From: Acidobacteriota bacterium
Lineage (GTDB): Bacteria > Acidobacteriota > Blastocatellia > UBA7656
Assembly: GCA_040754075.1 (NCBI GenBank)
Contig: JBFMDH010000004.1
Location: forward strand, 124,001 to 188,000
Direction: 5' to 3'
Length of the DNA: 64,000 nt
Under the pieces are notes generated by a model. It ran no database searches. It saw only the letters and a list, made by a program, of their open reading frames with translations, and was not told where the DNA came from. Both the position numbers and the translations under genes were made by a program. Within the stretch, counting starts at the first letter, position 1; each line of letters begins with the position of its first letter. Below, piece after piece: positions 1-64,000 of the stretch.

Positions 1-816
1 CCCAACGATATGATAAAAACCGGGGCGACCGGTCGCGCAGAAATTCTGCTCAATCCCGGAACCTATCTGCGAATTGGCGAAAACAGCGAGGTGGTATTTC
101 CAGACCTCAGCAATTTCCGTTTGCAGGTGAACTTGCTGAAAGGTTCGGCGATTCTGGAAGCCGGACTCATCGATGTCTCGCTCAGAATGAAGACTCCGCA
201 ATATGTGTTTACGATTGCCCAAAGCGGTATCTATCGTTTCAATGTTGACCCGAACGGCAAATCCGAAATGCTGGTTCGCAAAGGCAAAATCAAAGTCGCC
301 GGCGCGGAGGTTAAATCCGGGAAAATCGTTTCCATCGATAATGCGCCACCGACAATTCAAAAATTCGATAAAAAGGTCGAAGACACTTTCGATACCTGGA
401 GCAAAGACCGCGCCAGGACTATCATTGCCGCAAACCGCAAACTTTCAAAAGACCGCATGCGCTCATCCTTGAGAAGCGCGCATTTTAATGGACTGTGGGT
501 TTATGACCCGTTCTTTCGCAGCTATACCTTCCTGCCCGGTTGGAACGGTTTCAATTCGCCTTATGGCGGAAGCTATTCGTTCTATAATCCCTATTACAAC
601 CCCTGGGCTTACAATGGTAATAACAATGGCAATAACGGCGGCTGGAACGGCGGCGGCAATACCGGAGGCAGCGGCACCACTTCCGGCAATACCGGCAGCG
701 GCGCAAACCGACCGGGTGGCAGTTCAAGCGGTGGCATGAACGGTGGTCCCATGAGCGGAGCCGGTCGCGGTCGCATCACCGACAGCACCCGCAAAGGTTC
801 GCCCAATGATAATTAA
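1..816 (+). CDS. FecR-domain protein, 5' end outside the window
   Basis: The reading frame is open to base 1, so the gene starts upstream; the ATG at position 10 falls inside the domain and is unlikely to be the true start. The first ~100 visible residues resemble the FecR fold: repeated short beta-strands with the pattern GRAEILLNPGTYLRIGENS, then LLKGSAILEAG. In known FecR proteins this domain is periplasmic and linked to signalling or cell-surface functions. The last ~90 residues are low complexity, first rich in Tyr/Pro/Asn and then in Gly/Asn/Ser, like a surface-exposed or wall-spanning tail. A strong intrinsic terminator follows the stop. The exact role is unknown. The family call is reasonable; the function is not established. 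Confidence 0.7.
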   Translation, partial: PNDMIKTGATGRAEILLNPGTYLRIGENSEVVFPDLSNFRLQVNLLKGSAILEAGLIDVSLRMKTPQYVFTIAQSGIYRFNVDPNGKSEMLVRKGKIKVAGAEVKSGKIVSIDNAPPTIQKFDKKVEDTFDTWSKDRARTIIAANRKLSKDRMRSSLRSAHFNGLWVYDPFFRSYTFLPGWNGFNSPYGGSYSFYNPYYNPWAYNGNNNGNNGGWNGGGNTGGSGTTSGNTGSGANRPGGSSSGGMNGGPMSGAGRGRITDSTRKGSPNDN

Positions 817-849
817 TCGTTAAGGCTCATCAGCAAGCTGTATCGCCAA

Positions 850-882
850 GGCGTTCGAGTTTAGACTTGAACGCCTTTTTGA
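850..882 (+). terminator. Rho-independent terminator after the FecR gene
   Basis: GGCGTTC at 850-856 pairs with GAACGCC at 869-875. The stem extends inward through G-U pairs to about 13 bp and is followed by TTTTTGATTT. It lies 34 bp after the FecR stop codon. Confidence 0.8.
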
Positions 883-952
883 TTTGTTGGCACGGTTTTC
901 AATGCCGTTCAAAAAGGCGTAAAATCGGATGGCAATCGGTGAGCGATAAATC

Positions 953-1429
953 ATGGCGATAATCGTGGATGGCAATAATGTGATGGGGCAGACAGTTGGC
1001 TGGCATCGCGACAAGCCCGCAGCGCGCCGAAATCTTTTACAACAACTTGCCGAGTATGCCCGCATCAAAAAAGCCCGTATCACAGTGGTGTTTGATGGCA
1101 GTCCCGATAGGGAATTGCCCGACGGCGCGGGTTTTCGTGGCGTCAAAGTATTATTTGCCGAGCGCGGTTCGGACGCCGACACCCGCATTCAAAAACTGGT
1201 TGAGTCGGCAAAAGATAAACGCGGACTCACGGTAGTGACTTCGGATAATCAACTCATATTCAGAGTTCGGGCGCGCGGCGCGTCGGTGATGCGTTCAGGC
1301 GAATTTCGCAAACAGATGGAAGCGGCTTTTTTGAATGCGCCAAAAAAGCAAGACGGCGAAGATGATGAAATTGATGATGTGAACGCCTGGCTCAGATACT
1401 TCGGCAGATTGCCCGAAGACGAAGATTGA
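953..1429 (+). CDS. YacP-like NYN-domain protein (putative RNase)
   Basis: This 158-residue protein opens with MAIIVDGNNVMG, the first Asp-containing strand of NYN/PIN-like nucleases. The other acidic motifs follow as VVFDGSPD (about 45-52), FAERGSDADTRI (about 70-81) and VVTSDNQL (about 94-101). The four conserved acidic clusters and the length fit the YacP/Rae1 group; Bacillus Rae1 is a ribosome-associated endoribonuclease. The C-terminus is acidic (DGEDDEIDD). The next gene follows within 14 bp, so the two are probably co-transcribed. The fold assignment is solid; cleavage of ribosome-bound mRNA is inferred from the family only. Confidence 0.8.
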   Translation: MAIIVDGNNVMGQTVGWHRDKPAARRNLLQQLAEYARIKKARITVVFDGSPDRELPDGAGFRGVKVLFAERGSDADTRIQKLVESAKDKRGLTVVTSDNQLIFRVRARGASVMRSGEFRKQMEAAFLNAPKKQDGEDDEIDDVNAWLRYFGRLPEDED

Positions 1430-1443
1430 AAAGGAGCAAGGAA

Positions 1444-2247
1444 ATGCAGCCAAAGGAATATGCAAGACTTGAAGAGAAACTCTTCCCGAATCAAGACGGC
1501 TACTTCTCGCGACGCAAAGGCTTCTGGGCGCGACAATTTCAAAACAATCCCACCCGCCCGCAGATAATTTTTGACGCTCTATTCGGCATCCTCGCGCCGG
1601 TTCTTTGTTTCTATTTTGACCCGATAGTTTTTCGCAGTTTTTACAGCGTAAACTTTTTCGGATTTATGCCGCGTTTCAAATTTCTGGTTTATGCAATCAG
1701 TGTGATTGCCATCATCACGCTTTTGTTTTGGCTTGCCGGTATGTTGAAAAAATATTCAGCAATCGTAGCGGGGATATTTCTTGCCGGATTTTTATGTTCA
1801 TTTTCAATCGGAGTTGCGATATTGCCGCTTTCGTTTATCGGATTACTTTTTGGTATCGGTGTATTGGGCTTTGTCCCGTTTGTGACGGCGACGGTTTACT
1901 GGCGAAATCTGAAAAAAGCCTTAGAGCATTCCAAACACATCACCTTTAAAGAATCGCAAGAACTGCCGGTTTTTTTAGGTTTTTTACTGGCGGCGTGTCT
2001 GCCGCTCGCCGCAGATTTCTCTTTGTCTCGGATAGCCTCTTCTGCTTTGCAGGTTGCGATTTCAAAAGATGCCAATAACGAAGCCAGAGCCGTAGCTTTA
2101 ACACGTCTCAATCGGTTTTACTGGTACGTTGATTCAGGCAATCTGATAGATGAATATCAAAAAGAGAGAGATGAAGTTCGCAAAACCGCGATAGCCGAGA
2201 CCTTTAAAGCCGTCACCAATCGAAGTATCGAGAATGCGGATGACTAA
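1444..2247 (+). CDS. Multi-pass membrane protein of unknown function
   Basis: I prefer the ATG at 1444 over the in-frame TTG at 1426 because AAGGAG sits 8-14 bp upstream of it. The ~267-residue product has a basic N-terminus (RRKGFWARQF), then four to six hydrophobic segments between about residues 40 and 195 (FGILAPVLCFYF, FLVYAISVIAIITLLFWLAG, AIVAGIFLAGFLCSFSIG, FLGFLLAACLPLAA). A charged cytosolic or periplasmic tail follows, with a helix ending in KERDEVRKTAIAETF. I do not recognise a family. It lies between the NYN protein and an acyl-CoA synthetase in the same direction with gaps of about 15 bp, so it is likely in one operon with them. Confidence 0.6.
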   Translation: MQPKEYARLEEKLFPNQDGYFSRRKGFWARQFQNNPTRPQIIFDALFGILAPVLCFYFDPIVFRSFYSVNFFGFMPRFKFLVYAISVIAIITLLFWLAGMLKKYSAIVAGIFLAGFLCSFSIGVAILPLSFIGLLFGIGVLGFVPFVTATVYWRNLKKALEHSKHITFKESQELPVFLGFLLAACLPLAADFSLSRIASSALQVAISKDANNEARAVALTRLNRFYWYVDSGNLIDEYQKERDEVRKTAIAETFKAVTNRSIENADD

Positions 2248-2261
2248 TTTGAGGAAAAGCC

Positions 2262-3908
2262 ATGACTGCACAACAAGCGATTACCTATCACGATGTCACA
2301 CTGGGCGAGATGCTGGCGCGACTCGCCAAAGATTATCCGCAACACGAGGCATTGGTTTATCCCAATCGCGAATTGCGCCTGACGTTCAGCGAACTCGAAT
2401 GGCTGGCGCGACAAATCGCTAAAGGGTTAATTGATGTCGGTGTCAAACGCGGTGACCGCGTCGCGCTCTGGGCAATGAATGTTCCCGAATGGGTGGTTTT
2501 GCAATTTGCGCTTGCGAAAATCGGCGCAATCCTGGTCACCGTCAACACCAGTTTGCGCGCCGCTGAAATCGAATACCTGCTCAAACAATCGGAAACCTCT
2601 ACGCTGATTACCGTCGCAGGATTCAGCAGCGTCAATTACATCGAAACCCTCGACGAAATTATTCCCGAACTCCAGAGCGCAGAGGAAAATCATCTGCAAT
2701 CTGCAAACTTTCCCTTCCTGCGTCGAGTGATTTTCATTGGCGAAGAACACCCCGCAGGCATGATGCGCTACGACACCTTGCTTGAGCGTTCCAAAAACGT
2801 CAGTGACGCCGAACTTGATGAACTCATCGACCAACAAGACCTCGAAGATGTCATCAATATGCAATACACCTCCGGGACGACAGGCTTCCCCAAAGGCGTG
2901 ATGCTCACTCACAGAAACATTTTGAATAACGGTTACTGGATGGGCGAAGCCCTGGGCTACACGCCTCGTGATCGGCTCTGCTTGCCGGTTCCATTGTTTC
3001 ATTGTTTCGGCTGTGTCATCGGGGTGCTTGGCGCATACACGCACGCGGTTGCGCTTGTGCCGCTTGAATGGTTCGATGCCTTGAAGGTTTTAGAGTACAT
3101 CGAAAAAGAACGCTGCACTTCTATTTATGGCGTGCCGACCATGTTTTTAGCCGAACTTGAACAACTTGATTATCACCACTTTGATATGTCGAGTTTGCGA
3201 ACCGGGGTGATGGCGGGTTCGCTTTGCCCCGAACCGCTCATGCGCAAAGCCATTGAAAAGATGAACCTCACGGAACTGATGATCGCTTATGGACTGACGG
3301 AAGCTTCGCCGGGCATCACTATGACGCCGCGTTTCGATAGCGTTGAACTGCGCACCCAAACCGTCGGACGAGTGTTACCGGAAGTCGAAGTGAAAATCGT
3401 CAATCCGGCGACCCTCGAAGAATGCCCGCCGAACGAACCGGGAGAATTGTGGGCGCGCGGCTACAACGTCATGAAAGGCTACTACAACAACCCAAAAGCG
3501 ACTGCCGAAGCGATTACTGCCGAAGGGTGGCTGAGAACCGGCGACCAGGCGACGATGGATGATGCGGGTTATGTGCGCATCACCGGGCGCATCAAAGACA
3601 TCATCATTCGCGGCGGCGAAAACATCGCGCCCAAAGAGATTGAAGATTTGCTCAGGCTTCATGAAAAAATCGCTGATGTGTATGTCTATGGCATTCCCGA
3701 TGAACGATTGGGCGAAGAGGTTGCCGCCGCCATTCGTTTGAAAGCCGGCGAATCGGCAACGCCCGAAGAGATCAAAGCGTTTTGCAACGGGCGCATTGCC
3801 AAATTCAAAATCCCGCGCGAGATTCGCTTCGTTGAATCGTTCCCGATGACCGCGTCGGGCAAGATTCAAAAATTCAAACTGCGTGAAATGCATGTGAATA
3901 ATATTTAA
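2262..3908 (+). CDS. AMP-forming acyl-CoA synthetase (FadD-like)
   Basis: This 548-residue ANL-superfamily enzyme would activate a carboxylic (probably fatty) acid to acyl-AMP and then to acyl-CoA. The P-loop motif [11 protein letters not shown] lies near residue 203. The A5 motif [10 protein letters not shown] is near 341, the ribose-binding GWLRTGDQ near 421 and the hinge [12 protein letters not shown] near 443. The C-terminal catalytic Lys is in SGKIQKFK near 532. All key motifs are intact and the length is normal. It starts 14 bp after the preceding membrane protein with GAGG upstream. Chain-length preference cannot be read from sequence. It could also be annotated as a long- or medium-chain fatty-acid ligase. 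Confidence 0.9.
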
Positions 3909-4053
3909 AAAACCATAGAGACACTGAGATGAAGAAGAAAGGGAGAAGGGGAGAAGGGGAGAAAGGGAAAAGTTTGCGCGTTTCACCTCTTCACCCCTTC
4001 TCCCTTTCTCCCTTTCTCCCCTTCTCCCCTTCTCAGTGTGCTGTGGTAAAAAT
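3909..4053. repeat. Long imperfect inverted repeat built of 8-bp purine words
   Basis: The left arm (about 3911-3970) begins ACCATAGAGACACTGAG and continues into tandem GGAGAAGG words. The right arm (about 3992-4048) is the complement: CTTTCTCC/CCTTCTCC words ending CTCAGTGTGCTGTGGT. The two arms pair over about 55-60 bp around a short loop. The element fills the whole gap between the acyl-CoA synthetase and the hydrolase gene. Confidence 0.85.
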
Positions 4054-4079
4054 TTTTCTCATTAACCGAAAGGAATCGC

Positions 4080-5309
4080 ATGGTAACAATTCAATCTTTT
4101 GATGGACAGGAATTTTCCGCTTACTTAGCTCTGCCAAAAAGCCAACCGGCTCCCGGCATCGTGCTGCTACAAGAAATTTTTGGTGTCAACGAAGTGATGC
4201 GCTCGCTTGCCGACTGGTACGCAGGGCGCGGCTTTGCGGTCATCTGCCCGGATTTATTCTGGCGACAGGAACCCGGCATTCAACTCACCGATAAAACCGA
4301 AGCTGAATGGGCGCGTGCCTTTGAACTTTATCAAGGCTTGGACGAAGCCAAAGCCATTGAAGACGCCAAAGCCGCTTTGCATTTTTTACGCGCGCATCCG
4401 GCTTGCACAGGCAAAGTCGGCAGTGTCGGTTTTTGTCTCGGCGGCAAACTCGCTTATCTGATGGCGACGCGCTCAGACGCTGACGCCTCGGTTGGGTATT
4501 ACGGCGTCGGCATTGAACGGGCGCTTGATGAAGCGGTGAATATCAAACAGCCGTTGATGTTGCACATCGCCGAAAAAGACCAGTTCTGTTCCGCTGAAGC
4601 GCAGGCAAAAATTCATGCGGCGCTTGATGATAACCCGCTGATTACGATTCACGATTATGCAGCGCAGGATCACGCTTTTGCCCGCATCGGCGGCAAACAT
4701 TACAACCCCGATGCGGCGGAACTTGCCAACTTGCGCAGCGTCGAATTTTTTGTTCGTCATTTGATTGGCGCGCACACTACGCTTTCGGCGCAGGCGCTTT
4801 CGGATTTGTGGGAAGAACATGTCAAATACGAATTCGCCACGCGCAACACCGAAGACACCCTGGCGACGATGGTTTCAGACGCCTATGTCAATCATATTCC
4901 GGTGCTCACGGGCGGCGTAGGCCGTGATGAACTGCGCGAATTTTATGCAAAGCGATTCATTCCGCAGATGCCGCCCGATACCCGTATGACGCCTGTATCG
5001 CGTACCGTCGGCACCGACCGCGTGGTTGATGAAATGATTTTTGAATTTACCCACACGATTAAAATGGATTGGATGTTGCCGGGCGTTCAGCCTACGAATA
5101 AACACGTTCGTGTGCCGCTGGTTGCCATCGTCCATTTTCGCGACGGCAAACTGGCGCACGAACATATTTATTGGGATCAGGCATCTGTTCTGGTGCAACT
5201 CGGTTTGCTGGATGCGGCAAAATTGCCTGTGGTCGGTGATGAAAGCGCGGCAAAGGTTTTGAACCCATCACTGCCCGCCAATCAGTTGATGACAAGATGT
5301 GAAGAATGA
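4080..5309 (+). CDS. Dienelactone hydrolase fused to a SnoaL-like domain
   Basis: The first ~230 residues are a dienelactone-hydrolase-type alpha/beta hydrolase. It has an LLQEIFG strand-turn, the nucleophile elbow GFCLGG with Cys near 119, an Asp near 165 in AEKDQF, and a His near 197 in QDHAFAR. The remaining ~170 residues (from about 240, LWEEHVKYEFATRNTEDTL) look like an NTF2/SnoaL-like cone, including HIPVLTGGVGRDELREFY and VPLVAIVHFRDGKLAHEHIYWD. Free-standing DLH proteins are about 230-250 residues, so this is a natural two-domain fusion. The substrate is unknown. The Cys-Asp-His triad is complete, so activity on lactones or esters is likely. It is followed by a bidirectional terminator. 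Confidence 0.85.
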   Translation: MVTIQSFDGQEFSAYLALPKSQPAPGIVLLQEIFGVNEVMRSLADWYAGRGFAVICPDLFWRQEPGIQLTDKTEAEWARAFELYQGLDEAKAIEDAKAALHFLRAHPACTGKVGSVGFCLGGKLAYLMATRSDADASVGYYGVGIERALDEAVNIKQPLMLHIAEKDQFCSAEAQAKIHAALDDNPLITIHDYAAQDHAFARIGGKHYNPDAAELANLRSVEFFVRHLIGAHTTLSAQALSDLWEEHVKYEFATRNTEDTLATMVSDAYVNHIPVLTGGVGRDELREFYAKRFIPQMPPDTRMTPVSRTVGTDRVVDEMIFEFTHTIKMDWMLPGVQPTNKHVRVPLVAIVHFRDGKLAHEHIYWDQASVLVQLGLLDAAKLPVVGDESAAKVLNPSLPANQLMTRCEE

Positions 5310-5493
5310 TGGTTGATATGATGGGCAGCGGGTTGTCAAACGATGAATTGCGATTGAGCAAGCGTCGTTGATTACTCCTGATGTCAATTAGCGACTGACC
5401 GTTCAACTATAGAGGTCAAGAAAAAGAAGTTTGGAGTTCCGCCTTCAGGCGGTGATTGACGCAGGCGAACAGACCGCCTTGATGCCATAAAAT

Positions 5494-5530
5494 AAAAAAG
5501 GACACACTGGATTTGCCTGTGTCCTTTTTT
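5494..5530. terminator. Bidirectional intrinsic terminator
   Basis: AAAAAAGGACACA (5494-5506) pairs perfectly with TGTGTCCTTTTTT (5518-5530) around an 11-nt loop. A-tracts and T-tracts lie on both sides. It sits between two convergent genes and can end transcription from both. Confidence 0.9.
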
Positions 5531-5551
5531 ATTTTTGTAAGGAATGTTCAA

Positions 5552-7027
5552 TCAATGTTTAATTTTGAGCCAGGCGGTGGCGGCATTGAACGCGGCATTG
5601 ATTGCGGTTGTGTGACAGGCGGCGCAGGCGGTTTTCAAATTGACACGCCCGTAACCTTTAGCGGGTTTGGCGGCGTGCAAACTGCCGGGACCGTGACAGG
5701 CTTCGCATTCGACGCTGGCAAAACGCGGCAACTGATTCTCTCCCTGATCTCCTGACGCATGGCATTGCAGACAGCCGGTCAGGAATTCATCTTTTTTGGT
5801 GACCACCGCATCCATTGAGCGGGCGTGTTTGCTGTTCGTCCATTTCAGATACGGTTCGGCGTGACAGCTTGCGCAGGTCTGCGAAGAGACAAAAGTCGCC
5901 GTGCCCGATTCGCTCTTATCGGGTTTGGAAAACAGCAACCGCCTTTGCGCTTGCAGATTGAACTCGCTCAAGGTTTGTTGCGCCGCTTTGTATGCCGCAA
6001 GCGTCGCGTCTTTGGCATCGGCAACGCCTTTCAAAGTCTCAGCATCTTCGCCGACCATGAAATCCATCGCCGCATAGCGTTCGCGGACGGTAAATTTGCC
6101 CGTCGTCGTTTTATAAAAGCGCAGTTCACCGATGAGTCGGGTTTCATAAGGCGTAATCGCAATCAGGGTTTCGCCGAGTCGCACAGGCGGCAGATACATA
6201 TCGCCGGTGCCGGTCAAAATAACGTTGATTGCCGGAACCTCTTTTGCGAGTCGCACAACATCCGCAATCGGCAAACGCGCCAGCGCAACGATAATCTCGG
6301 CTCGGTTTTTGAGTTCGGGAACGAGGCGTTTAGCTGCCGCAATCGGGTCGGTGATTTTTATGGTTGATGAAATGTCCGTCGCTTCGGTTAAACCGATGAG
6401 CGCCACGCGCACCGTTGAACCGTCAGCCAGTTTCATTTCGCGAATGAGGTAAGGTTGCGGCGGCGTGATGGCGGGATTTGCAAAAACGGTGTTTGCGGCA
6501 AGCAGATTTTTCAACACCCCGAATTTTTCGCTTTGCATCGCAAATTGATTTTTATTCAGCCACGCGGAGATGGAATTTAATTCTGCGGCTGCCAGATTCA
6601 TGGCGTCGTAGCCGTTTTTTGAATAGAGGCTCAAAACCCAGTCGTTTTTCGCAAGCGCATCAACGCGCCCGCCGCCGTGGGTGACGCGGTCACCGGCAAA
6701 AGTGTTGCCGGTATCGACAAGCAGCGTCGGAACTCCTGTGAATTTCTGATGGAATGCTTTGATATAACTGACGCTCCGCGCCAGCCCGCCCTGTCTCGGC
6801 TCTTTTCAGCCACAGGGTTCGAGGTTGCCGTGCAACTCGCCGGTGAAATGAATCACCAGTGACGGTTTATCATCTGCGCCAAGTCTCTGGTCAAGCGTAG
6901 TGCCGACGCCGACGATTTCGGTCTTTTGTTGCGCGATTCCGGTTTTCAGGTTGAGCGATAATGCGACAGCCATCGCCAACATAAAAATCAAAGCAAGCAG
7001 TTTGGCTCTTTTGATTGATGAATACAT
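5552..7027 (-). CDS. 5'-nucleotidase-like/tetraheme cytochrome with in-frame TGA (candidate selenoprotein)
   Basis: From the ATG at 7027 one frame runs 491 codons to the stop at 5552, broken only by TGA at codon 74 (bases 6806-6808). The N-terminus has a signal peptide (LLALIFMLAMAVALSL). Residues about 60-330 resemble UshA-type metallophosphatase/5'-nucleotidase domains: FTGELHGNLEPCG, then TGA, then KEPRQGGLARS, and later LLVDTGNTFAGD. The last ~110 residues carry four CxxCH c-heme motifs (CASCH ~385, CLQCH ~419, CEACH ~441, CAACH ~468), as in cytochrome c-554-like electron carriers, so the protein is presumably periplasmic. From memory, relatives have Cys where the TGA falls (PCGC followed by GGLAR), so TGA may encode selenocysteine. 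The alternative is a nonsense mutation or read error. No other disruption is visible across 1.4 kb. Confidence 0.75.
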
Positions 7028-7146
7028 AGTGTTTGTGTGTTGCAAAAATTGACGAATCAAAACTCTAAAGGATGATGAAAGCTAAGCGCAAGCAGGGTAA
7101 TCGTCCGTCATCATTGATTACTGATTCAGTTAGAAAATTAACGAGT

Positions 7147-7557
7147 TTAAATCTCAACTCCGATCATATTGATTTTATGGTCAATTAAATGACCACTTTT
7201 ATCGAAATAAAATAATATATAAAGGGAAAAACTGGTTGCATAAAGGAAGTGTTCTTCCCGGTAAATTTGAGGAAAGCTTACTTCCATATAACTGCTTACA
7301 ATTAAATTTGAGTCATCGGGAGTTATTAACTGATTCGGATTGCCTTCTGTATAACGAAGCAAAGTTGCCTTAATTGAATTTACTTCCCAGCTATCTATGA
7401 ATTTTCTTACGTCCGATACCGATGTCCCTAATGGAGCCTTTTCATTAATGATTTTTTCAAGATCATTACTACTTACATATTTGGGTGTTATTTTGGTTTG
7501 GCATGAGAGAAAGGCAATGCACAGACAAAGTAAACATACTAATGAATATCTACACAT
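7147..7557 (-). CDS. Small putative lipoprotein
   Basis: This 136-residue protein begins MCRYSLVCLLCLCIAFLSC, a short hydrophobic signal ending in a lipobox-like FLSC, so Cys19 could be lipidated. The mature part is polar with mixed alpha/beta character (DLEKIINEKAPLGTSVSDVRKFIDSW, then strands such as SYMEVSFPQIY and SLYILFYFDKSGHLID). I recognise no family. Its DNA is clearly A+T-richer than its neighbours, which suggests recent acquisition or relaxed selection. It stands alone between two unrelated minus-strand genes. Confidence 0.6.
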   Translation of the reverse strand: MCRYSLVCLLCLCIAFLSCQTKITPKYVSSNDLEKIINEKAPLGTSVSDVRKFIDSWEVNSIKATLLRYTEGNPNQLITPDDSNLIVSSYMEVSFPQIYREEHFLYATSFSLYILFYFDKSGHLIDHKINMIGVEI

Positions 7558-7735
7558 TCGTTTTACAATCTCCTTGCAATCAAATACCTGGAAACAAAAG
7601 AAACAAATCCAGCAAGCCTTAAAAACAATCTACCCTTTCGCCAGGTTTAGTAGCAGTTTAACCGATTATTTTGACGGTTTCGCTCAATGTCAATCGGTTA
7701 GCAGAAAGAAATGCATAATTCAATTTTAAGATTCA

Positions 7736-8380
7736 TCATTTTGGGACTGATGATAGCGAATGAATAAACGCGCTCACGGCTTTGTAGAGTTCATCGAGTC
7801 TGCCTTCAAAAAAATGGTCAGCCGATTCGATGATGCGTAACTGTTTTTCGCCTTCGAGGGTGGCGAAGAAATTTTCCAGATCGGCAGTTGCGCCGAATTC
7901 ATCCTGTGCGCCTTGGACAATGAGTTTGGGTTTCGGGCAGGCAGCGGGCAGAGATTCAATGCCGTACTTTGAAACCGGAAGTCCGGCAAGCGCCAGCGCC
8001 CGCGCCCGCGCATCGGCGCAACCGACGCGCCAGGTCGCCAGCGCCCCGAAGGAAAAGCCTGCAAGCCAGAGTTCGGCATCCGGGTAAGTTTGTTCGATAT
8101 AGCCAATGGCGGCGCGCAAATCATCCTGTTCGCCGCGCCCGTTGTCGTGGGTTCCGGCGCTTCGACCGGCGCCGCGAAAGTTGAAGCGCAAAGCGGCAAA
8201 GCCGGCGTCCTGAAAAGCTTTGGCGATGCGATAGACGACTTTGTTGTGCATAGTGCCGCCAAACAGCGGATGCGGATGCGCGATGACGGCGGCGCGAGTG
8301 ACCTCAGTGTGCGGCGCTTTGAGCAATGCTTCGATGCGCCCGGCGGGACCATCAAAGAACAGATTTCCTTGCAAATCCAT
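7736..8380 (-). CDS. Alpha/beta hydrolase, COG2945-like
   Basis: I choose the ATG at 8380 because the upstream in-frame extension is Cys/Arg-rich and unlike the family, while MDLQGNLFFDGPAGRIEALL starts a normal first strand. The 214-residue protein has HPHPLFGGTMHNKVVYRI near the oxyanion region, ALRFNFRGAGRSAG, and the nucleophile elbow GFSFGA. A late Asp (QGAQDEFG) and a His (SADHFF) complete the Ser-Asp-His triad. This matches the small dienelactone-hydrolase-like COG2945 family of unassigned esterases. Its 5' end is about 100 bp from the CRISPR array and reads away from it. Confidence 0.8.
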   Translation of the reverse strand: MDLQGNLFFDGPAGRIEALLKAPHTEVTRAAVIAHPHPLFGGTMHNKVVYRIAKAFQDAGFAALRFNFRGAGRSAGTHDNGRGEQDDLRAAIGYIEQTYPDAELWLAGFSFGALATWRVGCADARARALALAGLPVSKYGIESLPAACPKPKLIVQGAQDEFGATADLENFFATLEGEKQLRIIESADHFFEGRLDELYKAVSAFIHSLSSVPK

Positions 8381-8484
8381 AAGCCGAATCGTAACACGCC
8401 AAAAGCTGCGAGCACAAAAAACAAACCGCTGGCAGCAATCAACATTTGGCAAAATCGCACAAATGAAATTGCTTTCCAGCGGTT

Positions 8485-11200
8485 AACTCAATCGGCTAAC
8501 AATCGCCTCTTCGATTTTCACACGGGCTAGAGTTCCTGCAACGCAAAGGGCTTACGGTGTTTCAATCGGCTAACAATCGCCTCTTCGATTTTCACCAGCA
8601 AATAAGCTTTCTCGTCACCATGCACCTCGGGTTTCAATCGGCTAACAATCGCCTCTTCGATTTTCACCTGAGTCGCATTCTGGCTATCGCGGGCGTCGAA
8701 GAGGGTTTCAATCGGCTAACAATCGCCTCTTCGATTTTCACCTGTCGGCTTTGTTGCCGGTGGTGGCGTCGGGATCATGTTTCAATCGGCTAACAATCGC
8801 CTCTTCGATTTTCACCCGACATTCTATATTTGACAATACTAGAGTTTTATCTGGGTTTCAATCGGCTAACAATCGCCTCTTCGATTTTCACAACGAAGCG
8901 AATATAAGTGAACGCAAACCAGGTTACGGTTTCAATCGGCTAACAATCGCCTCTTCGATTTTCACGAAATACTGCCGACAAAAGAAGTTCTAGAATACTG
9001 TCTGTTTCAATCGGCTAACAATCGCCTCTTCGATTTTCACAACTGGTTTTTGCCGCCATCTGCCAGAATTACGGCGGGTTTCAATCGGCTAACAATCGCC
9101 TCTTCGATTTTCACGGTTTGAACGCGACCGCCAACACGTCGAACTGCGCAACAGTTTCAATCGGCTAACAATCGCCTCTTCGATTTTCACGTGGAATAAC
9201 GTCGGTTGAAAACGAGCAGATCTGCGAGGTTTCAATCGGCTAACAATCGCCTCTTCGATTTTCACGAGTTTTTATTCCCGCCCTTCATTGAATGAATCCG
9301 AGTTTCAATCGGCTAACAATCGCCTCTTCGATTTTCACGACAGGAATTTTACACTAAAGAGGGTGTAATATTTAGTTTCAATCGGCTAACAATCGCCTCT
9401 TCGATTTTCACACGAGACTGATTGCCGAAGCCGGCAGTGACACTGCCAGTTTCAATCGGCTAACAATCGCCTCTTCGATTTTCACAAAAATTTTCTTACC
9501 CATTCGCAGATAGGACCAGGTTTCAATCGGCTAACAATCGCCTCTTCGATTTTCACGACAGGCAGAAGTTTGTTCTGCCCGGAAACCAAACCCGTTTCAA
9601 TCGGCTAACAATCGCCTCTTCGATTTTCACCCATCGATTCAACCTACCTACACTCCACCACTCACCGGTTTCAATCGGCTAACAATCGCCTCTTCGATTT
9701 TCACGAACGGGCTTCCGTCCTTCATGAAGGACAATTAATATTGTTTCAATCGGCTAACAATCGCCTCTTCGATTTTCACAAGTTTTCCATCAAGGAGACT
9801 GCAACTGCCGTTACGTTTCAATCGGCTAACAATCGCCTCTTCGATTTTCACGTGGAATAACGTCGGTTGAAAACGAGCAGATCTGCGAGGTTTCAATCGG
9901 CTAACAATCGCCTCTTCGATTTTCACAGATGGCACAGCGAATGCTTGAGTGAAAATCGAAGAGGGTTTCAATCGGCTAACAATCGCCTCTTCGATTTTCA
10001 CGGAGTTCCTCGGTGACGCTCGCGAGCTCAAAGATGGCGTTTCAATCGGCTAACAATCGCCTCTTCGATTTTCACCTATGACTGGATTGTGGTGAGATGG
10101 CGCCGCATTCGCGTTTCAATCGGCTAACAATCGCCTCTTCGATTTTCACAACATCAACACCATTGCTCACTAATGGCAATCCATTCGCGTTTCAATCGGC
10201 TAACAATCGCCTCTTCGATTTTCACCCCGATGTCATCATCTGTTCGTTCAGATATAGTGACAGTTTCAATCGGCTAACAATCGCCTCTTCGATTTTCACC
10301 CGAAGGATGTACGCTGGAATACATCAAACAACCCGGTTTCAATCGGCTAACAATCGCCTCTTCGATTTTCACTCTGATGACCTGATGACAAGGTTTGATG
10401 CATGTCTATGTTTCAATCGGCTAACAATCGCCTCTTCGATTTTCACATAAGAAAACTAAAAGGAGAATAATATGTTTCTTGCTGGTTTCAATCGGCTAAC
10501 AATCGCCTCTTCGATTTTCACAAAAAGTAACAAATCTTAAAAGGGCCGCGATTTTGGTGTTTCAATCGGCTAACAATCGCCTCTTCGATTTTCACAATAC
10601 TGGTAATCAGAGGCCTGATCATCGCTTATTTGGTTTCAATCGGCTAACAATCGCCTCTTCGATTTTCACACATCTTCACAGACTCCAATACAGTCAGTTA
10701 CAAGTAGTGTTTCAATCGGCTAACAATCGCCTCTTCGATTTTCACTGGCAAACTTTCGGTTATTGCCCAGATGCAAGCTTTTATATGTTTCAATCGGCTA
10801 ACAATCGCCTCTTCGATTTTCACAAACTGGGATGCGCTTCGCTTGTCGCATCCGAAGACCAAGTTTCAATCGGCTAACAATCGCCTCTTCGATTTTCACA
10901 CGATGCTCGCTTGGTCAAAGTGCTCAAGGAGTATTCCTGTTTCAATCGGCTAACAATCGCCTCTTCGATTTTCACCCTGCGGCGATCCTTAGAGTTAACG
11001 GATGCTGAAATCTTGTTTCAATCGGCTAACAATCGCCTCTTCGATTTTCACGTTATGACAGAGGGGGGTACTTCTCAGTCAAACCTTTTGTTTCAATCGG
11101 CTAACAATCGCCTCTTCGATTTTCACTCGAAGCAAACAGCTTGATAGTAAGGGAGAAAATTAGGTTTCAATCGGCTAACAATCGCCTCTTCGATTTTCAC
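8485..11200 (-). CRISPR. CRISPR array, 37 repeats and 36 spacers, no cas genes nearby
   Basis: I count 37 copies of a 37-bp repeat (plus strand GTTTCAATCGG...TTCGATTTTCAC), with starts from 8485 to 11164. The spacers are 35-39 bp. On the minus strand the repeat ends ATTGAAAC, the usual 8-nt crRNA handle of many type I and III systems, so I place transcription right to left. This agrees with the leftmost repeat (8485-8521) being degenerate in its first three bases, as trailer-end repeats often are, and with an A+T-rich leader-like region on the right. All other repeats look identical. Spacer 9191-9228 is repeated exactly at 9852-9889. Spacer 9927-9964 contains 16 nt of repeat. No cas gene lies within the window, so the effector must be encoded elsewhere or be missing. 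Short open frames through the array are artefacts of the repeat. Confidence 0.98.
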
Positions 11201-11565
11201 AGCCCCCCTTTTGGAGCCTTTATTTTCAAAGGTTTAAACCCCCGTTTGGGCTAACCCCCGAAAATCTGTCGAAAATCGTTAAAAATTTATTAAAGTGAAA
11301 TCGCTTGAAAACCTATGTAATTATCAAATAACCAAGGCTTTAAGTGGTTTGGGCTAATCCCCCCCCTTTTTTCAATACATGGGGGTTAGCCCAAAATTCT
11401 CAAAATTCAAATTTGTGCCGCCTAATCTATACCCGTTGGCTTTGATTTGGCAAATGGTTTCTTTTAATTTTTGAGAATTTTGCCGGGGGCAGTAAAAATT
11501 CCGGCAGCACAACTTTGGTTCATCAACCTTATTGTGCTAGATTCACCGCAGATTTTTTATTGCTT
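11201..11565 (-). promoter_or_regulatory. Probable CRISPR leader with nested inverted repeats
   Basis: This 365-bp non-coding, A+T-rich stretch adjoins the intact end of the array. GGGCTAACCCCC occurs at 11248-11259. A related copy at 11351-11363 pairs with GGGGGTTAGCCC at 11381-11392, forming a strong hairpin. An outer pair, AAAATTCTCAAAA (about 11393-11405) and TTTTTGAGAATTTT (about 11467-11481), is also inverted. Position and composition fit a leader. The hairpins could instead be a small repeat element or the 5' region of the plus-strand gene at 11566. Confidence 0.6.
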
Positions 11566-12753
11566 ATGAAAAGACGCTTAACCACCTTGACGCGGTGCCT
11601 GTTCATTTTTTGGCTCGCGTCATTTGTCCACGCGCAGGAATTTCGCATCGTGCGCCAGGGCATCGAGCATGGGCAAATCACTCGCGGCGTCAAATCTGCC
11701 GATGGCGCGACCGGTCCCTGGGTGATTAATTTGCTCAGGGTTGATTTACGAAAAGCCGACATCAGATTGCAGCACGCGATGGATGAAGCCGTAGGGCTTG
11801 AAACCACTTCGTCGATGGCGGCGCGTTACGGAGCGGTTGCCGCTATCAACGCGGGATTTTTTACGACCAGCGGAACCTACAGAGGCGATGCCGCAGGGGT
11901 TTTGAAAGTCAATGGCAAACTGCTAAGCGAACCGGCGCTGAATCGGGTTGCGGTTGGTTTCGTGAATGAACGTCACACCACCGAAATCATCTTCGGGCAT
12001 TTGCAGTTTGATGGCAGCGTTGAAACTTTACGCGGCAAACATCAACTGAACGGCATCAATCGTCAACGCGGCGCAAATGAACTGATGCTCTTCACGCCGG
12101 AATTTCATCGCACTACCCTGACGACCCCTGAGGGCGTGGAAATCATCGTTCGCCGAAATCGCATTGCGCAAATCAAAGACCGGCAGGGCAGTTCGATTAT
12201 CCCTGCCGATGGCTATGTGCTTTCGGCAAGCGGCGCGGCGCGCGATTGGGCTTTACGGAATTTGCGCGTCGGAGAGCGGCTTCGCATACGCACAGAACTC
12301 GTCGCGGTTGAAAAAGCTCAAAGTGAAAAATGGCGGCGCGCTGAATTTGTGGTTGGTGGGGTGCCGCAACTCATCAAAGACGGGCGCATTGAAATTACTC
12401 ATGAGCAGGAAAACATTCGCGCCAATTTCGTTACCGACAGGCATCCGCGCACCGCGATTGCCAAATTAAAAGACGGGCGCTTGTTGCTGATGACGGTGGA
12501 TGGCAGACAACCGGGTTACAGCGCCGGAATGGGGCTCAGACAACTGGCGGAAATCCTGTTGGAATTTGGCGCAATCGAAGCGATAAACTTGGATGGCGGC
12601 GGTTCGACGACGATGGTGGTCGAAGGCAAAGTGGTCAACAAACCTTCGGACGCCACGGGCGAACGCGCCGTGAGTGATGCGCTACTGATTGTTGAGAGAG
12701 GATACAGGATACAGGATTCAGGAGTTAGGATAACGATGAAGGCGGAACGATGA
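11566..12753 (+). CDS. Secreted phosphodiester glycosidase-family (NAGPA/DUF2233) protein
   Basis: I choose the ATG at 11566, which gives a clean signal peptide (MKRRLTTLTRCLFIFWLASFVHAQ). The ~395-residue protein shows the NAGPA-domain hallmarks: AAINAGFF near 95, HPRTAIAKLKDGRLLLMTVDGRQPGYSAGM in the second half, and the catalytic-region EAINLDGGGSTTMVV. In the family this domain removes GlcNAc from phosphodiesters or acts on wall polymers; the bacterial substrate is unknown. The last ~18 residues (RIQDSGVRITMKAER) are encoded by the left arm of an inverted repeat, so the natural C-terminus has probably been replaced or extended by repeat DNA. Confidence 0.85.
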   Translation: MKRRLTTLTRCLFIFWLASFVHAQEFRIVRQGIEHGQITRGVKSADGATGPWVINLLRVDLRKADIRLQHAMDEAVGLETTSSMAARYGAVAAINAGFFTTSGTYRGDAAGVLKVNGKLLSEPALNRVAVGFVNERHTTEIIFGHLQFDGSVETLRGKHQLNGINRQRGANELMLFTPEFHRTTLTTPEGVEIIVRRNRIAQIKDRQGSSIIPADGYVLSASGAARDWALRNLRVGERLRIRTELVAVEKAQSEKWRRAEFVVGGVPQLIKDGRIEITHEQENIRANFVTDRHPRTAIAKLKDGRLLLMTVDGRQPGYSAGMGLRQLAEILLEFGAIEAINLDGGGSTTMVVEGKVVNKPSDATGERAVSDALLIVERGYRIQDSGVRITMKAER

Positions 12754-12841
12754 ACGATGAACAAGGTGAAATTCTTTTTGTTCATCGTTCATCGTTCCTA
12801 CTTCATACTTTCCTTTTCCTGACTCCTGAATCCTGTATCCT
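12706..12841. repeat. Long hairpin element from 7-bp words, overlapping a gene end
   Basis: The outer arms 12706-12725 and 12822-12841 are a perfect 20-bp inverted pair (AGGATACAGGATTCAGGAGT). The inner arms 12744-12764 and 12778-12798 are a perfect 21-bp pair made of GAACGAT words. The whole 136 bp folds into one long imperfect stem. The left arm codes for the C-terminus of the preceding gene and the right arm ends 11 bp before the sixA start. Confidence 0.92.
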
Positions 12842-12852
12842 TTGGGAGATTT

Positions 12853-13341
12853 ATGAAAACTTTATTACTGCTGCGCCATGCGAAATCGGATTGGGACGAT
12901 CCGAGATTGCGCGATATTGAACGACCGCTCGCCAAACGCGGGGAGCGTGATGCGCCGCGAATGGGCAAGGCATTAAAAGAGAAGGGCATTAAACCGGATT
13001 TCGTTTATTGTTCTCCGGCAATGCGGGCGCGACAAACCCTGGAACGCTTTACGCAAGCGGCGGGCATCGATGCGGAAATTCAATTTGAGCAAAATATTTA
13101 TGAAGCCGCTTCGGCGGAACTGATTAAACTGGTGCGCCATCTGCCAAATGAACGTCAGTGTGTGCTGATGGTCGGGCATAATCCCGGATTTGAAACCTTG
13201 CTGTCGCGGTTGATTGGCGAATCGCGGGTGATGCCGACGGCGGCGCTTGGTTGTGTGACGTTTGACATTGACAGATGGGAAGATGTTGAAGATGGGCAGG
13301 GGAAACTCAAGTGGTTTTTAATTCCCAAGGCGCTCGATTGA
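12853..13341 (+). CDS. sixA: SixA-type phosphohistidine phosphatase
   Basis: This 162-residue histidine-phosphatase-superfamily protein starts MKTLLLLRHAKSDWDD, with the catalytic RHG-like motif as RHA, typical of SixA. It continues with CSPAMRARQTLE and the second catalytic His in LMVGHNPGFE near residue 116. SixA removes phosphate from histidine in phosphorelay proteins and, in E. coli, from the nitrogen PTS protein NPr. The length matches the family. It is directly preceded by a hairpin repeat whose right arm may supply part of the 5' leader. Confidence 0.88.
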   Translation: MKTLLLLRHAKSDWDDPRLRDIERPLAKRGERDAPRMGKALKEKGIKPDFVYCSPAMRARQTLERFTQAAGIDAEIQFEQNIYEAASAELIKLVRHLPNERQCVLMVGHNPGFETLLSRLIGESRVMPTAALGCVTFDIDRWEDVEDGQGKLKWFLIPKALD

Positions 13342-13474
13342 ATGCGGCGATTTTTGCGCGCGGCTTGGATTTTTTTAAGAGCGCATTGCTCGTTTGCATC
13401 GGCTCAGTAGCGGCGCGGCTTGAACTGAATTTAATAAAGCTTCAAATTGAGAAGACCTTTTTCGGAATAAATTC

Positions 13475-13903
13475 ATGTTGAATTACCTGACGGATTTTTA
13501 TAATTCACTTACGTGGAGCAAAGTTTTAATCGGGTTCGCTTTGTTTCTTGCCACTTTTACGTTGAGCCTGGCGATGGTCTCTTTTGTATTGGTGAAAATC
13601 CCGCCGACCTATTTTCATCCGACGCACAATCGCGAATTCATGGTCGGCAAGCCCTGGCTGGTGCGTTGGGGCGGGTTGATTTTGAAAAATATTGCGGGCG
13701 TGTTGCTGGTCGCCATCGGCATCATCCTCTCTTTGCCGGGAGTGCCGGGGCAGGGCATTTTAACCATTTTGCTTGGCTTGGTAATGATTGATATTCCCGG
13801 CAAACGCCCGATGGAAACCCGCATCGTGCGCCGTCCGGCGGTGCTTTCGTCAATCAATAAACTGCGCGCCAGATTTGGCAAACCGCCGCTTGAGGTGGAA
13901 TGA
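13475..13903 (+). CDS. Small membrane protein with PGVPGQG motif
   Basis: This 142-residue protein has two or three transmembrane segments: about 17-40 (LIGFALFLATFTLSLAMVSFVLV) and about 70-110, where LLVAIGIILSLPGVPGQGILTILLGL forms a re-entrant-looking Pro/Gly-rich hairpin. A basic cytosolic tail follows (RRPAVLSSINKLRARFGKPPL). I recall this PG-rich motif in uncharacterised short membrane proteins of diverse bacteria. No function can be assigned. Confidence 0.65.
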   Translation: MLNYLTDFYNSLTWSKVLIGFALFLATFTLSLAMVSFVLVKIPPTYFHPTHNREFMVGKPWLVRWGGLILKNIAGVLLVAIGIILSLPGVPGQGILTILLGLVMIDIPGKRPMETRIVRRPAVLSSINKLRARFGKPPLEVE

Positions 13904-14038
13904 TTTCTATTGCTGCGTTTTTCAGCGTGTGATAGGTTAGCGCCATCGTCGCTCGCATATTTTTGCCCTTATCCTGGCACCCCTCAGGGCTTGATTAACA
14001 GCAAATCGCGATGCTTTGGAAATAGGTTTGGAGTGAGT

Positions 14039-15946
14039 GTGTCTGAGCAATCAAATCATTCGGTGACAGAAGAGCAGCAATTTATTGGCAATCTGCAATC
14101 AACACCGGCGATATTCATTTTGTGTGTGATTGCGCTATCGGCAGTCGTGGTCTTGCCATTTTTCTGGATGGGCAAATCCAGTGACGGGCGACGCTGGTAT
14201 GAGGGCGCGCCGCCGGTTCAGGAGCGCGATGATGTGCCAGCGCCTGTACAAATAGGCATGCCGGAAACCCATGATATGGCTGTGCATTTCGATCAGATGC
14301 GCTCCTTTTATGTGGGGTTAGCGTCCGGAGTTGCCTATCCCCGGTGGGAAGAGGATACCAATCGCGGATTTGGCGCGCCGACGATGACCTACTATTCTCC
14401 CGCCATTTATTACCTGACTTCATTCTTTTATAAGCTCACAGGCGATTGGCGCACGACCTTAATATGCGTTGTGCTGTTGATTATGTTGGCATCGGCGGGC
14501 GCTCTATATCTTTATGCGCGGCGAACGCTTTCACCGGTGGCTTCGGCAATGGCAACCATCATTTATGTGATAGCGCCGTATCACCTGATAGACCAATACC
14601 AGCGCGGCGCGATAGCAGAGTTAATGAGCTTTATCTGGATGCCACTGATTCTCTATTTCATAGACCGATTGCTTGAAGAACAATCTACTGAGCCGGAACC
14701 ATCAACATCCCATACATCCAAAACGTTTTCGTCATTCAGGCTGTTTGCCCTCGTAGGGCTTGCGGCGAGCTACGGAGCGATGTTGTGGTCGCACGTGCCG
14801 ACAACTTTTCAATTCTCACTGGCGCTGGGGGTGATGACGCCATTGCTTGCCTGGCTGAGACGCGATTGGAGAGGATTAATATGGATTGGCGCAGCCATAT
14901 TTTTAGGCGTCGGACTGGCTGCGGCTTATCTCTATCCGGCTGTAACGGAACAACATTTAATCCGCTCGGATTTGTTGAATGGCGATATCCCTTACGAAAC
15001 AACCTATCTTTTTTCTCAAACTGGAAACGGGTTTGAAAATTTCAGCCGCTTTTCCGAGTTGCTGAACCATACCTGGTTTTTCAACCTTGCCATTATTCTT
15101 ATTGCAATCACCATATTTTTTGCTTATCGCCAGGTGACGGGCGTTTCGCAGGCAATTAAATTTCAAGTATGGGTGTGGTTGAGCGCAGGGCTGCTGGCAA
15201 GCTTTCTGATGCTGTCGGTTTCGGATTTTATCAGGAAAGCGATTCCTAAATTTGATATAGGTGTCTTTTCCTGGCGAATGCTTTCAATTTCAACGCTGGT
15301 TGCCGCATTGGTTGTCGGGGTTATCGCGCAGATGGCGGTTCAACATCGTTCAATAGACAAACAGCGACGCTTATTGATTTATGGATTCCTGGCAGCTTGC
15401 ATGCTAAGTAGCGCGGGGTTCAGTCTGGTGCGGGTTATATTGCCGATGCGGGATTTTCAATATTTCGTATCGAGAAAAGAGCATCTCAACCGGATTATGT
15501 TACCGAAAGATGTGCCGATACTGCCGCGTCAGTTGCCGGTCATTAACCCTGCAGAATTGATTAAACCTTCGGGTGAAATCGCCATAGAGACCTGGGAGCC
15601 ACACTATCGCAAATTAAAAGTGAATGTGCCGGAAAGCAATCAACTGGTGATTCGCACATTCGATTTTCCAGGTTGGACAACCACACTCGATAACCAGCCG
15701 GCAAGCCTTTCAAAAATGAAAGACTTTGGCGCAATTGTGGTCAATATACCTGCGGGTTCACATCAAATCGAGTTGAGATTTCTGGATACAAAAGTGAGAT
15801 GGACGGGTAAACTTGTCAATGGGTGTGCGGTTGCCGTTGCTTTGCTGCTGGTGGGTTGGGGATATAAACAACAGTGGGCACAGGGAAAAATCGTAAACCG
15901 GAAAGGCGATGAGCAACCGGTGGATATTCCGGAAATGGTAAAATAG
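14039..15946 (+). CDS. Membrane protein with PTPS-related (PF10131-like) domain
   Basis: I choose the GTG at 14039, with GGAG about 5 bp upstream. The upstream in-frame extension (13910 on) is Cys/Pro-rich and lacks protein-like character. The ~635-residue product has about ten membrane segments. After the first helix comes a large outside loop with HDMAVHFDQMRSFYVGLASG and PRWEEDTNRGFGAPTM, the signature of the 6-pyruvoyl-tetrahydropterin-synthase-related membrane domain. The C-terminus has an extracytoplasmic beta-domain (SGEIAIETWEPHYRKLKVNV) and a final helix, an arrangement shared with YfhO-like proteins. It is probably a GT-C-type transferase of envelope glycans. The next gene is also a large YfhO-type protein. 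Confidence 0.75.
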   Translation: MSEQSNHSVTEEQQFIGNLQSTPAIFILCVIALSAVVVLPFFWMGKSSDGRRWYEGAPPVQERDDVPAPVQIGMPETHDMAVHFDQMRSFYVGLASGVAYPRWEEDTNRGFGAPTMTYYSPAIYYLTSFFYKLTGDWRTTLICVVLLIMLASAGALYLYARRTLSPVASAMATIIYVIAPYHLIDQYQRGAIAELMSFIWMPLILYFIDRLLEEQSTEPEPSTSHTSKTFSSFRLFALVGLAASYGAMLWSHVPTTFQFSLALGVMTPLLAWLRRDWRGLIWIGAAIFLGVGLAAAYLYPAVTEQHLIRSDLLNGDIPYETTYLFSQTGNGFENFSRFSELLNHTWFFNLAIILIAITIFFAYRQVTGVSQAIKFQVWVWLSAGLLASFLMLSVSDFIRKAIPKFDIGVFSWRMLSISTLVAALVVGVIAQMAVQHRSIDKQRRLLIYGFLAACMLSSAGFSLVRVILPMRDFQYFVSRKEHLNRIMLPKDVPILPRQLPVINPAELIKPSGEIAIETWEPHYRKLKVNVPESNQLVIRTFDFPGWTTTLDNQPASLSKMKDFGAIVVNIPAGSHQIELRFLDTKVRWTGKLVNGCAVAVALLLVGWGYKQQWAQGKIVNRKGDEQPVDIPEMVK

Positions 15947-16029
15947 CGCCACCGTTCTCCTGGTCAATTATCGAACCCTGAAATCCTCTTCTTGATGATT
16001 TATCACAAAGGGTAGACGGGATTATTCTA

Positions 16030-16058
16030 TTGACACCCCCGGTCAATTAACGCACTAT
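16030..16058 (+). promoter_or_regulatory. Putative sigma-70 promoter of the YfhO-type gene
   Basis: A perfect -35 box TTGACA (16030-16035) is followed after 17 bp by CACTAT (16053-16058), which matches three of six consensus -10 positions. It lies 87 bp upstream of the start codon. Confidence 0.5.
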
Positions 16059-16144
16059 CGCCGTGTGGTTTTGCCATCGCACTCTGAAAGCTTCAAATTC
16101 CCCCTTATTAAAGCCCTCAACAACCCAACGAAAATCCGATTTGC

Positions 16145-18676
16145 ATGCACATAAAAAAAACCGATTTTGTCGCAATGTTTAAGCGCCATCAGAGGCAATT
16201 TATCTGGTTGATGGTGGCTATGGTTCCGGCGTTGTACGCTTTGAAGGGCGTTTTCAGCCTATCCAGCGTCTTTTTTGTCCGGGATTTGGGCAGCTATTTT
16301 TACCCGCATCACTTATGGATACGACGTGCCGTGCTGGCTGGGGAACTGCCTTTGTGGAATCCGGATTCAGGTTCCGGGTATGCAACAGTTGCTGACCCTT
16401 CCTTGCAATTATTCTTTTTGCCGACGCTGCCTTTTCGGTTTTTATTGCCGGAATCGGTCGGCTTTAATTTTATGGTGGTTTTCCCATTCGTGTGCGCGGC
16501 AATCGGCACCTTTGTTTTTTTGAAGCGTCGGGTTTCTTTGCAATCGGCAGCCCTTGGCAGTATCGTCTTTTCGATTTCCGGGCCATTGCTCTCTTCCGCC
16601 AATAGCCTCAACCCTTCGACCACCGCAGCATTGATTCCGTGGTTGCTGTTGGCGACAGATAAATTAATTGAAAGTTATTCGCGGTTAAAACTGTGCGCCC
16701 TTGGTGGACTGTTTGCCTTGGGGGTTTTTGCCGGTCAGCCGGATATACTGATTTGGGAAGTGCTGCTGGTTTTGTTTTACGCCGCATTTTCGCAGGCAGG
16801 TAATTTGAAGGATTGGCGGGCGCTGCTTAAACGCGAAGGACTGGTCATTGGCAGTGGCGGTTTAGGATTATTATTATCGGCGGTTCAAATTCTTCCGCTG
16901 CTTGATGTGATGCGACGTTCACACAGAGCCTCGGGCGCGATGCTTGATGGCTGGTCTATTCATCCGTTGAATCTCTTTGAAATGATGATGCCGGGCATTT
17001 TCAGCAGCCCGCTCATTCCGTCATCGCATCTACACCCCTGGCTTTATCAACTCAACAGCGGACGCGAACCCTACCTGATGTCCATCTATCTGGGCATTAC
17101 TACTTTGATTGTGGCGCTGGTTGGCGTGGCACGCGGCGAGCCGCGACGCTGGACGAAGTTCTGGGCATTCGCCTTTCTGGTGGCTGGGTTTTTGGCGCTG
17201 GGCAATTTTACGCCGGTTTATAGCGGCTTGCGTGTCATCTTCCCGCTTTTGAATTTCTTTCGTTACCCGGCAAAGTTGACCATATTCATGGCATTTGCCG
17301 TTGCTATGCTTGCCGCGCTTGGTTTTGACGCAATCAAGGTATTAACCGAACGCCTGGCAACCGGAATCAAGATTTGGCGTGTGCCCGTAGGGTTTGCGGC
17401 AATCATTACGGTTTTCGCCGCGACCTTGACCGTACTGAGCATAGGCTTTCCGGACATCACCGGGCAATTACTGAATGTTGTCGCGACTCGCTTGGGATTG
17501 AATCAGACGACCGGAGCCTTGAGCGATATGGTTGCTGAGTTGAAACAAGCAGCTCCCCGTCTCTTGGGATTAGCAAGCTGTTCGGTCTTGCTTTTGCTGA
17601 TTGGTGTATCACAAAAGAGCCGCGCAACGCTTGCGCGAGTTGCGCTCTTCGCCGTCATTGTTTTTGATTTGCTGATTACCAATGCGTCAATCAATCCGAC
17701 TATTGAACTGTCGCAGATTCGCGAACCCGATTGGGTCGCAGCCGTTCGGCAACATCCGACCGCCAGAATTTTTGTTGATGATCAATCCGGTATTTCTCCT
17801 GCGCCGGTATCCGCGCAATTCAATTTTTACCTGCCGCCGGATATGTCTTTATCGATGGCAGATGCGCTCTATCACAAAGAGATTCCCTATAACGCTATAA
17901 AATATGGTTTGCGTGACGCGGTGATCGTGGATGTTACGAAACTGCGGGCGGCGGAATATACGCAATTGATCAAGCTGTTTCGCGCCAAGGATGGCGAATC
18001 GCGAACCCGCTTTTTGCAACGAACCGGGGTGCGCTATTTTTTGCAACCCGAACCGCCAGCCGGTCAGTTTAGGCTCATTCAACCGGTGCCAATTTTTGCG
18101 ACGGATAAAATGGCGCTCTACGAATGTCCCAATGCGCTTGCGCGTGTCTCAGTGGTTCAGGAAGCCGAAATTGAACCGAACCTGACGGCGCAATTTGATA
18201 AACTCTTTACCGCCGATTTCGATGCCGCAAAAACCGTTCTGCTTGATAAAACCCCACCGGCTGCGGTTGGCATAGCGAACGAGGCTAACGCCGCCTCGGC
18301 AACGATTATCGAAGATGGAAATTCGCATTTGAGTATTCGGGCGAGCGCCCCGGAAGGTGGTGCATATTTATTGTTGCGCGATTCTTACGACCCGAACTGG
18401 CAGGTTGAAGTGGATGGCGCAAGCGCCCCGCTGTTGCGCGCTAACGGCTTATACAGAGCTGTGCGATTTGCTCAGGGCGAACATACCATTCGTTTTACCT
18501 ATCGTCCGACGCCGCTTTTTTATGGTGCGGCGATTTCCTTACTGACGGCATTGCTGCTGACCGTTCTGGTGTGGCGCGAATGGCGGAAGGCGAAGGTGAC
18601 AGACGCCTCTATCACCAAGGAAAATCCAGTTATCGCCGAGCCGGAACCGGTTTTTACCCGGCAAGCCAGCGAATAA
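16145..18676 (+). CDS. YfhO-family membrane protein
   Basis: This 843-residue multi-pass protein has a first helix at about 18-40, then the outside loop FFVRDLGSYFYPHHLWIRRA and PLWNPDSGSGYATVADP, characteristic of YfhO/GT-C-like proteins. It has around twelve hydrophobic segments up to about residue 520. A soluble extracytoplasmic part follows (GAYLLLRDSYDPNWQVEVDG), then a final helix (about 795-815). In Firmicutes YfhO is linked to glycosylation of lipoteichoic acid; a Gram-negative role in envelope glycan transfer is only inferred. It may be functionally paired with the PTPS-related neighbour. Confidence 0.82.
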   Translation: MHIKKTDFVAMFKRHQRQFIWLMVAMVPALYALKGVFSLSSVFFVRDLGSYFYPHHLWIRRAVLAGELPLWNPDSGSGYATVADPSLQLFFLPTLPFRFLLPESVGFNFMVVFPFVCAAIGTFVFLKRRVSLQSAALGSIVFSISGPLLSSANSLNPSTTAALIPWLLLATDKLIESYSRLKLCALGGLFALGVFAGQPDILIWEVLLVLFYAAFSQAGNLKDWRALLKREGLVIGSGGLGLLLSAVQILPLLDVMRRSHRASGAMLDGWSIHPLNLFEMMMPGIFSSPLIPSSHLHPWLYQLNSGREPYLMSIYLGITTLIVALVGVARGEPRRWTKFWAFAFLVAGFLALGNFTPVYSGLRVIFPLLNFFRYPAKLTIFMAFAVAMLAALGFDAIKVLTERLATGIKIWRVPVGFAAIITVFAATLTVLSIGFPDITGQLLNVVATRLGLNQTTGALSDMVAELKQAAPRLLGLASCSVLLLLIGVSQKSRATLARVALFAVIVFDLLITNASINPTIELSQIREPDWVAAVRQHPTARIFVDDQSGISPAPVSAQFNFYLPPDMSLSMADALYHKEIPYNAIKYGLRDAVIVDVTKLRAAEYTQLIKLFRAKDGESRTRFLQRTGVRYFLQPEPPAGQFRLIQPVPIFATDKMALYECPNALARVSVVQEAEIEPNLTAQFDKLFTADFDAAKTVLLDKTPPAAVGIANEANAASATIIEDGNSHLSIRASAPEGGAYLLLRDSYDPNWQVEVDGASAPLLRANGLYRAVRFAQGEHTIRFTYRPTPLFYGAAISLLTALLLTVLVWREWRKAKVTDASITKENPVIAEPEPVFTRQASE

Positions 18677-18677
18677 A

Positions 18678-19784
18678 TCAAGGATGCGCGGTTTCACTGA
18701 CGATGATTGAAGGCGGGCTTTGATTTTGAAAGGTATCGACGGCGCTGACACGGTAGAAATATTTTTTATCAATCGTGACCCGCATATCTTGAAAGGTGGT
18801 TTCCTTCACCGGTTGGGCGTTTAATTTTACCCAACTCATTTCATCCGCAGCTTCCGATTCGGCTCGATAAATGAAATAACCGACAACATCCGATTCCGTT
18901 GACGAGGGCCAGAACAGGCTGATGGTGCCGTTTGCCGAAGCGATGGATACCGGTTCAGGGGTTGACGGCGCAAAGCTATCGATGGGGGTGAAGTTCACCA
19001 CCTCGCTATCGGCGCTTTCAATGAGTCCATTGCGACCCTGTGATAAAGCGCGAACGACATAGGCATATTCGGTTTTATATTGGAATGTTCGGTCAATAAA
19101 CCGCGAGTCGGTTAGCGGTTCGTCATTGAGCGGTTTGCCGCGGTCGAGTTTGCGATTGGCTTTGACGCGATAAAGGTTATAGCCAGCCACTGCCGAAGGG
19201 GTTGAACCATCGACATTGGTTGCCGAAGGTGCCCATTCGATCAACACTTCGCCTTGACCTTTGTTGGTCGCCTGCAAATTGCCTGGCGGCGCGGCAACCA
19301 CCGCGACAAGTTCGAGCGCCACGGTGTTGGAAAATGCTGCCTGTTGCCCGCGTTTATTGACATAGCGCACGGCGTAACGCAACCGCAGGTTGGCGCGCGC
19401 TTGATTGGGATTGATGGAATCGGTGAATTGCAGATTGCCGACAGTTTGCGCCTGCGCTTCGATGGTGGCGCGGTCTAAAACGCCGATGATTTCCGCGTCG
19501 GTTTCATATTCGACGGCGTCAAGCACGGGCGCTTCATCAGGTCGTTCGGTTAAACGATAAACATCAACGCGGGCGATGTGGTTGGCGTCTGTCTCTTTTT
19601 TGTTGAGCGGCGGCAACGACCAGGTCAGTAAAATTTTCGCGCCGCGTTGAATAGCCGCAAGGTCTGTGGCGCGTTCCGTAAGGCGCGCGGGCGGAATGGG
19701 ATTTCCGGGCTTGCCGCAAGCCGAAAAGAAAAGGCAAAAGGCAAAAGGCAAAAGGCAAAAGGCAAAAGGGCGGAGTTGCAACAT
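18678..19784 (-). CDS. Fibronectin type III lipoprotein with repeat-derived signal peptide
   Basis: The start at 19784 gives MLQLRPFAFC, then a hydrophobic run and the lipobox FSACGKPGNP (Cys23). The mature ~345 residues contain about three FN3 modules, recognisable by ILLTWSLPP, VLIEWAPSATN with GYNLYRVK, and ISLFWPSSTESDVVGYFIYRAE. Such lipoproteins usually sit at the outer membrane and mediate adhesion or complex assembly. The signal-peptide core is encoded by tandem AAAAGGC heptamers (19729-19770). A longer in-frame start at 19973 exists but begins in the repeat arm at the end of hslU and lacks a signal. No clear ribosome binding site is visible, so the start rests on the signal peptide. 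Confidence 0.78.
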   Translation of the reverse strand: MLQLRPFAFCLLPFAFCLFFSACGKPGNPIPPARLTERATDLAAIQRGAKILLTWSLPPLNKKETDANHIARVDVYRLTERPDEAPVLDAVEYETDAEIIGVLDRATIEAQAQTVGNLQFTDSINPNQARANLRLRYAVRYVNKRGQQAAFSNTVALELVAVVAAPPGNLQATNKGQGEVLIEWAPSATNVDGSTPSAVAGYNLYRVKANRKLDRGKPLNDEPLTDSRFIDRTFQYKTEYAYVVRALSQGRNGLIESADSEVVNFTPIDSFAPSTPEPVSIASANGTISLFWPSSTESDVVGYFIYRAESEAADEMSWVKLNAQPVKETTFQDMRVTIDKKYFYRVSAVDTFQNQSPPSIIVSETAHP

Positions 19785-19995
19785 TTGTGTTGAACGAAAA
19801 ATAAATTTTGAATTCCGCGAAAGGCTAAGGTCAAAACCACCCATTAAGTTGGAATTATTGGTTGGTCTTTCCTCTTGCTGATAATTTTCAGGGAACGTTT
19901 GTAAAAATTCTGTTGCAAATGATTGTTCAATTACCTGAAGCAATTGTTTGCAGCCCACTTTTGCCTTTTGCACTTTGCCTTTTGCCTTTTGCCTT
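19729..19995. repeat. Inverted AAAAGGC heptamer arrays flanking the hslU-lipoprotein junction
   Basis: Five exact AAAAGGC heptamers plus one near copy lie at 19729-19770. The complementary TTTTGCC words, including one variant, occupy about 19958-19995. The ~187 bp between them holds the 5' leader of the lipoprotein gene. The right array overlaps the hslU stop codon, and the left array codes for the lipoprotein signal peptide. Confidence 0.9.
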
Positions 19996-21397
19996 ACAGA
20001 ATGTAGCGACTGAGGTCTTCGTTTTTGACGATTTCAGCGAGTTGTTTGGTGACGTATTCGGCGTTGATGACCACGTCTTTGTCTTTGAGGTCGGGACCTT
20101 CAAAAGAATATTCATCAAGCAAGTGTTCCATAATCGTGTGCAAACGTCGCGCGCCGATGTCTTCGGTCTGTTCGTTTACGGAAAACGCGAAACGCGCGAT
20201 GGCATCGATGGCGTCGTCTGTGAAGCTTAAATCAATCTCTTCGGTGCCGAGCAACGCTTTGTATTGACTGACCAGTGAATTTTTCGGCTCCACCAGAATG
20301 CGTTTGAAATCGTCGATGGTTAAGGGTTGCAGTTCGACGCGAATCGGGAAACGTCCCTGTAGTTCAGGAATCAAATCCGAAGGTTTGGAAACGTGAAATG
20401 CGCCAGCCGCGATGAACAGGATGTGGTCGGTTTTCACCATGCCGTAACGGGTGTTGACGGTGGTGCCTTCAACGATGGGGAGCAGATCGCGCTGCACCCC
20501 TTCACGCGAAACATCGGGTCCTTGCCCGCCTTCGCGCCCCGCGACCTTATCGATTTCATCAAGAAAGACGATGCCTGAAGATTCGACGCGCTCAATCGCC
20601 AGCCGCGCAACTTGATCGAGGTCAATCAATTTCTGCTGTTCTTCTTCGGTTAAATACTGTAGGGCTTCTTCGACATTGAGGCTTTTTTTCTTGGGGCGCG
20701 AGCCGAACATATTCGGGAACATATCGCGCAAATTGATGTCCATCTCTTCGATGCCCTGTGGGGTGTAGATTTCAAAATGACCGGGGTTGTTGCGCTCCTG
20801 CACTTCGATTTCAACCATGCGCGAATTGAGACGGCCTTCGCGGAGTTGCTGACGGAATTTCTCGCGAGTGCGTTCAAGATGGTCGGTTTGTTCGGATGCC
20901 GTGGGAAAGCCGATGTCGGGCGAGTCTTCAGTGGAACGATTGCGCGGCAACAACAAATCAAGTAGACGCTCTTCGGCATTGTGCCTGGCTTTCTCTTCGA
21001 CCTCTTTAATCTTTTCTTCGCGTACCAGGTCGATGCCCATATCCAACAGGTCGCGAATGATCGATTCGACATCGCGCCCGACATAGCCGACCTCTGTGAA
21101 TTTTGACGCTTCAACTTTATAGAATGGCGAATTCGATAATTTGGCGAGGCGTCGGGCAATTTCGGTTTTTCCGATGCCGGTTGAACCAATCATGATGATA
21201 TTTTTGGGCATGACGTCTTGCGCCATATCCGCCGGTAGTTTTTTACGGCGCACACGATTACGCAAAGCGATGGCAACGGCGCGTTTGGCGGCGTGTTGCC
21301 CGACAACATATTTGTTCAACTCGTTGACGATTTCTCGCGGCGTCATCTCATCGAGTCGGGGTTGCGCTTCTACATCTCCTGATAAATAAATAACCAT
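19994..21397 (-). CDS. hslU: HslU, ATPase of the HslVU protease
   Basis: This 467-residue AAA+ unfoldase of the ClpY family contains LDEMTPREIVNELNKYVVGQ at the start, Walker A GSTGIGKTEI at 71-80 and Walker B IVFLDEIDK near 277. The family-specific I-domain lies between them, and the sensor/C-terminal motif is DIGARRLHTIMEHLLDEYSFEG near 430. It ends EDLSRYIL, the conserved C-terminal tail that docks into HslV. The gene lies 108 bp downstream of hslV on the same strand, as in typical hslVU operons. A heptamer-repeat region fills the gap. Confidence 0.95.
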   Translation of the reverse strand: MVIYLSGDVEAQPRLDEMTPREIVNELNKYVVGQHAAKRAVAIALRNRVRRKKLPADMAQDVMPKNIIMIGSTGIGKTEIARRLAKLSNSPFYKVEASKFTEVGYVGRDVESIIRDLLDMGIDLVREEKIKEVEEKARHNAEERLLDLLLPRNRSTEDSPDIGFPTASEQTDHLERTREKFRQQLREGRLNSRMVEIEVQERNNPGHFEIYTPQGIEEMDINLRDMFPNMFGSRPKKKSLNVEEALQYLTEEEQQKLIDLDQVARLAIERVESSGIVFLDEIDKVAGREGGQGPDVSREGVQRDLLPIVEGTTVNTRYGMVKTDHILFIAAGAFHVSKPSDLIPELQGRFPIRVELQPLTIDDFKRILVEPKNSLVSQYKALLGTEEIDLSFTDDAIDAIARFAFSVNEQTEDIGARRLHTIMEHLLDEYSFEGPDLKDKDVVINAEYVTKQLAEIVKNEDLSRYIL

Positions 21398-21402
21398 AAA
21401 AT

Positions 21403-21500
21403 TTTTGTGCTTTGTGCTTTGTACTTTGTGCTTTGCTCAAGTGATTGCATTTACTCTTTCAATCACAGCGCCAAGCGCCAAGCGCCAAGCACAAAGTACC
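21403..21500. repeat. Heptamer-word repeats between hslV and hslU
   Basis: TTTGTGC words run from about 21403 to 21435 and GCCAAGC words from about 21467 to 21500. The second block ends AAGCACAAAGTACC, the inverse of GGTACTTTGTGCTT in the first, so the outer parts pair. GTGATTG and CAATCAC form an inner pair. Confidence 0.8.
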
Positions 21501-21505
21501 AATTC

Positions 21506-22069
21506 TTAAATCTCTTCAATCGTAATATTGTTATTCGTATAGATACAAACTTCCCCGGCGATTTTCATTGATTCTTCGGCAATCTCTCTGGCTGACAAAT
21601 TGGTTTTACGCAGTAAGGCGCGCGCCGCAGAAAGCGCAAAGGGTCCGCCGGAACCGATGGCTAAAATGCCGTCGTCGGGTTCGATGACATCGCCGCCGCC
21701 AGAAATCAATAGCGAAGTATTGGCATCAGCGACAATCAACATGGCTTCGAGATTGCGCAGGTATTTATCGGTGCGCCATTCTTTGCCAAGTTCAACGGCA
21801 GCGCGTTGCAGTTGTCCGTGATATTGTTCGAGCTTGGCTTCAAAGCGCGCAAACAGGGTGAAGGCATCGGCGGTCGAGCCGGCAAAACCGGCAATGACTT
21901 TATCGTTGTAAAGGCGGCGAACTTTACGCGCTTTGCCTTTCATGACGGTATTTTGCAAAGAGACTTGTCCGTCGCCTGCAACCGCAACTTTGCCATCTTT
22001 GCGAACCGATAGAATGGTTGTGCTGCGAATTTTATTTGTGGGTTCAGGATTTAAATGATTCTGCTGCAT
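21506..22069 (-). CDS. hslV: HslV, proteolytic subunit of HslVU, with N-terminal extension
   Basis: This 187-residue protein belongs to the Ntn-hydrolase proteasome-like family. The [21 protein letters not shown] start of the fold, [17 protein letters not shown], and [16 protein letters not shown] are all present. The catalytic residue is the first Thr of the TTI motif (Thr17), which must become N-terminal. Here 16 residues precede it ([10 protein letters not shown] then TNKIRS) and no usable start codon lies closer, so the proenzyme must be trimmed beyond Met removal. It precedes hslU on the same strand. Confidence 0.94.
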
Positions 22070-22102
22070 AAATGCTGACTATAAGATTGCCCCACGAGGT
22101 TG

Positions 22103-23635
22103 TCAAATGATGGCTAAACGACTGATATGGCGCATTCTTACCGCTTTCAACAGGTGATGTATGAAATCTGCTTCTTCAATCTTTATCCCCTCTTGCACAT
22201 TCTCACTGCTTTCAACAGGTGATGTATCGACATCAGCGATTTCCAGTAAAGCGAACCGCGTCCCATCTTCTACGGCGAGTTCGCTAAGCAACACATGAAA
22301 ATGCCCGTTGTGTGGTTGCAGATATTTTGAATGTGAATTGAGCAGGTTGGTAACCTTGATTTCATTTTGCGGGTGGTGCAGTTTGGCTGCGGCTGTGAGA
22401 TTCAAGGGTACGGAATTCAACTGATGCCAGGCATCGGAAATTTGTCCGAGATAAATGACGGTTCGGTCTTCCAGAGTTCTGGAAAATGAAACGACGCCGT
22501 AAATATCGCTGTTGAATAATTGAAAGTCACCTTTGGCGAAGGCTTCATGGCAAGTGGCTCTGAGTATTTGGTGATAAGCGGACTTTAAGGCAAAGTCGTC
22601 GGTTTCGTCAGTAAGCGGGCGCAATCGTTGAACGGGGAGGCGCTCGCGGCGTCCTTCCATTTGCCCTTCGTGAATGAGTGCCGAACCGGGAAGCGCAAGA
22701 ATCAATGCTGCGACAGCAAGGTTATAATGATGGTCGAAAAGTCCTGCGGCGCGTTCTTCATCATGATTTTCAATGAAGTAGACCGATTTATGCAGCGCGT
22801 CAATATCGCGCACCAGTCGCGTCGTCACCAGCGCGGCGTTGCGGTCAACGAGCGCGTCATACAATTTCTTTTCATATGCGACATCAAATCCCAATTCAAG
22901 AAGGGCAGGCTCTTTATCCCAATAGCTTTCGGCAATAAAGATGAATTCGGGGTTCTCGGACTTTACGGCGTGAATCGCTTCGCCCCAGAACTCTTGCGGA
23001 AAACGCGCTTCAAACCAGTCATCGGAAGCCAGCGGATACCATTGCTGGCGAAAATAGTCGCGAAGCACGAGCATTGCCATATCGCAACGGATGCCATCTG
23101 CCATGCGCGAGATGCGCTTTAGGGTTTTAATCAAATAGGCGCGCAATTTCGGATTGGTGTAATCAAGTTGCGCGGTGTCGTGCCAGGGCGGGAAATAGGG
23201 GTCGCGTCCGAAGGCGAAAACTTCACCGGATTTGTGATAGAAAAAATCGCCGGTATTTTGTTTGCGCACCTTGGGATTGCTGCGCAGGAAAAATTCGGGG
23301 TGCGATTTAATCCAGGCACAATCAATCGCCATGTGATTCGATACAAAATCAACCAGCACCTTTAACCCGACAGCATGGGCGCGACTTACTAACTCCATAA
23401 AAGCTTTTTTGCCACCAAGCTTCGGGTTAATTTTGTAATCCGGTAATGCGTAAGGAGACCCTTCAAAATCATCAGCATAAATTTTCGAGATGGCGATAGC
23501 GGCTTTGCTGATTTTCCAAACCCCCATTAACCAGATGGCTTCAAAGCCCAGTTCTTTTAGGTAAGTTAATTCTGAATCAGTTATTTGCTCGAAGTGTGAG
23601 CAGTGAACGCGGGTGTTGATTTCGTATATTTTCAA
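22103..23635 (-). CDS. GH13 alpha-amylase-family glycoside hydrolase
   Basis: This 510-residue (beta/alpha)8 enzyme of family GH13 has YEINTRVH at strand 1, VLVDFVSNHMA (region I), GIRCDMAML with the nucleophile Asp near 187 (region II), FIAESYW with the acid/base Glu near 235 (region III), and FIENHDEE with the transition-state Asp near 290 (region IV). It has no signal peptide, so it is cytoplasmic and probably acts on glycogen or trehalose-type alpha-glucans. The last ~40 residues derive from a 65-bp-offset duplication and are probably not part of the ancestral fold. Confidence 0.88.
   Translation of the reverse strand: MKIYEINTRVHCSHFEQITDSELTYLKELGFEAIWLMGVWKISKAAIAISKIYADDFEGSPYALPDYKINPKLGGKKAFMELVSRAHAVGLKVLVDFVSNHMAIDCAWIKSHPEFFLRSNPKVRKQNTGDFFYHKSGEVFAFGRDPYFPPWHDTAQLDYTNPKLRAYLIKTLKRISRMADGIRCDMAMLVLRDYFRQQWYPLASDDWFEARFPQEFWGEAIHAVKSENPEFIFIAESYWDKEPALLELGFDVAYEKKLYDALVDRNAALVTTRLVRDIDALHKSVYFIENHDEERAAGLFDHHYNLAVAALILALPGSALIHEGQMEGRRERLPVQRLRPLTDETDDFALKSAYHQILRATCHEAFAKGDFQLFNSDIYGVVSFSRTLEDRTVIYLGQISDAWHQLNSVPLNLTAAAKLHHPQNEIKVTNLLNSHSKYLQPHNGHFHVLLSELAVEDGTRFALLEIADVDTSPVESSENVQEGIKIEEADFIHHLLKAVRMRHISRLAII
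22130..22227. repeat. Imperfect 33-bp direct repeat at the GH13 gene end
   Basis: Bases 22130-22162 and 22195-22227 are near-identical. The last 20 bp of each (GCTTTCAACAGGTGATGTAT) match exactly and about three differences lie in the rest. The 65-bp offset is not a multiple of three, so the two copies are translated in different frames of the same gene. Confidence 0.9.
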
Positions 23636-23754
23636 GATTGTGTCCTTTTTCTACCCACCTCTAAAAATCGCTAATAAAAATTAACCAAAGCTCTGAAGGG
23701 TTGCGAATTATTGCTAGAAAACATCTTAATCGTCAGGATTTGCATCTAGCTACT

Positions 23755-23781
23755 TCACACAATATATTGTATGATGTGTGA
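23755..23781. promoter_or_regulatory. Operator-like palindrome upstream of rpoD
   Basis: TCACAC (23755-23760) and GTGTGA (23776-23781) are inverted. Inside lies the perfect 12-bp palindrome ACAATATATTGT (23759-23770). TTGACG follows at 23782-23787 and could be a -35 box, with a poor -10. The site lies in the 262-bp gap between the divergent GH13 and rpoD genes. Confidence 0.45.
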
Positions 23782-23897
23782 TTGACGCTCATATTATTTG
23801 AAGCATCATAGGCTGTCAACCAGCACCACTGGAAGATTATGCTACTGTTTAATTTAACACAGTCATTTGAGAAGGTCTTATCCACACGAGAGGAATA

Positions 23898-25592
23898 ATG
23901 AAAGTTAGAGTAGATAAGGATTTAATGCTAAGTACATCTGACGATAGCAACGAGGATTTTGCTCCCACCGGAGATATTGAGCGCATCGTTGCAGAGATTG
24001 ATGAGGAGAACAGCGAAGCGCTCTGGGAAGCTGTCGGCGGTGAAGAGGAAGAGGTTTCTGAACCTACGGAAGAACCCTCTGATGAGATAGATGTTGATTT
24101 GGAACCCGGCAAGGACGAATCCCTTGACCCCATGCGCCTCTATTTACGCGAGATGAGTTCGGTTCCGTTGCTTACACGTGAAGATGAAATTCGTATCGCC
24201 AAAAGGATAGAGCGCGGCAACAAACGCATCTATAAAGCTCTGTCGCGGTCGTTTATTACTTTAGAAGAATTGAAGCGCCTGCATGACCTGCTGCTTGAAG
24301 GTGAAATCAATCCGGGCGATGTTGTCGATATTGCCACCGACCCCGAAGCCGAAGAGGCTTTGGAAGAGCAAAAGGAAGAGATTCGCCTGAAAGTGTTGGA
24401 AGAGTTTGGCGAGATTCTCAAGATTCACGAAAAGCTGCTGAAACTCTATGCCAAGATTGAAGCCGAACCGAAATCTTCAAAGAAACTCAAAAAGATGCGT
24501 CGGCAATATGCCCATGAATTGATTGAGGTTTCGCGACGTGTCCGGGTCTTCAGTTTCAGCATGGAAGCCAAACGTCGGTTCACGGAATCCATTGAAGCGG
24601 TGGTCAAACAGATTCGCGATTCGGAAAATCAAATCAATAAAGCTGAGAACAAAATTCAAAAGATTGAGCAGGCAATTGACTCGAAACGTCGCAAACGTGA
24701 CGCCAAAACTCAGGAAGAATTAAAAGACCTTGACCGAATCAAACGGGCAGCGCGCAAAATTTTGCGCGACATCGAGAAGCATTATGCCAAATCGACGGTT
24801 GAGATTAAACGCACCTTGCAAACCATGGTCATCGCCGAAGCCGAAGTCGAACAGGCGAAACGCGAAATGATTGAAGCCAATTTACGTTTGGTGATTTCGA
24901 TTGCCAAAAATTATATCAATCGCGGATTGCACTTTTTGGATTTGATTCAGGAAGGCAACATCGGCTTGATGCGCGCGGTTGAAAAATTCGACTGGCGACG
25001 CGGTTATAAATTTTCGACCTATGCGACGTGGTGGATTCGCCAGGCGGTGACGCGCGCCATTGCCGACCAGGGGCGCACGATTCGCGTGCCGGTTCACATG
25101 GTCGAAGTTATCAACAAGATTTTGCGCACCCAGCGATTGATGGTTCAGGAACTCGGACGCGAACCGACACACGACGAGTTGGCGCGGCGTGTAGACATGC
25201 CGGCATGGAAAGTTCGCAAGGCGTTAAAGATTGCCCAGCAACCGATTTCGCTGGAAACGCCAATCGGTGATGATGGCGAAACCACGATTGCCAGTTTCAT
25301 TGAAGACCGGCGTTCGGCGAACCCCGCGGATACGGCAATCACCAATAATTTGCGCGAACTCACCGAAGATGTGCTATCAACGCTGACGCCTCGCGAAAAA
25401 GAGATTATCAAGATGCGTTTCGGCTTAGACCAATCGGGCGAAGAGCGCACCCTCGAAGAAGTCGGCAAACATTTCAACGTCACCCGCGAACGCATTCGCC
25501 AGATTGAAGCGAAAGCCCTGGCGAAGTTGCGCCATCCGACCCGTTCGCGAAGACTGCGTGCCTTTCTCGACGGCAATGTGATGGCTCCTTAA
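23898..25592 (+). CDS. rpoD: Primary sigma factor RpoD (sigma-70)
   Basis: This 564-residue protein has an acidic N-terminus, then region 1.2 ([21 protein letters not shown]) near residue 76 and a long charged non-conserved segment. Region 2 follows ([40 protein letters not shown]), with 2.4 as [19 protein letters not shown]. Region 3 ([13 protein letters not shown]) and region 4 with the helix-turn-helix [20 protein letters not shown] come next. It begins after GAGAGGAATA. It directs housekeeping transcription. Its own strong terminator lies 40 bp after the stop. Confidence 0.96.
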
Positions 25593-25631
25593 TAGCGTAG
25601 GTCTGAGTTGGTCAAAGCGTTTAACCCGCAA

Positions 25632-25669
25632 GCGGCGAAGCGAAAATTAAAAACGCTTCGCCGCCTTTT
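25632..25669 (+). terminator. Intrinsic terminator of rpoD
   Basis: GCGGCGAAGCG (25632-25642) pairs perfectly with CGCTTCGCCGC (25654-25664) around an 11-nt A-rich loop. CTTTTG follows. Confidence 0.88.
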
Positions 25670-25680
25670 GCATTAAAGGT

Positions 25681-25710
25681 TTGACACCTTTTATCGGCGT
25701 TTGGTAAGTT
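25681..25710 (+). promoter_or_regulatory. Putative tRNA-Val promoter
   Basis: TTGACA (25681-25686) and TAAGTT (25705-25710) are 18 bp apart. The tRNA begins 17 bp after the -10 box. Confidence 0.55.
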
Positions 25711-25726
25711 CAAACTTTGAAATTTT

Positions 25727-26099
<373 letters not shown>

Positions 26100-26651
26100 A
26101 TTAGTAGCTTTCAACGCAGAGGTTTTCGAGACAGACGCCCTGAGCCGTCCGTGCGCATCAACGAACGCATCAGAGCGCGGGAGATTCGCGTCATTGATGA
26201 AGAGGGCAATCAATTGGGGATTAAAAGCCCACAGGACGCTCTTCGCATCGCTCAGGAAAAAGGGCTTGACCTGGTCGAAATTGCGCCGCAGGCTCAACCG
26301 CCGGTTTGCAAAATTATCAACTTTGGCAAATGGCAGTACGAGCAGAAGAAGAAGCAGAAAGAAGCCAAAGCCAAACAGACCTACATCGTCGTTAAAGAGG
26401 TCAAATTCCGTCCCGGCACCGATGAGCATGACTACCAATTCAAAAAGAACAATGCTATCAAAATGCTGCAAGAGGGCGACAAGGTAAAAGGCACGGTGCA
26501 TTTTCGCGGGCGCGAAATCACTCATAAAAATCTGGGTATCGCGTTACTCGAACGCCTCGAAAAAGACCTTGAGCCGTATGGAACTGCTGAGGTCAAACCG
26601 AAACTTGAAGGCATGAATATGTTCATCATGTTCGCGCCCAAGAAAAAATGA
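26100..26651 (+). CDS. infC: Translation initiation factor IF-3, ATT start codon
   Basis: The frame runs from ATT at 26100 to the stop at 26651, giving 183 residues, the normal IF-3 length. An in-frame TAG at 26094-26096 closes the frame upstream, and GGGAGG lies 7 bp before ATT. The N-terminus [15 protein letters not shown], then [20 protein letters not shown], is conserved IF-3 sequence, so the internal GTG at 26151 would lose real protein. IF-3 binds the 30S subunit and discriminates against non-standard starts. The AUU start is a known autoregulatory device in E. coli infC. rpmI, rplT and pheS follow in order. Confidence 0.93.
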
Positions 26652-26734
26652 TTTTTGAGAATTCAGCAGCCAGAATGGGAATTGCTCCTATTTAATTCTG
26701 TCTCCTGACTTCTGCAACTTTTTAGGAGGAAATA

Positions 26735-26938
26735 ATGCCGAAACTGAAAACCCATAAAGGAGCGGCGAAGCGCTTTCGCCTGACCGCTACGGGAAAAGTG
26801 AAACGCGGTCATTCGCACGCGCGTCACATCTTGACCAAGAAAACCGCTAAACGGAAACGCGTTCTCGATATTGATGTTTTAGTTGCCTCTGCCGATGAGC
26901 AGTTGGTAAAGAAGATGCTTCCATACGGACGTGGTTAA
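26735..26938 (+). CDS. rpmI: 50S ribosomal protein L35
   Basis: This 67-residue basic protein ([20 protein letters not shown], then [20 protein letters not shown]) is a textbook L35, preceded by AGGAGG. It is a large-subunit protein in the standard infC-rpmI-rplT order. Confidence 0.97.
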
Positions 26939-27029
26939 TATGGTTATTTGCAATTTTATTCGATTCGCGTGGGTTGAGATTGCCGATGCTGAATTAAAGC
27001 AGTGACTGACCAAGCACTGGCTTTAATCC

Positions 27030-27057
27030 GCAATTTGCAATCCGCAATCCGCAATTA
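27030..27057. repeat. Tandem GCAATCC-type heptamers before rplT
   Basis: About four 7-bp words (CCGCAAT/GCAATCC, one variant GCAATTT) run in tandem directly before the ribosome binding site of rplT. It resembles a single arm of the palindromic elements seen elsewhere in the window. Confidence 0.7.
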
Positions 27058-27069
27058 AAGGAGGGAATT

Positions 27070-27453
27070 ATGCCTCGCGCAAAACGTGGTAATAAAAGAT
27101 TACTTAAAAGAAAAGGGATTTTAGATTTAGCTCGCGGCTATCGCGGGACGAAGAGCAAACTCTATCGTCACGCCAAAGAACAGGTCGAGCGTTCATTAAA
27201 TTTTGCTTTTACCGGTCGCAAACTTAAAAAACGCGATTTTCGTTCATTGTGGATCGTTCGCATCGGCGCAGCGGCGCGCGCCAACGGCTTGAATTACAGC
27301 CAGTTGATGCACGGCTTGAAACTTGCTGAAATTAACCTTGACCGTAAAGTGCTCGCCGATTTGGCGGTCAATGAACCGGCGGCATTTACCGAAGTCGCAG
27401 GCAAAGCCAAGCAGGCAATTGAATCCAATCGCGCCGCCGCCCCGACGGCTTAG
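27070..27453 (+). CDS. rplT: 50S ribosomal protein L20
   Basis: This 127-residue protein opens [20 protein letters not shown] and contains [41 protein letters not shown] and [25 protein letters not shown], all L20 signatures. It is needed for early 50S assembly and in several bacteria represses its own operon. A hairpin (ATTAAAGC and GGCTTTAAT around 26993-27030) and tandem GCAATCC words precede the AAAGGAGGG ribosome binding site. The Ala-rich C-terminal tail slightly exceeds the usual ~118 residues. Confidence 0.97.
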
Positions 27454-27470
27454 CGCAGAAGCAATAAGAA

Positions 27471-27558
27471 AACTGAAAAGGCAAAGGCGAAAGCACCAAT
27501 CAAGACGGAAATCGGCGACTACCGAATCCTCTTAAACTTTTGCCTCTTGCCTTTTTGT
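27471..27558. repeat. Inverted repeat between rplT and pheS
   Basis: AAAAGGCAAAGGCGAAAG near 27476 pairs with CTTTTGCCTCTTGCCTTTTT near 27537. This is a degenerate version of the AAAAGGC palindromes at 19.7 and 56.8 kb. Confidence 0.7.
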
Positions 27559-27580
27559 TTTTTAATCAGCGAAGACAACT

Positions 27581-28606
27581 ATGGATGAAAAACTCTCACA
27601 AATTCGCGAACAATTCTTAACCGATGCCGAAGCTGTTACCACCCCCGACGCCTTAACCGCGTTGCGCGATAAATATCTCGGTCGCAAATCGGGACTCATC
27701 ACCGCCGAGCGCAAACGCATTGGCAGCATTGCCGCCGAGGCGCGCGCTCAGTTTGGCGCAGAGGTCAACGAGGTCAGCAACGAAGTTGAAGCGAAGATCA
27801 CGGAATTAACCGAAAAATTTGCCGCCGCTGCCGAAGCCGCGGCGCTTGAACGCGAAAAGATTGATGTCACCTTGCCCGGCGCAAAAGTTCAACGCGGGCA
27901 TCTGCATCCGATTACGCTGCTTCGGCAACGTATCGAAGATATCTTCGTGTCGATGGGCTACACGGTTGAAGACGGCCCGGAAATCGAAACCAGTTTTTAT
28001 AATTTCGATGCTCTGAATATTGCGCCGGGACATCCGGCGCGCGATTCTGCCGATACCTTTTATGTGTCGGGCGATTTGGCTCTGCGCTCTCAAACATCGA
28101 CCATTCAGATTCACGCGATGCAAAAGCGCAAACCGCCGGTTCGGGTGATTGCGCCCGGTCGCGTATTCCGAAGAGATACGCCTGACCCGACGCACAATCC
28201 GATGTTCTTTCAACTCGAAGGCTTGACGGTTGACCGCAACATCACGATGGCCGATTTGAAAGGCACGCTTGAACAATTCGTGCGCGCCATGTTTGGCGCG
28301 GATATTGTGACGCGCTTTCGCCCGTCATACTTTCCGTTCACCGAACCTTCAGCCGAAGTCGATTTTCGTTGTTACGGATGCGGTGGCAACGGCTGTCGTT
28401 TGTGCAAAGGTTCGGGCTGGATTGAACTCGGCGGCAGCGGCATGGTGCATCCCAATGTGTTGAGAGCTGTTGATATTGACCCCGAAGAGTATTCGGGATT
28501 CGCCTTCGGTTTGGGTATAGACCGCATGGCAGCGCGTATGTATGACATTGATGACATACGCCTACTCTATGAAAATGATGTGCGCTTCCTTGAGCAATTC
28601 GCTTGA
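27581..28606 (+). CDS. pheS: Phenylalanyl-tRNA synthetase alpha chain
   Basis: This 341-residue class II synthetase subunit has an N-terminal coiled coil (about 1-85, [20 protein letters not shown]), then [19 protein letters not shown]. The motif 2 region is [20 protein letters not shown] near 187, followed by [26 protein letters not shown] and motif 3 [22 protein letters not shown]. It forms the catalytic subunit of the alpha2beta2 enzyme with PheT. An unusual feature is a Cys-rich patch ([17 protein letters not shown]) near 266-282, as in many bacterial PheS. The usual partner pheT is 2.7 kb away, separated by three extra genes. Confidence 0.96.
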
Positions 28607-28620
28607 AAGGTTGACGATTG

Positions 28621-29016
28621 ATGATACCGGTAGGCGATCTCAAGAAAATTGCCAAGGGTCGATTGCTGGATGCTGATGCGCTATTCCAATCCGGTCGATA
28701 TGATGGCGCGATTTACCTGTGTGGTTATGCTGTAGAAATTGCTTTGAAAGCGCGTATCTGTCGGATTTTGAAGTGGACGGGCTATCCATCGACACGCAAG
28801 GAGTTTGAAGGTTATCAGAGTTTTCGTACTCATGATCTGGATATTCTTCTTCATCTATCAGGAGCCGAGTCTAATATTAAAACCAAATATTTCGCTGAAT
28901 GGTCAGTAGTAGCTACCTGGAAATCTGATATGCGCTATCGCCCGATTGGTAGCGCGACTGCCCAGGATGCGATGGATATGTTAAAATCAGCCAAAACGAT
29001 TGTGGTTGCTCTATGA
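28621..29016 (+). CDS. HEPN-domain protein, likely toxin-antitoxin-type module
   Basis: This ~131-residue helical protein contains ADALFQSGRYDGAIYLCGYAVEIALKARIC, the typical HEPN helix pair. FRTHDLDILLHLSG near 77-90 follows, with Arg and His residues placed as in HEPN RNase/TA proteins. The ATG at 28621 is preferred over TTG at 28618. It overlaps the next gene by ATGA, so the two are translationally coupled. HEPN proteins commonly act as RNase toxins paired with an antitoxin. The pair interrupts pheS-pheT, a strongly conserved gene couple, which points to insertion by transfer. Confidence 0.78.
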   Translation: MIPVGDLKKIAKGRLLDADALFQSGRYDGAIYLCGYAVEIALKARICRILKWTGYPSTRKEFEGYQSFRTHDLDILLHLSGAESNIKTKYFAEWSVVATWKSDMRYRPIGSATAQDAMDMLKSAKTIVVAL

Positions 29017-29405
29017 TTCAATTAGAAAAGTTTCGTAAAGTCATGAATCAGGTCGCCGCTGAAAAAGGCGATTTTCTTCTCTTTGGTTTTTTTCTGAGTG
29101 AAGAACCTCAAGACAAATTGGATTTGGTCATCTCATCCCCTTGGCTGGAAAAGGGGAAATTAAAAGCGCTAAGTGAATTTGTTGAGAAAATGTCTTCAAT
29201 TGTTGGTCAAAAAGATGTCTTGGCTTTATCGAAAATTGTGACATTGAATCACGATGACCCGCATCTACAGGCTATTTTAAAAACGGTTCAGGTTGAGAAT
29301 GGCTTGGTTGTGCTTCAAGATACGAATCTGTTTGGATTAGAAGTAAAACAGGCATACATCCTTCAAGCAAAAAAACTAAAGGACCCCGCGCAACATGTCG
29401 CGTAA
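29013..29405 (+). CDS. Uncharacterised partner of the HEPN protein
   Basis: This 130-residue protein is coupled to the HEPN gene by an ATGA overlap. Its sequence (GDFLLFGFFLSEEPQDKLDLVISSPW, then KLKALSEFVEKMSSIVGQKDVL, then strands VENGLVVLQD) suggests an alpha/beta fold. The usual partner of HEPN toxins is a minimal nucleotidyltransferase with a GSxARG motif, but I see no such motif. It may be a degenerate nucleotidyltransferase or a different antitoxin type. The assignment rests on gene context only. Confidence 0.55.
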   Translation: MIQLEKFRKVMNQVAAEKGDFLLFGFFLSEEPQDKLDLVISSPWLEKGKLKALSEFVEKMSSIVGQKDVLALSKIVTLNHDDPHLQAILKTVQVENGLVVLQDTNLFGLEVKQAYILQAKKLKDPAQHVA

Positions 29406-29531
29406 GAGACAATCCCAACACCTACAATGTGCATTGCTTTGGTTGACGGGGCAGGCTGACTTGGCGTTATTGAGTCGAATCGGAAGATATCACCTTGTAA
29501 TACTCAATTAGTCTTTGGAAAGAGAGGGAAA

Positions 29532-31265
29532 ATGGCTGTCAAACCGAACGGTTCATTGGATAAAACGATTTTGATTCTGGGTGCGCCGGGACTCGTCGGC
29601 GCACAGGTTACACGACATGTTGCCCACGAACTGCATCCCGCAAAAATTGTGGTGTCAGCCTTACTTGAAAAAGAGATTGTCGATTTCGTCAAAGAGATTA
29701 AAAGCGAATTTCCTGAAATCACCTTTAAAGGCGAATACGGAAATATCTTCGTGCGTTCGGAACTTGCCAAAAGCGCGCGCCCTGAACTCATGCGCAATGC
29801 CGGAAATCGTCGCAAACTTTACGACGATTTATTCGGCGCGTTTTCGGAAACCTATAAAAATTCCGAACTCGTTCGCCTCATCAAATCCTATAAACCCGAT
29901 GTCATTATCGATTGCGTCAACACCGCGACCGGCATCAGTTACCAGGATGTTGATACCAGCGCCAAAGAGGTACGCAAAGATATTGACGCGCTGCATGACA
30001 AATTAAACCGCAAAGATTTTGAATCATTCGGTGAAGAGTACCGAGAAATTGAACGCGATATTGAGGGCTTACTGGTTTCGCAAGCCATCCCGCAACTCAT
30101 TCGCCATATTCGCATCTTTCATCGCGCTATGGTCGAATACAAAACCCGGCTTTATGTAAAAGTCGGAACCACCGGAACCGGCGGCATGGGATTAAACATT
30201 CCCTACACTCACGGCGAAGATAAACCCTCTGCGCAATTGATGTCGAAATCCTCTGTCGGTTTTGCGCAAACCGGGTTGATGTTTTTGATGGCGCGCACAC
30301 CCGACGGACCCATCGTTAAAGAAATCAAACCCGGCGCGATGATTGGCTATAAAAAAGTCGTCAGTCAACCGCTTCGCCGTCATATGAAATATGTGCCGAA
30401 AAGTTTTTCACTCAGCGAAAGACTCGACTTGCATTTGCCCAAAGAGGAATTCAAAAACCTCGGCAAACTTGAAATGGTCGGCGTCGATACCGGTGAAAAC
30501 GGCTTTTTCGCGCGCGGCGAATTTGAAGCGGTCACCTCCATCAATCAAATGGAATTCGTCACTCCCGAAGAGATTGCTCACGCGGTTGTCTTGGAAATCA
30601 AAGGCAGCAACACCGGGCTTGATGTGATTGCCGCAATCGACAGCGCAGTAATGAAACCGAGTTATCGCGCCGGTTATTTGCGGGCTTCGGCAATCGAAGC
30701 CATGAAACAACTCGAACGGCAAAAAAATTCGCCATCGATTGCCACAGGCGAACTCGGACCCGCGAAACTTTCCAAGCAGCTTTATGAAGCCTATCTGCTG
30801 TATAAAATTTCGCAGGACATTGAAAACGCGCAACCCGGCTCCTTGCAATCCATCATCAGTCACGATGCCAAAGAGTTATCGGAAAAGTTGAACAAATACT
30901 TGGAATGGAATGATGATTTGCGCAATACCATCATTTCGATTGGCATTCCGATTCTTTTGCCCGCAGGCGACCAACTGATTCGCGGTCCCTATATCAAAAT
31001 CCCCGAATACGCCGGTGAAGCAAGCATTGAAATTAAAAGCGGCAACATTGATACGTGGGCGGATGCCGGATGGGTTGATTTGCGCGCCAAAAATATCAAA
31101 CGCTGGCAGGAGCGTTTCAAGAAGATGTTGAAATCGGCGATGACCATTCACCTGCAAGGTTCCGCAGGCATCACTATGGAAGCCTATCGCAGCGAAGAGA
31201 TTCGCATCGGCGAAGTGGTCGGCTGGATTTTTAATAACGAAGAAAAGGGCTACAGGATTAAATAG
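29532..31265 (+). CDS. Unknown Rossmann-fold protein between pheS and pheT
   Basis: This 577-residue protein opens with [21 protein letters not shown], a dinucleotide-binding GxxGxxG-like turn, and later has [13 protein letters not shown], resembling an extended short-chain dehydrogenase N-half. The middle ([23 protein letters not shown], then [23 protein letters not shown]) and C-terminal parts match nothing I recognise. No membrane segment or signal is visible, so it is cytoplasmic. It ends 2 bp before pheT and is probably co-transcribed with it. I would call it NAD(P)-binding only tentatively; substrate and role are unknown. Confidence 0.6.
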
Positions 31266-31267
31266 GC

Positions 31268-33316
31268 ATGAAGATTAGTTACAACTGGCTCAGCGAACTT
31301 GTCGAAATTAATTTATCTCCCAGAGAACTCGCTGAAAAATTGACCATGATTGGTTTCGCGGTTGATGCCGTCGAAGCGCACGGCGACGACCACATTCTGG
31401 AAATCGATTTAACCTCGAATCGCCCCGACGCGCTTTGTCATTTAGGTATCGCGCGCGAAACGGCGCTGGTATGCGGCACCGCACTGAAACCGATTAACCT
31501 TGAACTCAAAGAGAGCGATGAAGCCGTCGAAGATTTCGCGGCGATTGAAATTCACTCGGAAGACCTCTGTCCGCGATATGCGGCACGCATTGTGCGCGGC
31601 GTCAAAGTCGGACAGTCGCCCGCGTGGTTGGTGAAAAAGCTTGAAGCCGTCGGACAGCGTTCGGTCAATAACATCGCAGACATTTCCAACTATGTGATGT
31701 TTGAAATGGGGCAACCCAATCACGCTTTTGATTTGAATACCCTGCACGATAGAAAAATCATTGTGCGTCGCGCGCGCGCCGGCGAAAAAATTCAGACGCT
31801 TGATGGCATTGAACGCGAACTCACAACCGAAATGTGCGTCATTGCGGATGCCGCGAGAGCCGTGGCGATTGGCGGCGTGATGGGCGGCGAAGAGACCGAA
31901 ATCAGCGCCCAGACAACCGACGTTTTAATCGAAAGCGCCTATTTCAATCCGGCTTCGATTCGCGCCACGGCGAAAGCCTTAGGCATGGGAACCGAAGCGT
32001 CTTATCGTTATGAGCGCGGCATGGACTTTGATTCGCAAGTCGCGGTTGCCGACCGTGTCGCGCAACTCATCGCGGAAATTGCCGGCGGCGAAATTTTAAA
32101 AGGCGTGATTGATGTTTATCCCAAACGCATTGAACGCGACCCGGTTTTATTGCGCGAAGCGCGCATCGAGAAACTCACGGGTTTGCGCGTCGATTTGGAA
32201 CGCGCCGAACAGATTTTAAACGGCTTGCAATTCACGGTCGCGGCGTTTGCCGATAAGCGCGAATTGCTGGCGGTGGCACCGAGTTTTCGCATAGATATTG
32301 CGCGTGAAGAGGATTTGGTTGAAGAGGTGGCGCGCCATTTCGGTTATGAACACATTGCGACGACGTTGCCGGATTCCGTAGAAGCGGGCAAATATCTCGA
32401 CAGTGAACAACGCCGTCGCGCGGCGCGCAATACGATGATTGATGCGGGCTTTAATGAAGCGATTTCTTTCAGTTTCGTAAACGGTGAAAGCGATGCGATT
32501 TTTCGCGTCGAAAAAGAGACCACCCCGAAACTCGAAAATCCCATTGATGTGAACGAAGCTGAGATGCGCGCTTCGTTGATGACCGGATTGCTCGGCGCTT
32601 TGCAACGGAATTTTTTTCACGGACGCAGAGATGTGAAACTCTTTGAACTCGGTCGGGTGTTCAACTCGAAGAGCGAAGGCGAACGTCCCGATGAGCGTGA
32701 AATATTGGGACTGGTGATGAGTGGCGCGTTCATACCAGACGCCTGGCGCAGCAATCGCCAGATTGATTTTTATGATTTGAAAGGGGTGATGGAATCGGTT
32801 TTAGGAAGTTTGCGCGTCTCAGGCTTTACAATTGAGCGTTCAAGTGTAGAATACCTGCATCCTGGACAGTCTGCGGAGTTGAACAAAGACGGGATGGTGA
32901 TTGCGCGATTCGGTCGCCTGCATCCCAAAGTCGCTGCGCTGTATAAATTCCGCCAGCCTGTTTACGTCGGCGAAATTGAATTCGGAAAGTTAATGGAATT
33001 TGCCGACGATGAAGTGCGCTATAAGCCGTTGCCGAAATTCCCTGGTATTTCTCGTGATATTTCAGCGTTGTTGCCGGATACGGTTTCTTGGGGCGAAATC
33101 GACAGGGCAATCAAAGAACTTGGCATAGGTGAAATTGAATCGGTTGCGGTCTTTGATATGTACAAAGGCAAAGAGATGCAGGAAGGCACGCGGTCACTGG
33201 CGTTCCGCGTCGTCTATCGCAGTGACGAGCGGACGTTGACCGATGAGGAAGTATCGCAGATGCATCAACGCATACGGGATTTGATGGAGCAGGGTTTCAG
33301 CGCACAACTACGATAA
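31268..33316 (+). CDS. pheT: Phenylalanyl-tRNA synthetase beta chain, short form
   Basis: This 682-residue protein starts [20 protein letters not shown] and reaches [20 protein letters not shown] at about residue 39, where longer PheT proteins carry a ~110-residue OB-fold tRNA-binding domain. That domain is absent, which explains the length of 682 versus about 800. The B3/4 editing domain ([22 protein letters not shown]), the B5 DNA-binding-like domain, the core (SFSFVNGES) and the C-terminal anticodon-binding FDX-ACB domain ([13 protein letters not shown] to [16 protein letters not shown]) are all present. It partners PheS. Confidence 0.95.
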
Positions 33317-33320
33317 CAGA

Positions 33321-33402
33321 ATTGCGGATTGCAGATTGCGGAATGCGGATTTGAGAAAATCGTTTTTTCAATTCGCAATCCGCAATTCACCATCCGCAAT
33401 CC
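33321..33402. repeat. Inverted repeat of ATTGCGG heptamers between pheT and the zapB-like gene
   Basis: The left arm at 33321-33350 is four variants of ATTGCGG. The right arm at about 33371-33402 has the complementary CGCAATC words. The arms pair with few mismatches around a ~20-nt loop. Confidence 0.88.
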
Positions 33403-33416
33403 GAAGGGGGCATTCA

Positions 33417-33713
33417 GTGAGTAGCGGCATCTACGGACTCGAAAAGTTCGCCAATCTCGAAGACAAAATTTACCGCACGATAGAGCAGTTCAAACGTGAA
33501 CGCCAGTTGCGCGAATCCCTCGAACGCGAAGTTCTCACCCTCAGACAAGAAACCAAACAACTTGGCGAAGAAAAGGAACGGCTCGAATTGCAGGTTGAGC
33601 GATTGCTCAATGAACGCGATACCATTAAGCTCAAAATCGAAGCCATGCTCGACGCGATTGCGATGCTGGATTTGGATACGGCGGAAACCCTCAAAAAAGA
33701 GTTATCGCATTAA
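33417..33713 (+). CDS. Coiled-coil ZapB-like cell-division protein
   Basis: I choose GTG at 33417, with AAGGGGG upstream; the longer frame from 33336 would translate the palindromic repeat. The 98-residue product is almost wholly a coiled coil (FKRERQLRESLEREVLTLRQ through LEKKE-type heptads to LDTAETLKKELSH). Its size, coiled-coil content and position directly before zapA suggest a ZapB-like FtsZ-ring factor. It may instead be an unrelated coiled-coil protein. Confidence 0.65.
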   Translation: MSSGIYGLEKFANLEDKIYRTIEQFKRERQLRESLEREVLTLRQETKQLGEEKERLELQVERLLNERDTIKLKIEAMLDAIAMLDLDTAETLKKELSH

Positions 33714-33769
33714 TCCAAAGTTGTACGCAGGATTTAGCTTCCCAACATCAAACAATAAAGATTGTCATT

Positions 33770-34084
33770 ATGGAAGAAAATCTAACCTATTCACATAAAG
33801 TCGTCATCTACAACCAGACCTATAATCTACGCAGTCAGCATGAACCGGAATACATCAATGAACTGGCAGCCCACGTCAACCGCCGCATGAATGAAATTGC
33901 CAGCCAGACCATGACCGTCGATTCACTGCGAGTGGCGATTCTTGCGGCATTGCAAATCGCCGACGAACTTTATCAATCGCGTCAGGAGATGCGCGATACC
34001 GAAAACGAAATCGTTGAACGCAGCGCCCGTTATGCGGAAATCCTCGACCAATTCCTGCGTACCGACGTCATCGTTCCGAAATAA
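33770..34084 (+). CDS. zapA: Cell division protein ZapA
   Basis: This 104-residue protein has the ZapA pattern: HKVVIYNQTYNLRSQHEPEYINELAAHVNRRMNEIA, then SLRVAILAALQIADELYQSRQEM and a C-terminal coiled coil. ZapA bundles FtsZ filaments at midcell. It follows pheT and a ZapB-like gene, a conserved neighbourhood in many phyla. Confidence 0.9.
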   Translation: MEENLTYSHKVVIYNQTYNLRSQHEPEYINELAAHVNRRMNEIASQTMTVDSLRVAILAALQIADELYQSRQEMRDTENEIVERSARYAEILDQFLRTDVIVPK

Positions 34085-34228
34085 TCATTCGGTTTTCGGT
34101 CACTCAATTCATTAATCGTTTTCAATTCCCTTGCTCATTGACAGTCTGATTGTCAATGGATGCCAGCCAGCGCCAATACAAAACGCTAAATCATGCATCG
34201 TTTGACGCGCCCTTTCCGTCATGCCTAA

Positions 34229-34281
34229 TCGTAAGGTGCTCGAATACTCCTATCCTCAGCCGGTATTCGAGAATTCACTGG
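34229..34281. promoter_or_regulatory. Perfect 9-bp hairpin in the leader of the patatin-like gene
   Basis: CTCGAATAC (34239-34247) and GTATTCGAG (34263-34271) pair perfectly around a 15-nt loop. GTG/CAC can extend the stem after a small bulge. It ends about 10 bp before GGGAGG, the ribosome binding site of the next gene, so it could affect translation. Another hairpin (ATTGACA and TGTCAAT) lies near 34137-34157. Confidence 0.45.
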
Positions 34282-34294
34282 GAGGTCACGCGCC

Positions 34295-37200
34295 ATGCCT
34301 GGAAAAGTTTTGTTCATTGTCAATGAATACCTGGAAGTCACAGAAGAGCAATTCTTGCCAAATCATGAAGGCGACCAGGCAATCAGCGAACGATTAAAGA
34401 AAATCGGTTTTGATGTCGAGCTTGCCAACGAGCAATCGTTGCCGGCTTATCTCACAGACGCGGATAAACTGCTCAAAACCGAATTGATTTTTGTTTCCTC
34501 AACCGCCATTGCCAAAACCGACCTGCCAAAAGCCACCGAATTAACTGCAAAACTGATAGACCTGCCGCTGCCGATTATCGTTATGGGCGAACATCTGCTT
34601 GCCGGTATGAAGATGTGCGCGACAACCGATTTGGTGTTTGATTCCCACGGCTCAAATTCGGTCAAAATTCTTGACCCGTCCAATATGATGGCGCGGGGAT
34701 TGAGCGGCATCGTATCGGTCAGTCGCGAACCCATCAAGGACGCGGTCATCAATTTGTATCGCGCCGATGTGGTCGTCGCTTCGATTAACAATGGCGGCAA
34801 TAAAGCCTTTCTTTTCGGCTATCGCACCGGAAGCAAAATGCATGGCGGCACCATTGCTCCAGCCAGACGAGTCGGCATTATGTTCAGCGCGGAAATTGCC
34901 CGCAATGCAAAAGAGGGCGGCTGGTTGCTGTTTGAAGGGGCGATTGATTGGGCGACGAAAGCCAGCGCCTTTGCTGATGTCTTTCGCGCCGAGTGGCGGG
35001 AAATTCAAGAGCGTCGCCGCCAGCATCAGATGTCGCAAGAGGCAGAAAAAAATTATCCGCCGAAAAATCTTGTGGGGCTTGCTTTATCTGGCGGCGGCAT
35101 TCGCAGCGCGACCTTTTCTCTCGGATTATTACAGAAATTTCAAGAGTACAATTTGCTGCGAATTTTTGATTATCTTTCGACGGTTTCCGGTGGTGGATAC
35201 GTCGGCGGTTGGTGGAGCGCCTGGCTTTCGCGAAGTGAAACGAAAGTCGGTTTCCACGAAGATGAGCGACAGGCAGTTCGCGCGCCGCAGGATGGCGTCA
35301 GCCCGTTGTTTCCGCAACCTGAACGCATCGAACCGGCAAGGATTTCCAAATACCTGAAAGGTTACGAAAAGATAAAAGAGGGTTCGCTGAGCGCATCGCA
35401 AGACCCGATTCATCACCTCAGACTGTTCAGCAATTATTTAACTCCGCGAAAAGGTCTGCTGAGCGGCGATACCTGGCAGGCGGTATCGATGTTAATGAGA
35501 AACCTCATTCTCACCTGGGTGGTGTTGCTGCCGTTGCTGTTTTCATTTGTGCTGGTCGGGCAGTTCTATTTTGTTTTACAGAATAATTCATCGTCCGAGT
35601 TTCTGATTCCCTTTGAACAAGAGATTGCCCAGACCCAGCAGGCACTTGCAGCCTTGCCATCACAATATGCGCCGGAAAAAGAGGAAGTGAACCGCCTTGC
35701 GGATGAACAACTGCTTGAACTCGAAAACCGGAATTTGCCCAAGGGTGAATTTGAAAAAAATAAAGAGGAGATTGAGAGACAGCAAAAAAATGATTTAGCC
35801 GCGATTAATGATGCAGAAAGGGAACAGACCGAATTATTCACAGAAAAACAACGCCAACTGAAAACCAATTATCAAGCGGCGTTGATGAATCGTCTGGCGC
35901 TTGCCGCTTACCTGATTATTCCAATACTTATCTGGCTACTGGTGACCACAGCCTTCTGGTTGCGCGTGAATATCACCCCGCAATTTATTGACAAAATCGC
36001 GCACGCCATTCCCAGTGTGATTTTTTGGATGTTGATTGTCGGCGTGGTTTATTTAAGCGTGAATTTCACGAGCGGCAATTTTTCTCTTTCGGCTTATAAT
36101 CCGTTAAAACTTTTTCTGCAACTGCCGCCCTGGGTCATCGGTGTTTTACTGCTTATCTGGTTGGTGGTCTCCGGGATTTTATGGTGGCAATCTCTGCCCT
36201 TTGCTCAGAATAAACGCGAACGGGTAATGAGCCGATACGCCAAAGGCAATTTGCTGAGTTTGATTCTGACGCTCGGTTTAACCTTTATGGTGATGCTGGC
36301 GCTGGTGGCTTTGCAACGATTGGTCATCGTTTATGAAAACGGCGTTCCGCCAAAATTTTTCTGGCTGTTTTCGGCAATCATTCTGATTTCCGGCTGTCTA
36401 TGGTTTTACAGTTTGCCGCGCAAAGAGGATGAATGGGAGTGGCGCAAGTTGGTTCACGGAAACCGCATCGTCCGCTTGCAAACGACTTTGACGGTTTCAC
36501 TGGTTGGAGTGATTCTGGTGCTGGCGCTTTCCGGTTACGGATACGAAATTGCCGAATATATTTTTCGCAATCCAACCTCAAAGCAGACAATCACCGATTA
36601 TGTTGCCAAAGCCGGCGGCTGGATTGCGTTGATTGCTTCGATTGCCGGTTCCATCTTCACCGCCATCAAAAATTCACCGACCGGCGGGGAAGACAAACAT
36701 AAAGTCAGCGAGCCTTCGATGACCGCAAGATTGATTATCGCGCTCACCCCGCCACTGGTTTTGGTCTGCCTGGCGGTGGCATTTGCCTGGCTATCGCGCT
36801 GGATGTTGATTCGCTTTAAAGCTGACCAAGCCGGGTTCGTCGAAAAAATGCAGATTCCGATTGCGGTCTGTATCGTGCTCTATCTGTTTCTGGCAATCTA
36901 CGAAATTCGCGCCTGGAAAAAAATCGGCGCATTTTTAATCAGCCTCCTGTCTTTGCTGGTCACCGCAATCGTCGGTTGGTGGGCGATTAAATGGTTTCTC
37001 GGAGCGCAGCCGGAATTTAACTCGGAATCTGCTTGCTGGATGCCGTACTGTTACATCATTGGAACGCTGGGCGCAGGCATTGGATTACTGATTGTTTATC
37101 GCATACCCAATTCGATGCGCGGTCGGAAAATATTTTTAGGTTCGGTTGTGGTTCTGTTCTTTCTGATTTTCAGTTTATTAGCCAATAAAACCTCATTTGC

Positions 37201-38713
37201 CAATTCGATTTTCTTTTCGGTTTTCAAGGAAAGCTCGGTTCCGGTTTCGGTCGCCCAGAGCAGTATTTTTATCATTGGGTTGATTGGCTGTGGGGTGGTG
37301 GCAATGTGGGAAATTTACCGCTGGGATGGCAATACTAAACGCTCAATCTCTTTGCTTGCGTTTACCTATGTGGTTTTAGCGGGTTTTTTATTTTTCACCT
37401 TTTTTTCCGATAAGCAGCATCACGCCAGCATGTTGATGGGCTATTTAACGCTGGGCTTGCTGTTTATTGCCTACTCGTTGTCGGTGGCGCTTGGCTGGAT
37501 GTCAGACCCCAATATGCTGTCGATGCATATGTTTTATAAATCGCGATTGATGCGCGCCTATCTCGGCGCGTCAAATCCCAATCGTCGGTCACAGGAGATT
37601 ACCGAATCGGCAACCGGCGACGACATCTTGTTGAAAGATTTAAATAATTGTCAAAGGGGCGCGCCCTTTCATCTCATCAATACGACCTTGAATCTGGTTG
37701 GCGGCAAAGACCTCGCAACCGCGCAACGTTCATCCGATTATTTTGTGTTATCCAAGTTATATTCCGGGTCTTCGCGAACCGGCTACCGGAAAAATTTGCC
37801 CGAACAGTATATGCAAGGGCAGATGACGCTCGGCACTGCGATTGCCGTATCGGGGGCTGCGGTGAGTCCGAATATGGGCGCGAAGACGCAGACTTCGGCG
37901 GTCGCCATGTTGTTGACGCTTTTGAATGTGCGTTTGGGATATTGGGCGCCGACGCCCAATCGCCGGTTGTGGCGCTCTTCGCAAGCCGGACTCTGGCCGT
38001 TTTATATCCTCAAAGAATTTCTCTCGCAAACCAATGACCTGTCGAGCTATTGCTACCTCACGGATGGCGGGCATTTCGACAACACCGGACTTTATTCACT
38101 GGTTGAGCGCGGCTGTTTGTACATCGTGGTTTCCGATAACGGCGCAGACCCGAACAATCGCTTCGAGGATTTAGGCGAAGCCATACGCCGATGCCGGATT
38201 GATTTTCGCACAGAGATTGATCTGGATGTGACGCCGCTGTTTGCCAAAGAGGATGATGTGAGCGGCGATTTTTTTTCGGAGCGCAACTTTATTGCCGGAA
38301 GCATCACTTATGACCCTGACCATTTACGTGAATTGGGCTGGAGTGAAACCAGTATCAAGACCGGTAATCAAGGGGTGATTATCGTCATCAAACCTTCGCT
38401 GGTTGAAAAAGAGAGCGTTGATTTACGCCAATACATGCGGCAGAACAAGGATTTTCCTCAACAAAGCACCAGCGATTTGTGGTATGACGAAGCGCAATTT
38501 GAAAGCTACAGAAAACTGGGCGAATGGTGCGCGCAAATCATGATTGAAGAGTTGAAACTGGATAAGAGTTTGACGAAAGACGCGCGGATTTACCCTGAAA
38601 TTATCAAACAGGCATTTGATGACGCTCTGGAAATTTATGAAAACGGCGATGATGGAATTAAAAAAAGGACGGAAGAACCCACCATTCCTTATTCGCCATT
38701 CCTGGAAGTCTAA
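34295..38713 (+). CDS. Giant patatin-like phospholipase with inserted membrane domain
   Basis: This 1472-residue protein has an N-terminal ~230 residues that look like an alpha/beta flavodoxin- or GATase-like domain (KVLFIVNEYLEVTEEQF, PLPIIVMGEHL, RRVGIMFSA). The patatin start follows: LALSGGGIRSATFSLGLLQ with the oxyanion GGGIR at 266-270, and nucleophile Ser298 in STVSGGGYVGG. Instead of continuing, ~950 residues intervene: a coiled coil (about 445-525, EKEEVNRLADEQLLELENR) and some 15-20 membrane helices. The patatin resumes around NRRSQEITESATGDD and MLLTLLNVRLGYW, with the catalytic Asp1257 in DGGHFDNTG. It would be a membrane-embedded lipid acyl hydrolase. Its stop overlaps the convergent purK stop. 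Confidence 0.85.
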   Translation: MPGKVLFIVNEYLEVTEEQFLPNHEGDQAISERLKKIGFDVELANEQSLPAYLTDADKLLKTELIFVSSTAIAKTDLPKATELTAKLIDLPLPIIVMGEHLLAGMKMCATTDLVFDSHGSNSVKILDPSNMMARGLSGIVSVSREPIKDAVINLYRADVVVASINNGGNKAFLFGYRTGSKMHGGTIAPARRVGIMFSAEIARNAKEGGWLLFEGAIDWATKASAFADVFRAEWREIQERRRQHQMSQEAEKNYPPKNLVGLALSGGGIRSATFSLGLLQKFQEYNLLRIFDYLSTVSGGGYVGGWWSAWLSRSETKVGFHEDERQAVRAPQDGVSPLFPQPERIEPARISKYLKGYEKIKEGSLSASQDPIHHLRLFSNYLTPRKGLLSGDTWQAVSMLMRNLILTWVVLLPLLFSFVLVGQFYFVLQNNSSSEFLIPFEQEIAQTQQALAALPSQYAPEKEEVNRLADEQLLELENRNLPKGEFEKNKEEIERQQKNDLAAINDAEREQTELFTEKQRQLKTNYQAALMNRLALAAYLIIPILIWLLVTTAFWLRVNITPQFIDKIAHAIPSVIFWMLIVGVVYLSVNFTSGNFSLSAYNPLKLFLQLPPWVIGVLLLIWLVVSGILWWQSLPFAQNKRERVMSRYAKGNLLSLILTLGLTFMVMLALVALQRLVIVYENGVPPKFFWLFSAIILISGCLWFYSLPRKEDEWEWRKLVHGNRIVRLQTTLTVSLVGVILVLALSGYGYEIAEYIFRNPTSKQTITDYVAKAGGWIALIASIAGSIFTAIKNSPTGGEDKHKVSEPSMTARLIIALTPPLVLVCLAVAFAWLSRWMLIRFKADQAGFVEKMQIPIAVCIVLYLFLAIYEIRAWKKIGAFLISLLSLLVTAIVGWWAIKWFLGAQPEFNSESACWMPYCYIIGTLGAGIGLLIVYRIPNSMRGRKIFLGSVVVLFFLIFSLLANKTSFANSIFFSVFKESSVPVSVAQSSIFIIGLIGCGVVAMWEIYRWDGNTKRSISLLAFTYVVLAGFLFFTFFSDKQHHASMLMGYLTLGLLFIAYSLSVALGWMSDPNMLSMHMFYKSRLMRAYLGASNPNRRSQEITESATGDDILLKDLNNCQRGAPFHLINTTLNLVGGKDLATAQRSSDYFVLSKLYSGSSRTGYRKNLPEQYMQGQMTLGTAIAVSGAAVSPNMGAKTQTSAVAMLLTLLNVRLGYWAPTPNRRLWRSSQAGLWPFYILKEFLSQTNDLSSYCYLTDGGHFDNTGLYSLVERGCLYIVVSDNGADPNNRFEDLGEAIRRCRIDFRTEIDLDVTPLFAKEDDVSGDFFSERNFIAGSITYDPDHLRELGWSETSIKTGNQGVIIVIKPSLVEKESVDLRQYMRQNKDFPQQSTSDLWYDEAQFESYRKLGEWCAQIMIEELKLDKSLTKDARIYPEIIKQAFDDALEIYENGDDGIKKRTEEPTIPYSPFLEV

Positions 38714-39807
38714 GCGATTTCGCCAATTCGTTCGAGCAATTGGTTGAGTTGTCGTTGCAGCGCTTCTTTGCTATCACAACGCAAGGTGATATGCCCGAGT
38801 TTACGATTGGGTCGCGCCGCTTTGCCGTACAGATGCAAATGCGCATCGGGAACGCTCAGGACAGCGCGACGGTCTGGAATGGCACCGATGATATTGACCA
38901 TTGCAGAAAATCCGATGGTTGCCGTTGACCCCAAAGGCATTCCGATAATCGCTCGCAGATGATTTTCAAACTGACTGGTTTCGGCTCCTTCAATCGTCCA
39001 ATGCCCGGAATTATGCACCCGCGGCGCCATTTCATTGGCGTATAACTTGCCATCCAGTTGAAAAAATTCAATCGCCAGAACCCCAACATAATCGAGCGCC
39101 TGCAACACGCGTGTCGCATAGTCTTCGGCTAGGGCTTGCAACTCATTCGTCAGATTTGGCGCGGGCGCAAGCGACAGTCTGAGCATTCCCTGTCGATGAT
39201 GATTTTCAACCAGCGGATAAAATTTGGTTTCGCCGTGGGTGCTTCTGACGGCGAGAATCGAAACCTCGCGCTCAAATTCAATCAAGGTTTCAAATATGAG
39301 CGGCACCCCGCCAAGCGTCTGCCAGGCGAGCACAGCGTCTTCTTCTTTATGAAGGGTGTATTGACCTTTGCCGTCATAACCGAATCGCCGGGTTTTCAAT
39401 AGTGCCGGCAATCCGATGTTTTTAATCGCCGCTTCCAAATCTTCCCAAGTTTCGACGCGGACGAAAGGTGGCGTCGGAATTCCCAGTTCCTGAAAAAAGC
39501 TTTTTTCAACCAGTCGGTCTTGAGCTTTTTCCAAAGCAACGGGTGGCGGATACACCGGCACGCGGCGACTTAAAAACCGCGCCGATTCGACGGGCACATT
39601 TTCAAATTCATAAGTGACAATATCGAGTCCGTCGGCAAAACGCGACAGCGCTTCGAGGTCTGTGAAATCATCAACCTGATGTTCGGTGAGATGACCTGCG
39701 GGCGCGGATGATGAGGGGTCGAGCGCGCGAAATCTGAGTCCCAGCGGATAACCCGCCATCGCTAACATCCTGCCCAGTTGCCCGCCGCCGAGTATGCCGA
39801 TAATCAT
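38710..39807 (-). CDS. purK: N5-carboxyaminoimidazole ribonucleotide synthase
   Basis: This 365-residue ATP-grasp enzyme of purine synthesis starts IIGILGGGQLGRMLAMAG and contains YEFENVPVESARFL, FLQELGIPTPP-like FFQELGIPTPPFV, LLKTRRFGYDGKGQ (ATP site), and FQLDGKLYANEMAPRVHNSGHWTIEG. These are all PurK signatures. It converts AIR, ATP and bicarbonate to N5-CAIR. No purE is visible nearby. Its 3' end overlaps the stop of the convergent patatin-like gene by 4 bp. Confidence 0.95.
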   Translation of the reverse strand: MIIGILGGGQLGRMLAMAGYPLGLRFRALDPSSSAPAGHLTEHQVDDFTDLEALSRFADGLDIVTYEFENVPVESARFLSRRVPVYPPPVALEKAQDRLVEKSFFQELGIPTPPFVRVETWEDLEAAIKNIGLPALLKTRRFGYDGKGQYTLHKEEDAVLAWQTLGGVPLIFETLIEFEREVSILAVRSTHGETKFYPLVENHHRQGMLRLSLAPAPNLTNELQALAEDYATRVLQALDYVGVLAIEFFQLDGKLYANEMAPRVHNSGHWTIEGAETSQFENHLRAIIGMPLGSTATIGFSAMVNIIGAIPDRRAVLSVPDAHLHLYGKAARPNRKLGHITLRCDSKEALQRQLNQLLERIGEIA

Positions 39808-39900
39808 TTAGGTTCCTTAGTCAAAATAGTTCATCGCGCAAATAAATCTTTTTACAATTAGCGTGGAAATCTCCATTCAGTCAATGCAAAATAATCACCT

Positions 39901-40215
39901 ATGCCTAAGCCGAATTTACAACCTGAAGAACTGACGATTCCAAAGAGCAAGGAGAAACTTCAAAAACCGCCGCTTTACAAAGTGCTTCTGCATAACGATG
40001 ACTACACCACGATGGAATTCGTGGTCTTCATTTTAATCAGCGTATTCAAAAAATCGGAAACCGAGGCGTTTGTTATCATGCTCAAGGTTCATCAGGAAGG
40101 CATAGGGGTAGCCGGGGTTTATTCATATGAAATTGCCGAGACCAAAGCCGAAAAGGTGATGGCTCTCGCCAGACAAAATGAGTATCCTCTATTATGTACC
40201 GTCGAAGAGGAATAA
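39901..40215 (+). CDS. clpS: ClpS adaptor protein
   Basis: This 104-residue protein has YKVLLHNDDYTTMEFVVFILISVF, the N-degron-binding core with HNDDYT, then MLKVHQEGIGVAGVYSYEIAETKAEKV. ClpS delivers N-end-rule substrates to ClpA. clpA follows 18 bp later. Confidence 0.96.
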   Translation: MPKPNLQPEELTIPKSKEKLQKPPLYKVLLHNDDYTTMEFVVFILISVFKKSETEAFVIMLKVHQEGIGVAGVYSYEIAETKAEKVMALARQNEYPLLCTVEEE

Positions 40216-40233
40216 ATTATTTTGGGTTCGCTT

Positions 40234-42498
40234 ATGATTACCAAAGAATTACAGACCACTTTGAATCGCGCCATTGATGAAGCCATTAACCGGCGACACG
40301 AATATATTACTCTTGAACATTTGTTGTATGCCCTGATGCATGAGAAAACCGGAACCAACGTTGTGCGCAACTGTGGCGGCAACGTCGAAGAACTCAAACG
40401 CGACGTTGAAAAATACCTGAATGAAAATTTTGAACCCTTCAGCATTGATGGCGAATACATCCCTGAACAGACGCAAGCCTTTCAGCGGGTTTTGCAACGC
40501 GCTTTGTCGCACGCGCAATCGGCAGGACAAAAACAGATTAACGGCGGTGATATTCTGGCGTCGCTCTTGCTGGAATCGCGTTCGATGGCAAAATTCTTTC
40601 TGGAAAAACAGGGCATCACGCGCCTCGATGTACTCAATTTTGTTTCGCATGGCATTTCCAAAATCGCTTCGGATAACAATCCTTCGCCCGGCGACGGCAT
40701 GGATAATGAAGAGATGGAAGAAGAGCCGATTCGCGACCCGCTGGCGGCATTCACTTCCAATTTGATTGAACGCGCCGCTAAAGGCGGCATCGACCCGCTC
40801 ATCGGTCGCACCAGAGAAGTCGAACGCACCATTCAAGTCCTCTGTCGTCGTCGCAAAAACAATCCCATTTATGTCGGCGACCCGGGCGTCGGCAAAACCG
40901 CGATTGCCGAAGGTCTGGCGTTAAAAATTCAACGCGGAGAAGTGCCCGAAGTATTAAAAGGCGTTGATGTCTATGCGCTTGATTTAGGCGGCATGCTTGC
41001 CGGAACCAAATATCGCGGCGAATTTGAACAGCGGCTCAAAGCGGTTATCGCCGAACTCAAAAAACGCAAAGGCGCAATTCTGTTCATTGACGAAATTCAC
41101 ACCATCGTCGGCGCAGGCGCAGTCAGCGGCGGTTCGATGGATGCTTCGAATATTTTAAAACCGGCGCTTGCCACCGGCGAACTCCGTTGCATCGGCTCGA
41201 CAACTTATCCTGAATACAAAGCCTCGTTTGAACGCGACCGGGCGCTGGCAAGACGTTTTCAGAAAATTGAAATCAGTGAAACCACGGTTGATGACACGGT
41301 GAAAATTCTCAAAGGCTTGAAGAAATATTACGAAGATCATCACGCCGTCCGCTACAGCAATGAAGCCCTGGAAGCGGCGGTTGAACTTTCAGCAAAATAT
41401 ATCAATGACCGTTTTTTGCCCGATAAAGCGATTGATGTGATTGATGAAGCGGGCGCGGCAGTGAAATTATTGCCGCGTCGCAAACGCCCAAAAACCCTCT
41501 ACCCGGCAGACATTGAATTGGTGGTGGCGCGCATGGCGAAGATTCCGCCGAAAACGGTTTCGGTTTCCGATAAAGACCGTTTGAAAAATCTGGAAGGCGA
41601 TTTAAAGAGGGTAATTTTCGGGCAAGACCATGCCATTGAACAGATTGTCCGCACCATCAAAATTTCGCGTTCAGGTTTGGGGCAACCGGAAAAGCCGATA
41701 GGTTCTTTTTTATTTTCGGGACCCACGGGCGTCGGCAAAACCGAACTCGCCAAACAGATTGCCAAAACCCTTGGCATCGAATTTTTACGCTTTGATATGA
41801 GCGAGTACATGGAAAAACACACGGTGTCGCGTTTGATTGGCGCACCGCCGGGGTATGTGGGATTCGATCAGGGCGGCTTGCTCACCGATGCCATCAATCG
41901 CACCCCCTATTCGGTGCTGGTGCTTGATGAAATCGAAAAAGCCCACCCCGATGTTTTCAATATTTTATTGCAGGTGATGGATCACGCGACGCTTACCGAT
42001 AACAACGGCAAAAAAGCTGATTTCCGCAACGTGGTGTTAATTATGACGACCAATGCGGGCGGGCGCGAAATCAGCAACGATGCGATTGGCTTTCACAAAG
42101 GCGCGACCGGAAGCCGTGGTAAAGGCGTCATTGAACGCACCTTCAGCCCCGAATTTCGCAATCGCCTGGATGCCTGGGTGGCGTTTAATTCCCTGGCGTT
42201 TGATGACATCAAACACGTCGTTGATAAATTCATCAAAGAGGTGCAGGCGCAGGTTTTTGAAAAGCAGGTCAGTATTGAACTGACAGACGCGGCGCGCAAC
42301 TGGTTGGCAGAACATGGCTATGACAAATTGATGGGCGCGCGTCCGATGGGACGGTTGATTCAATCGAAAATCAAAGAGCCGCTCGCCGAAGAAATTTTAT
42401 TCGGCAAATTGCAAATGGGCGGCAAACTCAAGGTTGATGTGCAAGAGGGCGACCTTGCGTTGAGTTATGAGGAAAACGCCGATTCAGTACCGGCATAG
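40234..42498 (+). CDS. clpA: ClpA, ATPase of the ClpAP protease
   Basis: The start is ATG at 40234 (MITKELQTTLNRAIDEA); an in-frame TTG at 40222 is less likely. The ~754-residue protein has two Clp N-repeats, the first AAA+ module with Walker A GDPGVGKTAI near 215, and the second with GPTGVGKTEL near 496 and VLVLDEIEKAHPDVFNILLQ. The IGF-like ClpP-docking loop region contains NDAIGFHKGA. It ends LSYEENADSVPA. It lies directly after clpS. clpP is not in the window. Confidence 0.95.
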   Translation: MITKELQTTLNRAIDEAINRRHEYITLEHLLYALMHEKTGTNVVRNCGGNVEELKRDVEKYLNENFEPFSIDGEYIPEQTQAFQRVLQRALSHAQSAGQKQINGGDILASLLLESRSMAKFFLEKQGITRLDVLNFVSHGISKIASDNNPSPGDGMDNEEMEEEPIRDPLAAFTSNLIERAAKGGIDPLIGRTREVERTIQVLCRRRKNNPIYVGDPGVGKTAIAEGLALKIQRGEVPEVLKGVDVYALDLGGMLAGTKYRGEFEQRLKAVIAELKKRKGAILFIDEIHTIVGAGAVSGGSMDASNILKPALATGELRCIGSTTYPEYKASFERDRALARRFQKIEISETTVDDTVKILKGLKKYYEDHHAVRYSNEALEAAVELSAKYINDRFLPDKAIDVIDEAGAAVKLLPRRKRPKTLYPADIELVVARMAKIPPKTVSVSDKDRLKNLEGDLKRVIFGQDHAIEQIVRTIKISRSGLGQPEKPIGSFLFSGPTGVGKTELAKQIAKTLGIEFLRFDMSEYMEKHTVSRLIGAPPGYVGFDQGGLLTDAINRTPYSVLVLDEIEKAHPDVFNILLQVMDHATLTDNNGKKADFRNVVLIMTTNAGGREISNDAIGFHKGATGSRGKGVIERTFSPEFRNRLDAWVAFNSLAFDDIKHVVDKFIKEVQAQVFEKQVSIELTDAARNWLAEHGYDKLMGARPMGRLIQSKIKEPLAEEILFGKLQMGGKLKVDVQEGDLALSYEENADSVPA

Positions 42499-42557
42499 AA
42501 GAATTATCCATTAAAAAGCGAATGGGGTTGGTTGAAATTTTGCCGAACGGTTAAGGG

Positions 42558-43295
42558 TTAAAGCCTGACGCCGCGTCTGACGATAATTGCCGAACCTTCG
42601 GCGACAAATGCCGAACTCGGTTTTGCCGATAAGGCGTCAACAAATTTTTCGCCGTAAATTGCTTTGGCATCGCAATGTAACTGGGCACTGCTTACCTGCC
42701 AGACCTGCCAGGGCGGATGGTCAACCTGATATTCAACCGCGCCGCCATCCTTTTGCGCAGCATAGCCCCAGTAATGCTCGGTGATGAATTCGGCTTCTTC
42801 GCCCGAAACCAGGGGTTTTGATTCACCGGCAATTCGCACCCTAAGAAAATTCCAATCGCCTCGATGACGCCAGCCGTATTCAACCTGACTGTTATTTTTT
42901 AAGTTATGGTTTTCTATTTCAAGCTGATGGCGCATGGGCATCGCGACATAATTTTCGTTGTACACCACGCGCGCCACCGTGGCGATGGCAAAACGCGGAA
43001 CGATTTCTTTGATGAAGACTACGCCGCGCCGCCAACCTTCACTGGCTTGGTGGCGAACATAAAAACGCAGATTCAACTCTTCAAAATTTCGATGAAAGGG
43101 AATCGCTAAACCCAAAACTTTGGTATTTAAAAAGAGAAAACCGACGACGCTCACGAAGGTTTTGCCGTTCCAGGTGTCGAGTTCGGTTCCCGCCGGAACG
43201 TAGGGGCGCAAGATGTCTGGCTCAATCTCAAAATTGAGCATCGTTAAATATTTCCATTCGGCGGTAAGAAAAACTTTAGCTTGGTTTGCGCTCAT
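42558..43295 (-). CDS. DUF2071 (YqjF-like) protein
   Basis: This 245-residue protein contains FLTAEWKYLTMLNFEIEPDILRPYVPAG, VSVVGFLFLNTKVLG, PFHRNFEELNLRFYVRH and the late ITEHYWGYAAQKDGG, the conserved pattern of DUF2071. The molecular function of the family is unknown. It precedes a DCC-family redox protein by about 30 bp in the opposite order (the DCC gene ends beyond its start), so the two minus-strand genes may be in one unit. Confidence 0.88.
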   Translation of the reverse strand: MSANQAKVFLTAEWKYLTMLNFEIEPDILRPYVPAGTELDTWNGKTFVSVVGFLFLNTKVLGLAIPFHRNFEELNLRFYVRHQASEGWRRGVVFIKEIVPRFAIATVARVVYNENYVAMPMRHQLEIENHNLKNNSQVEYGWRHRGDWNFLRVRIAGESKPLVSGEEAEFITEHYWGYAAQKDGGAVEYQVDHPPWQVWQVSSAQLHCDAKAIYGEKFVDALSAKPSSAFVAEGSAIIVRRGVRL

Positions 43296-43326
43296 TATAA
43301 TGAATTCACTGATTCAGCAATTGATT

Positions 43327-43749
43327 TCATGCCATATCAAGAAAGCGCGCGCGAACTTCCGGTGCAGGCAACAGACAATGGTCATATTTGCCAAACAACC
43401 GGTAGCGATACCTGGCAAACAGGTCATAAAAAAAATCGCGAATCGGTCGCGGGATAATATAAAAAATTAGAAAGAATTTCCACCAACCGCCCAGGTAGTT
43501 GGCGACTTTCAGTGCGCCGCTTGACCGCACATATAAGCGTTCAGCGGATTCGTAGTTCTCAACAAAAATCAGGGAATCAATATTTTCCAGATGATGGCGG
43601 GCTAAAATTTTTTTCCCCAATTCACTTTGCAGCGGCGCAAATTTCAGAGTGCCTTGTTTGTCGTGACTCAGGATAGTTCGTATGCTTTGGTTACAAAAAC
43701 CACAAACCCCATCATAGAGTAAAAGCTGATTTCCGGAAGACTTTGTCAT
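43327..43749 (-). CDS. DCC-family (DUF393) thiol oxidoreductase-like protein
   Basis: This 140-residue protein starts with LLLYDGVCGFCNQSIRTIL, the DxxCxxC signature that names the DCC family, followed by FAPLQSELGKKIL and RLYVRSSGALKVANYLGGWW. It is predicted to adopt a thioredoxin-like fold with a C-terminal hydrophobic stretch. Its substrate is unknown. It lies upstream of the DUF2071 gene in the same direction. Confidence 0.88.
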   Translation of the reverse strand: MTKSSGNQLLLYDGVCGFCNQSIRTILSHDKQGTLKFAPLQSELGKKILARHHLENIDSLIFVENYESAERLYVRSSGALKVANYLGGWWKFFLIFYIIPRPIRDFFYDLFARYRYRLFGKYDHCLLPAPEVRARFLDMA

Positions 43750-43933
43750 GTCAATTTAAATGAATTCAGTAACGTTCTCTTAGGTCTTAGCGATTCTAAA
43801 AGGTTCAGGCAAGTTTTTCTACCCTTCCTGAAAATTCAAATTCAAGGTGAAAAATTAAAATTCACTCATCGCTTCCCGGTTCGGGGAGTCAACGAGAATG
43901 GCTGGGTTGACCAACCTGATGGATAAAAAGTTA

Positions 43934-43950
43934 TGGCACACGCCTTGCCA
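43934..43950 (+). promoter_or_regulatory. Sigma-54 promoter of the pilin gene
   Basis: TGGCAC-N5-TTGCCA at 43934-43950 has the invariant GG (43935-43936) and GC (43947-43948) exactly 10 bp apart, as sigma-54 requires. It lies about 60 bp upstream of the pilin start. Sigma-54 control of type IV pilins through PilR-type activators is established in several bacteria. Confidence 0.8.
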
Positions 43951-44008
43951 ATGTTTGATGTCTGAAGTTTGAGTAGGCTCTGAAATTTAACAGGAATTCA
44001 GGAGAAAA

Positions 44009-44446
44009 ATGATGGTAAAGCCAAAACATGAGCGTGGATTTTCGCTGATAGAATTGCTGCTGGTCGTAACGATTATGGGCGTTCTGGCTGCTATTGCCGT
44101 TCCCGCCTTGCGTCGCTCAAGACATCTGGCTCAGGGCGCATCGGCAATTCAAACGCTGAAAGTGTTTGGCAGCGGACAAATTTTATATGAAAGAAAATAC
44201 GCGGGTTATGGCACCTTGGCGCAACTTTACAGTGAAAATATTATCGACCCGATTGTTGCTACCGGCACAAAAAGCGAATACAACTTTACGCTAACCGTTG
44301 GTCCAACCGGGAAGACTTTTACCATCAACGCCAACCCGCAATCGTTTTCCGCTGAAGGCGACTTTTACTTCATGGATGAAACCGGCGTGATTCGTTCAAA
44401 CAGGGGCGCACCGGCGAATGCCTCCAGCCCACCGATACCCCGATAG
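44009..44446 (+). CDS. Type IV pilin/pseudopilin (GspG/PilA-like)
   Basis: This 145-residue protein has the prepilin cleavage site RGFSLIELLLVVTIMGVLAAIAVPAL: a short basic leader, Gly before Phe, and Glu at mature position 5. A long N-terminal helix follows, then QGASAIQTLKVFGSGQILYERKYAGYGTLAQL and a small beta domain (FTLTVGPTGKTFTINANPQ). It would be processed by a prepilin peptidase and assembled in a type IV pilus or type II secretion pseudopilus. No assembly genes are nearby, so it is an orphan. A sigma-54 promoter precedes it and a strong terminator follows. Confidence 0.88.
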   Translation: MMVKPKHERGFSLIELLLVVTIMGVLAAIAVPALRRSRHLAQGASAIQTLKVFGSGQILYERKYAGYGTLAQLYSENIIDPIVATGTKSEYNFTLTVGPTGKTFTINANPQSFSAEGDFYFMDETGVIRSNRGAPANASSPPIPR

Positions 44447-44490
44447 CGATTAAAGTGACATAAATTGGCATTTTGAGTGGCGAGATTTGG

Positions 44491-44541
44491 AAAACGGTTC
44501 ACCGAAATATAGGTTTAAATATTTTGGTGAACCGTTTTTTT
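44491..44541 (+). terminator. Strong intrinsic terminator after the pilin gene
   Basis: AAACGGTTCACCGAAAT pairs with ATTTTGGTGAACCGTTT over about 16 bp, followed by TTTTTTG. With the sigma-54 promoter it makes a monocistronic pilin unit. Confidence 0.93.
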
Positions 44542-44600
44542 GCGCTGACTCGAAAAGGCTTCTTCCTCAACCGAACCACCCTCAAAAGCTATCTCAAACT

Positions 44601-44628
44601 TTGACTTGCCTTGAAACAATGATAGGCT
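44601..44628 (+). promoter_or_regulatory. Putative sigma-70 promoter
   Basis: TTGACT (44601-44606) and TAGGCT (44623-44628) are 16 bp apart, about 65 bp before the phosphodiesterase-like gene. Confidence 0.45.
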
Positions 44629-44694
44629 TGAATTGAAAGCATCAACCGTTCATCCGAGTTCGCTTCAAAAAATTCAAATCAGGTGGAGTCATTG

Positions 44695-46140
44695 ATGAAT
44701 AGACGACGTTTGCAATCGGCAAAATGCAGGCTTTTAAGTTTATTATTATTGGCGCTAATCATTTTCAACCTGTTGTCGATAGCTACAAACTATTCTGCCA
44801 ATGCTCAATCAGCGATTGCTAGCGCGCATGTCGTGGTGATTTCCATAGATGGATTGATGCCGGATTATTATCTCAACTCCACGCAAATCGGCATAAAGCT
44901 TCCGACCTTAACGCAAATGAAATTGAACGGCGCATATGCCGAAGGCGTCGAAGGGGTTTATCCATCGGTGACTTATCCGGCGCACACGACATTGATTACT
45001 GGTGTCAAACCGGCAACCCACGGCATCGTACAAAATCGTATCTTTGAAGCGCCCGATGCCCCGCAAACCAAAGAGTGGTACTGGTTCGCCAACGCGGTAA
45101 AAACCGAAACCCTCTGGTCGATGGCAAAAAAAGCCGGACTCAAAACTGCCGCCATCGGCTGGCCCGTCACGGTCAATGCCGAAATTGATTACAATGTGCC
45201 GGAAATATTTGACCCCAAAGAAAACCCGCCAACCGGAAAACGCACCTTGCAATATGCAACGCCGGGTTTATTGCAAAATGCTCTGGTCGCCGGCAAAGAG
45301 ATGACGACCGACGGACGCCGCACGGCGGTCAGCGAATACATCATTAAAAATTACCAGCCTGATTTATTACTGGTGCATCTGGTTGAATCCGATGATGCGC
45401 AACATAAACACGGGCCGCGTTCACCTGAAGCTCTTGCCACTATCGAACGCCTTGACGGATATGTGGGGCGCATCATCGAAGCCACCAAACAGGCGGGGGT
45501 GTTTGAGAAAACCACATTTTTTATTGTTTCCGATCACGGTTTCGCGAAGATTAATCAGAAGTTTTTCCCGAACGTTGTCCTGGCTAAAGCGAAACTGATT
45601 ACCGTCGATAGCAACGGAAAAGTGGCAGATTGGCAAGCCGCTGCCTGGCCTGCCGGGGGCGCATGCCCGATTGTTCTCCGGGATACGAATGACCAGGAGA
45701 GCGCAAAAAAAGTTCAAGAATTGTTCAGCAAATATCTGACTCGCACGCATAGTCCCCTCAGCCGCCTGGTTTCTGTTGCGGACGCCAAACGACTGGGCGC
45801 TGTGCCGCAAGCCACAGTAATTTTAGAGGCGGCACCGGGCTTTTCATTTGATGAAGCCTTAACCGGCGATGAAGTGCAAAGTTCAGGCGCAACCTACAAG
45901 GGCACGCATGGCTATTTGCCTTCGCGCCCGGAAATGTATGCTTCATTGATTATCTATGGCGCGAATGTGCGCGTTGGCGCAAAACTTGCGCTTGCAAAAA
46001 TGATTGATATTGCGCCGACGGCGGCTGCCTGTCTCGGACTTTCATTTGAAAAAGCCGAAGGCAGACCGCTGGCTGATTTAGTTAAACCGGCAATCCTTCC
46101 CAAACCGCAAACCGATAAAAAGAAAAAGGCGAAAGCCTGA
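44695..46140 (+). CDS. Secreted alkaline phosphatase-superfamily phosphodiesterase
   Basis: The ATG at 44695 is 7 bp after AGGTGGAG. A signal peptide (LLSLLLLALIIFNLLS to NAQS) is followed by HVVVISIDGLMPDYY (first metal Asp). GVYPSVTYPAHTTLITGVKPATHG carries the nucleophile Thr. VHLVESDDAQHKHGP and FFIVSDHGFAKI carry further metal ligands, and GTHGYLP a late His. This is the nucleotide pyrophosphatase/phosphodiesterase (PF01663) pattern with all metal motifs visible. It is periplasmic or secreted. The substrate could be nucleotides or phosphodiester lipids. Confidence 0.87.
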   Translation: MNRRRLQSAKCRLLSLLLLALIIFNLLSIATNYSANAQSAIASAHVVVISIDGLMPDYYLNSTQIGIKLPTLTQMKLNGAYAEGVEGVYPSVTYPAHTTLITGVKPATHGIVQNRIFEAPDAPQTKEWYWFANAVKTETLWSMAKKAGLKTAAIGWPVTVNAEIDYNVPEIFDPKENPPTGKRTLQYATPGLLQNALVAGKEMTTDGRRTAVSEYIIKNYQPDLLLVHLVESDDAQHKHGPRSPEALATIERLDGYVGRIIEATKQAGVFEKTTFFIVSDHGFAKINQKFFPNVVLAKAKLITVDSNGKVADWQAAAWPAGGACPIVLRDTNDQESAKKVQELFSKYLTRTHSPLSRLVSVADAKRLGAVPQATVILEAAPGFSFDEALTGDEVQSSGATYKGTHGYLPSRPEMYASLIIYGANVRVGAKLALAKMIDIAPTAAACLGLSFEKAEGRPLADLVKPAILPKPQTDKKKKAKA

Positions 46141-46158
46141 TTGATTGAGTGAAAGCTT

Positions 46159-46737
46159 ATGGTTTACACAAGAGATTTTGCTTATCTCGAAGAAAAATTA
46201 ATTACGCATTTAAGCGATGATGAATTGTACAACGTGCAACGCGCCTACGAAGTCGCGGAAAAAGCCCACACCGGGCAACGGCGCGATGAAGGCACCGCCT
46301 ACATCGTTCATCCCGTGCGCGTTGCCGTAACCCTTGTTGATGAACTCGATATGTACTCGCCGAAACTGATTTGCTCGGCGCTGTTGCACGATGTGATTGA
46401 AGACAGCCCGACAACGCGCGCAGAAATCGCCGCTGGTTTTGGCGAAGAGATTGCCGAGATTGTCTGGCTGCTGACCAAGTTTGAAGACGTCAGCCTCGCC
46501 GTTTACCTCGAAGAAATCGAAGCCGCGCATCATACGGGCGCGCCGATTGTCAAACTCTGCGACCGGTTGGATAATTTGCGCTTCATTTCGCATTCGCCGA
46601 AACTCGAAAAGAAATATCGTTACGCCGACACCACGGAAAAATATTATTTGCCGATGGCGCAAAGAACGAATGCCTATTTATACAGAGAGTTAAACCGCGC
46701 CCTCGACGCATTAAAAATCGCGCTTGGCAGCGAATGA
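46159..46737 (+). CDS. HD-domain protein, SpoT-like small alarmone hydrolase
   Basis: This 192-residue protein has AYEVAEKAHTGQRRDEGTAYIVHPVRVAVTL, SALLHDVIEDSPTTRAEI and VKLCDRLDNLR, the HD metal-binding motifs of the RelA/SpoT hydrolase domain. Synthetase and TGS domains are absent. Stand-alone versions (SAH/MESH1-like) can hydrolyse (p)ppGpp. It lies 18 bp after the phosphodiesterase gene. The function is inferred from family motifs and was not checked against hydrolase-specific residues. Confidence 0.8.
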   Translation: MVYTRDFAYLEEKLITHLSDDELYNVQRAYEVAEKAHTGQRRDEGTAYIVHPVRVAVTLVDELDMYSPKLICSALLHDVIEDSPTTRAEIAAGFGEEIAEIVWLLTKFEDVSLAVYLEEIEAAHHTGAPIVKLCDRLDNLRFISHSPKLEKKYRYADTTEKYYLPMAQRTNAYLYRELNRALDALKIALGSE

Positions 46738-46823
46738 TTTAACGCTCGTAGCTATTTGCGACTATGTTGAAGCGCCGTCAGAGATTGCTCCCTTAACCGC
46801 AGTAACTTGGTTTGTAAGGAGTT

Positions 46824-48623
46824 CTACGGTAGCAGTTTTTCGTAAGCTCTCAGCATTTGTGAATCAGGGAATAATTTTTGACAGTGGTTTAACGATGCGC
46901 GAGCCTTCTCTTTTTCTCCGGCGGATAGTTGAGTTTGAACCAGCGAATAACCGGCGAGCCGAAGATCGGCTTGCAACTCCAGTGCGCTTTGCAAATCCTT
47001 CTCAGCCTCCGCATAAGCTTGTCGTTCGAGATTGCGAATGCCGGAGGCTAAGCGTTTATAAGCAGAATCGCCAGTCGCTTGGATTTGCGGAAGCGGGGCT
47101 TCGGTGGCGCGTACCAATAAAACCGAGACTGCATCATCGTAGAGCAATCGCCAACGTCCCGAACTGATCAGTTGCGCCAGCGGTTTACCCTCCTGATTTC
47201 TTGGAAACAGAATATATTGTGCGCCGGAAGATTCGATGATGTCTTCCCACCCTTGGCGAAACCCTTGAACCATTGAATAGCGAATCAGGGTTTGATCATC
47301 GAAAACCGTGTCGGCACGCCCATCGATGAAAACTTTCATGCGCCCTTTGGTGCGATAGTGCAGATATCCGCCCCAGTTGAAATAGGCAAAAACCTTGCCT
47401 TCCAGTTGATTGGTTTCGATAAAATTACAGGTTTCGACAGGGAAATTATCTTCGGCAACCAGGTAATGAAAAGCTCGCGCCGTATGCGGATAAGGAGCCA
47501 GCCACAGGAAACCGATGAGGGTGGCAATCGTCGGAAAAATGAATTGCGGCACCTTCTGCCATTGGGTCGCAAACAGATAAGCCATCACCGGCGCTACTAC
47601 TAAACTTTGAGCCATCGCCAATAGCGGAATAAACCGACGACTGGTAAGCGACATCATCAGGGTCAATAAACCGAGCAGCAATTCAGCAACCGGCAGCCCC
47701 TTTTCTTTACGATAAGTTTTGGAGACCAGGATAAAAAATCCGCTTAAAATGAAAACCCCAATCATATAAGGATAAAGCAGAGAATGAATGCCCCCGGCTT
47801 GAAAAGGAGATTGCCATTCGTCAATCGCAATGGCAAAAGGCGAGTTTTTATCAAAAGCATACTTCAGCGGATAGGTGAAAGCGCGCAGTCCGTTCGGGTT
47901 CAGGAAACAGGCAATCACACAGCTTGCGAAAATCAAAATGGGCTTTCGATTATTCACCAAGCCGGTTTTATAAATCTCAACGCCTAAAATTATTACAAGC
48001 ACTAAAAGCCCGAAAAAAAAGCCGCCATGCAAATTAACCCAAACCAGAAAAAGAAGCGGCAGAAATCGCGGAAAATTTTTCGGCAATCCGAAAAACAGGA
48101 GTAGCGCAAAGCCGAGCAGCGAATATAAATGTGGTCGGATGTCTAAAAACGGAGTGGCTGTGGCAATGCCAAATAAAACCGCCAGGTAACTTGACAGCGG
48201 GTCTTTTACCCATCGCCGAATCGTGTATAACAGCAGTCCAAACGTAGAAATGACCATCAGCCATTTCCAGTAAACCAGCGATGAGACACCAAATAAATTC
48301 CCCCAGATTTGATAGATAAAATCTGCAAGCCATTCATGCTGTAACCACGGTTGCCCCTGCCGTGTAAATGACCACGAATCAACCAGGGGCAATGAGCGGC
48401 TTTCATAAATCAAACGACCGGTGGCGATGTGCCACCAGAGGTCTGATCCACGCATCATCGTATAACCGAATGACCAGAATGTAATCCCCGCTGCCAGATA
48501 CCAAAGCGCCGTCACCATTCGGGTATTTTTCAAAAGTGGTTGAGGAGTGGCGGGAGATTCAACGCCCTGCACAGGAATACCATTGTCCGCCTTTTGCGGC
48601 GACTTAATTTTTCTGGTCTTCAT
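46824..48623 (-). CDS. Multi-pass membrane protein with C-terminal TPR region
   Basis: This 599-residue protein has a cytosolic basic start, then about ten helices. The first outside loop, MRGSDLWWHIATGRLIYESRSLPLVDSWSFTRQGQPW, resembles GT-C-type glycosyltransferase-like proteins with a WWH motif. After the last helix comes an extracytoplasmic domain (VFAYFNWGGYLHYRTKGRMKVFIDGRADTVF). The last ~70 residues form TPR-like helices (LERQAYAEAEKDLQSALELQ). I cannot assign a substrate. It is probably involved in envelope polysaccharide or protein glycosylation. Confidence 0.7.
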   Translation of the reverse strand: MKTRKIKSPQKADNGIPVQGVESPATPQPLLKNTRMVTALWYLAAGITFWSFGYTMMRGSDLWWHIATGRLIYESRSLPLVDSWSFTRQGQPWLQHEWLADFIYQIWGNLFGVSSLVYWKWLMVISTFGLLLYTIRRWVKDPLSSYLAVLFGIATATPFLDIRPHLYSLLGFALLLFFGLPKNFPRFLPLLFLVWVNLHGGFFFGLLVLVIILGVEIYKTGLVNNRKPILIFASCVIACFLNPNGLRAFTYPLKYAFDKNSPFAIAIDEWQSPFQAGGIHSLLYPYMIGVFILSGFFILVSKTYRKEKGLPVAELLLGLLTLMMSLTSRRFIPLLAMAQSLVVAPVMAYLFATQWQKVPQFIFPTIATLIGFLWLAPYPHTARAFHYLVAEDNFPVETCNFIETNQLEGKVFAYFNWGGYLHYRTKGRMKVFIDGRADTVFDDQTLIRYSMVQGFRQGWEDIIESSGAQYILFPRNQEGKPLAQLISSGRWRLLYDDAVSVLLVRATEAPLPQIQATGDSAYKRLASGIRNLERQAYAEAEKDLQSALELQADLRLAGYSLVQTQLSAGEKEKARASLNHCQKLFPDSQMLRAYEKLLP

Positions 48624-48719
48624 TTAAATCTTCTCCAAAAGACCCTGGCTGGGGTTTGGAGGCGAATAGCCACAGAACGATTTCCACTTCATGAGCAAAG
48701 GATGATGTCGAGATTTGAT

Positions 48720-50276
48720 TTACCAATATTTCGTGAAGGTAAACAAAAAGCCTTTCTCTTTATCCGGCACGATGCCGCCCATCAACCACAGGTAGACAAA
48801 AAAGCCGTAAAACACCGACATAAAAATTAGCGCCGCCCGACGCCACATGGGTGGACGCAAGGCTTGCGGCAAAAATTTGGTGTTGAGGTAAACCAGATGA
48901 ATGGCGCTGAAAACAAAAACCAACCCCGCCATGTTCGCGCCCAGTTGTAAAAGAATAATCGGCTGGGTAATCCTTAACGCAAGCAATCCCCAAATCACCA
49001 CAACGGTTAAAACCGTGTAATAAACCACGCGCACATCGCCGCCGCGCCAGTTGCGTATACGTTCGTTGCCGCTCCATAAAATGTCTGTCACAGACCGCGC
49101 CATGCCTTCGATTAAATCAAGCTGCGTTTTAAATAACACCCAGACGCTCATGATCGCTAAGATAATCGTTAATGCCGCGCCCCCTCGCGCCGACATGGCA
49201 TAGGCGAGTTCGGCAGCAACCGCCAGTCCGCGAATCTCTTTTCCGGGTTGAATCGCCGAGGTGTACAAAATCGCCGGAAGTCCCATGCCTAAAATCGCGC
49301 CGATAAAAAAGACGCTCCACTGGTCGATGCTGATGATGCGCCACCAGCCGCGCCATTTGCTTAAACTCTCTTGGTTGATGTCGAACACCGAACCAGTGTG
49401 CGCGAGTTTGACTTGCTGTCCGCCGACTGCCGCTGGAATAAAACCTACGACTTTGCCCATTCCGTAACCTTTATCGCGCGCATAATTCGAGAGCATCAAA
49501 TTGCCGACACCCCCCATTCCCGAATAGGCTGCAAATGCGCCAATCAAAAACCAGTCAGCCCCCGCGGGAAAGAGAGAAAAACTTTTGCTCTCTAAATCGA
49601 AAGCGAAAAATCCCGCCGCTGCGCCCAGCCATTTGCTCGAACTGCCGTATAAAACGCAAAGCACGATGAGCGTTCCCAGTATGCAGACAATCAATGTCCA
49701 GTTGAGAATTTCCAAAGTTCGTTCAATGCGTTTGCCACTGAAAACCAGAATGGCGACGCAGACTAAAAATGTAGCCACGCTAATCAGGTAGACGGTATTT
49801 GAATCCGAGGCTTCTGCCATGCGCCCGGCAAACAGAAAAAAGATTGCGCCCGCTGCAGACCCCGCCCAGGCGGGCCAGCCGACCTGAAAAAACGACAGCA
49901 CCGCATAAAACCACGCCCAGAAGGTTGAACTCGGGCGGGTGCGCATAAACCCTGTAATCACCGGCTCGCCGGTGTAGAGCGCATAGCGCATGACTTCGGT
50001 GTTGAAGATGGTTTGTAAAACGATGGCAACCCCTGTGACCCACAACAGCGTCAGTCCGTACTTGACGAACGCCGCAGGTCCCAACAGCCATTCGCCGCTG
50101 CCGATGGACGCGCCGAGAATAATTGCGCCAGGCCCGATGACGCCGAGGATTTTTATACCGGCAGTGTTCGGTGGTGCGGGGAGTTCGGCTTTTTTCCAGG
50201 GGTCGAGACCGGATTGCGCTTCGATGCCGGTTGAGTGGTCAGTTGATACAGGTTTGCCAGATGTTTCGGTTGCCAA
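48720..50276 (-). CDS. Divergent Nramp-family transporter
   Basis: This 518-residue protein has about eleven or twelve membrane helices. TM1 reads VIGPGAIILGASIGSGEWLLGP and TM6 region GMGGVGNLMLSNYARDKGYGMG. Classical Mn/Fe Nramp proteins carry DPGN in TM1 and MPHN in TM6 as metal ligands; both are replaced here. It therefore resembles Nramp-related carriers with altered selectivity, possibly for Mg or a small organic solute rather than Mn/Fe. The N-terminal ~40 residues are polar and cytosolic. Confidence 0.8.
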   Translation of the reverse strand: MATETSGKPVSTDHSTGIEAQSGLDPWKKAELPAPPNTAGIKILGVIGPGAIILGASIGSGEWLLGPAAFVKYGLTLLWVTGVAIVLQTIFNTEVMRYALYTGEPVITGFMRTRPSSTFWAWFYAVLSFFQVGWPAWAGSAAGAIFFLFAGRMAEASDSNTVYLISVATFLVCVAILVFSGKRIERTLEILNWTLIVCILGTLIVLCVLYGSSSKWLGAAAGFFAFDLESKSFSLFPAGADWFLIGAFAAYSGMGGVGNLMLSNYARDKGYGMGKVVGFIPAAVGGQQVKLAHTGSVFDINQESLSKWRGWWRIISIDQWSVFFIGAILGMGLPAILYTSAIQPGKEIRGLAVAAELAYAMSARGGAALTIILAIMSVWVLFKTQLDLIEGMARSVTDILWSGNERIRNWRGGDVRVVYYTVLTVVVIWGLLALRITQPIILLQLGANMAGLVFVFSAIHLVYLNTKFLPQALRPPMWRRAALIFMSVFYGFFVYLWLMGGIVPDKEKGFLFTFTKYW

Positions 50277-50346
50277 TGTTTTCGCTCCTGATTTCGGTAT
50301 GTGCAGGCGCGAAGCATAAAAACGAAAAGCGGAAAATGCAAATGAT

Positions 50347-51141
50347 TTACAGGCGTCTCAGAAAAGATTCGGGATTATTTAAAAATGCCCGCGTCAGAGT
50401 GACGTGTTCGAGGTCATCGTAAGCCACTGCTTTTATCGGTTGATGATCGAAACTGTAAATCGTCGCCTGTGGGTATGCCATCAGAATTGGCGAGTGGGTA
50501 GCGATAATAAATTGCGCATCTTCGGCGACCATCTCTTTGAGCATCGCTAAGAATGAGAGTTGTCTGAGCGGTGAAAGCGGGGCTTCGGGTTCATCCAGCA
50601 AATAGAGTCCACCGGCAACGAATCGCGCCTGAAACAATTTTAGAAATGATTCGCCGTGTGAATTGGCATCGAGGTTTTCGCCGTACTTTTCTATCAAGGC
50701 GCGTTTTTGACTGAGCGCCGAACCTTTCGCCAATCCAAGCGCATAGCCGGTGAATTTCTGCTTATACGCTTCGGCGAGTTCGTCCATCTCTTCCATCAGA
50801 TGGGACACCCGTTTGGCAAAGCCGAAAAAATCTTCGGCGCGCAAAAAGAAGCCGCGATGATTGCGCGTGCGCCAGGCGAACTTCAACTCTTTGCCGAGTC
50901 GTCTGGCTCCCGATAAGGTTTTGTCGCGCCCGACATCTTCTGCGCCGACCGTGACCGCGTTGACGCCGGCGGCAATCGCTTCCATCAACGTCGATTTGCC
51001 GGAGCCGTTTTCGCCGACAAAAAAGGTGACAGGTGAATCAAACGACAGTTCCGTGAAGTTTTTCACCAGCGGCAAATTGAGCGGATAAACCGGCGAATTT
51101 CGCGGTTTGGTTTTTAGCTTGACGCTCAGTAATTGAATCAT
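50347..51141 (-). CDS. Stand-alone ABC/AAA-type ATPase
   Basis: I choose the ATG at 51141 ([10 protein letters not shown]), nine codons inside the longest frame. The ~264-residue protein has Walker [21 protein letters not shown], a signature-like stretch [11 protein letters not shown], Walker [15 protein letters not shown] and the switch His in [14 protein letters not shown]. It resembles the short OLD/AAA_23-type ATPases without membrane partners, some of which accompany defence genes. No nuclease or other partner is adjacent, so its role is open. Confidence 0.82.
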
Positions 51142-51262
51142 AAAATCCGCCTCTTTGAGGCGCGTCAAAAAGCATTATACACGCTCACCAAATAGAGCGA
51201 ATCGTAGCGGCGAGAAAATGCAAAAAATGCCGATTTTTATTGATGATTTTATGCACTTTACT

Positions 51263-51291
51263 TTGTCAAAAAAGCTCCCGTCAGGTAGAAT
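51263..51291 (+). promoter_or_regulatory. gyrA sigma-70 promoter
   Basis: TTGTCA (51263-51268) and TAGAAT (51286-51291) are exactly 17 bp apart, a near-consensus promoter. It leaves a ~160-nt 5' leader before gyrA. Confidence 0.75.
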
Positions 51292-51457
51292 TATTTTTGC
51301 TTAAAAAACGAAGAAACATCCCGAAACAATACCCGAATTTTTTCGTCGAGGATGAAGAAAAAAACTCATATTTACCCCACAATTTGTACCCTTGTTCCGG
51401 GTTTTGTGTGAAGGCGCAAAACCACAGCAGAAGCTTTTATAAAGAAGAGGAGAACGA

Positions 51458-54400
51458 ATGACTGAAGTAATTCAGAGGATTCCCGTAAATATTGAAGAAG
51501 AGATGAAGCGTAGCTATCTGGACTACGCCATGAGCGTCATCATCGGTCGCGCCTTGCCCGATGCCCGCGACGGGTTAAAGCCCGTACATCGGCGCATTCT
51601 TTATTCAATGCACGAGCAGGGACTCGGACCCGGCAAGGCTTACAAAAAATCGGCGACGGTCGTCGGCGATGTGCTCGGTAAATATCACCCGCACGGCGAT
51701 AGCGCGGTCTATGATGCAATGGTCAGAATGGCACAGGATTTTTCCCTGCGCTATATGCTGGTTGACGGACAAGGCAACTTTGGTTGCTTCACCGGTGATA
51801 CCAAAATCAAATTGCTTGACGGAACCGAGCGCACTTTTGAAGAGTTGTCACAATTACCACCTGATGAGATTTTCTATGTATACTCCGTAGATTCTGCGAA
51901 ACGCATAGTCGTTGGTGAAGGCAAACATTCCCGAATTACCCGCCGTAACGCTGAGTTGGTGGAATTGACTTTTGATGATGGCTCAACGGTGCGCTGCACC
52001 CCTGATCATCGTTTTATGTTGCGTGACGGCACTTGGAAACAAGCGCAACACCTTACCATAGAGGACAGTTTGATGGTTGGTTATTTTGACACTGCACCAG
52101 TCAATCAGGAAACGAATGACTATTTGCGAGTTAAGCAACCGACTACAGGTGAATTTGTATTCATTCATAGGTTGGCTGATGAATACAACCGGAAAAAAGG
52201 ATTGACCGAAAAGTTTAACAGTGCGTTTGTGCGTCATCATAAAAACGGCAAACGCTTTGATAACCGCCCATCCAATATTGAGCGTATGACTTGGCTTGAA
52301 CATTTACATTTGCACGCTAAGCAAATTCGCATGCTCTGGGAAACGCAAGAATTCAGAGAGGCACAAAAGAAAGGTGTTCAAGATTATTATGCGAAACATC
52401 CGGAAGTCAGAGAAATCCGTCGCCAAAGAATGATTGCTCAAAATAAGAGTGAAAAGTTTCGAGAGGAAAATGGCAAGCGGGTTTCTAAAACTCTACGCGA
52501 AAAGCATAAATTGAATCCTGAAATCGCCAAACGACGAGGCGAGTATCTGCGTCAACTGTGGCAAGATGCAGATTATCGCGCCAAGATGAGTAAGGCTTTG
52601 AAAGGCATTGAAAAGCGTCCCCTAACAAGTGTGCAGAAAAGAAAGATTAGCAAAATTATTTCAGAAAAGAGTCGCTTAATGTGGAATGATGAAGGAATGC
52701 GCAAATTCATAACTCAGTCCATTATTAAGTCATTAAGCGATCCTAAAGTGCGAAAGAAATTGAGTGAGCATAGTCGTCGTTTATGGCAAGACCCCTCATA
52801 TCGTGCCAAATACGCACAAGACCATCACAAAAAGATGGCAATGGCTTTGTGGGCTAAACCCGAAACTCGACCCTTGCATCGTGAAAAAATATTACGACAA
52901 TGGCAAGACCCAAATTTCAAAGCCGCACACCTAAAAGGACGCAAAAAATATTTTGCTCGAAGAATAAAAGAAAACCCACAGTGCATGGCTCAGCTTACAG
53001 AGAGAGCTAAAATCGCGCTTACTCAAAAGTGGAAAGATGAAAACTACAAGAAAAAAGTCATGCGAACAAAAATCGTAGGCTATGCCTCACGATTGATTGC
53101 AGAATTTGGAAAATCACAATTGACACCTGAGTGTTATGATGCCCATCGAAACGCACAATGGATTCCGAACAGCAATAAGGTTTTGAGTTACTTTCAGAGT
53201 TTTGAGGAATTGATTACGGTTGCATCAACACATAATCACCGCGTTGTGAGTATGCGTTGGCTGGATGAAAAAGTTGATGTTTATGACATTACCGTAAACG
53301 AACATCACAACTTCATGCTTGCCAACGGTTGCATTGTTCATAATTCTGTGGATGGCGACAATGCGGCGGCTTATCGTTACACCGAAGCGCGACTGACACG
53401 CATCGCTACGGAACTGCTTGCCGACATTGATAAAGACACGGTCGATTTCGTCCCCAATTATGATGAATCGCGAGAAGAACCGACGGTGCTGCCGGCGCGT
53501 TACCCCAATCTTTTAGTCAATGGTTCGGGCGGCATCGCTGTCGGGATGGCGACCAACATTCCGCCACACAATTTGAGTGAAATCATCGAGGCGACGATCT
53601 ACCTGATTCAAAATCCCAATGCGCGACTTTCGACCTTGATGAATTATGTGCCGGGGCCGGATTTTCCGACCGGCGGATTTATCTATGGTCGCGAAGGCAT
53701 CAAGAATGCCTACGAAACCGGACGCGGTTCAATCGTCATGCGCGCTAAAGTCGCTATTGACCGTGGGGGGCGGTCGGGCGAACGCATCGCCATCGTCGTC
53801 ACCGCGATTCCTTATCAGGTCAATAAATCGAAACTCATCGAACGCATTGCCGAACTCATCAACGAAAAGCGCATCGAAGGCATCGCCGATTTGCGCGATG
53901 AATCCGACCGCGAAGGCATGCGCATCGTGATGGAACTCAAACGTGATGCTATCCCCGACATTGTGTTGAACAATCTTTACAAACTCACGCCCATGCAACA
54001 GTCGTTTGGCATGATCAATCTCGCCATCGTCAACGGTCAGCCGCGTGAGTTGAACCTGGTTGACACGCTCAACATTTTCATTGAACACCGTCGCGATGTG
54101 GTGTTGCGACGCACCCGTTATGAACTGCGCAAAGCTGAAGCGCGCGCCCATATCCTCGAAGGCTTAAAGAAAGCCTTAGACCATCTCGACGCCGTGATTT
54201 CGCTGATTCGCAAATCGAAGACCAGTGTTGAAGCTCGCGAAGGCTTGATGGCGAAATTTCAATTTTCTGAGATTCAGGCAAAAGCCATTCTCGAAATGCA
54301 GTTGCAAAGACTCACAGGGCTTGAACGCCAGAAGCTTGAGGATGAATACAAAGAGGTCATTCAACGCATCGCCGAATTGCAGGAAATCATTTCCAACGAA

Positions 54401-55474
54401 TCGGTGCTGCGCAATGTGATTGTCAAAGAATTGCGCGAAGTGCAACACGCCTATGGTGATCAACGCCGCACCGAAATTATCGAAGCGGGCGCGGAACTCA
54501 CCATCGAAGATTTGATTGCCGATGAAGATATGGCAATCACGGTGACGCATTCCGGTTACATCAAACGCACGCCGGTATCTGTGTATCGCGCCCAACGTCG
54601 CGGTGGAACCGGCAGACGCGGCGCGTCGCTTAAAACCGAAGATGTGGTTGATCACATCTTTGTCGCCTCTGCGCACAGCTACGTCATGATATTCACCAAC
54701 AAAGGCAAAGTGCATCGCCTGAAAGTCCATGAAATTCCTGATGCGGCGGCAGCCGGGCGCGGCAAAGCGATTGTCAATCTCGTCAACATTCCCAAAGAAG
54801 AGAAATTCGCCGGGATTTTAGCAGTCCGTGATTTTGAAGAAGGTCAGTTTGTGGTGATGGTGACGCGCAAAGGCACGATTAAAAAGACCGAGCTTTCCGA
54901 ATTTGCCAACATTCGCGGCTCAGGCATTATTGCGATGGGCGTCGATGATGATGATGAACTCCTGGCGGTTGAACTCACTGACGGCACCAAGAAAATTTTC
55001 ATTGCCACGCGCGAAGGCATGGCAATCTGTTTTGAAGAAACCGATGTGCGTTCGATGGGCAGACCGGCTTACGGGGTGCGCGGCATTACGCTTGGCAAAG
55101 GCGATTATGTCATCAACGTTGCGGCGGTCAGTGAAGGCGTGGAAATTCTTTCGATTTCAGAAAACGGTTTCGGCAAACGTACAGCAATTGATGAATACCG
55201 TTTCCAATCGCGCGGCGGCAAAGGCGTCATCAACATGAAGACTTCGGAACGCAACGGCATGGTAGTCGCTTCGATGCCGGTAAACGATGAGAGTCAGGTG
55301 TTGATTATCACCGAGCAAGGCAAACTGATTCGCGTCGAAGCCAAAGGCATTCGCGTGTCGGGTCGTTCAACTCAGGGGGTGAAATTGATTGACACCTCTG
55401 ACGGTGACAAAGTTTCTGCGGCGTCGCTCATTGAACAACAGGTCGAGGTGACCGAAACCAATGGCGTGAGTTGA
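51458..55474 (+). CDS. gyrA: DNA gyrase subunit A containing an intein
   Basis: This 1338-codon frame encodes GyrA in two parts. Residues 1-109 include [31 protein letters not shown] and end DGQGNFG. From residue 630 the protein resumes [17 protein letters not shown], with the catalytic Tyr (about 641) that attacks DNA. Coiled-coil and GyrA-box beta-pinwheel repeats follow, including [12 protein letters not shown] near the middle of the C-terminal domain. Removing the intein leaves an 818-residue subunit of normal length. It starts after GAAGAGGAG with a near-consensus promoter upstream. gyrB is not adjacent. Activity requires splicing, because the insert separates the active-site Tyr segment from its N-terminal context. 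Confidence 0.97.
51785..53344 (+). mobile_element. Intein in gyrA with HNH homing-endonuclease domain
   Basis: This 520-residue insert begins with Cys1 ([20 protein letters not shown]) and ends VHN before Ser+1. Splicing block B is [14 protein letters not shown] and block F is [18 protein letters not shown]. Between them is an HNH-like motif ([20 protein letters not shown], then [11 protein letters not shown]). At least six repeats follow of the form (R)xLWxDxxYRxK (for example [32 protein letters not shown]), like NUMOD-type DNA-binding modules. Most known gyrA inteins carry LAGLIDADG endonucleases or none, so HNH is unusual. All splicing residues look intact. The DNA is noticeably A+T-richer than the exteins. 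Confidence 0.93.
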
Positions 55475-55861
55475 TATTTATAAAGACAGCGTAACTGTAG
55501 GGGCAAGTGAGTACACTTACTGTCCAAAGCCCGAATCGGTGACAACCGATGAAATTTATTTTGCGTTAGTGGCGCGCAGTATTTAGTAATCATTGTTTTG
55601 CGGCTGTGCCGCTTTGATGTGCGGAAAGTCTCTGACTTTCCGCGCCGCCTTGCCACTCAACGCTTGCGGCTGTGCCGCCAATTTGGAGCGTAGCCCCGAA
55701 CCGTTGGCAAAGGGTCTCGGCGGGGCAAAGCCCGCGTCGCACAGCAAAGCGGCACAGCCGCCAGCAGCTTGAGCGCCTGTCATTGCACGCCGGTATCGCA
55801 AAATCCGGGCAGGTATGAGACCTGCCTCTACTTTATATTTGATTGGTTTAGAGCCGTAAAA
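55475..55861. repeat. Non-coding repeat cluster downstream of gyrA
   Basis: No credible gene lies in this 387-bp gap. GCGGCTGTGCCGC occurs directly at 55600-55612 and 55666-55678 and inverted at 55749-55761. A perfect 10-bp stem with a 3-nt loop (GCGGAAAGTC-TCT-GACTTTCCGC) is at 55621-55643, and GGCAGGT-ATGAG-ACCTGCC is at 55808-55826. The hairpins could stop gyrA transcription and resemble dispersed REP-like elements. Confidence 0.75.
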
Positions 55862-56761
55862 ATGGATTTGCAGCAAATAGAGATTCAGGAAATAAAAATT
55901 CGCGATTTGTTAAAAAGTAAAAAGACCCTCTTGGTTATCACGCTTCTTCTTACCTTGATCTTTTCATCATCCCTATTTTTAACTTCGTGCAAACGCGGCA
56001 TCGAAGAGTCGTTGAAACGCGCCAATAAAGCCTGGGATGCGGAAGATTATGAAACGGCGGTCGAAGAATATGAACGCTACCTGGCGGCTTATCCCACCGG
56101 TGAACCCGCGCAGGATGCCCGGTTTCAACTCGCCAATATTTATTATTTTCATTTGAAGCGATACGAACAGGCGCGCGCCCACTATGTCGAATTCATCAAT
56201 CAATCGCCTTCGCATCCCAATGTTTTTGCCGCCCGTGAGAGACTTGCGGAAGTGCTCAGTGAGTTGGGGCGCTCCTATGAAGCGATTGCCGAATATGAAA
56301 ATCTCAATCTGCCTGACCCCGATGAGCGTCGCCGCATTCGCCTGCGCATCGCCGATTTGTATTACGACCATAAAAACTACAGTCAGGCACTCACCGAATA
56401 TGAAAAGGTCGTGAGTCGTGCCGATTATGATTTGATGACCGAACAGGCGCTCTTGCGTGAAGCGTCGATTTATCATTTAACCCGCAGTCAACCCAAACTC
56501 GCCTTGCCGGTCTATCAGAGACTCGCTACAGAAAGCGCCGATGAGAAAGTGAAACTGCGCGCCACTTACGGCGTTGCCGATTGTTATGCGGAGCTGTTTG
56601 AAATTGAAAATGCCGTGAAAACCTTGCGTTCGATTGAACTACCCGCCGAACAAGCCTACATCAACAAACGCATCAGTGAACTTGAAGGTCGTAAGCGCGA
56701 AGCCTCGCAGGCGCGTGAAGCGGTTCAAAAAGCCGGACCACAAGGCAGCGGCGAACAGTAA
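55862..56761 (+). CDS. TPR lipoprotein (BamD/YfgM-like)
   Basis: The start at 55862 follows the repeat cluster. The N-terminus has an unusually long cytosolic segment, then a helix (LLVITLLLTLIFSSSLFLTSC) ending in a lipobox. The ~250-residue mature part is TPR repeats: ANKAWDAEDYETAVEEYERYLAAYP, PSHPNVFAARERLAEVLSELGRSYEAIAEYE, LADLYYDHKNYSQALTEYEKVV. BamD-type lipoproteins scaffold outer-membrane protein assembly, but generic TPR lipoproteins are common, so the BamD role is tentative. A heptamer palindrome follows its stop. Confidence 0.75.
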   Translation: MDLQQIEIQEIKIRDLLKSKKTLLVITLLLTLIFSSSLFLTSCKRGIEESLKRANKAWDAEDYETAVEEYERYLAAYPTGEPAQDARFQLANIYYFHLKRYEQARAHYVEFINQSPSHPNVFAARERLAEVLSELGRSYEAIAEYENLNLPDPDERRRIRLRIADLYYDHKNYSQALTEYEKVVSRADYDLMTEQALLREASIYHLTRSQPKLALPVYQRLATESADEKVKLRATYGVADCYAELFEIENAVKTLRSIELPAEQAYINKRISELEGRKREASQAREAVQKAGPQGSGEQ

Positions 56762-56765
56762 GAAG

Positions 56766-56912
56766 AAAAAAGGCAAAAGGCAAAAGTTAAAAGGCAAAAG
56801 TCAAAATACTTTGGACTAAAATTTTCTACGCTTGTTATTACCTCGAAATCTCATTTACGGTTTTCATTTTTGCTTTTTGCCTTTTGCCTTTTAACTTTTG
56901 CCCTCCGCCTCT
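56766..56912. repeat. Inverted AAAAGGC heptamer palindrome between convergent genes
   Basis: The left arm near 56771-56805 has GGCAAAAGGCAAAAG and a TTAAAAGGCAAAAG variant. The right arm near 56870-56907 is the complement with the same TTAA interruption, so the arms have kept pairing despite drift. The right arm codes for the last residues of the MoaD-MoaE fusion. Confidence 0.92.
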
Positions 56913-57595
56913 GGCGGCTCGCCTTCGACCCAGATTTCGCCGTCCTCGAAAAATTCTTTCTTCCAAATCGGCACAATTTTTTTCAAGCGGTCAATCGCAT
57001 AATGACACGCCTCGAAAGCGATGCGGCGATGCGCCGAAGTAACGATAATGACGACGCTCGACTGGCTGATTTCCATTCGCCCCAAACGATGAATGATGCC
57101 GAATCGGTTAATCGCCCATTGCTCGTGAACTTCGCGCCCGATTTGCGCCAGAGTTTTCAAAGCCATCGATTCATAGCCTTCATATTCGAGATAAAGGGTC
57201 GGGCGACCTTTGGTGTTGTTGCGCACCACGCCATCGAAAATCACTACCGCGCCTGAGTCGCCTTCAAGCAGGCGGGCGCGAAAATCCGCAATGTTTATCG
57301 GCGCTCTGGTGATTTCAAAAATATCTGCGTGTTCGTCTTCGCCGCCGCTTACCGGCGGCAAGATGGCGAGTTGGTCGTTATTGGATAGTGATTGATTCAA
57401 TGAAGCGTACTCTTCGTTGACCGCAAACATCAGGCTGCGCTGCATTGCCGCAAGACGTGGAAACTCGGATTTAAGCATCGCAAACGCGCTTTCGACGGTT
57501 GCCGGTTGAATTACGCTGAGTTCGATTTGTTGTTTACCTGCAAACTCACGCGCCTGCCCGAATAATAAAACGGTGATCGTAATGGTATCGCTCAT
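56891..57595 (-). CDS. MoaD-MoaE fusion (molybdopterin synthase)
   Basis: This 234-residue protein has an N-terminal MoaD ubiquitin-like domain (about 1-85: ITVLLFGQAREFAGKQQIEL, ending LPPVSGG at 84-85). A short EDEHADIFEI linker and a MoaE domain follow (GAVVIFDGVVRNNTKGRPTLYLEYEGYESMALKTL, RLGRMEISQSSVVIIVTSAHR, IVPIWKKEFF with the expected active-site Lys). MoaD must end in free Gly-Gly to become a thiocarboxylate that donates sulfur to precursor Z on MoaE, so the fusion must be cleaved after Gly85 or act unconventionally. Mycobacterial MoaX has the same fusion and is cut. The upstream JAMM protease overlaps by ATGA. Confidence 0.9.
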   Translation of the reverse strand: MSDTITITVLLFGQAREFAGKQQIELSVIQPATVESAFAMLKSEFPRLAAMQRSLMFAVNEEYASLNQSLSNNDQLAILPPVSGGEDEHADIFEITRAPINIADFRARLLEGDSGAVVIFDGVVRNNTKGRPTLYLEYEGYESMALKTLAQIGREVHEQWAINRFGIIHRLGRMEISQSSVVIIVTSAHRRIAFEACHYAIDRLKKIVPIWKKEFFEDGEIWVEGEPPEAEGKS

Positions 57596-58008
57596 AAATT
57601 ATTGATGATTGAAATTTCGATTTCGTTAAACACTTCGTCTTCGATTGTAAACGCTCGCAATTCCATCGGGTTTAAAAGTGAAATGATAAAGTAAATCGCA
57701 TCCGGGTAAAAAGCCATCTCGACATCTACGCGCGAAGGGAAAGCCGGGCTGCGCGGATGCGAATGATAGATGCCGAGCATCTCTTCGCCCGCTTCACGAA
57801 TTTGCCGCATGGCTTTGAATAACGCTTCGGGCGCGGCGAAATATCGCGTACAGGGTTTTTCCGCAACATTGGCGAGCGGATAGGTTGAAGCGATTTTATC
57901 GCCCCTGCCGCCAAGCAATCCGCAACACTCATTTGGCGCACATTGTAAAGCGTGGCTTTCGATTTTGCTGCGCGCCATTTCGCTAATGGTGATTTCTTCT
58001 CGGCTCAT
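57592..58008 (-). CDS. JAMM/MPN metallopeptidase coupled to MoaD-MoaE
   Basis: This 138-residue M67-family protein has an upstream Glu27 in NECCGLLGG, then GIYHSHPRSPAFPSRVD, where His82, His84 and Asp95 match the JAMM pattern HxHx10D. Such peptidases cleave after Gly-Gly of ubiquitin-like proteins; the bacterial Mec enzyme acts on the MoaD-like CysO. Its stop codon overlaps the start of the MoaD-MoaE fusion (ATGA), so both proteins are made together. The likely job is releasing MoaD with a free Gly-Gly end. This is an inference from family and context. Confidence 0.9.
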   Translation of the reverse strand: MSREEITISEMARSKIESHALQCAPNECCGLLGGRGDKIASTYPLANVAEKPCTRYFAAPEALFKAMRQIREAGEEMLGIYHSHPRSPAFPSRVDVEMAFYPDAIYFIISLLNPMELRAFTIEDEVFNEIEISIINNL

Positions 58009-58211
58009 GGATTAACCCAATAAAAAAATTCTTCCTGACATTAATGATTAAATTTTCCCCGGCGTTTGAGAATCATCAGGGCAATGCATATTATAGTGCG
58101 GCTTGTGAAAGAGGGGAAAATACAAAGCGATTGATGCGGGAGTTTAATTGCTGAAAAATCGTAGACGTTAATAAACCATCTGAAAACCCTATGCTTTGGA
58201 GAAAATTTTTG

Positions 58212-59945
58212 ATGAATAACAGAATGATTGAAGTTATGAATAACAAAATTTTGCTTTCAATCATTCTGTTATTCACTCTCGCGCATCCATTTTTTGCTGC
58301 GCCAAAAAATATTAAATTAAAACCGACGCCGCAGAAATCCCGCGCGTTTTACAACGCTGATGACTCACAAATTCCCGCAACGATTCGCCAAGGGCTGGCA
58401 ATGCCCAAATCTAATGCCCAATCAAACAACGGCAACTGGCGCGTAGAAGACGATGCCTTCGTCCGTGAATCGCCAACCAAACTCCGGCTTTCATTCAAAG
58501 AAGGTTTGCCCATCGGGAATCTCAAAACCATCGCCATCACCACGGACGGCGCGGTGTGGGCTGGCGGCAATGAAGGACTGGTGCGTTATCAGAAAGCTCT
58601 GCATCCGTGGGATAGGTGGCAATATTTTGCCGGCAAACGCTACTTGCCATCCGACGAAGTCATCGCCTTGGTTGCCGGTGAAGCTGGCTCCATCTGGGCG
58701 CGAACTTCTGCGGGCATCAGCCATATCGAAATGCGCCCGATGACGCTCGCTCAAAAAGCCGCGTACTTTGAAGAACGCATCGAAAAACGTCACAAACGAC
58801 ATGGATTGGTGGCGGATTCTCAATTTCTTGAATCCGGCAACACGGCTACTTCGCATCAATACCCGAATGATAATGATGGATTATGGACGGCGATTTATGC
58901 GGCGGCTGAATGTTTCCGTTATGCGGTGACCACAGACCGTGAAGCCTTGTCATCGGCTAAACAATCGCTTGAAGCCATGCTCAGGCTGGAATCGATCACC
59001 GGGCGTTCGGGTTATCCTGCACGTTCGTTTCGCCACAAAGATGAGCCGCGTCACAAAGACGGTTTCTGGTATTTCACGCCGGATAAAGAATGGGAATGGA
59101 AAAGTGATACCAGTTCGGATGAACTGGTCGGGCATTTTTTCGCTTATGCCATCGCTTATGATTTGTTGCCGGACGTTGAACTTAAAAAGAAAATTCAAGG
59201 CATCGTTCAGCGCATCACCGATCACATCATCGAGAACCAATATTACTTGATTGATGTCACCGGCAAGCCGACGCGCTGGGGGCGCTGGAGTCCAGAATAT
59301 TTTGCTGACCCCGACGGGCATGAAGACAGCCCATTGAATGCGCTGGAACTCTTATCGTTTTGCAAGGTGGCGCATCACATCACCGGCGAAGCGCGGTTTG
59401 GGCGTGAGTATCGCAAGTTGATTGATGAACTCGGCTATCACCGGATTGTCACCGAATACCTGGAACGTGTGAAGGAGTTGAATTATTCGGATGAAGAGTT
59501 GGCGATGCTGTCGTTTTATCCGTTGATGCAATACGAAAAAGATGCGAGGTTATTGAAATTCTATCGCGAAGGCATGGCAGATTGGTGGGTGAACATCAAA
59601 CGCGAAGCGAACCCATTGTGGACTTTCATTTATGCGGCGAGTCATCCGCAAAAAAATTCGCCGCTTGCCGACGCCGCGCGCACGCTTTATCGCATTCCGA
59701 TGGATTTGACGAAATGGAGTGTCAGGAATATGCATCGTCGCGATGTGACGTTTGCCAAAGAACTCGACCGCCATAATGAACAAGAGATTCTGCAACTCTT
59801 AGCGCCCGATGAACGGCGGGTGATGCGTTGGAACAGCAATCCGTTTCAGCCCGACAGCAAAACCGATGGACGCGGCGAAGATGATGGCGCATTCTTTTTG
59901 CTGCCGTACTGGATGGGGCGTTATCATAAACTTATCGTTGAGTAG
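58212..59945 (+). CDS. Secreted protein: propeller-repeat segment plus alpha/alpha toroid-like domain
   Basis: The start is the ATG at 58212 or 58236; both give the signal peptide ILLSIILLFTLAHPFFAAP. Residues about 95-165 contain one or two sensor-propeller-type repeats (GNLKTIAITTDGAVWAGGNEGLVRY, SDEVIALVAGEAGSIWARTSAGI). From about 200, mainly helical sequence (NDGLWTAIYAAAECFRYAVTTDREAL, DELVGHFFAYAIAYDLLPD, SPLNALELLSFCKVAHHITG) suggests an (alpha/alpha) barrel such as those of glycan-active enzymes. I recognise no exact family. A 19-bp inverted repeat spans the start and signal region and may hide the ribosome binding site. Confidence 0.6.
   Translation: MNNRMIEVMNNKILLSIILLFTLAHPFFAAPKNIKLKPTPQKSRAFYNADDSQIPATIRQGLAMPKSNAQSNNGNWRVEDDAFVRESPTKLRLSFKEGLPIGNLKTIAITTDGAVWAGGNEGLVRYQKALHPWDRWQYFAGKRYLPSDEVIALVAGEAGSIWARTSAGISHIEMRPMTLAQKAAYFEERIEKRHKRHGLVADSQFLESGNTATSHQYPNDNDGLWTAIYAAAECFRYAVTTDREALSSAKQSLEAMLRLESITGRSGYPARSFRHKDEPRHKDGFWYFTPDKEWEWKSDTSSDELVGHFFAYAIAYDLLPDVELKKKIQGIVQRITDHIIENQYYLIDVTGKPTRWGRWSPEYFADPDGHEDSPLNALELLSFCKVAHHITGEARFGREYRKLIDELGYHRIVTEYLERVKELNYSDEELAMLSFYPLMQYEKDARLLKFYREGMADWWVNIKREANPLWTFIYAASHPQKNSPLADAARTLYRIPMDLTKWSVRNMHRRDVTFAKELDRHNEQEILQLLAPDERRVMRWNSNPFQPDSKTDGRGEDDGAFFLLPYWMGRYHKLIVE
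58214..58274. repeat. Perfect 19-bp inverted repeat in the signal-peptide region
   Basis: GAATAACAGAATGATTGAA (58214-58232) and its exact complement (58256-58274) flank a 23-nt loop. The repeat starts inside the first ATG region of the next gene and also contains a repeated ATGAATAACA word (58212 and 58236). Confidence 0.92.
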
Positions 59946-60086
59946 TTAAAAAAGTTCACGGTTTGGAATCGTTGGAAAACGATAGACGTTGAGTAAGCGG
60001 TCTCTGACCGCGCAAACTTTGTCAGTACCGCCTAGGTTAGCGGCGGGTTTAATTCCAGACCAACCAAAACTCGGAGAGAAGAACCA

Positions 60087-60722
60087 ATGAAGAAATTATC
60101 CGCGATATTGATATTCGTAGTTCTGCTTTCAGGCTTTGCAATGGGAGAATCTCCCAAATCAATGTCTGACCCGAAGATGACCAAGGAAGAACGCGCGTAT
60201 GTCATCAAGGCTTTGCTTGATGCAGACCAGGAGACCCTTGCTGCGATTGAAAAATTGACCGACGCGCAATGGAATTTCCGACCTGCGCCATTCAAATGGA
60301 CGGTTGGTGAAACCGCCGAACACATCGCGCTTGCCGAAGGCTTATTATTCGCTCAGGTTGAACGCGCCCTTGCCGCGCCGGAAAATGCCGATTGGGAAAC
60401 TAAAACGGCAAATAAAATGCAAATCATTGAAGGACCGCTTGCCAAACGTCAGGGCAGAGCGCAAGCGCCGGAACCGATTCAACCGATGAAGCGCAATATG
60501 TCGCGCCCGGAGATAATGAAACTCTTGAAAGAGAATCGCGCCAAGAGTTTGAAATTTGCGCGGGAAACCGACGCCAATATGAAGTCGCACACGCTTGATC
60601 ATCCGTTCCCGATTTTCGGAACCCTGAATGCCTATCAATGGTTGTTGTATATCCCTATGCACAGCCTGCGTCATAACAAACAGATTGTCGAAATCAAAGC
60701 CAATCCCAATTTCCCGAAGTAA
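60087..60722 (+). CDS. Secreted DinB-family protein
   Basis: A signal peptide (MKKLSAILIFVVLLSGFAMG) precedes a four-helix DinB-like domain. Metal-ligand-type His residues lie in TVGETAEHIALAEGLL (near 73) and in YIPMHSLRHNKQI near the C-terminus. DinB-like proteins are putative metal-dependent thiol-S-transferases or hydrolases; the substrate is unknown. GGAGAGAAG precedes the start. Confidence 0.85.
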   Translation: MKKLSAILIFVVLLSGFAMGESPKSMSDPKMTKEERAYVIKALLDADQETLAAIEKLTDAQWNFRPAPFKWTVGETAEHIALAEGLLFAQVERALAAPENADWETKTANKMQIIEGPLAKRQGRAQAPEPIQPMKRNMSRPEIMKLLKENRAKSLKFARETDANMKSHTLDHPFPIFGTLNAYQWLLYIPMHSLRHNKQIVEIKANPNFPK

Positions 60723-60786
60723 CAAATATTACGTTGATAACATAAGTGCCAAAGTGTACACTTTGAGTTGTAAATAGTGAACCATC

Positions 60787-61056
60787 GTGGAATTGAAACA
60801 AAGGATGAATATTTCAACCAAAGAAGCAAGAGAGCAACTCTCTGACTTAATCAGTCGGGCTGCTTTTGCTAAAGAACGTATCATCTTAACGCGACACGGC
60901 AAGGCTGTGGCAGCTGTTGTGCCCATTGAAGATTATGATCTTCTCGAACAAATAGAGGATCGTATTGACCTTGAAGAGGCTCGTGCCGTGTTAGCCGAGA
61001 CAAAGAAAAAAGGCACAATTCCATGGGAAAAACTAAAAGCGGAACTAGACCTCTAA
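60787..61056 (+). CDS. Phd/YefM-type antitoxin
   Basis: This 89-residue protein (GTG at 60787; ATG at 60805 is an equally possible start) has MNISTKEAREQLSDLISRAAF, a Phd/YefM N-terminal DNA-binding fold, and RIILTRHGKAVAAVVPIEDYDLLEQIED. The C-terminal helix (EARAVLAETKKKGTIPWEKLKAELDL) would wrap the toxin. It overlaps the RelE-type toxin gene by 34 bp. Autorepression of the operon is typical. Confidence 0.87.
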   Translation: MELKQRMNISTKEAREQLSDLISRAAFAKERIILTRHGKAVAAVVPIEDYDLLEQIEDRIDLEEARAVLAETKKKGTIPWEKLKAELDL

Positions 61057-61322
61057 CCAATCAGGTTTACAAAATTGAATTTTCGCGCAAAGCCGAACGA
61101 GATTTCAAAAACCTGGAAAAATCTGTTCAAACCAGACTCAAACCGAAAATAGATTCGCTGGCTAAAAATCCTCGCCCTTCTGGTGTTAAAAAATTGGAGG
61201 GTGAAGAAGACCTCTACCGTGTCCGTGTCGGTGACTACCGAATTATTTATCAAATCCAAGATGACAAATTAATCGTTCTGGTTGTTAAAATTGGTGATCG
61301 GAAAGAGATTTACAAAAAATGA
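61023..61322 (+). CDS. RelE/ParE-family toxin
   Basis: This 99-residue protein contains YKIEFSRKAERDFKNLEKSVQTRLKPKID, GVKKLEGEEDLYRVRVGDYRIIYQIQDDKLIVLVVKIGDRKEIY, the RelE fold with the Arg-rich YRVRVGDYRIIY strand. RelE toxins cleave mRNA at the ribosome. The start overlaps the antitoxin by 34 bp, and the first ~13 residues (GKTKSGTRPLTNQ) may be dispensable if a later start is used. The next gene starts 17 bp downstream. Confidence 0.87.
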   Translation: MGKTKSGTRPLTNQVYKIEFSRKAERDFKNLEKSVQTRLKPKIDSLAKNPRPSGVKKLEGEEDLYRVRVGDYRIIYQIQDDKLIVLVVKIGDRKEIYKK

Positions 61323-61338
61323 TGAACAGGAATTAAAA

Positions 61339-62106
61339 ATGAAAATAGCGACCTGGAATGTGAATTCGATAGCGGCGCGATTGCCGGTTGTCTTGCAGTG
61401 GATTGAATCCGCTGCGCCGGATGTTTTATGCCTACAGGAAATCAAATGCCTCGATGAAAAATTTCCGCGTGAAGAGTTTATGATGCGCGGCTACACGGTT
61501 GAAACCCACGGGCAGAAAACCTACAACGGCGTAGCGATTTTATCGAAGACCGAAAGCGAAGATGTGCGGCGCGGTTTTCCGCAAGATGATGACACGGCAC
61601 AGGCGCGGATGATTGCCGCCATCGTTTCGGGCATTCGCATCATTAACGTTTATGTGCCGAACGGGCAGGCTATCGGCACGGACAAATACGGTTATAAACT
61701 TGACTGGTTGAAACGCCTCAGAAGATTTCTGGATACGACCTGCGATAAAAATTCACCGGTGTTGATGTGCGGCGATTTCAATGTCGCGCCCGAAGACATA
61801 GATGTTCACGACCCGAAGGCTTGGGAAGGGCAGGTGTTGGTGAGTCCGCAGGAACGCGAGGCGCTCAAGGAAGTGACGGACTGGGGCTTCATTGACATCT
61901 TTCGTAGCTTCAATCAGGAAGTGCAGGAATATTCGTGGTGGGATTATCGGGCGATGGCTTTTCGCCGCAATATGGGGCTGCGCATTGACCACATCTGGGT
62001 GACTGAACCGCTCGCAGCGCGATGCAAAGAGGTCTTCATTGATAAAGAGCCGCGCAAATGGGAACGCCCATCCGATCACACTCCGGTTGTGGTTATTGTT
62101 GAATGA
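61339..62106 (+). CDS. xth: Exodeoxyribonuclease III
   Basis: This ~255-residue protein begins MKIATWNVNSIAARLPVVLQW and contains PDVLCLQEIKCLDEKFP (metal Glu), HGQKTYNGVAILSK, NVYVPNGQ, MCGDFNVAPEDIDVHDP, YSWWDYRAMAFRRNMGLRIDHIWVT and RPSDHTPVVV. All catalytic motifs of the ExoIII/APE1 family are present. It is a repair enzyme for abasic sites and 3' damage. The ATG at 61339 is the obvious start (GGA upstream). It is close behind the toxin gene. Confidence 0.95.
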   Translation: MKIATWNVNSIAARLPVVLQWIESAAPDVLCLQEIKCLDEKFPREEFMMRGYTVETHGQKTYNGVAILSKTESEDVRRGFPQDDDTAQARMIAAIVSGIRIINVYVPNGQAIGTDKYGYKLDWLKRLRRFLDTTCDKNSPVLMCGDFNVAPEDIDVHDPKAWEGQVLVSPQEREALKEVTDWGFIDIFRSFNQEVQEYSWWDYRAMAFRRNMGLRIDHIWVTEPLAARCKEVFIDKEPRKWERPSDHTPVVVIVE

Positions 62107-62190
62107 ACCGGCAATAACAGTAACCGGTCAGTCGCTCAAAAGTGACCGCAGCCGTCGATTCACAAATTATTTTTGTGTGACGGTGTTATT

Positions 62191-62298
62191 GGTGATGTTT
62201 GTGAGAAATATTATTGGCAATGAGAAGAAATGAATTTGAGAAGATCACCTTAAATCCTAATCTTCTCATTATCAAAAATGGTTCTCACAAACATCACC
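62191..62298. repeat. Large inverted repeat downstream of xth
   Basis: The arms 62191-62227 and 62262-62298 match over 37 bp with about eight differences. The outermost 17 bp (GGTGATGTTTGTGAGAA) match perfectly. The loop is 34 nt. It lies between convergent genes, and smaller hairpins (CACAAA/TTTGTG near 62160-62180) precede it. Confidence 0.88.
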
Positions 62299-62321
62299 CA
62301 CGACACAAAATTCCTCAACAC

Positions 62322-62894
62322 TTACCAGTGATAGCTCACCGAGACCGAACCCCGCAAAACGCTGAAAGGCGCTTCGACTGAGCGCAAGCGGCTGCTGTCA
62401 GGGTAGCCGACGAAGACTCTGAATTCCGGGCGAATGGAGATATGTTTGTTCAGAAAAACTCTCAGTCCCGCGCCGAAATTGAATGCTCCGCCGCTTGAAC
62501 TGACTTCGGGTGTAAACGGGTCTTCGGGGAACCGCGACCGATTTTGATGATTGACGAACCCTGCGCCGCCAATCACATAAGGCTGAACCTGTTTGGTGGA
62601 AAAGTGATAAAGCAGATTTGCCGAAACAAAGGTGCCGGTTCCTTTAAAGACCACGCCGCTTCCGAAATTGCGTTCATGTCTGATGGTATTGATTGCGCCT
62701 TCGATTTGTAGTTTGGGTGTGATGCGGTAGCCAACGCCGCCGCCGAAATCAAGCCCGCTGCCAATGCCGCCTTCATCATCATAAGCTTTGCCGCCGCCGA
62801 TGCTGCCGAATACTTCGCCTTTTGGCGTGTAATCCTGCGCCAAAACCGTAGATGAAAAAGTGAGGAAAATGAAAAATAAAATGACTCGATACAT
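62322..62894 (-). CDS. Small outer-membrane beta-barrel protein
   Basis: This 190-residue protein has a signal peptide (MYRVILFFIFLTFSSTVLAQ). Amphipathic beta strands follow with Gly-rich turns (VFGSIGGGKAYDDEGGIGSG, LDFGGGVGYRITPKLQIEGA, FNFGAGLRVFLNKHISIRPEFRVFVGY), and it ends SVSVSYHW with a C-terminal aromatic residue. This fits an eight-stranded OmpA/OmpW-like barrel. Role unknown. Confidence 0.82.
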   Translation of the reverse strand: MYRVILFFIFLTFSSTVLAQDYTPKGEVFGSIGGGKAYDDEGGIGSGLDFGGGVGYRITPKLQIEGAINTIRHERNFGSGVVFKGTGTFVSANLLYHFSTKQVQPYVIGGAGFVNHQNRSRFPEDPFTPEVSSSGGAFNFGAGLRVFLNKHISIRPEFRVFVGYPDSSRLRSVEAPFSVLRGSVSVSYHW

Positions 62895-63145
62895 AAACCT
62901 TTACTCCTAAAATGTTTTACAAATCGCTGGGGCAAATGAAATTTGATTTTGAGTAGAGCAATGACCGTGCCGCGCCCTCGTTGATTCGTTAAAAGTTGTT
63001 TATCTGTTGGCGATTCGGTTGTTAGCAGGAAAGTCTTAACGAACGGTAAGCAAAGCGCAGATTCCACTGTGCAATTGAACCGTGACAGGTGAAAGAAAAT
63101 TCGGACACCGCAAAGGTATCGCGGTAAACTTCCTTCAAAAATAAA

Positions 63146-63169
63146 ACGGGGCTTATTAATAAGCCCCGT
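63146..63169 (-). terminator. Terminator of tRNA-Ser
   Basis: ACGGGGCTTATT and AATAAGCCCCGT form a perfect 12-bp stem. Read on the minus strand it is followed by TTTATTTTTG. It begins 6 bp after the 3' end of the tRNA. Confidence 0.9.
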
Positions 63170-63175
63170 AAAAAC

Positions 63176-63269
<94 letters not shown>

Positions 63270-63338
63270 AAAAAATGAAGCCTCAGTATAGCCTACCGAT
63301 TTCTATCCTTCAAGCTGAGGTTGGTTTGTTTGTAATCT

Positions 63339-64000
63339 TTAAAAAGTAAATTCCTCTTCGAGGATTTTGAGTAAAGGTTCGTTCAGTGGTGGAATCTCAA
63401 GCACCTTCGCAATGTTCACAATTTCTTTAGGGTTTTTTATTGTAAAATCATTTTCACCGCCTTCCATATGGAAGTTCGATATGACAAAAGCTTGGCTAAC
63501 AAAGGCTGCTTCTGCTGTTGCCCAATCAACCTCAAATTCTTTTTGAGAGGGGCTTGCAGCCCACCCGTCGGATACCTCTCCCCGTCTGACTGCAACGCTT
63601 AGTACAGGTGCAATACTTTTAAGGCGTTTAATTTTAACTTTATCCCCGAAAGTATTTTTGTAGAGAATGTCACGCACGGTATCTCTAAACTTAGTGAATG
63701 ATTTTGAATGTATTTTTAGTGAATCAAGATTTTGCTTTAATGCCTGTTCTAACCAAGCTAAGCCAACATCTGTGTTCTGATTCAAAATAGGTACAAATAA
63801 ATCAGAAAGGACTCGTTCGTCTCCTTGAATAATTTCGGGACGGGTAATCTCTCTACCAAATAATTTTAGAAATAGATATGGAAACTCTCCGTTCCTCTCC
63901 AATGTAAGATTATATATTTTTTTACAAAGTATATTGCGTTCGGCAAAAGACGGTGATGAGTATTTGATTAAGAGGTTTTCTTCGGATTCCTGTAATCGAG
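63339..64000 (-). CDS. Unknown protein, 5' end outside the window
   Basis: The frame stays open through to base 64000 with no stop, so the start lies beyond the window. The visible ~220 residues include NGEFPYLFLKLFGREITRP, VGLAWLEQALKQNLDSLKIHSKSFTKFRDTV, and a C-terminal IVNIAKVLEIPPLNEPLLKILEEEF. It is A+T-rich compared with the rest of the window and lies next to a tRNA-Ser gene, a frequent integration target, so transfer is possible. I recognise no family. Confidence 0.6.
   Translation of the reverse strand, partial: RLQESEENLLIKYSSPSFAERNILCKKIYNLTLERNGEFPYLFLKLFGREITRPEIIQGDERVLSDLFVPILNQNTDVGLAWLEQALKQNLDSLKIHSKSFTKFRDTVRDILYKNTFGDKVKIKRLKSIAPVLSVAVRRGEVSDGWAASPSQKEFEVDWATAEAAFVSQAFVISNFHMEGGENDFTIKNPKEIVNIAKVLEIPPLNEPLLKILEEEFTF

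Follow-up and report, generated by a model that had tools for sequence, protein, structure and literature searches.

A divergent UshA-like selenoprotein gene of an Acidobacteriota bacterium joins a nucleotidase-type domain to a tetraheme cytochrome domain

The 64-kb stretch of DNA analyzed here (the window) encodes on its minus strand a member of the known family of UshA-like CxU selenoproteins, from a divergent branch in Acidobacteriota, in which a 5'-nucleotidase/SoxB-type domain is fused to a cytochrome c554-type tetraheme domain. Comparison with relatives indicates that its in-frame UGA codon 74 is almost certainly decoded as selenocysteine (Sec) by SelB and tRNA-Sec, directed by a hairpin at UGA+20 to +40. 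Our overall explanation, which we consider probable, is that this divergent UshA-like selenoprotein has a decayed metal site and a Cys-Sec pair that exchanges electrons with the hemes. New here are the position of the Sec insertion signal and the decay of the active site of the ancestral nucleotidase, with the Cys/Sec pair retained.

A sequence-only reading of this DNA had described a 491-codon frame at 5552-7027 that is open except for a single TGA at codon 74 (6806-6808), with four intact heme motifs, and this description holds on the minus strand. The residues flanking the codon are EPCG-TGA-KEPRQGGLARS, which gives the CxU motif of UshA-like selenoproteins as C72-G73-U74, and the four CxxCH motifs lie 3' of the TGA in the same frame. 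The features of the gene are as follows.

5552-7027, minus strand: gene of a UshA-like tetraheme selenoprotein with 491 residues, the 74th being Sec; stop codon 5552-5554 (translation; NCBIfam NF041198, 192.5 bits; Pfam Cytochrome_C554; same TGA in relatives).
6932-7027, minus strand: N-terminal signal sequence, hydrophobic helix of residues ~1-32 (from sequence; export predicted).
6812-6814, minus strand: Cys72 codon, partner in the CxU motif (Cys in 114 of 115 aligned rows, the remaining row gapped).
6806-6808, minus strand: UGA codon 74, predicted to be read as Sec (Sec or Cys in every row with a letter there; Sec machinery in the genome).
6053-6877, minus strand: UshA/5'-nucleotidase/SoxB-like domain, residues ~51-325, metal-ligand positions decayed (AlphaFold2 model; structural matches; ligand positions).
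5555-5875, minus strand: cytochrome c554-like tetraheme domain (Pfam PF13435; c554 (1bvb) profile match at 6.9e-19; conservation).

The product is best explained as an exported selenoprotein: the N-terminal helix points to export, which c-type heme attachment needs. A lipobox-like Cys is found at the N-terminus of two Sec paralogs, L002 of the same genome and the related L029.

Counting the window gene, TGA occupies the equivalent codon in 57 rows, from independent genomes of several phyla, which is far beyond chance. Coding conservation is seen on both sides of the codon and extends beyond it as far as the C-terminus, and third-base G+C hardly differs between the two sides (0.58 and 0.59). 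These observations speak against TGA 74 being a genuine stop codon, a mistake of the assembly or a mutation in a pseudogene, a possibility that we regard as hardly credible. General reassignment of UGA is likewise not supported, as TGA terminates 9 of the 26 long ORFs in the window. The genome (7.58 Mb in 68 contigs) carries all four components of the Sec machinery for which the sequence-only reading had proposed a search: SelA (566 bits), SelB (383 bits, above its cut-off), SelD (353 bits) and, on a small contig, a tRNA-Sec whose TCA anticodon reads UGA (tRNA-Sec(UCA)). The SelD gene (L086, 1501-2424) itself contains a TGA in frame, close to the N-terminal end of the product (SCAG-U-AAK), which makes SelD a probable selenoprotein here as well. 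The presence of SelB proved useless for telling Sec-form from Cys-form genomes, since 132 out of 162 genomes in the class carry it, Cys-form genomes among them. Within the 64-kb window, Rfam at gathering thresholds returned two tRNAs and nothing else.

We gathered relatives by whole-genome searches and a collection scan, the latter with a close alignment of nine rows as query (a 33-row alignment was too diverse), and scored 115 rows. The residue aligned with codon 74 is Sec in 57 and Cys in 58 of the 115, with one row gapped there; the Cys that the sequence-only reading had attributed to relatives at the position of the TGA is present in many of them (CGC). For the first set of relatives, which left out remote phosphatases outside the family that carry other residues at position 74, this position was scored directly from the alignment, with no requirement for Cys or Sec, and multiheme members show only U or C. 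Rows of the second set were picked by a motif that requires Cys or Sec, so exclusivity in that set is partly due to selection; five rows that lack the motif were set aside, namely L167 (PTG-U), two with SCNC and two that begin after the site. On the tree, Sec and Cys labels change 11 times, and strongly supported branches force at least four exchanges. The window gene clusters with L055 and L056 (support 100), separate from the clade of L002. This second Sec paralog of the genome reads ETCG-U-PAHPMGGLAR, and a third copy, L003, is a short, heme-less Cys form (ELCDC). The proposal that the gene encodes a selenoprotein is thus supported: the genome has the machinery, Sec and Cys replace one another among relatives, and a candidate SECIS follows the codon.

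Several relatives stand apart in other respects. L167, which lies outside the 115 rows, retains Sec and has Thr at the position of the partner Cys72. The Cys form L076 retains a 7-bp SECIS-like stem and has a Sec form, L073, as its tree partner, possibly reflecting a recent Sec-to-Cys change. Six Cys forms (L147, L151, L155, L158, L159 and L163), from Latescibacterota and one Gemmatimonadota record, have frames of ~1000 residues, twice the usual length.

The sequence-only reading had also placed a SECIS-like hairpin directly after the TGA. Such a hairpin exists, at a different position from the one named.

6766-6786, minus strand: SECIS hairpin GGCUGGCGC-GGA-GCGUCAGUU, 9-bp stem, loop 6775-6777 (pairing and covariation; Sec versus Cys relatives).
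6776-6799, minus strand: hairpin proposed earlier, not supported as a signal (29.8% of cells paired, no covariation beyond shuffles; -6.3 kcal/mol).

The supported hairpin spans UGA+20 to +40, 13 nt beyond the one proposed earlier, with a GGA triloop from UGA+29 and a predicted stability of -11.1 kcal/mol. It falls within the bSECIS limits quoted in PMC13188914: a loop of 3-9 nt with a G within its first two positions, a stem of 4-16 bp, 16-37 nt from the UGA and -7.5 kcal/mol or lower. Across the alignment, 91.1% of cells are paired in the stem at UGA+22 to +38, versus at most 44% in slid versions. Covariation in this stem scores 0.393, where shuffled versions average 0.198, and four pairs are changed on both sides (17 cells); for either measure, none of 500 shuffles was as high. 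The covariation can be read directly from the codons, where the third base of an Ala codon varies with the third base two codons on (GCA/CGU, GCG/CGC, GCC/CGG). A looser scan found a candidate hairpin in all 56 of 56 Sec rows, with the triloop from UGA+29 in most; some Sec rows have an alternative nearby hairpin whose loop lies at +19 to +24, and in a few rows the candidate is weak. The hairpin is mostly absent from Cys relatives, and median stability is -11.1 kcal/mol in Sec rows versus -5.1 kcal/mol in Cys rows (p=1e-10, a value overstated because related sequences are not independent). The signal from a synonymous-codon folding test was modest (mean z of -1.42 in Sec versus -0.47 in Cys rows); the covariation and bSECIS-model tests are stronger. 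The position of the SECIS in the UshA-like family is thus now located by covariation, which is new. The stem proposed earlier forms 7 of 7 pairs in the window gene and only 0-4 of 7 in the other Sec relatives tested, its loop follows directly after 15 nt from the UGA, and its stability misses the energy limit.

An ocean survey of 2008 already catalogued UshA-like CxU selenoproteins (COG0737; 76 Sec and 92 Cys forms; PMC2398784), and they were relisted in 2026 with NF041198 and the motif CxU (PMC13188914). The window protein shares their UshA/5'-nucleotidase homology, their CxU motif and the occurrence of both Sec and Cys forms; its likeness to the 2008 proteins is by description rather than by sequence, and PMC2398784 leaves the heme part unmentioned (the word 'cytochrome' is absent). 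NF041198 (UshA_like_PCGU, 'UshA-like (seleno)protein') has the same two-part architecture and C-x-Sec site, with Sec and Cys members, and the profile matches both the UshA-like part (positions 18-266) and the heme part (about 347-518). Because the family has been listed since 2008 and this profile covers both parts, neither the Sec nor the fusion is new, and the earlier claim of a new selenoprotein does not stand. Unlike the NF041198 equivalogs, the window protein scores 192.5 bits, below the curated cut-off of 275, and we therefore file it as a divergent branch rather than an equivalog. L055 (217), L056 (209) and the paralog L002 (266) also score below the cut-off, which L030 (282) passes. 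Genes of this branch, lying under the NCBI cut-off, may be annotated as two fragments. Other multiheme cytochromes carrying Sec are more distant: MccSep (PDB 9wt8 and related) gives a weak match along the heme stretch (E 0.0097), and ExtKL (NF040886) gives 26.6 bits against a cut-off of 250. We found no function for the UshA-like selenoprotein family in the literature consulted.

The AlphaFold2 model (mean pLDDT 83.5, mostly 90 or more in the N-terminal domain) predicts that the N-terminal domain keeps the 5'-nucleotidase/SoxB fold, its structural matches being 5'-nucleotidases, as in UshA and CD73-type enzymes, and SoxB (Z 27-28). Unlike in these proteins, the metal-ligand positions, assigned by alignment to a 5'-nucleotidase, are mostly replaced. 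Where an active 5'-nucleotidase is expected to have the dinuclear ligands D, H, D, N, H and H, the window protein has E64, H66, N108, A147, R251 and T274, so that one of six is kept and five are changed. No row keeps more than four, none of the 115 keeps all six, and the motif III Asn is not among the common residues at its position in relatives. By contrast, the aligned rows show no variation at C72, residue 74, G80, G81 and G107. To judge from these alignments, the metal site of the metallophosphatase fold has decayed, and phosphate-ester hydrolysis has very probably been lost with it. Three or four of the six positions are kept in 50 of the 115 rows, so some members may bind metal.

In the window protein, the tetraheme domain takes the place of the C-terminal nucleotidase domain of UshA and CD73-type enzymes. 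It matches PF13435 at 36.6 bits (cut-off 20.8) and Nitrosomonas cytochrome c554 (1bvb/1ft5) at E 6.9e-19, and likewise has four CxxCH motifs, at residues 385-389, 419-423, 441-445 and 468-472; it differs from c554 in its fusion to the UshA-like domain and in having three further conserved His. The model covers this domain at modest confidence (pLDDT roughly 40-80). As the additional conserved His number just three (401, 451 and 491), one heme may lack a distal His. Cytochrome c554 also has one heme without a distal His.

With five of six metal-ligand positions changed, we lean slightly toward Cys72-Sec74 being a redox centre wired to the hemes and not a metal site. In such a mechanism, Cys72-x-Sec74 would form a reversible selenenyl-sulfide, or would reduce a peroxide or disulfide-type substrate, and the pair would exchange electrons with the fused tetraheme wire. 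The sequence-only reading had envisaged a new redox or metal-binding centre; its redox part is plausible. Its metal part fares poorly. The idea of a still active nucleotidase in which the selenolate and Cys72 would bind metal as a new centre draws on the location of the CxU motif, which lies in the loop that follows the first beta strand, just past the first metal motif position of the metallophosphatase fold. The metallophosphatase ligands are nevertheless largely gone while C72 and U74 stay, no scored row has a full set, and a redox role is more usual for Sec (PMC2398784, discussion), so we judge a metal centre improbable. The same survey places UshA-like proteins among families without a recognised Cys-based redox motif. 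A role akin to that of SoxB is somewhat less improbable, although still unlikely: the pocket would act on carrier-bound sulfur, Cys/Sec would transfer the sulfur and the hemes would remove electrons. The structural matches include SoxB (Z 27), and the SoxB model TIGR04486 scores 98.6 bits on L139, a more canonical relative; on the window protein, however, that model scores 16.5 bits against a cut-off of 550, the metal-ligand positions are changed and no sulfur-oxidation gene was recognised among the neighbors scanned.

Returning to the Cys-Sec redox centre, a DsbA-like gene with a CGHC motif lies downstream in 24 loci, mostly of Nitrospinota with Cys forms and as a rule no more than about 100 bases away, a hint of thiol redox chemistry; this neighbor accompanies only Cys forms from other phyla, which counts against extending the redox inference to the window gene. 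The Thr of L167 at the position of Cys72 means that a selenenyl-sulfide pair cannot be universal. More tentatively, and with somewhat less than even confidence, we suggest that a phosphatase scaffold with a decayed metal site has been rebuilt as a selenol/thiol redox enzyme, its Cys-x-Sec pair beside the former metal motif feeding a fused tetraheme wire, in a family that occurs across many bacterial phyla with Sec or with Cys. The family gains a testable frame in which the Sec site is set apart from the decayed phosphatase site, together with a few conserved residues worth mutating: C72, U74 and the heme ligands.

The neighbors of the window gene (a dienelactone hydrolase-SnoaL fusion, an AMP-binding enzyme and a short family-less protein) gave no functional clue, and no operon partner was recognised among them. 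The fusion, at 4080-5309, joins a dienelactone hydrolase to a SnoaL-like domain; the two are separate genes in L092, which, as in the window, has a dienelactone hydrolase gene and a gene of AMP-binding size close to its copy. Elsewhere in the window, a CRISPR array at 8486-11160 comprises some 36 copies of the 37-nt repeat GTTTCAATCGGCTAACAATCGCCTCTTCGATTTTCAC. A 112-nt block with spacers is present within it in two identical copies (9154-9265 and 9815-9926), and at about 9941-9965 the end of a spacer, GTGAAAATCGAAGAGG, is the repeat's 3' end in reverse complement.
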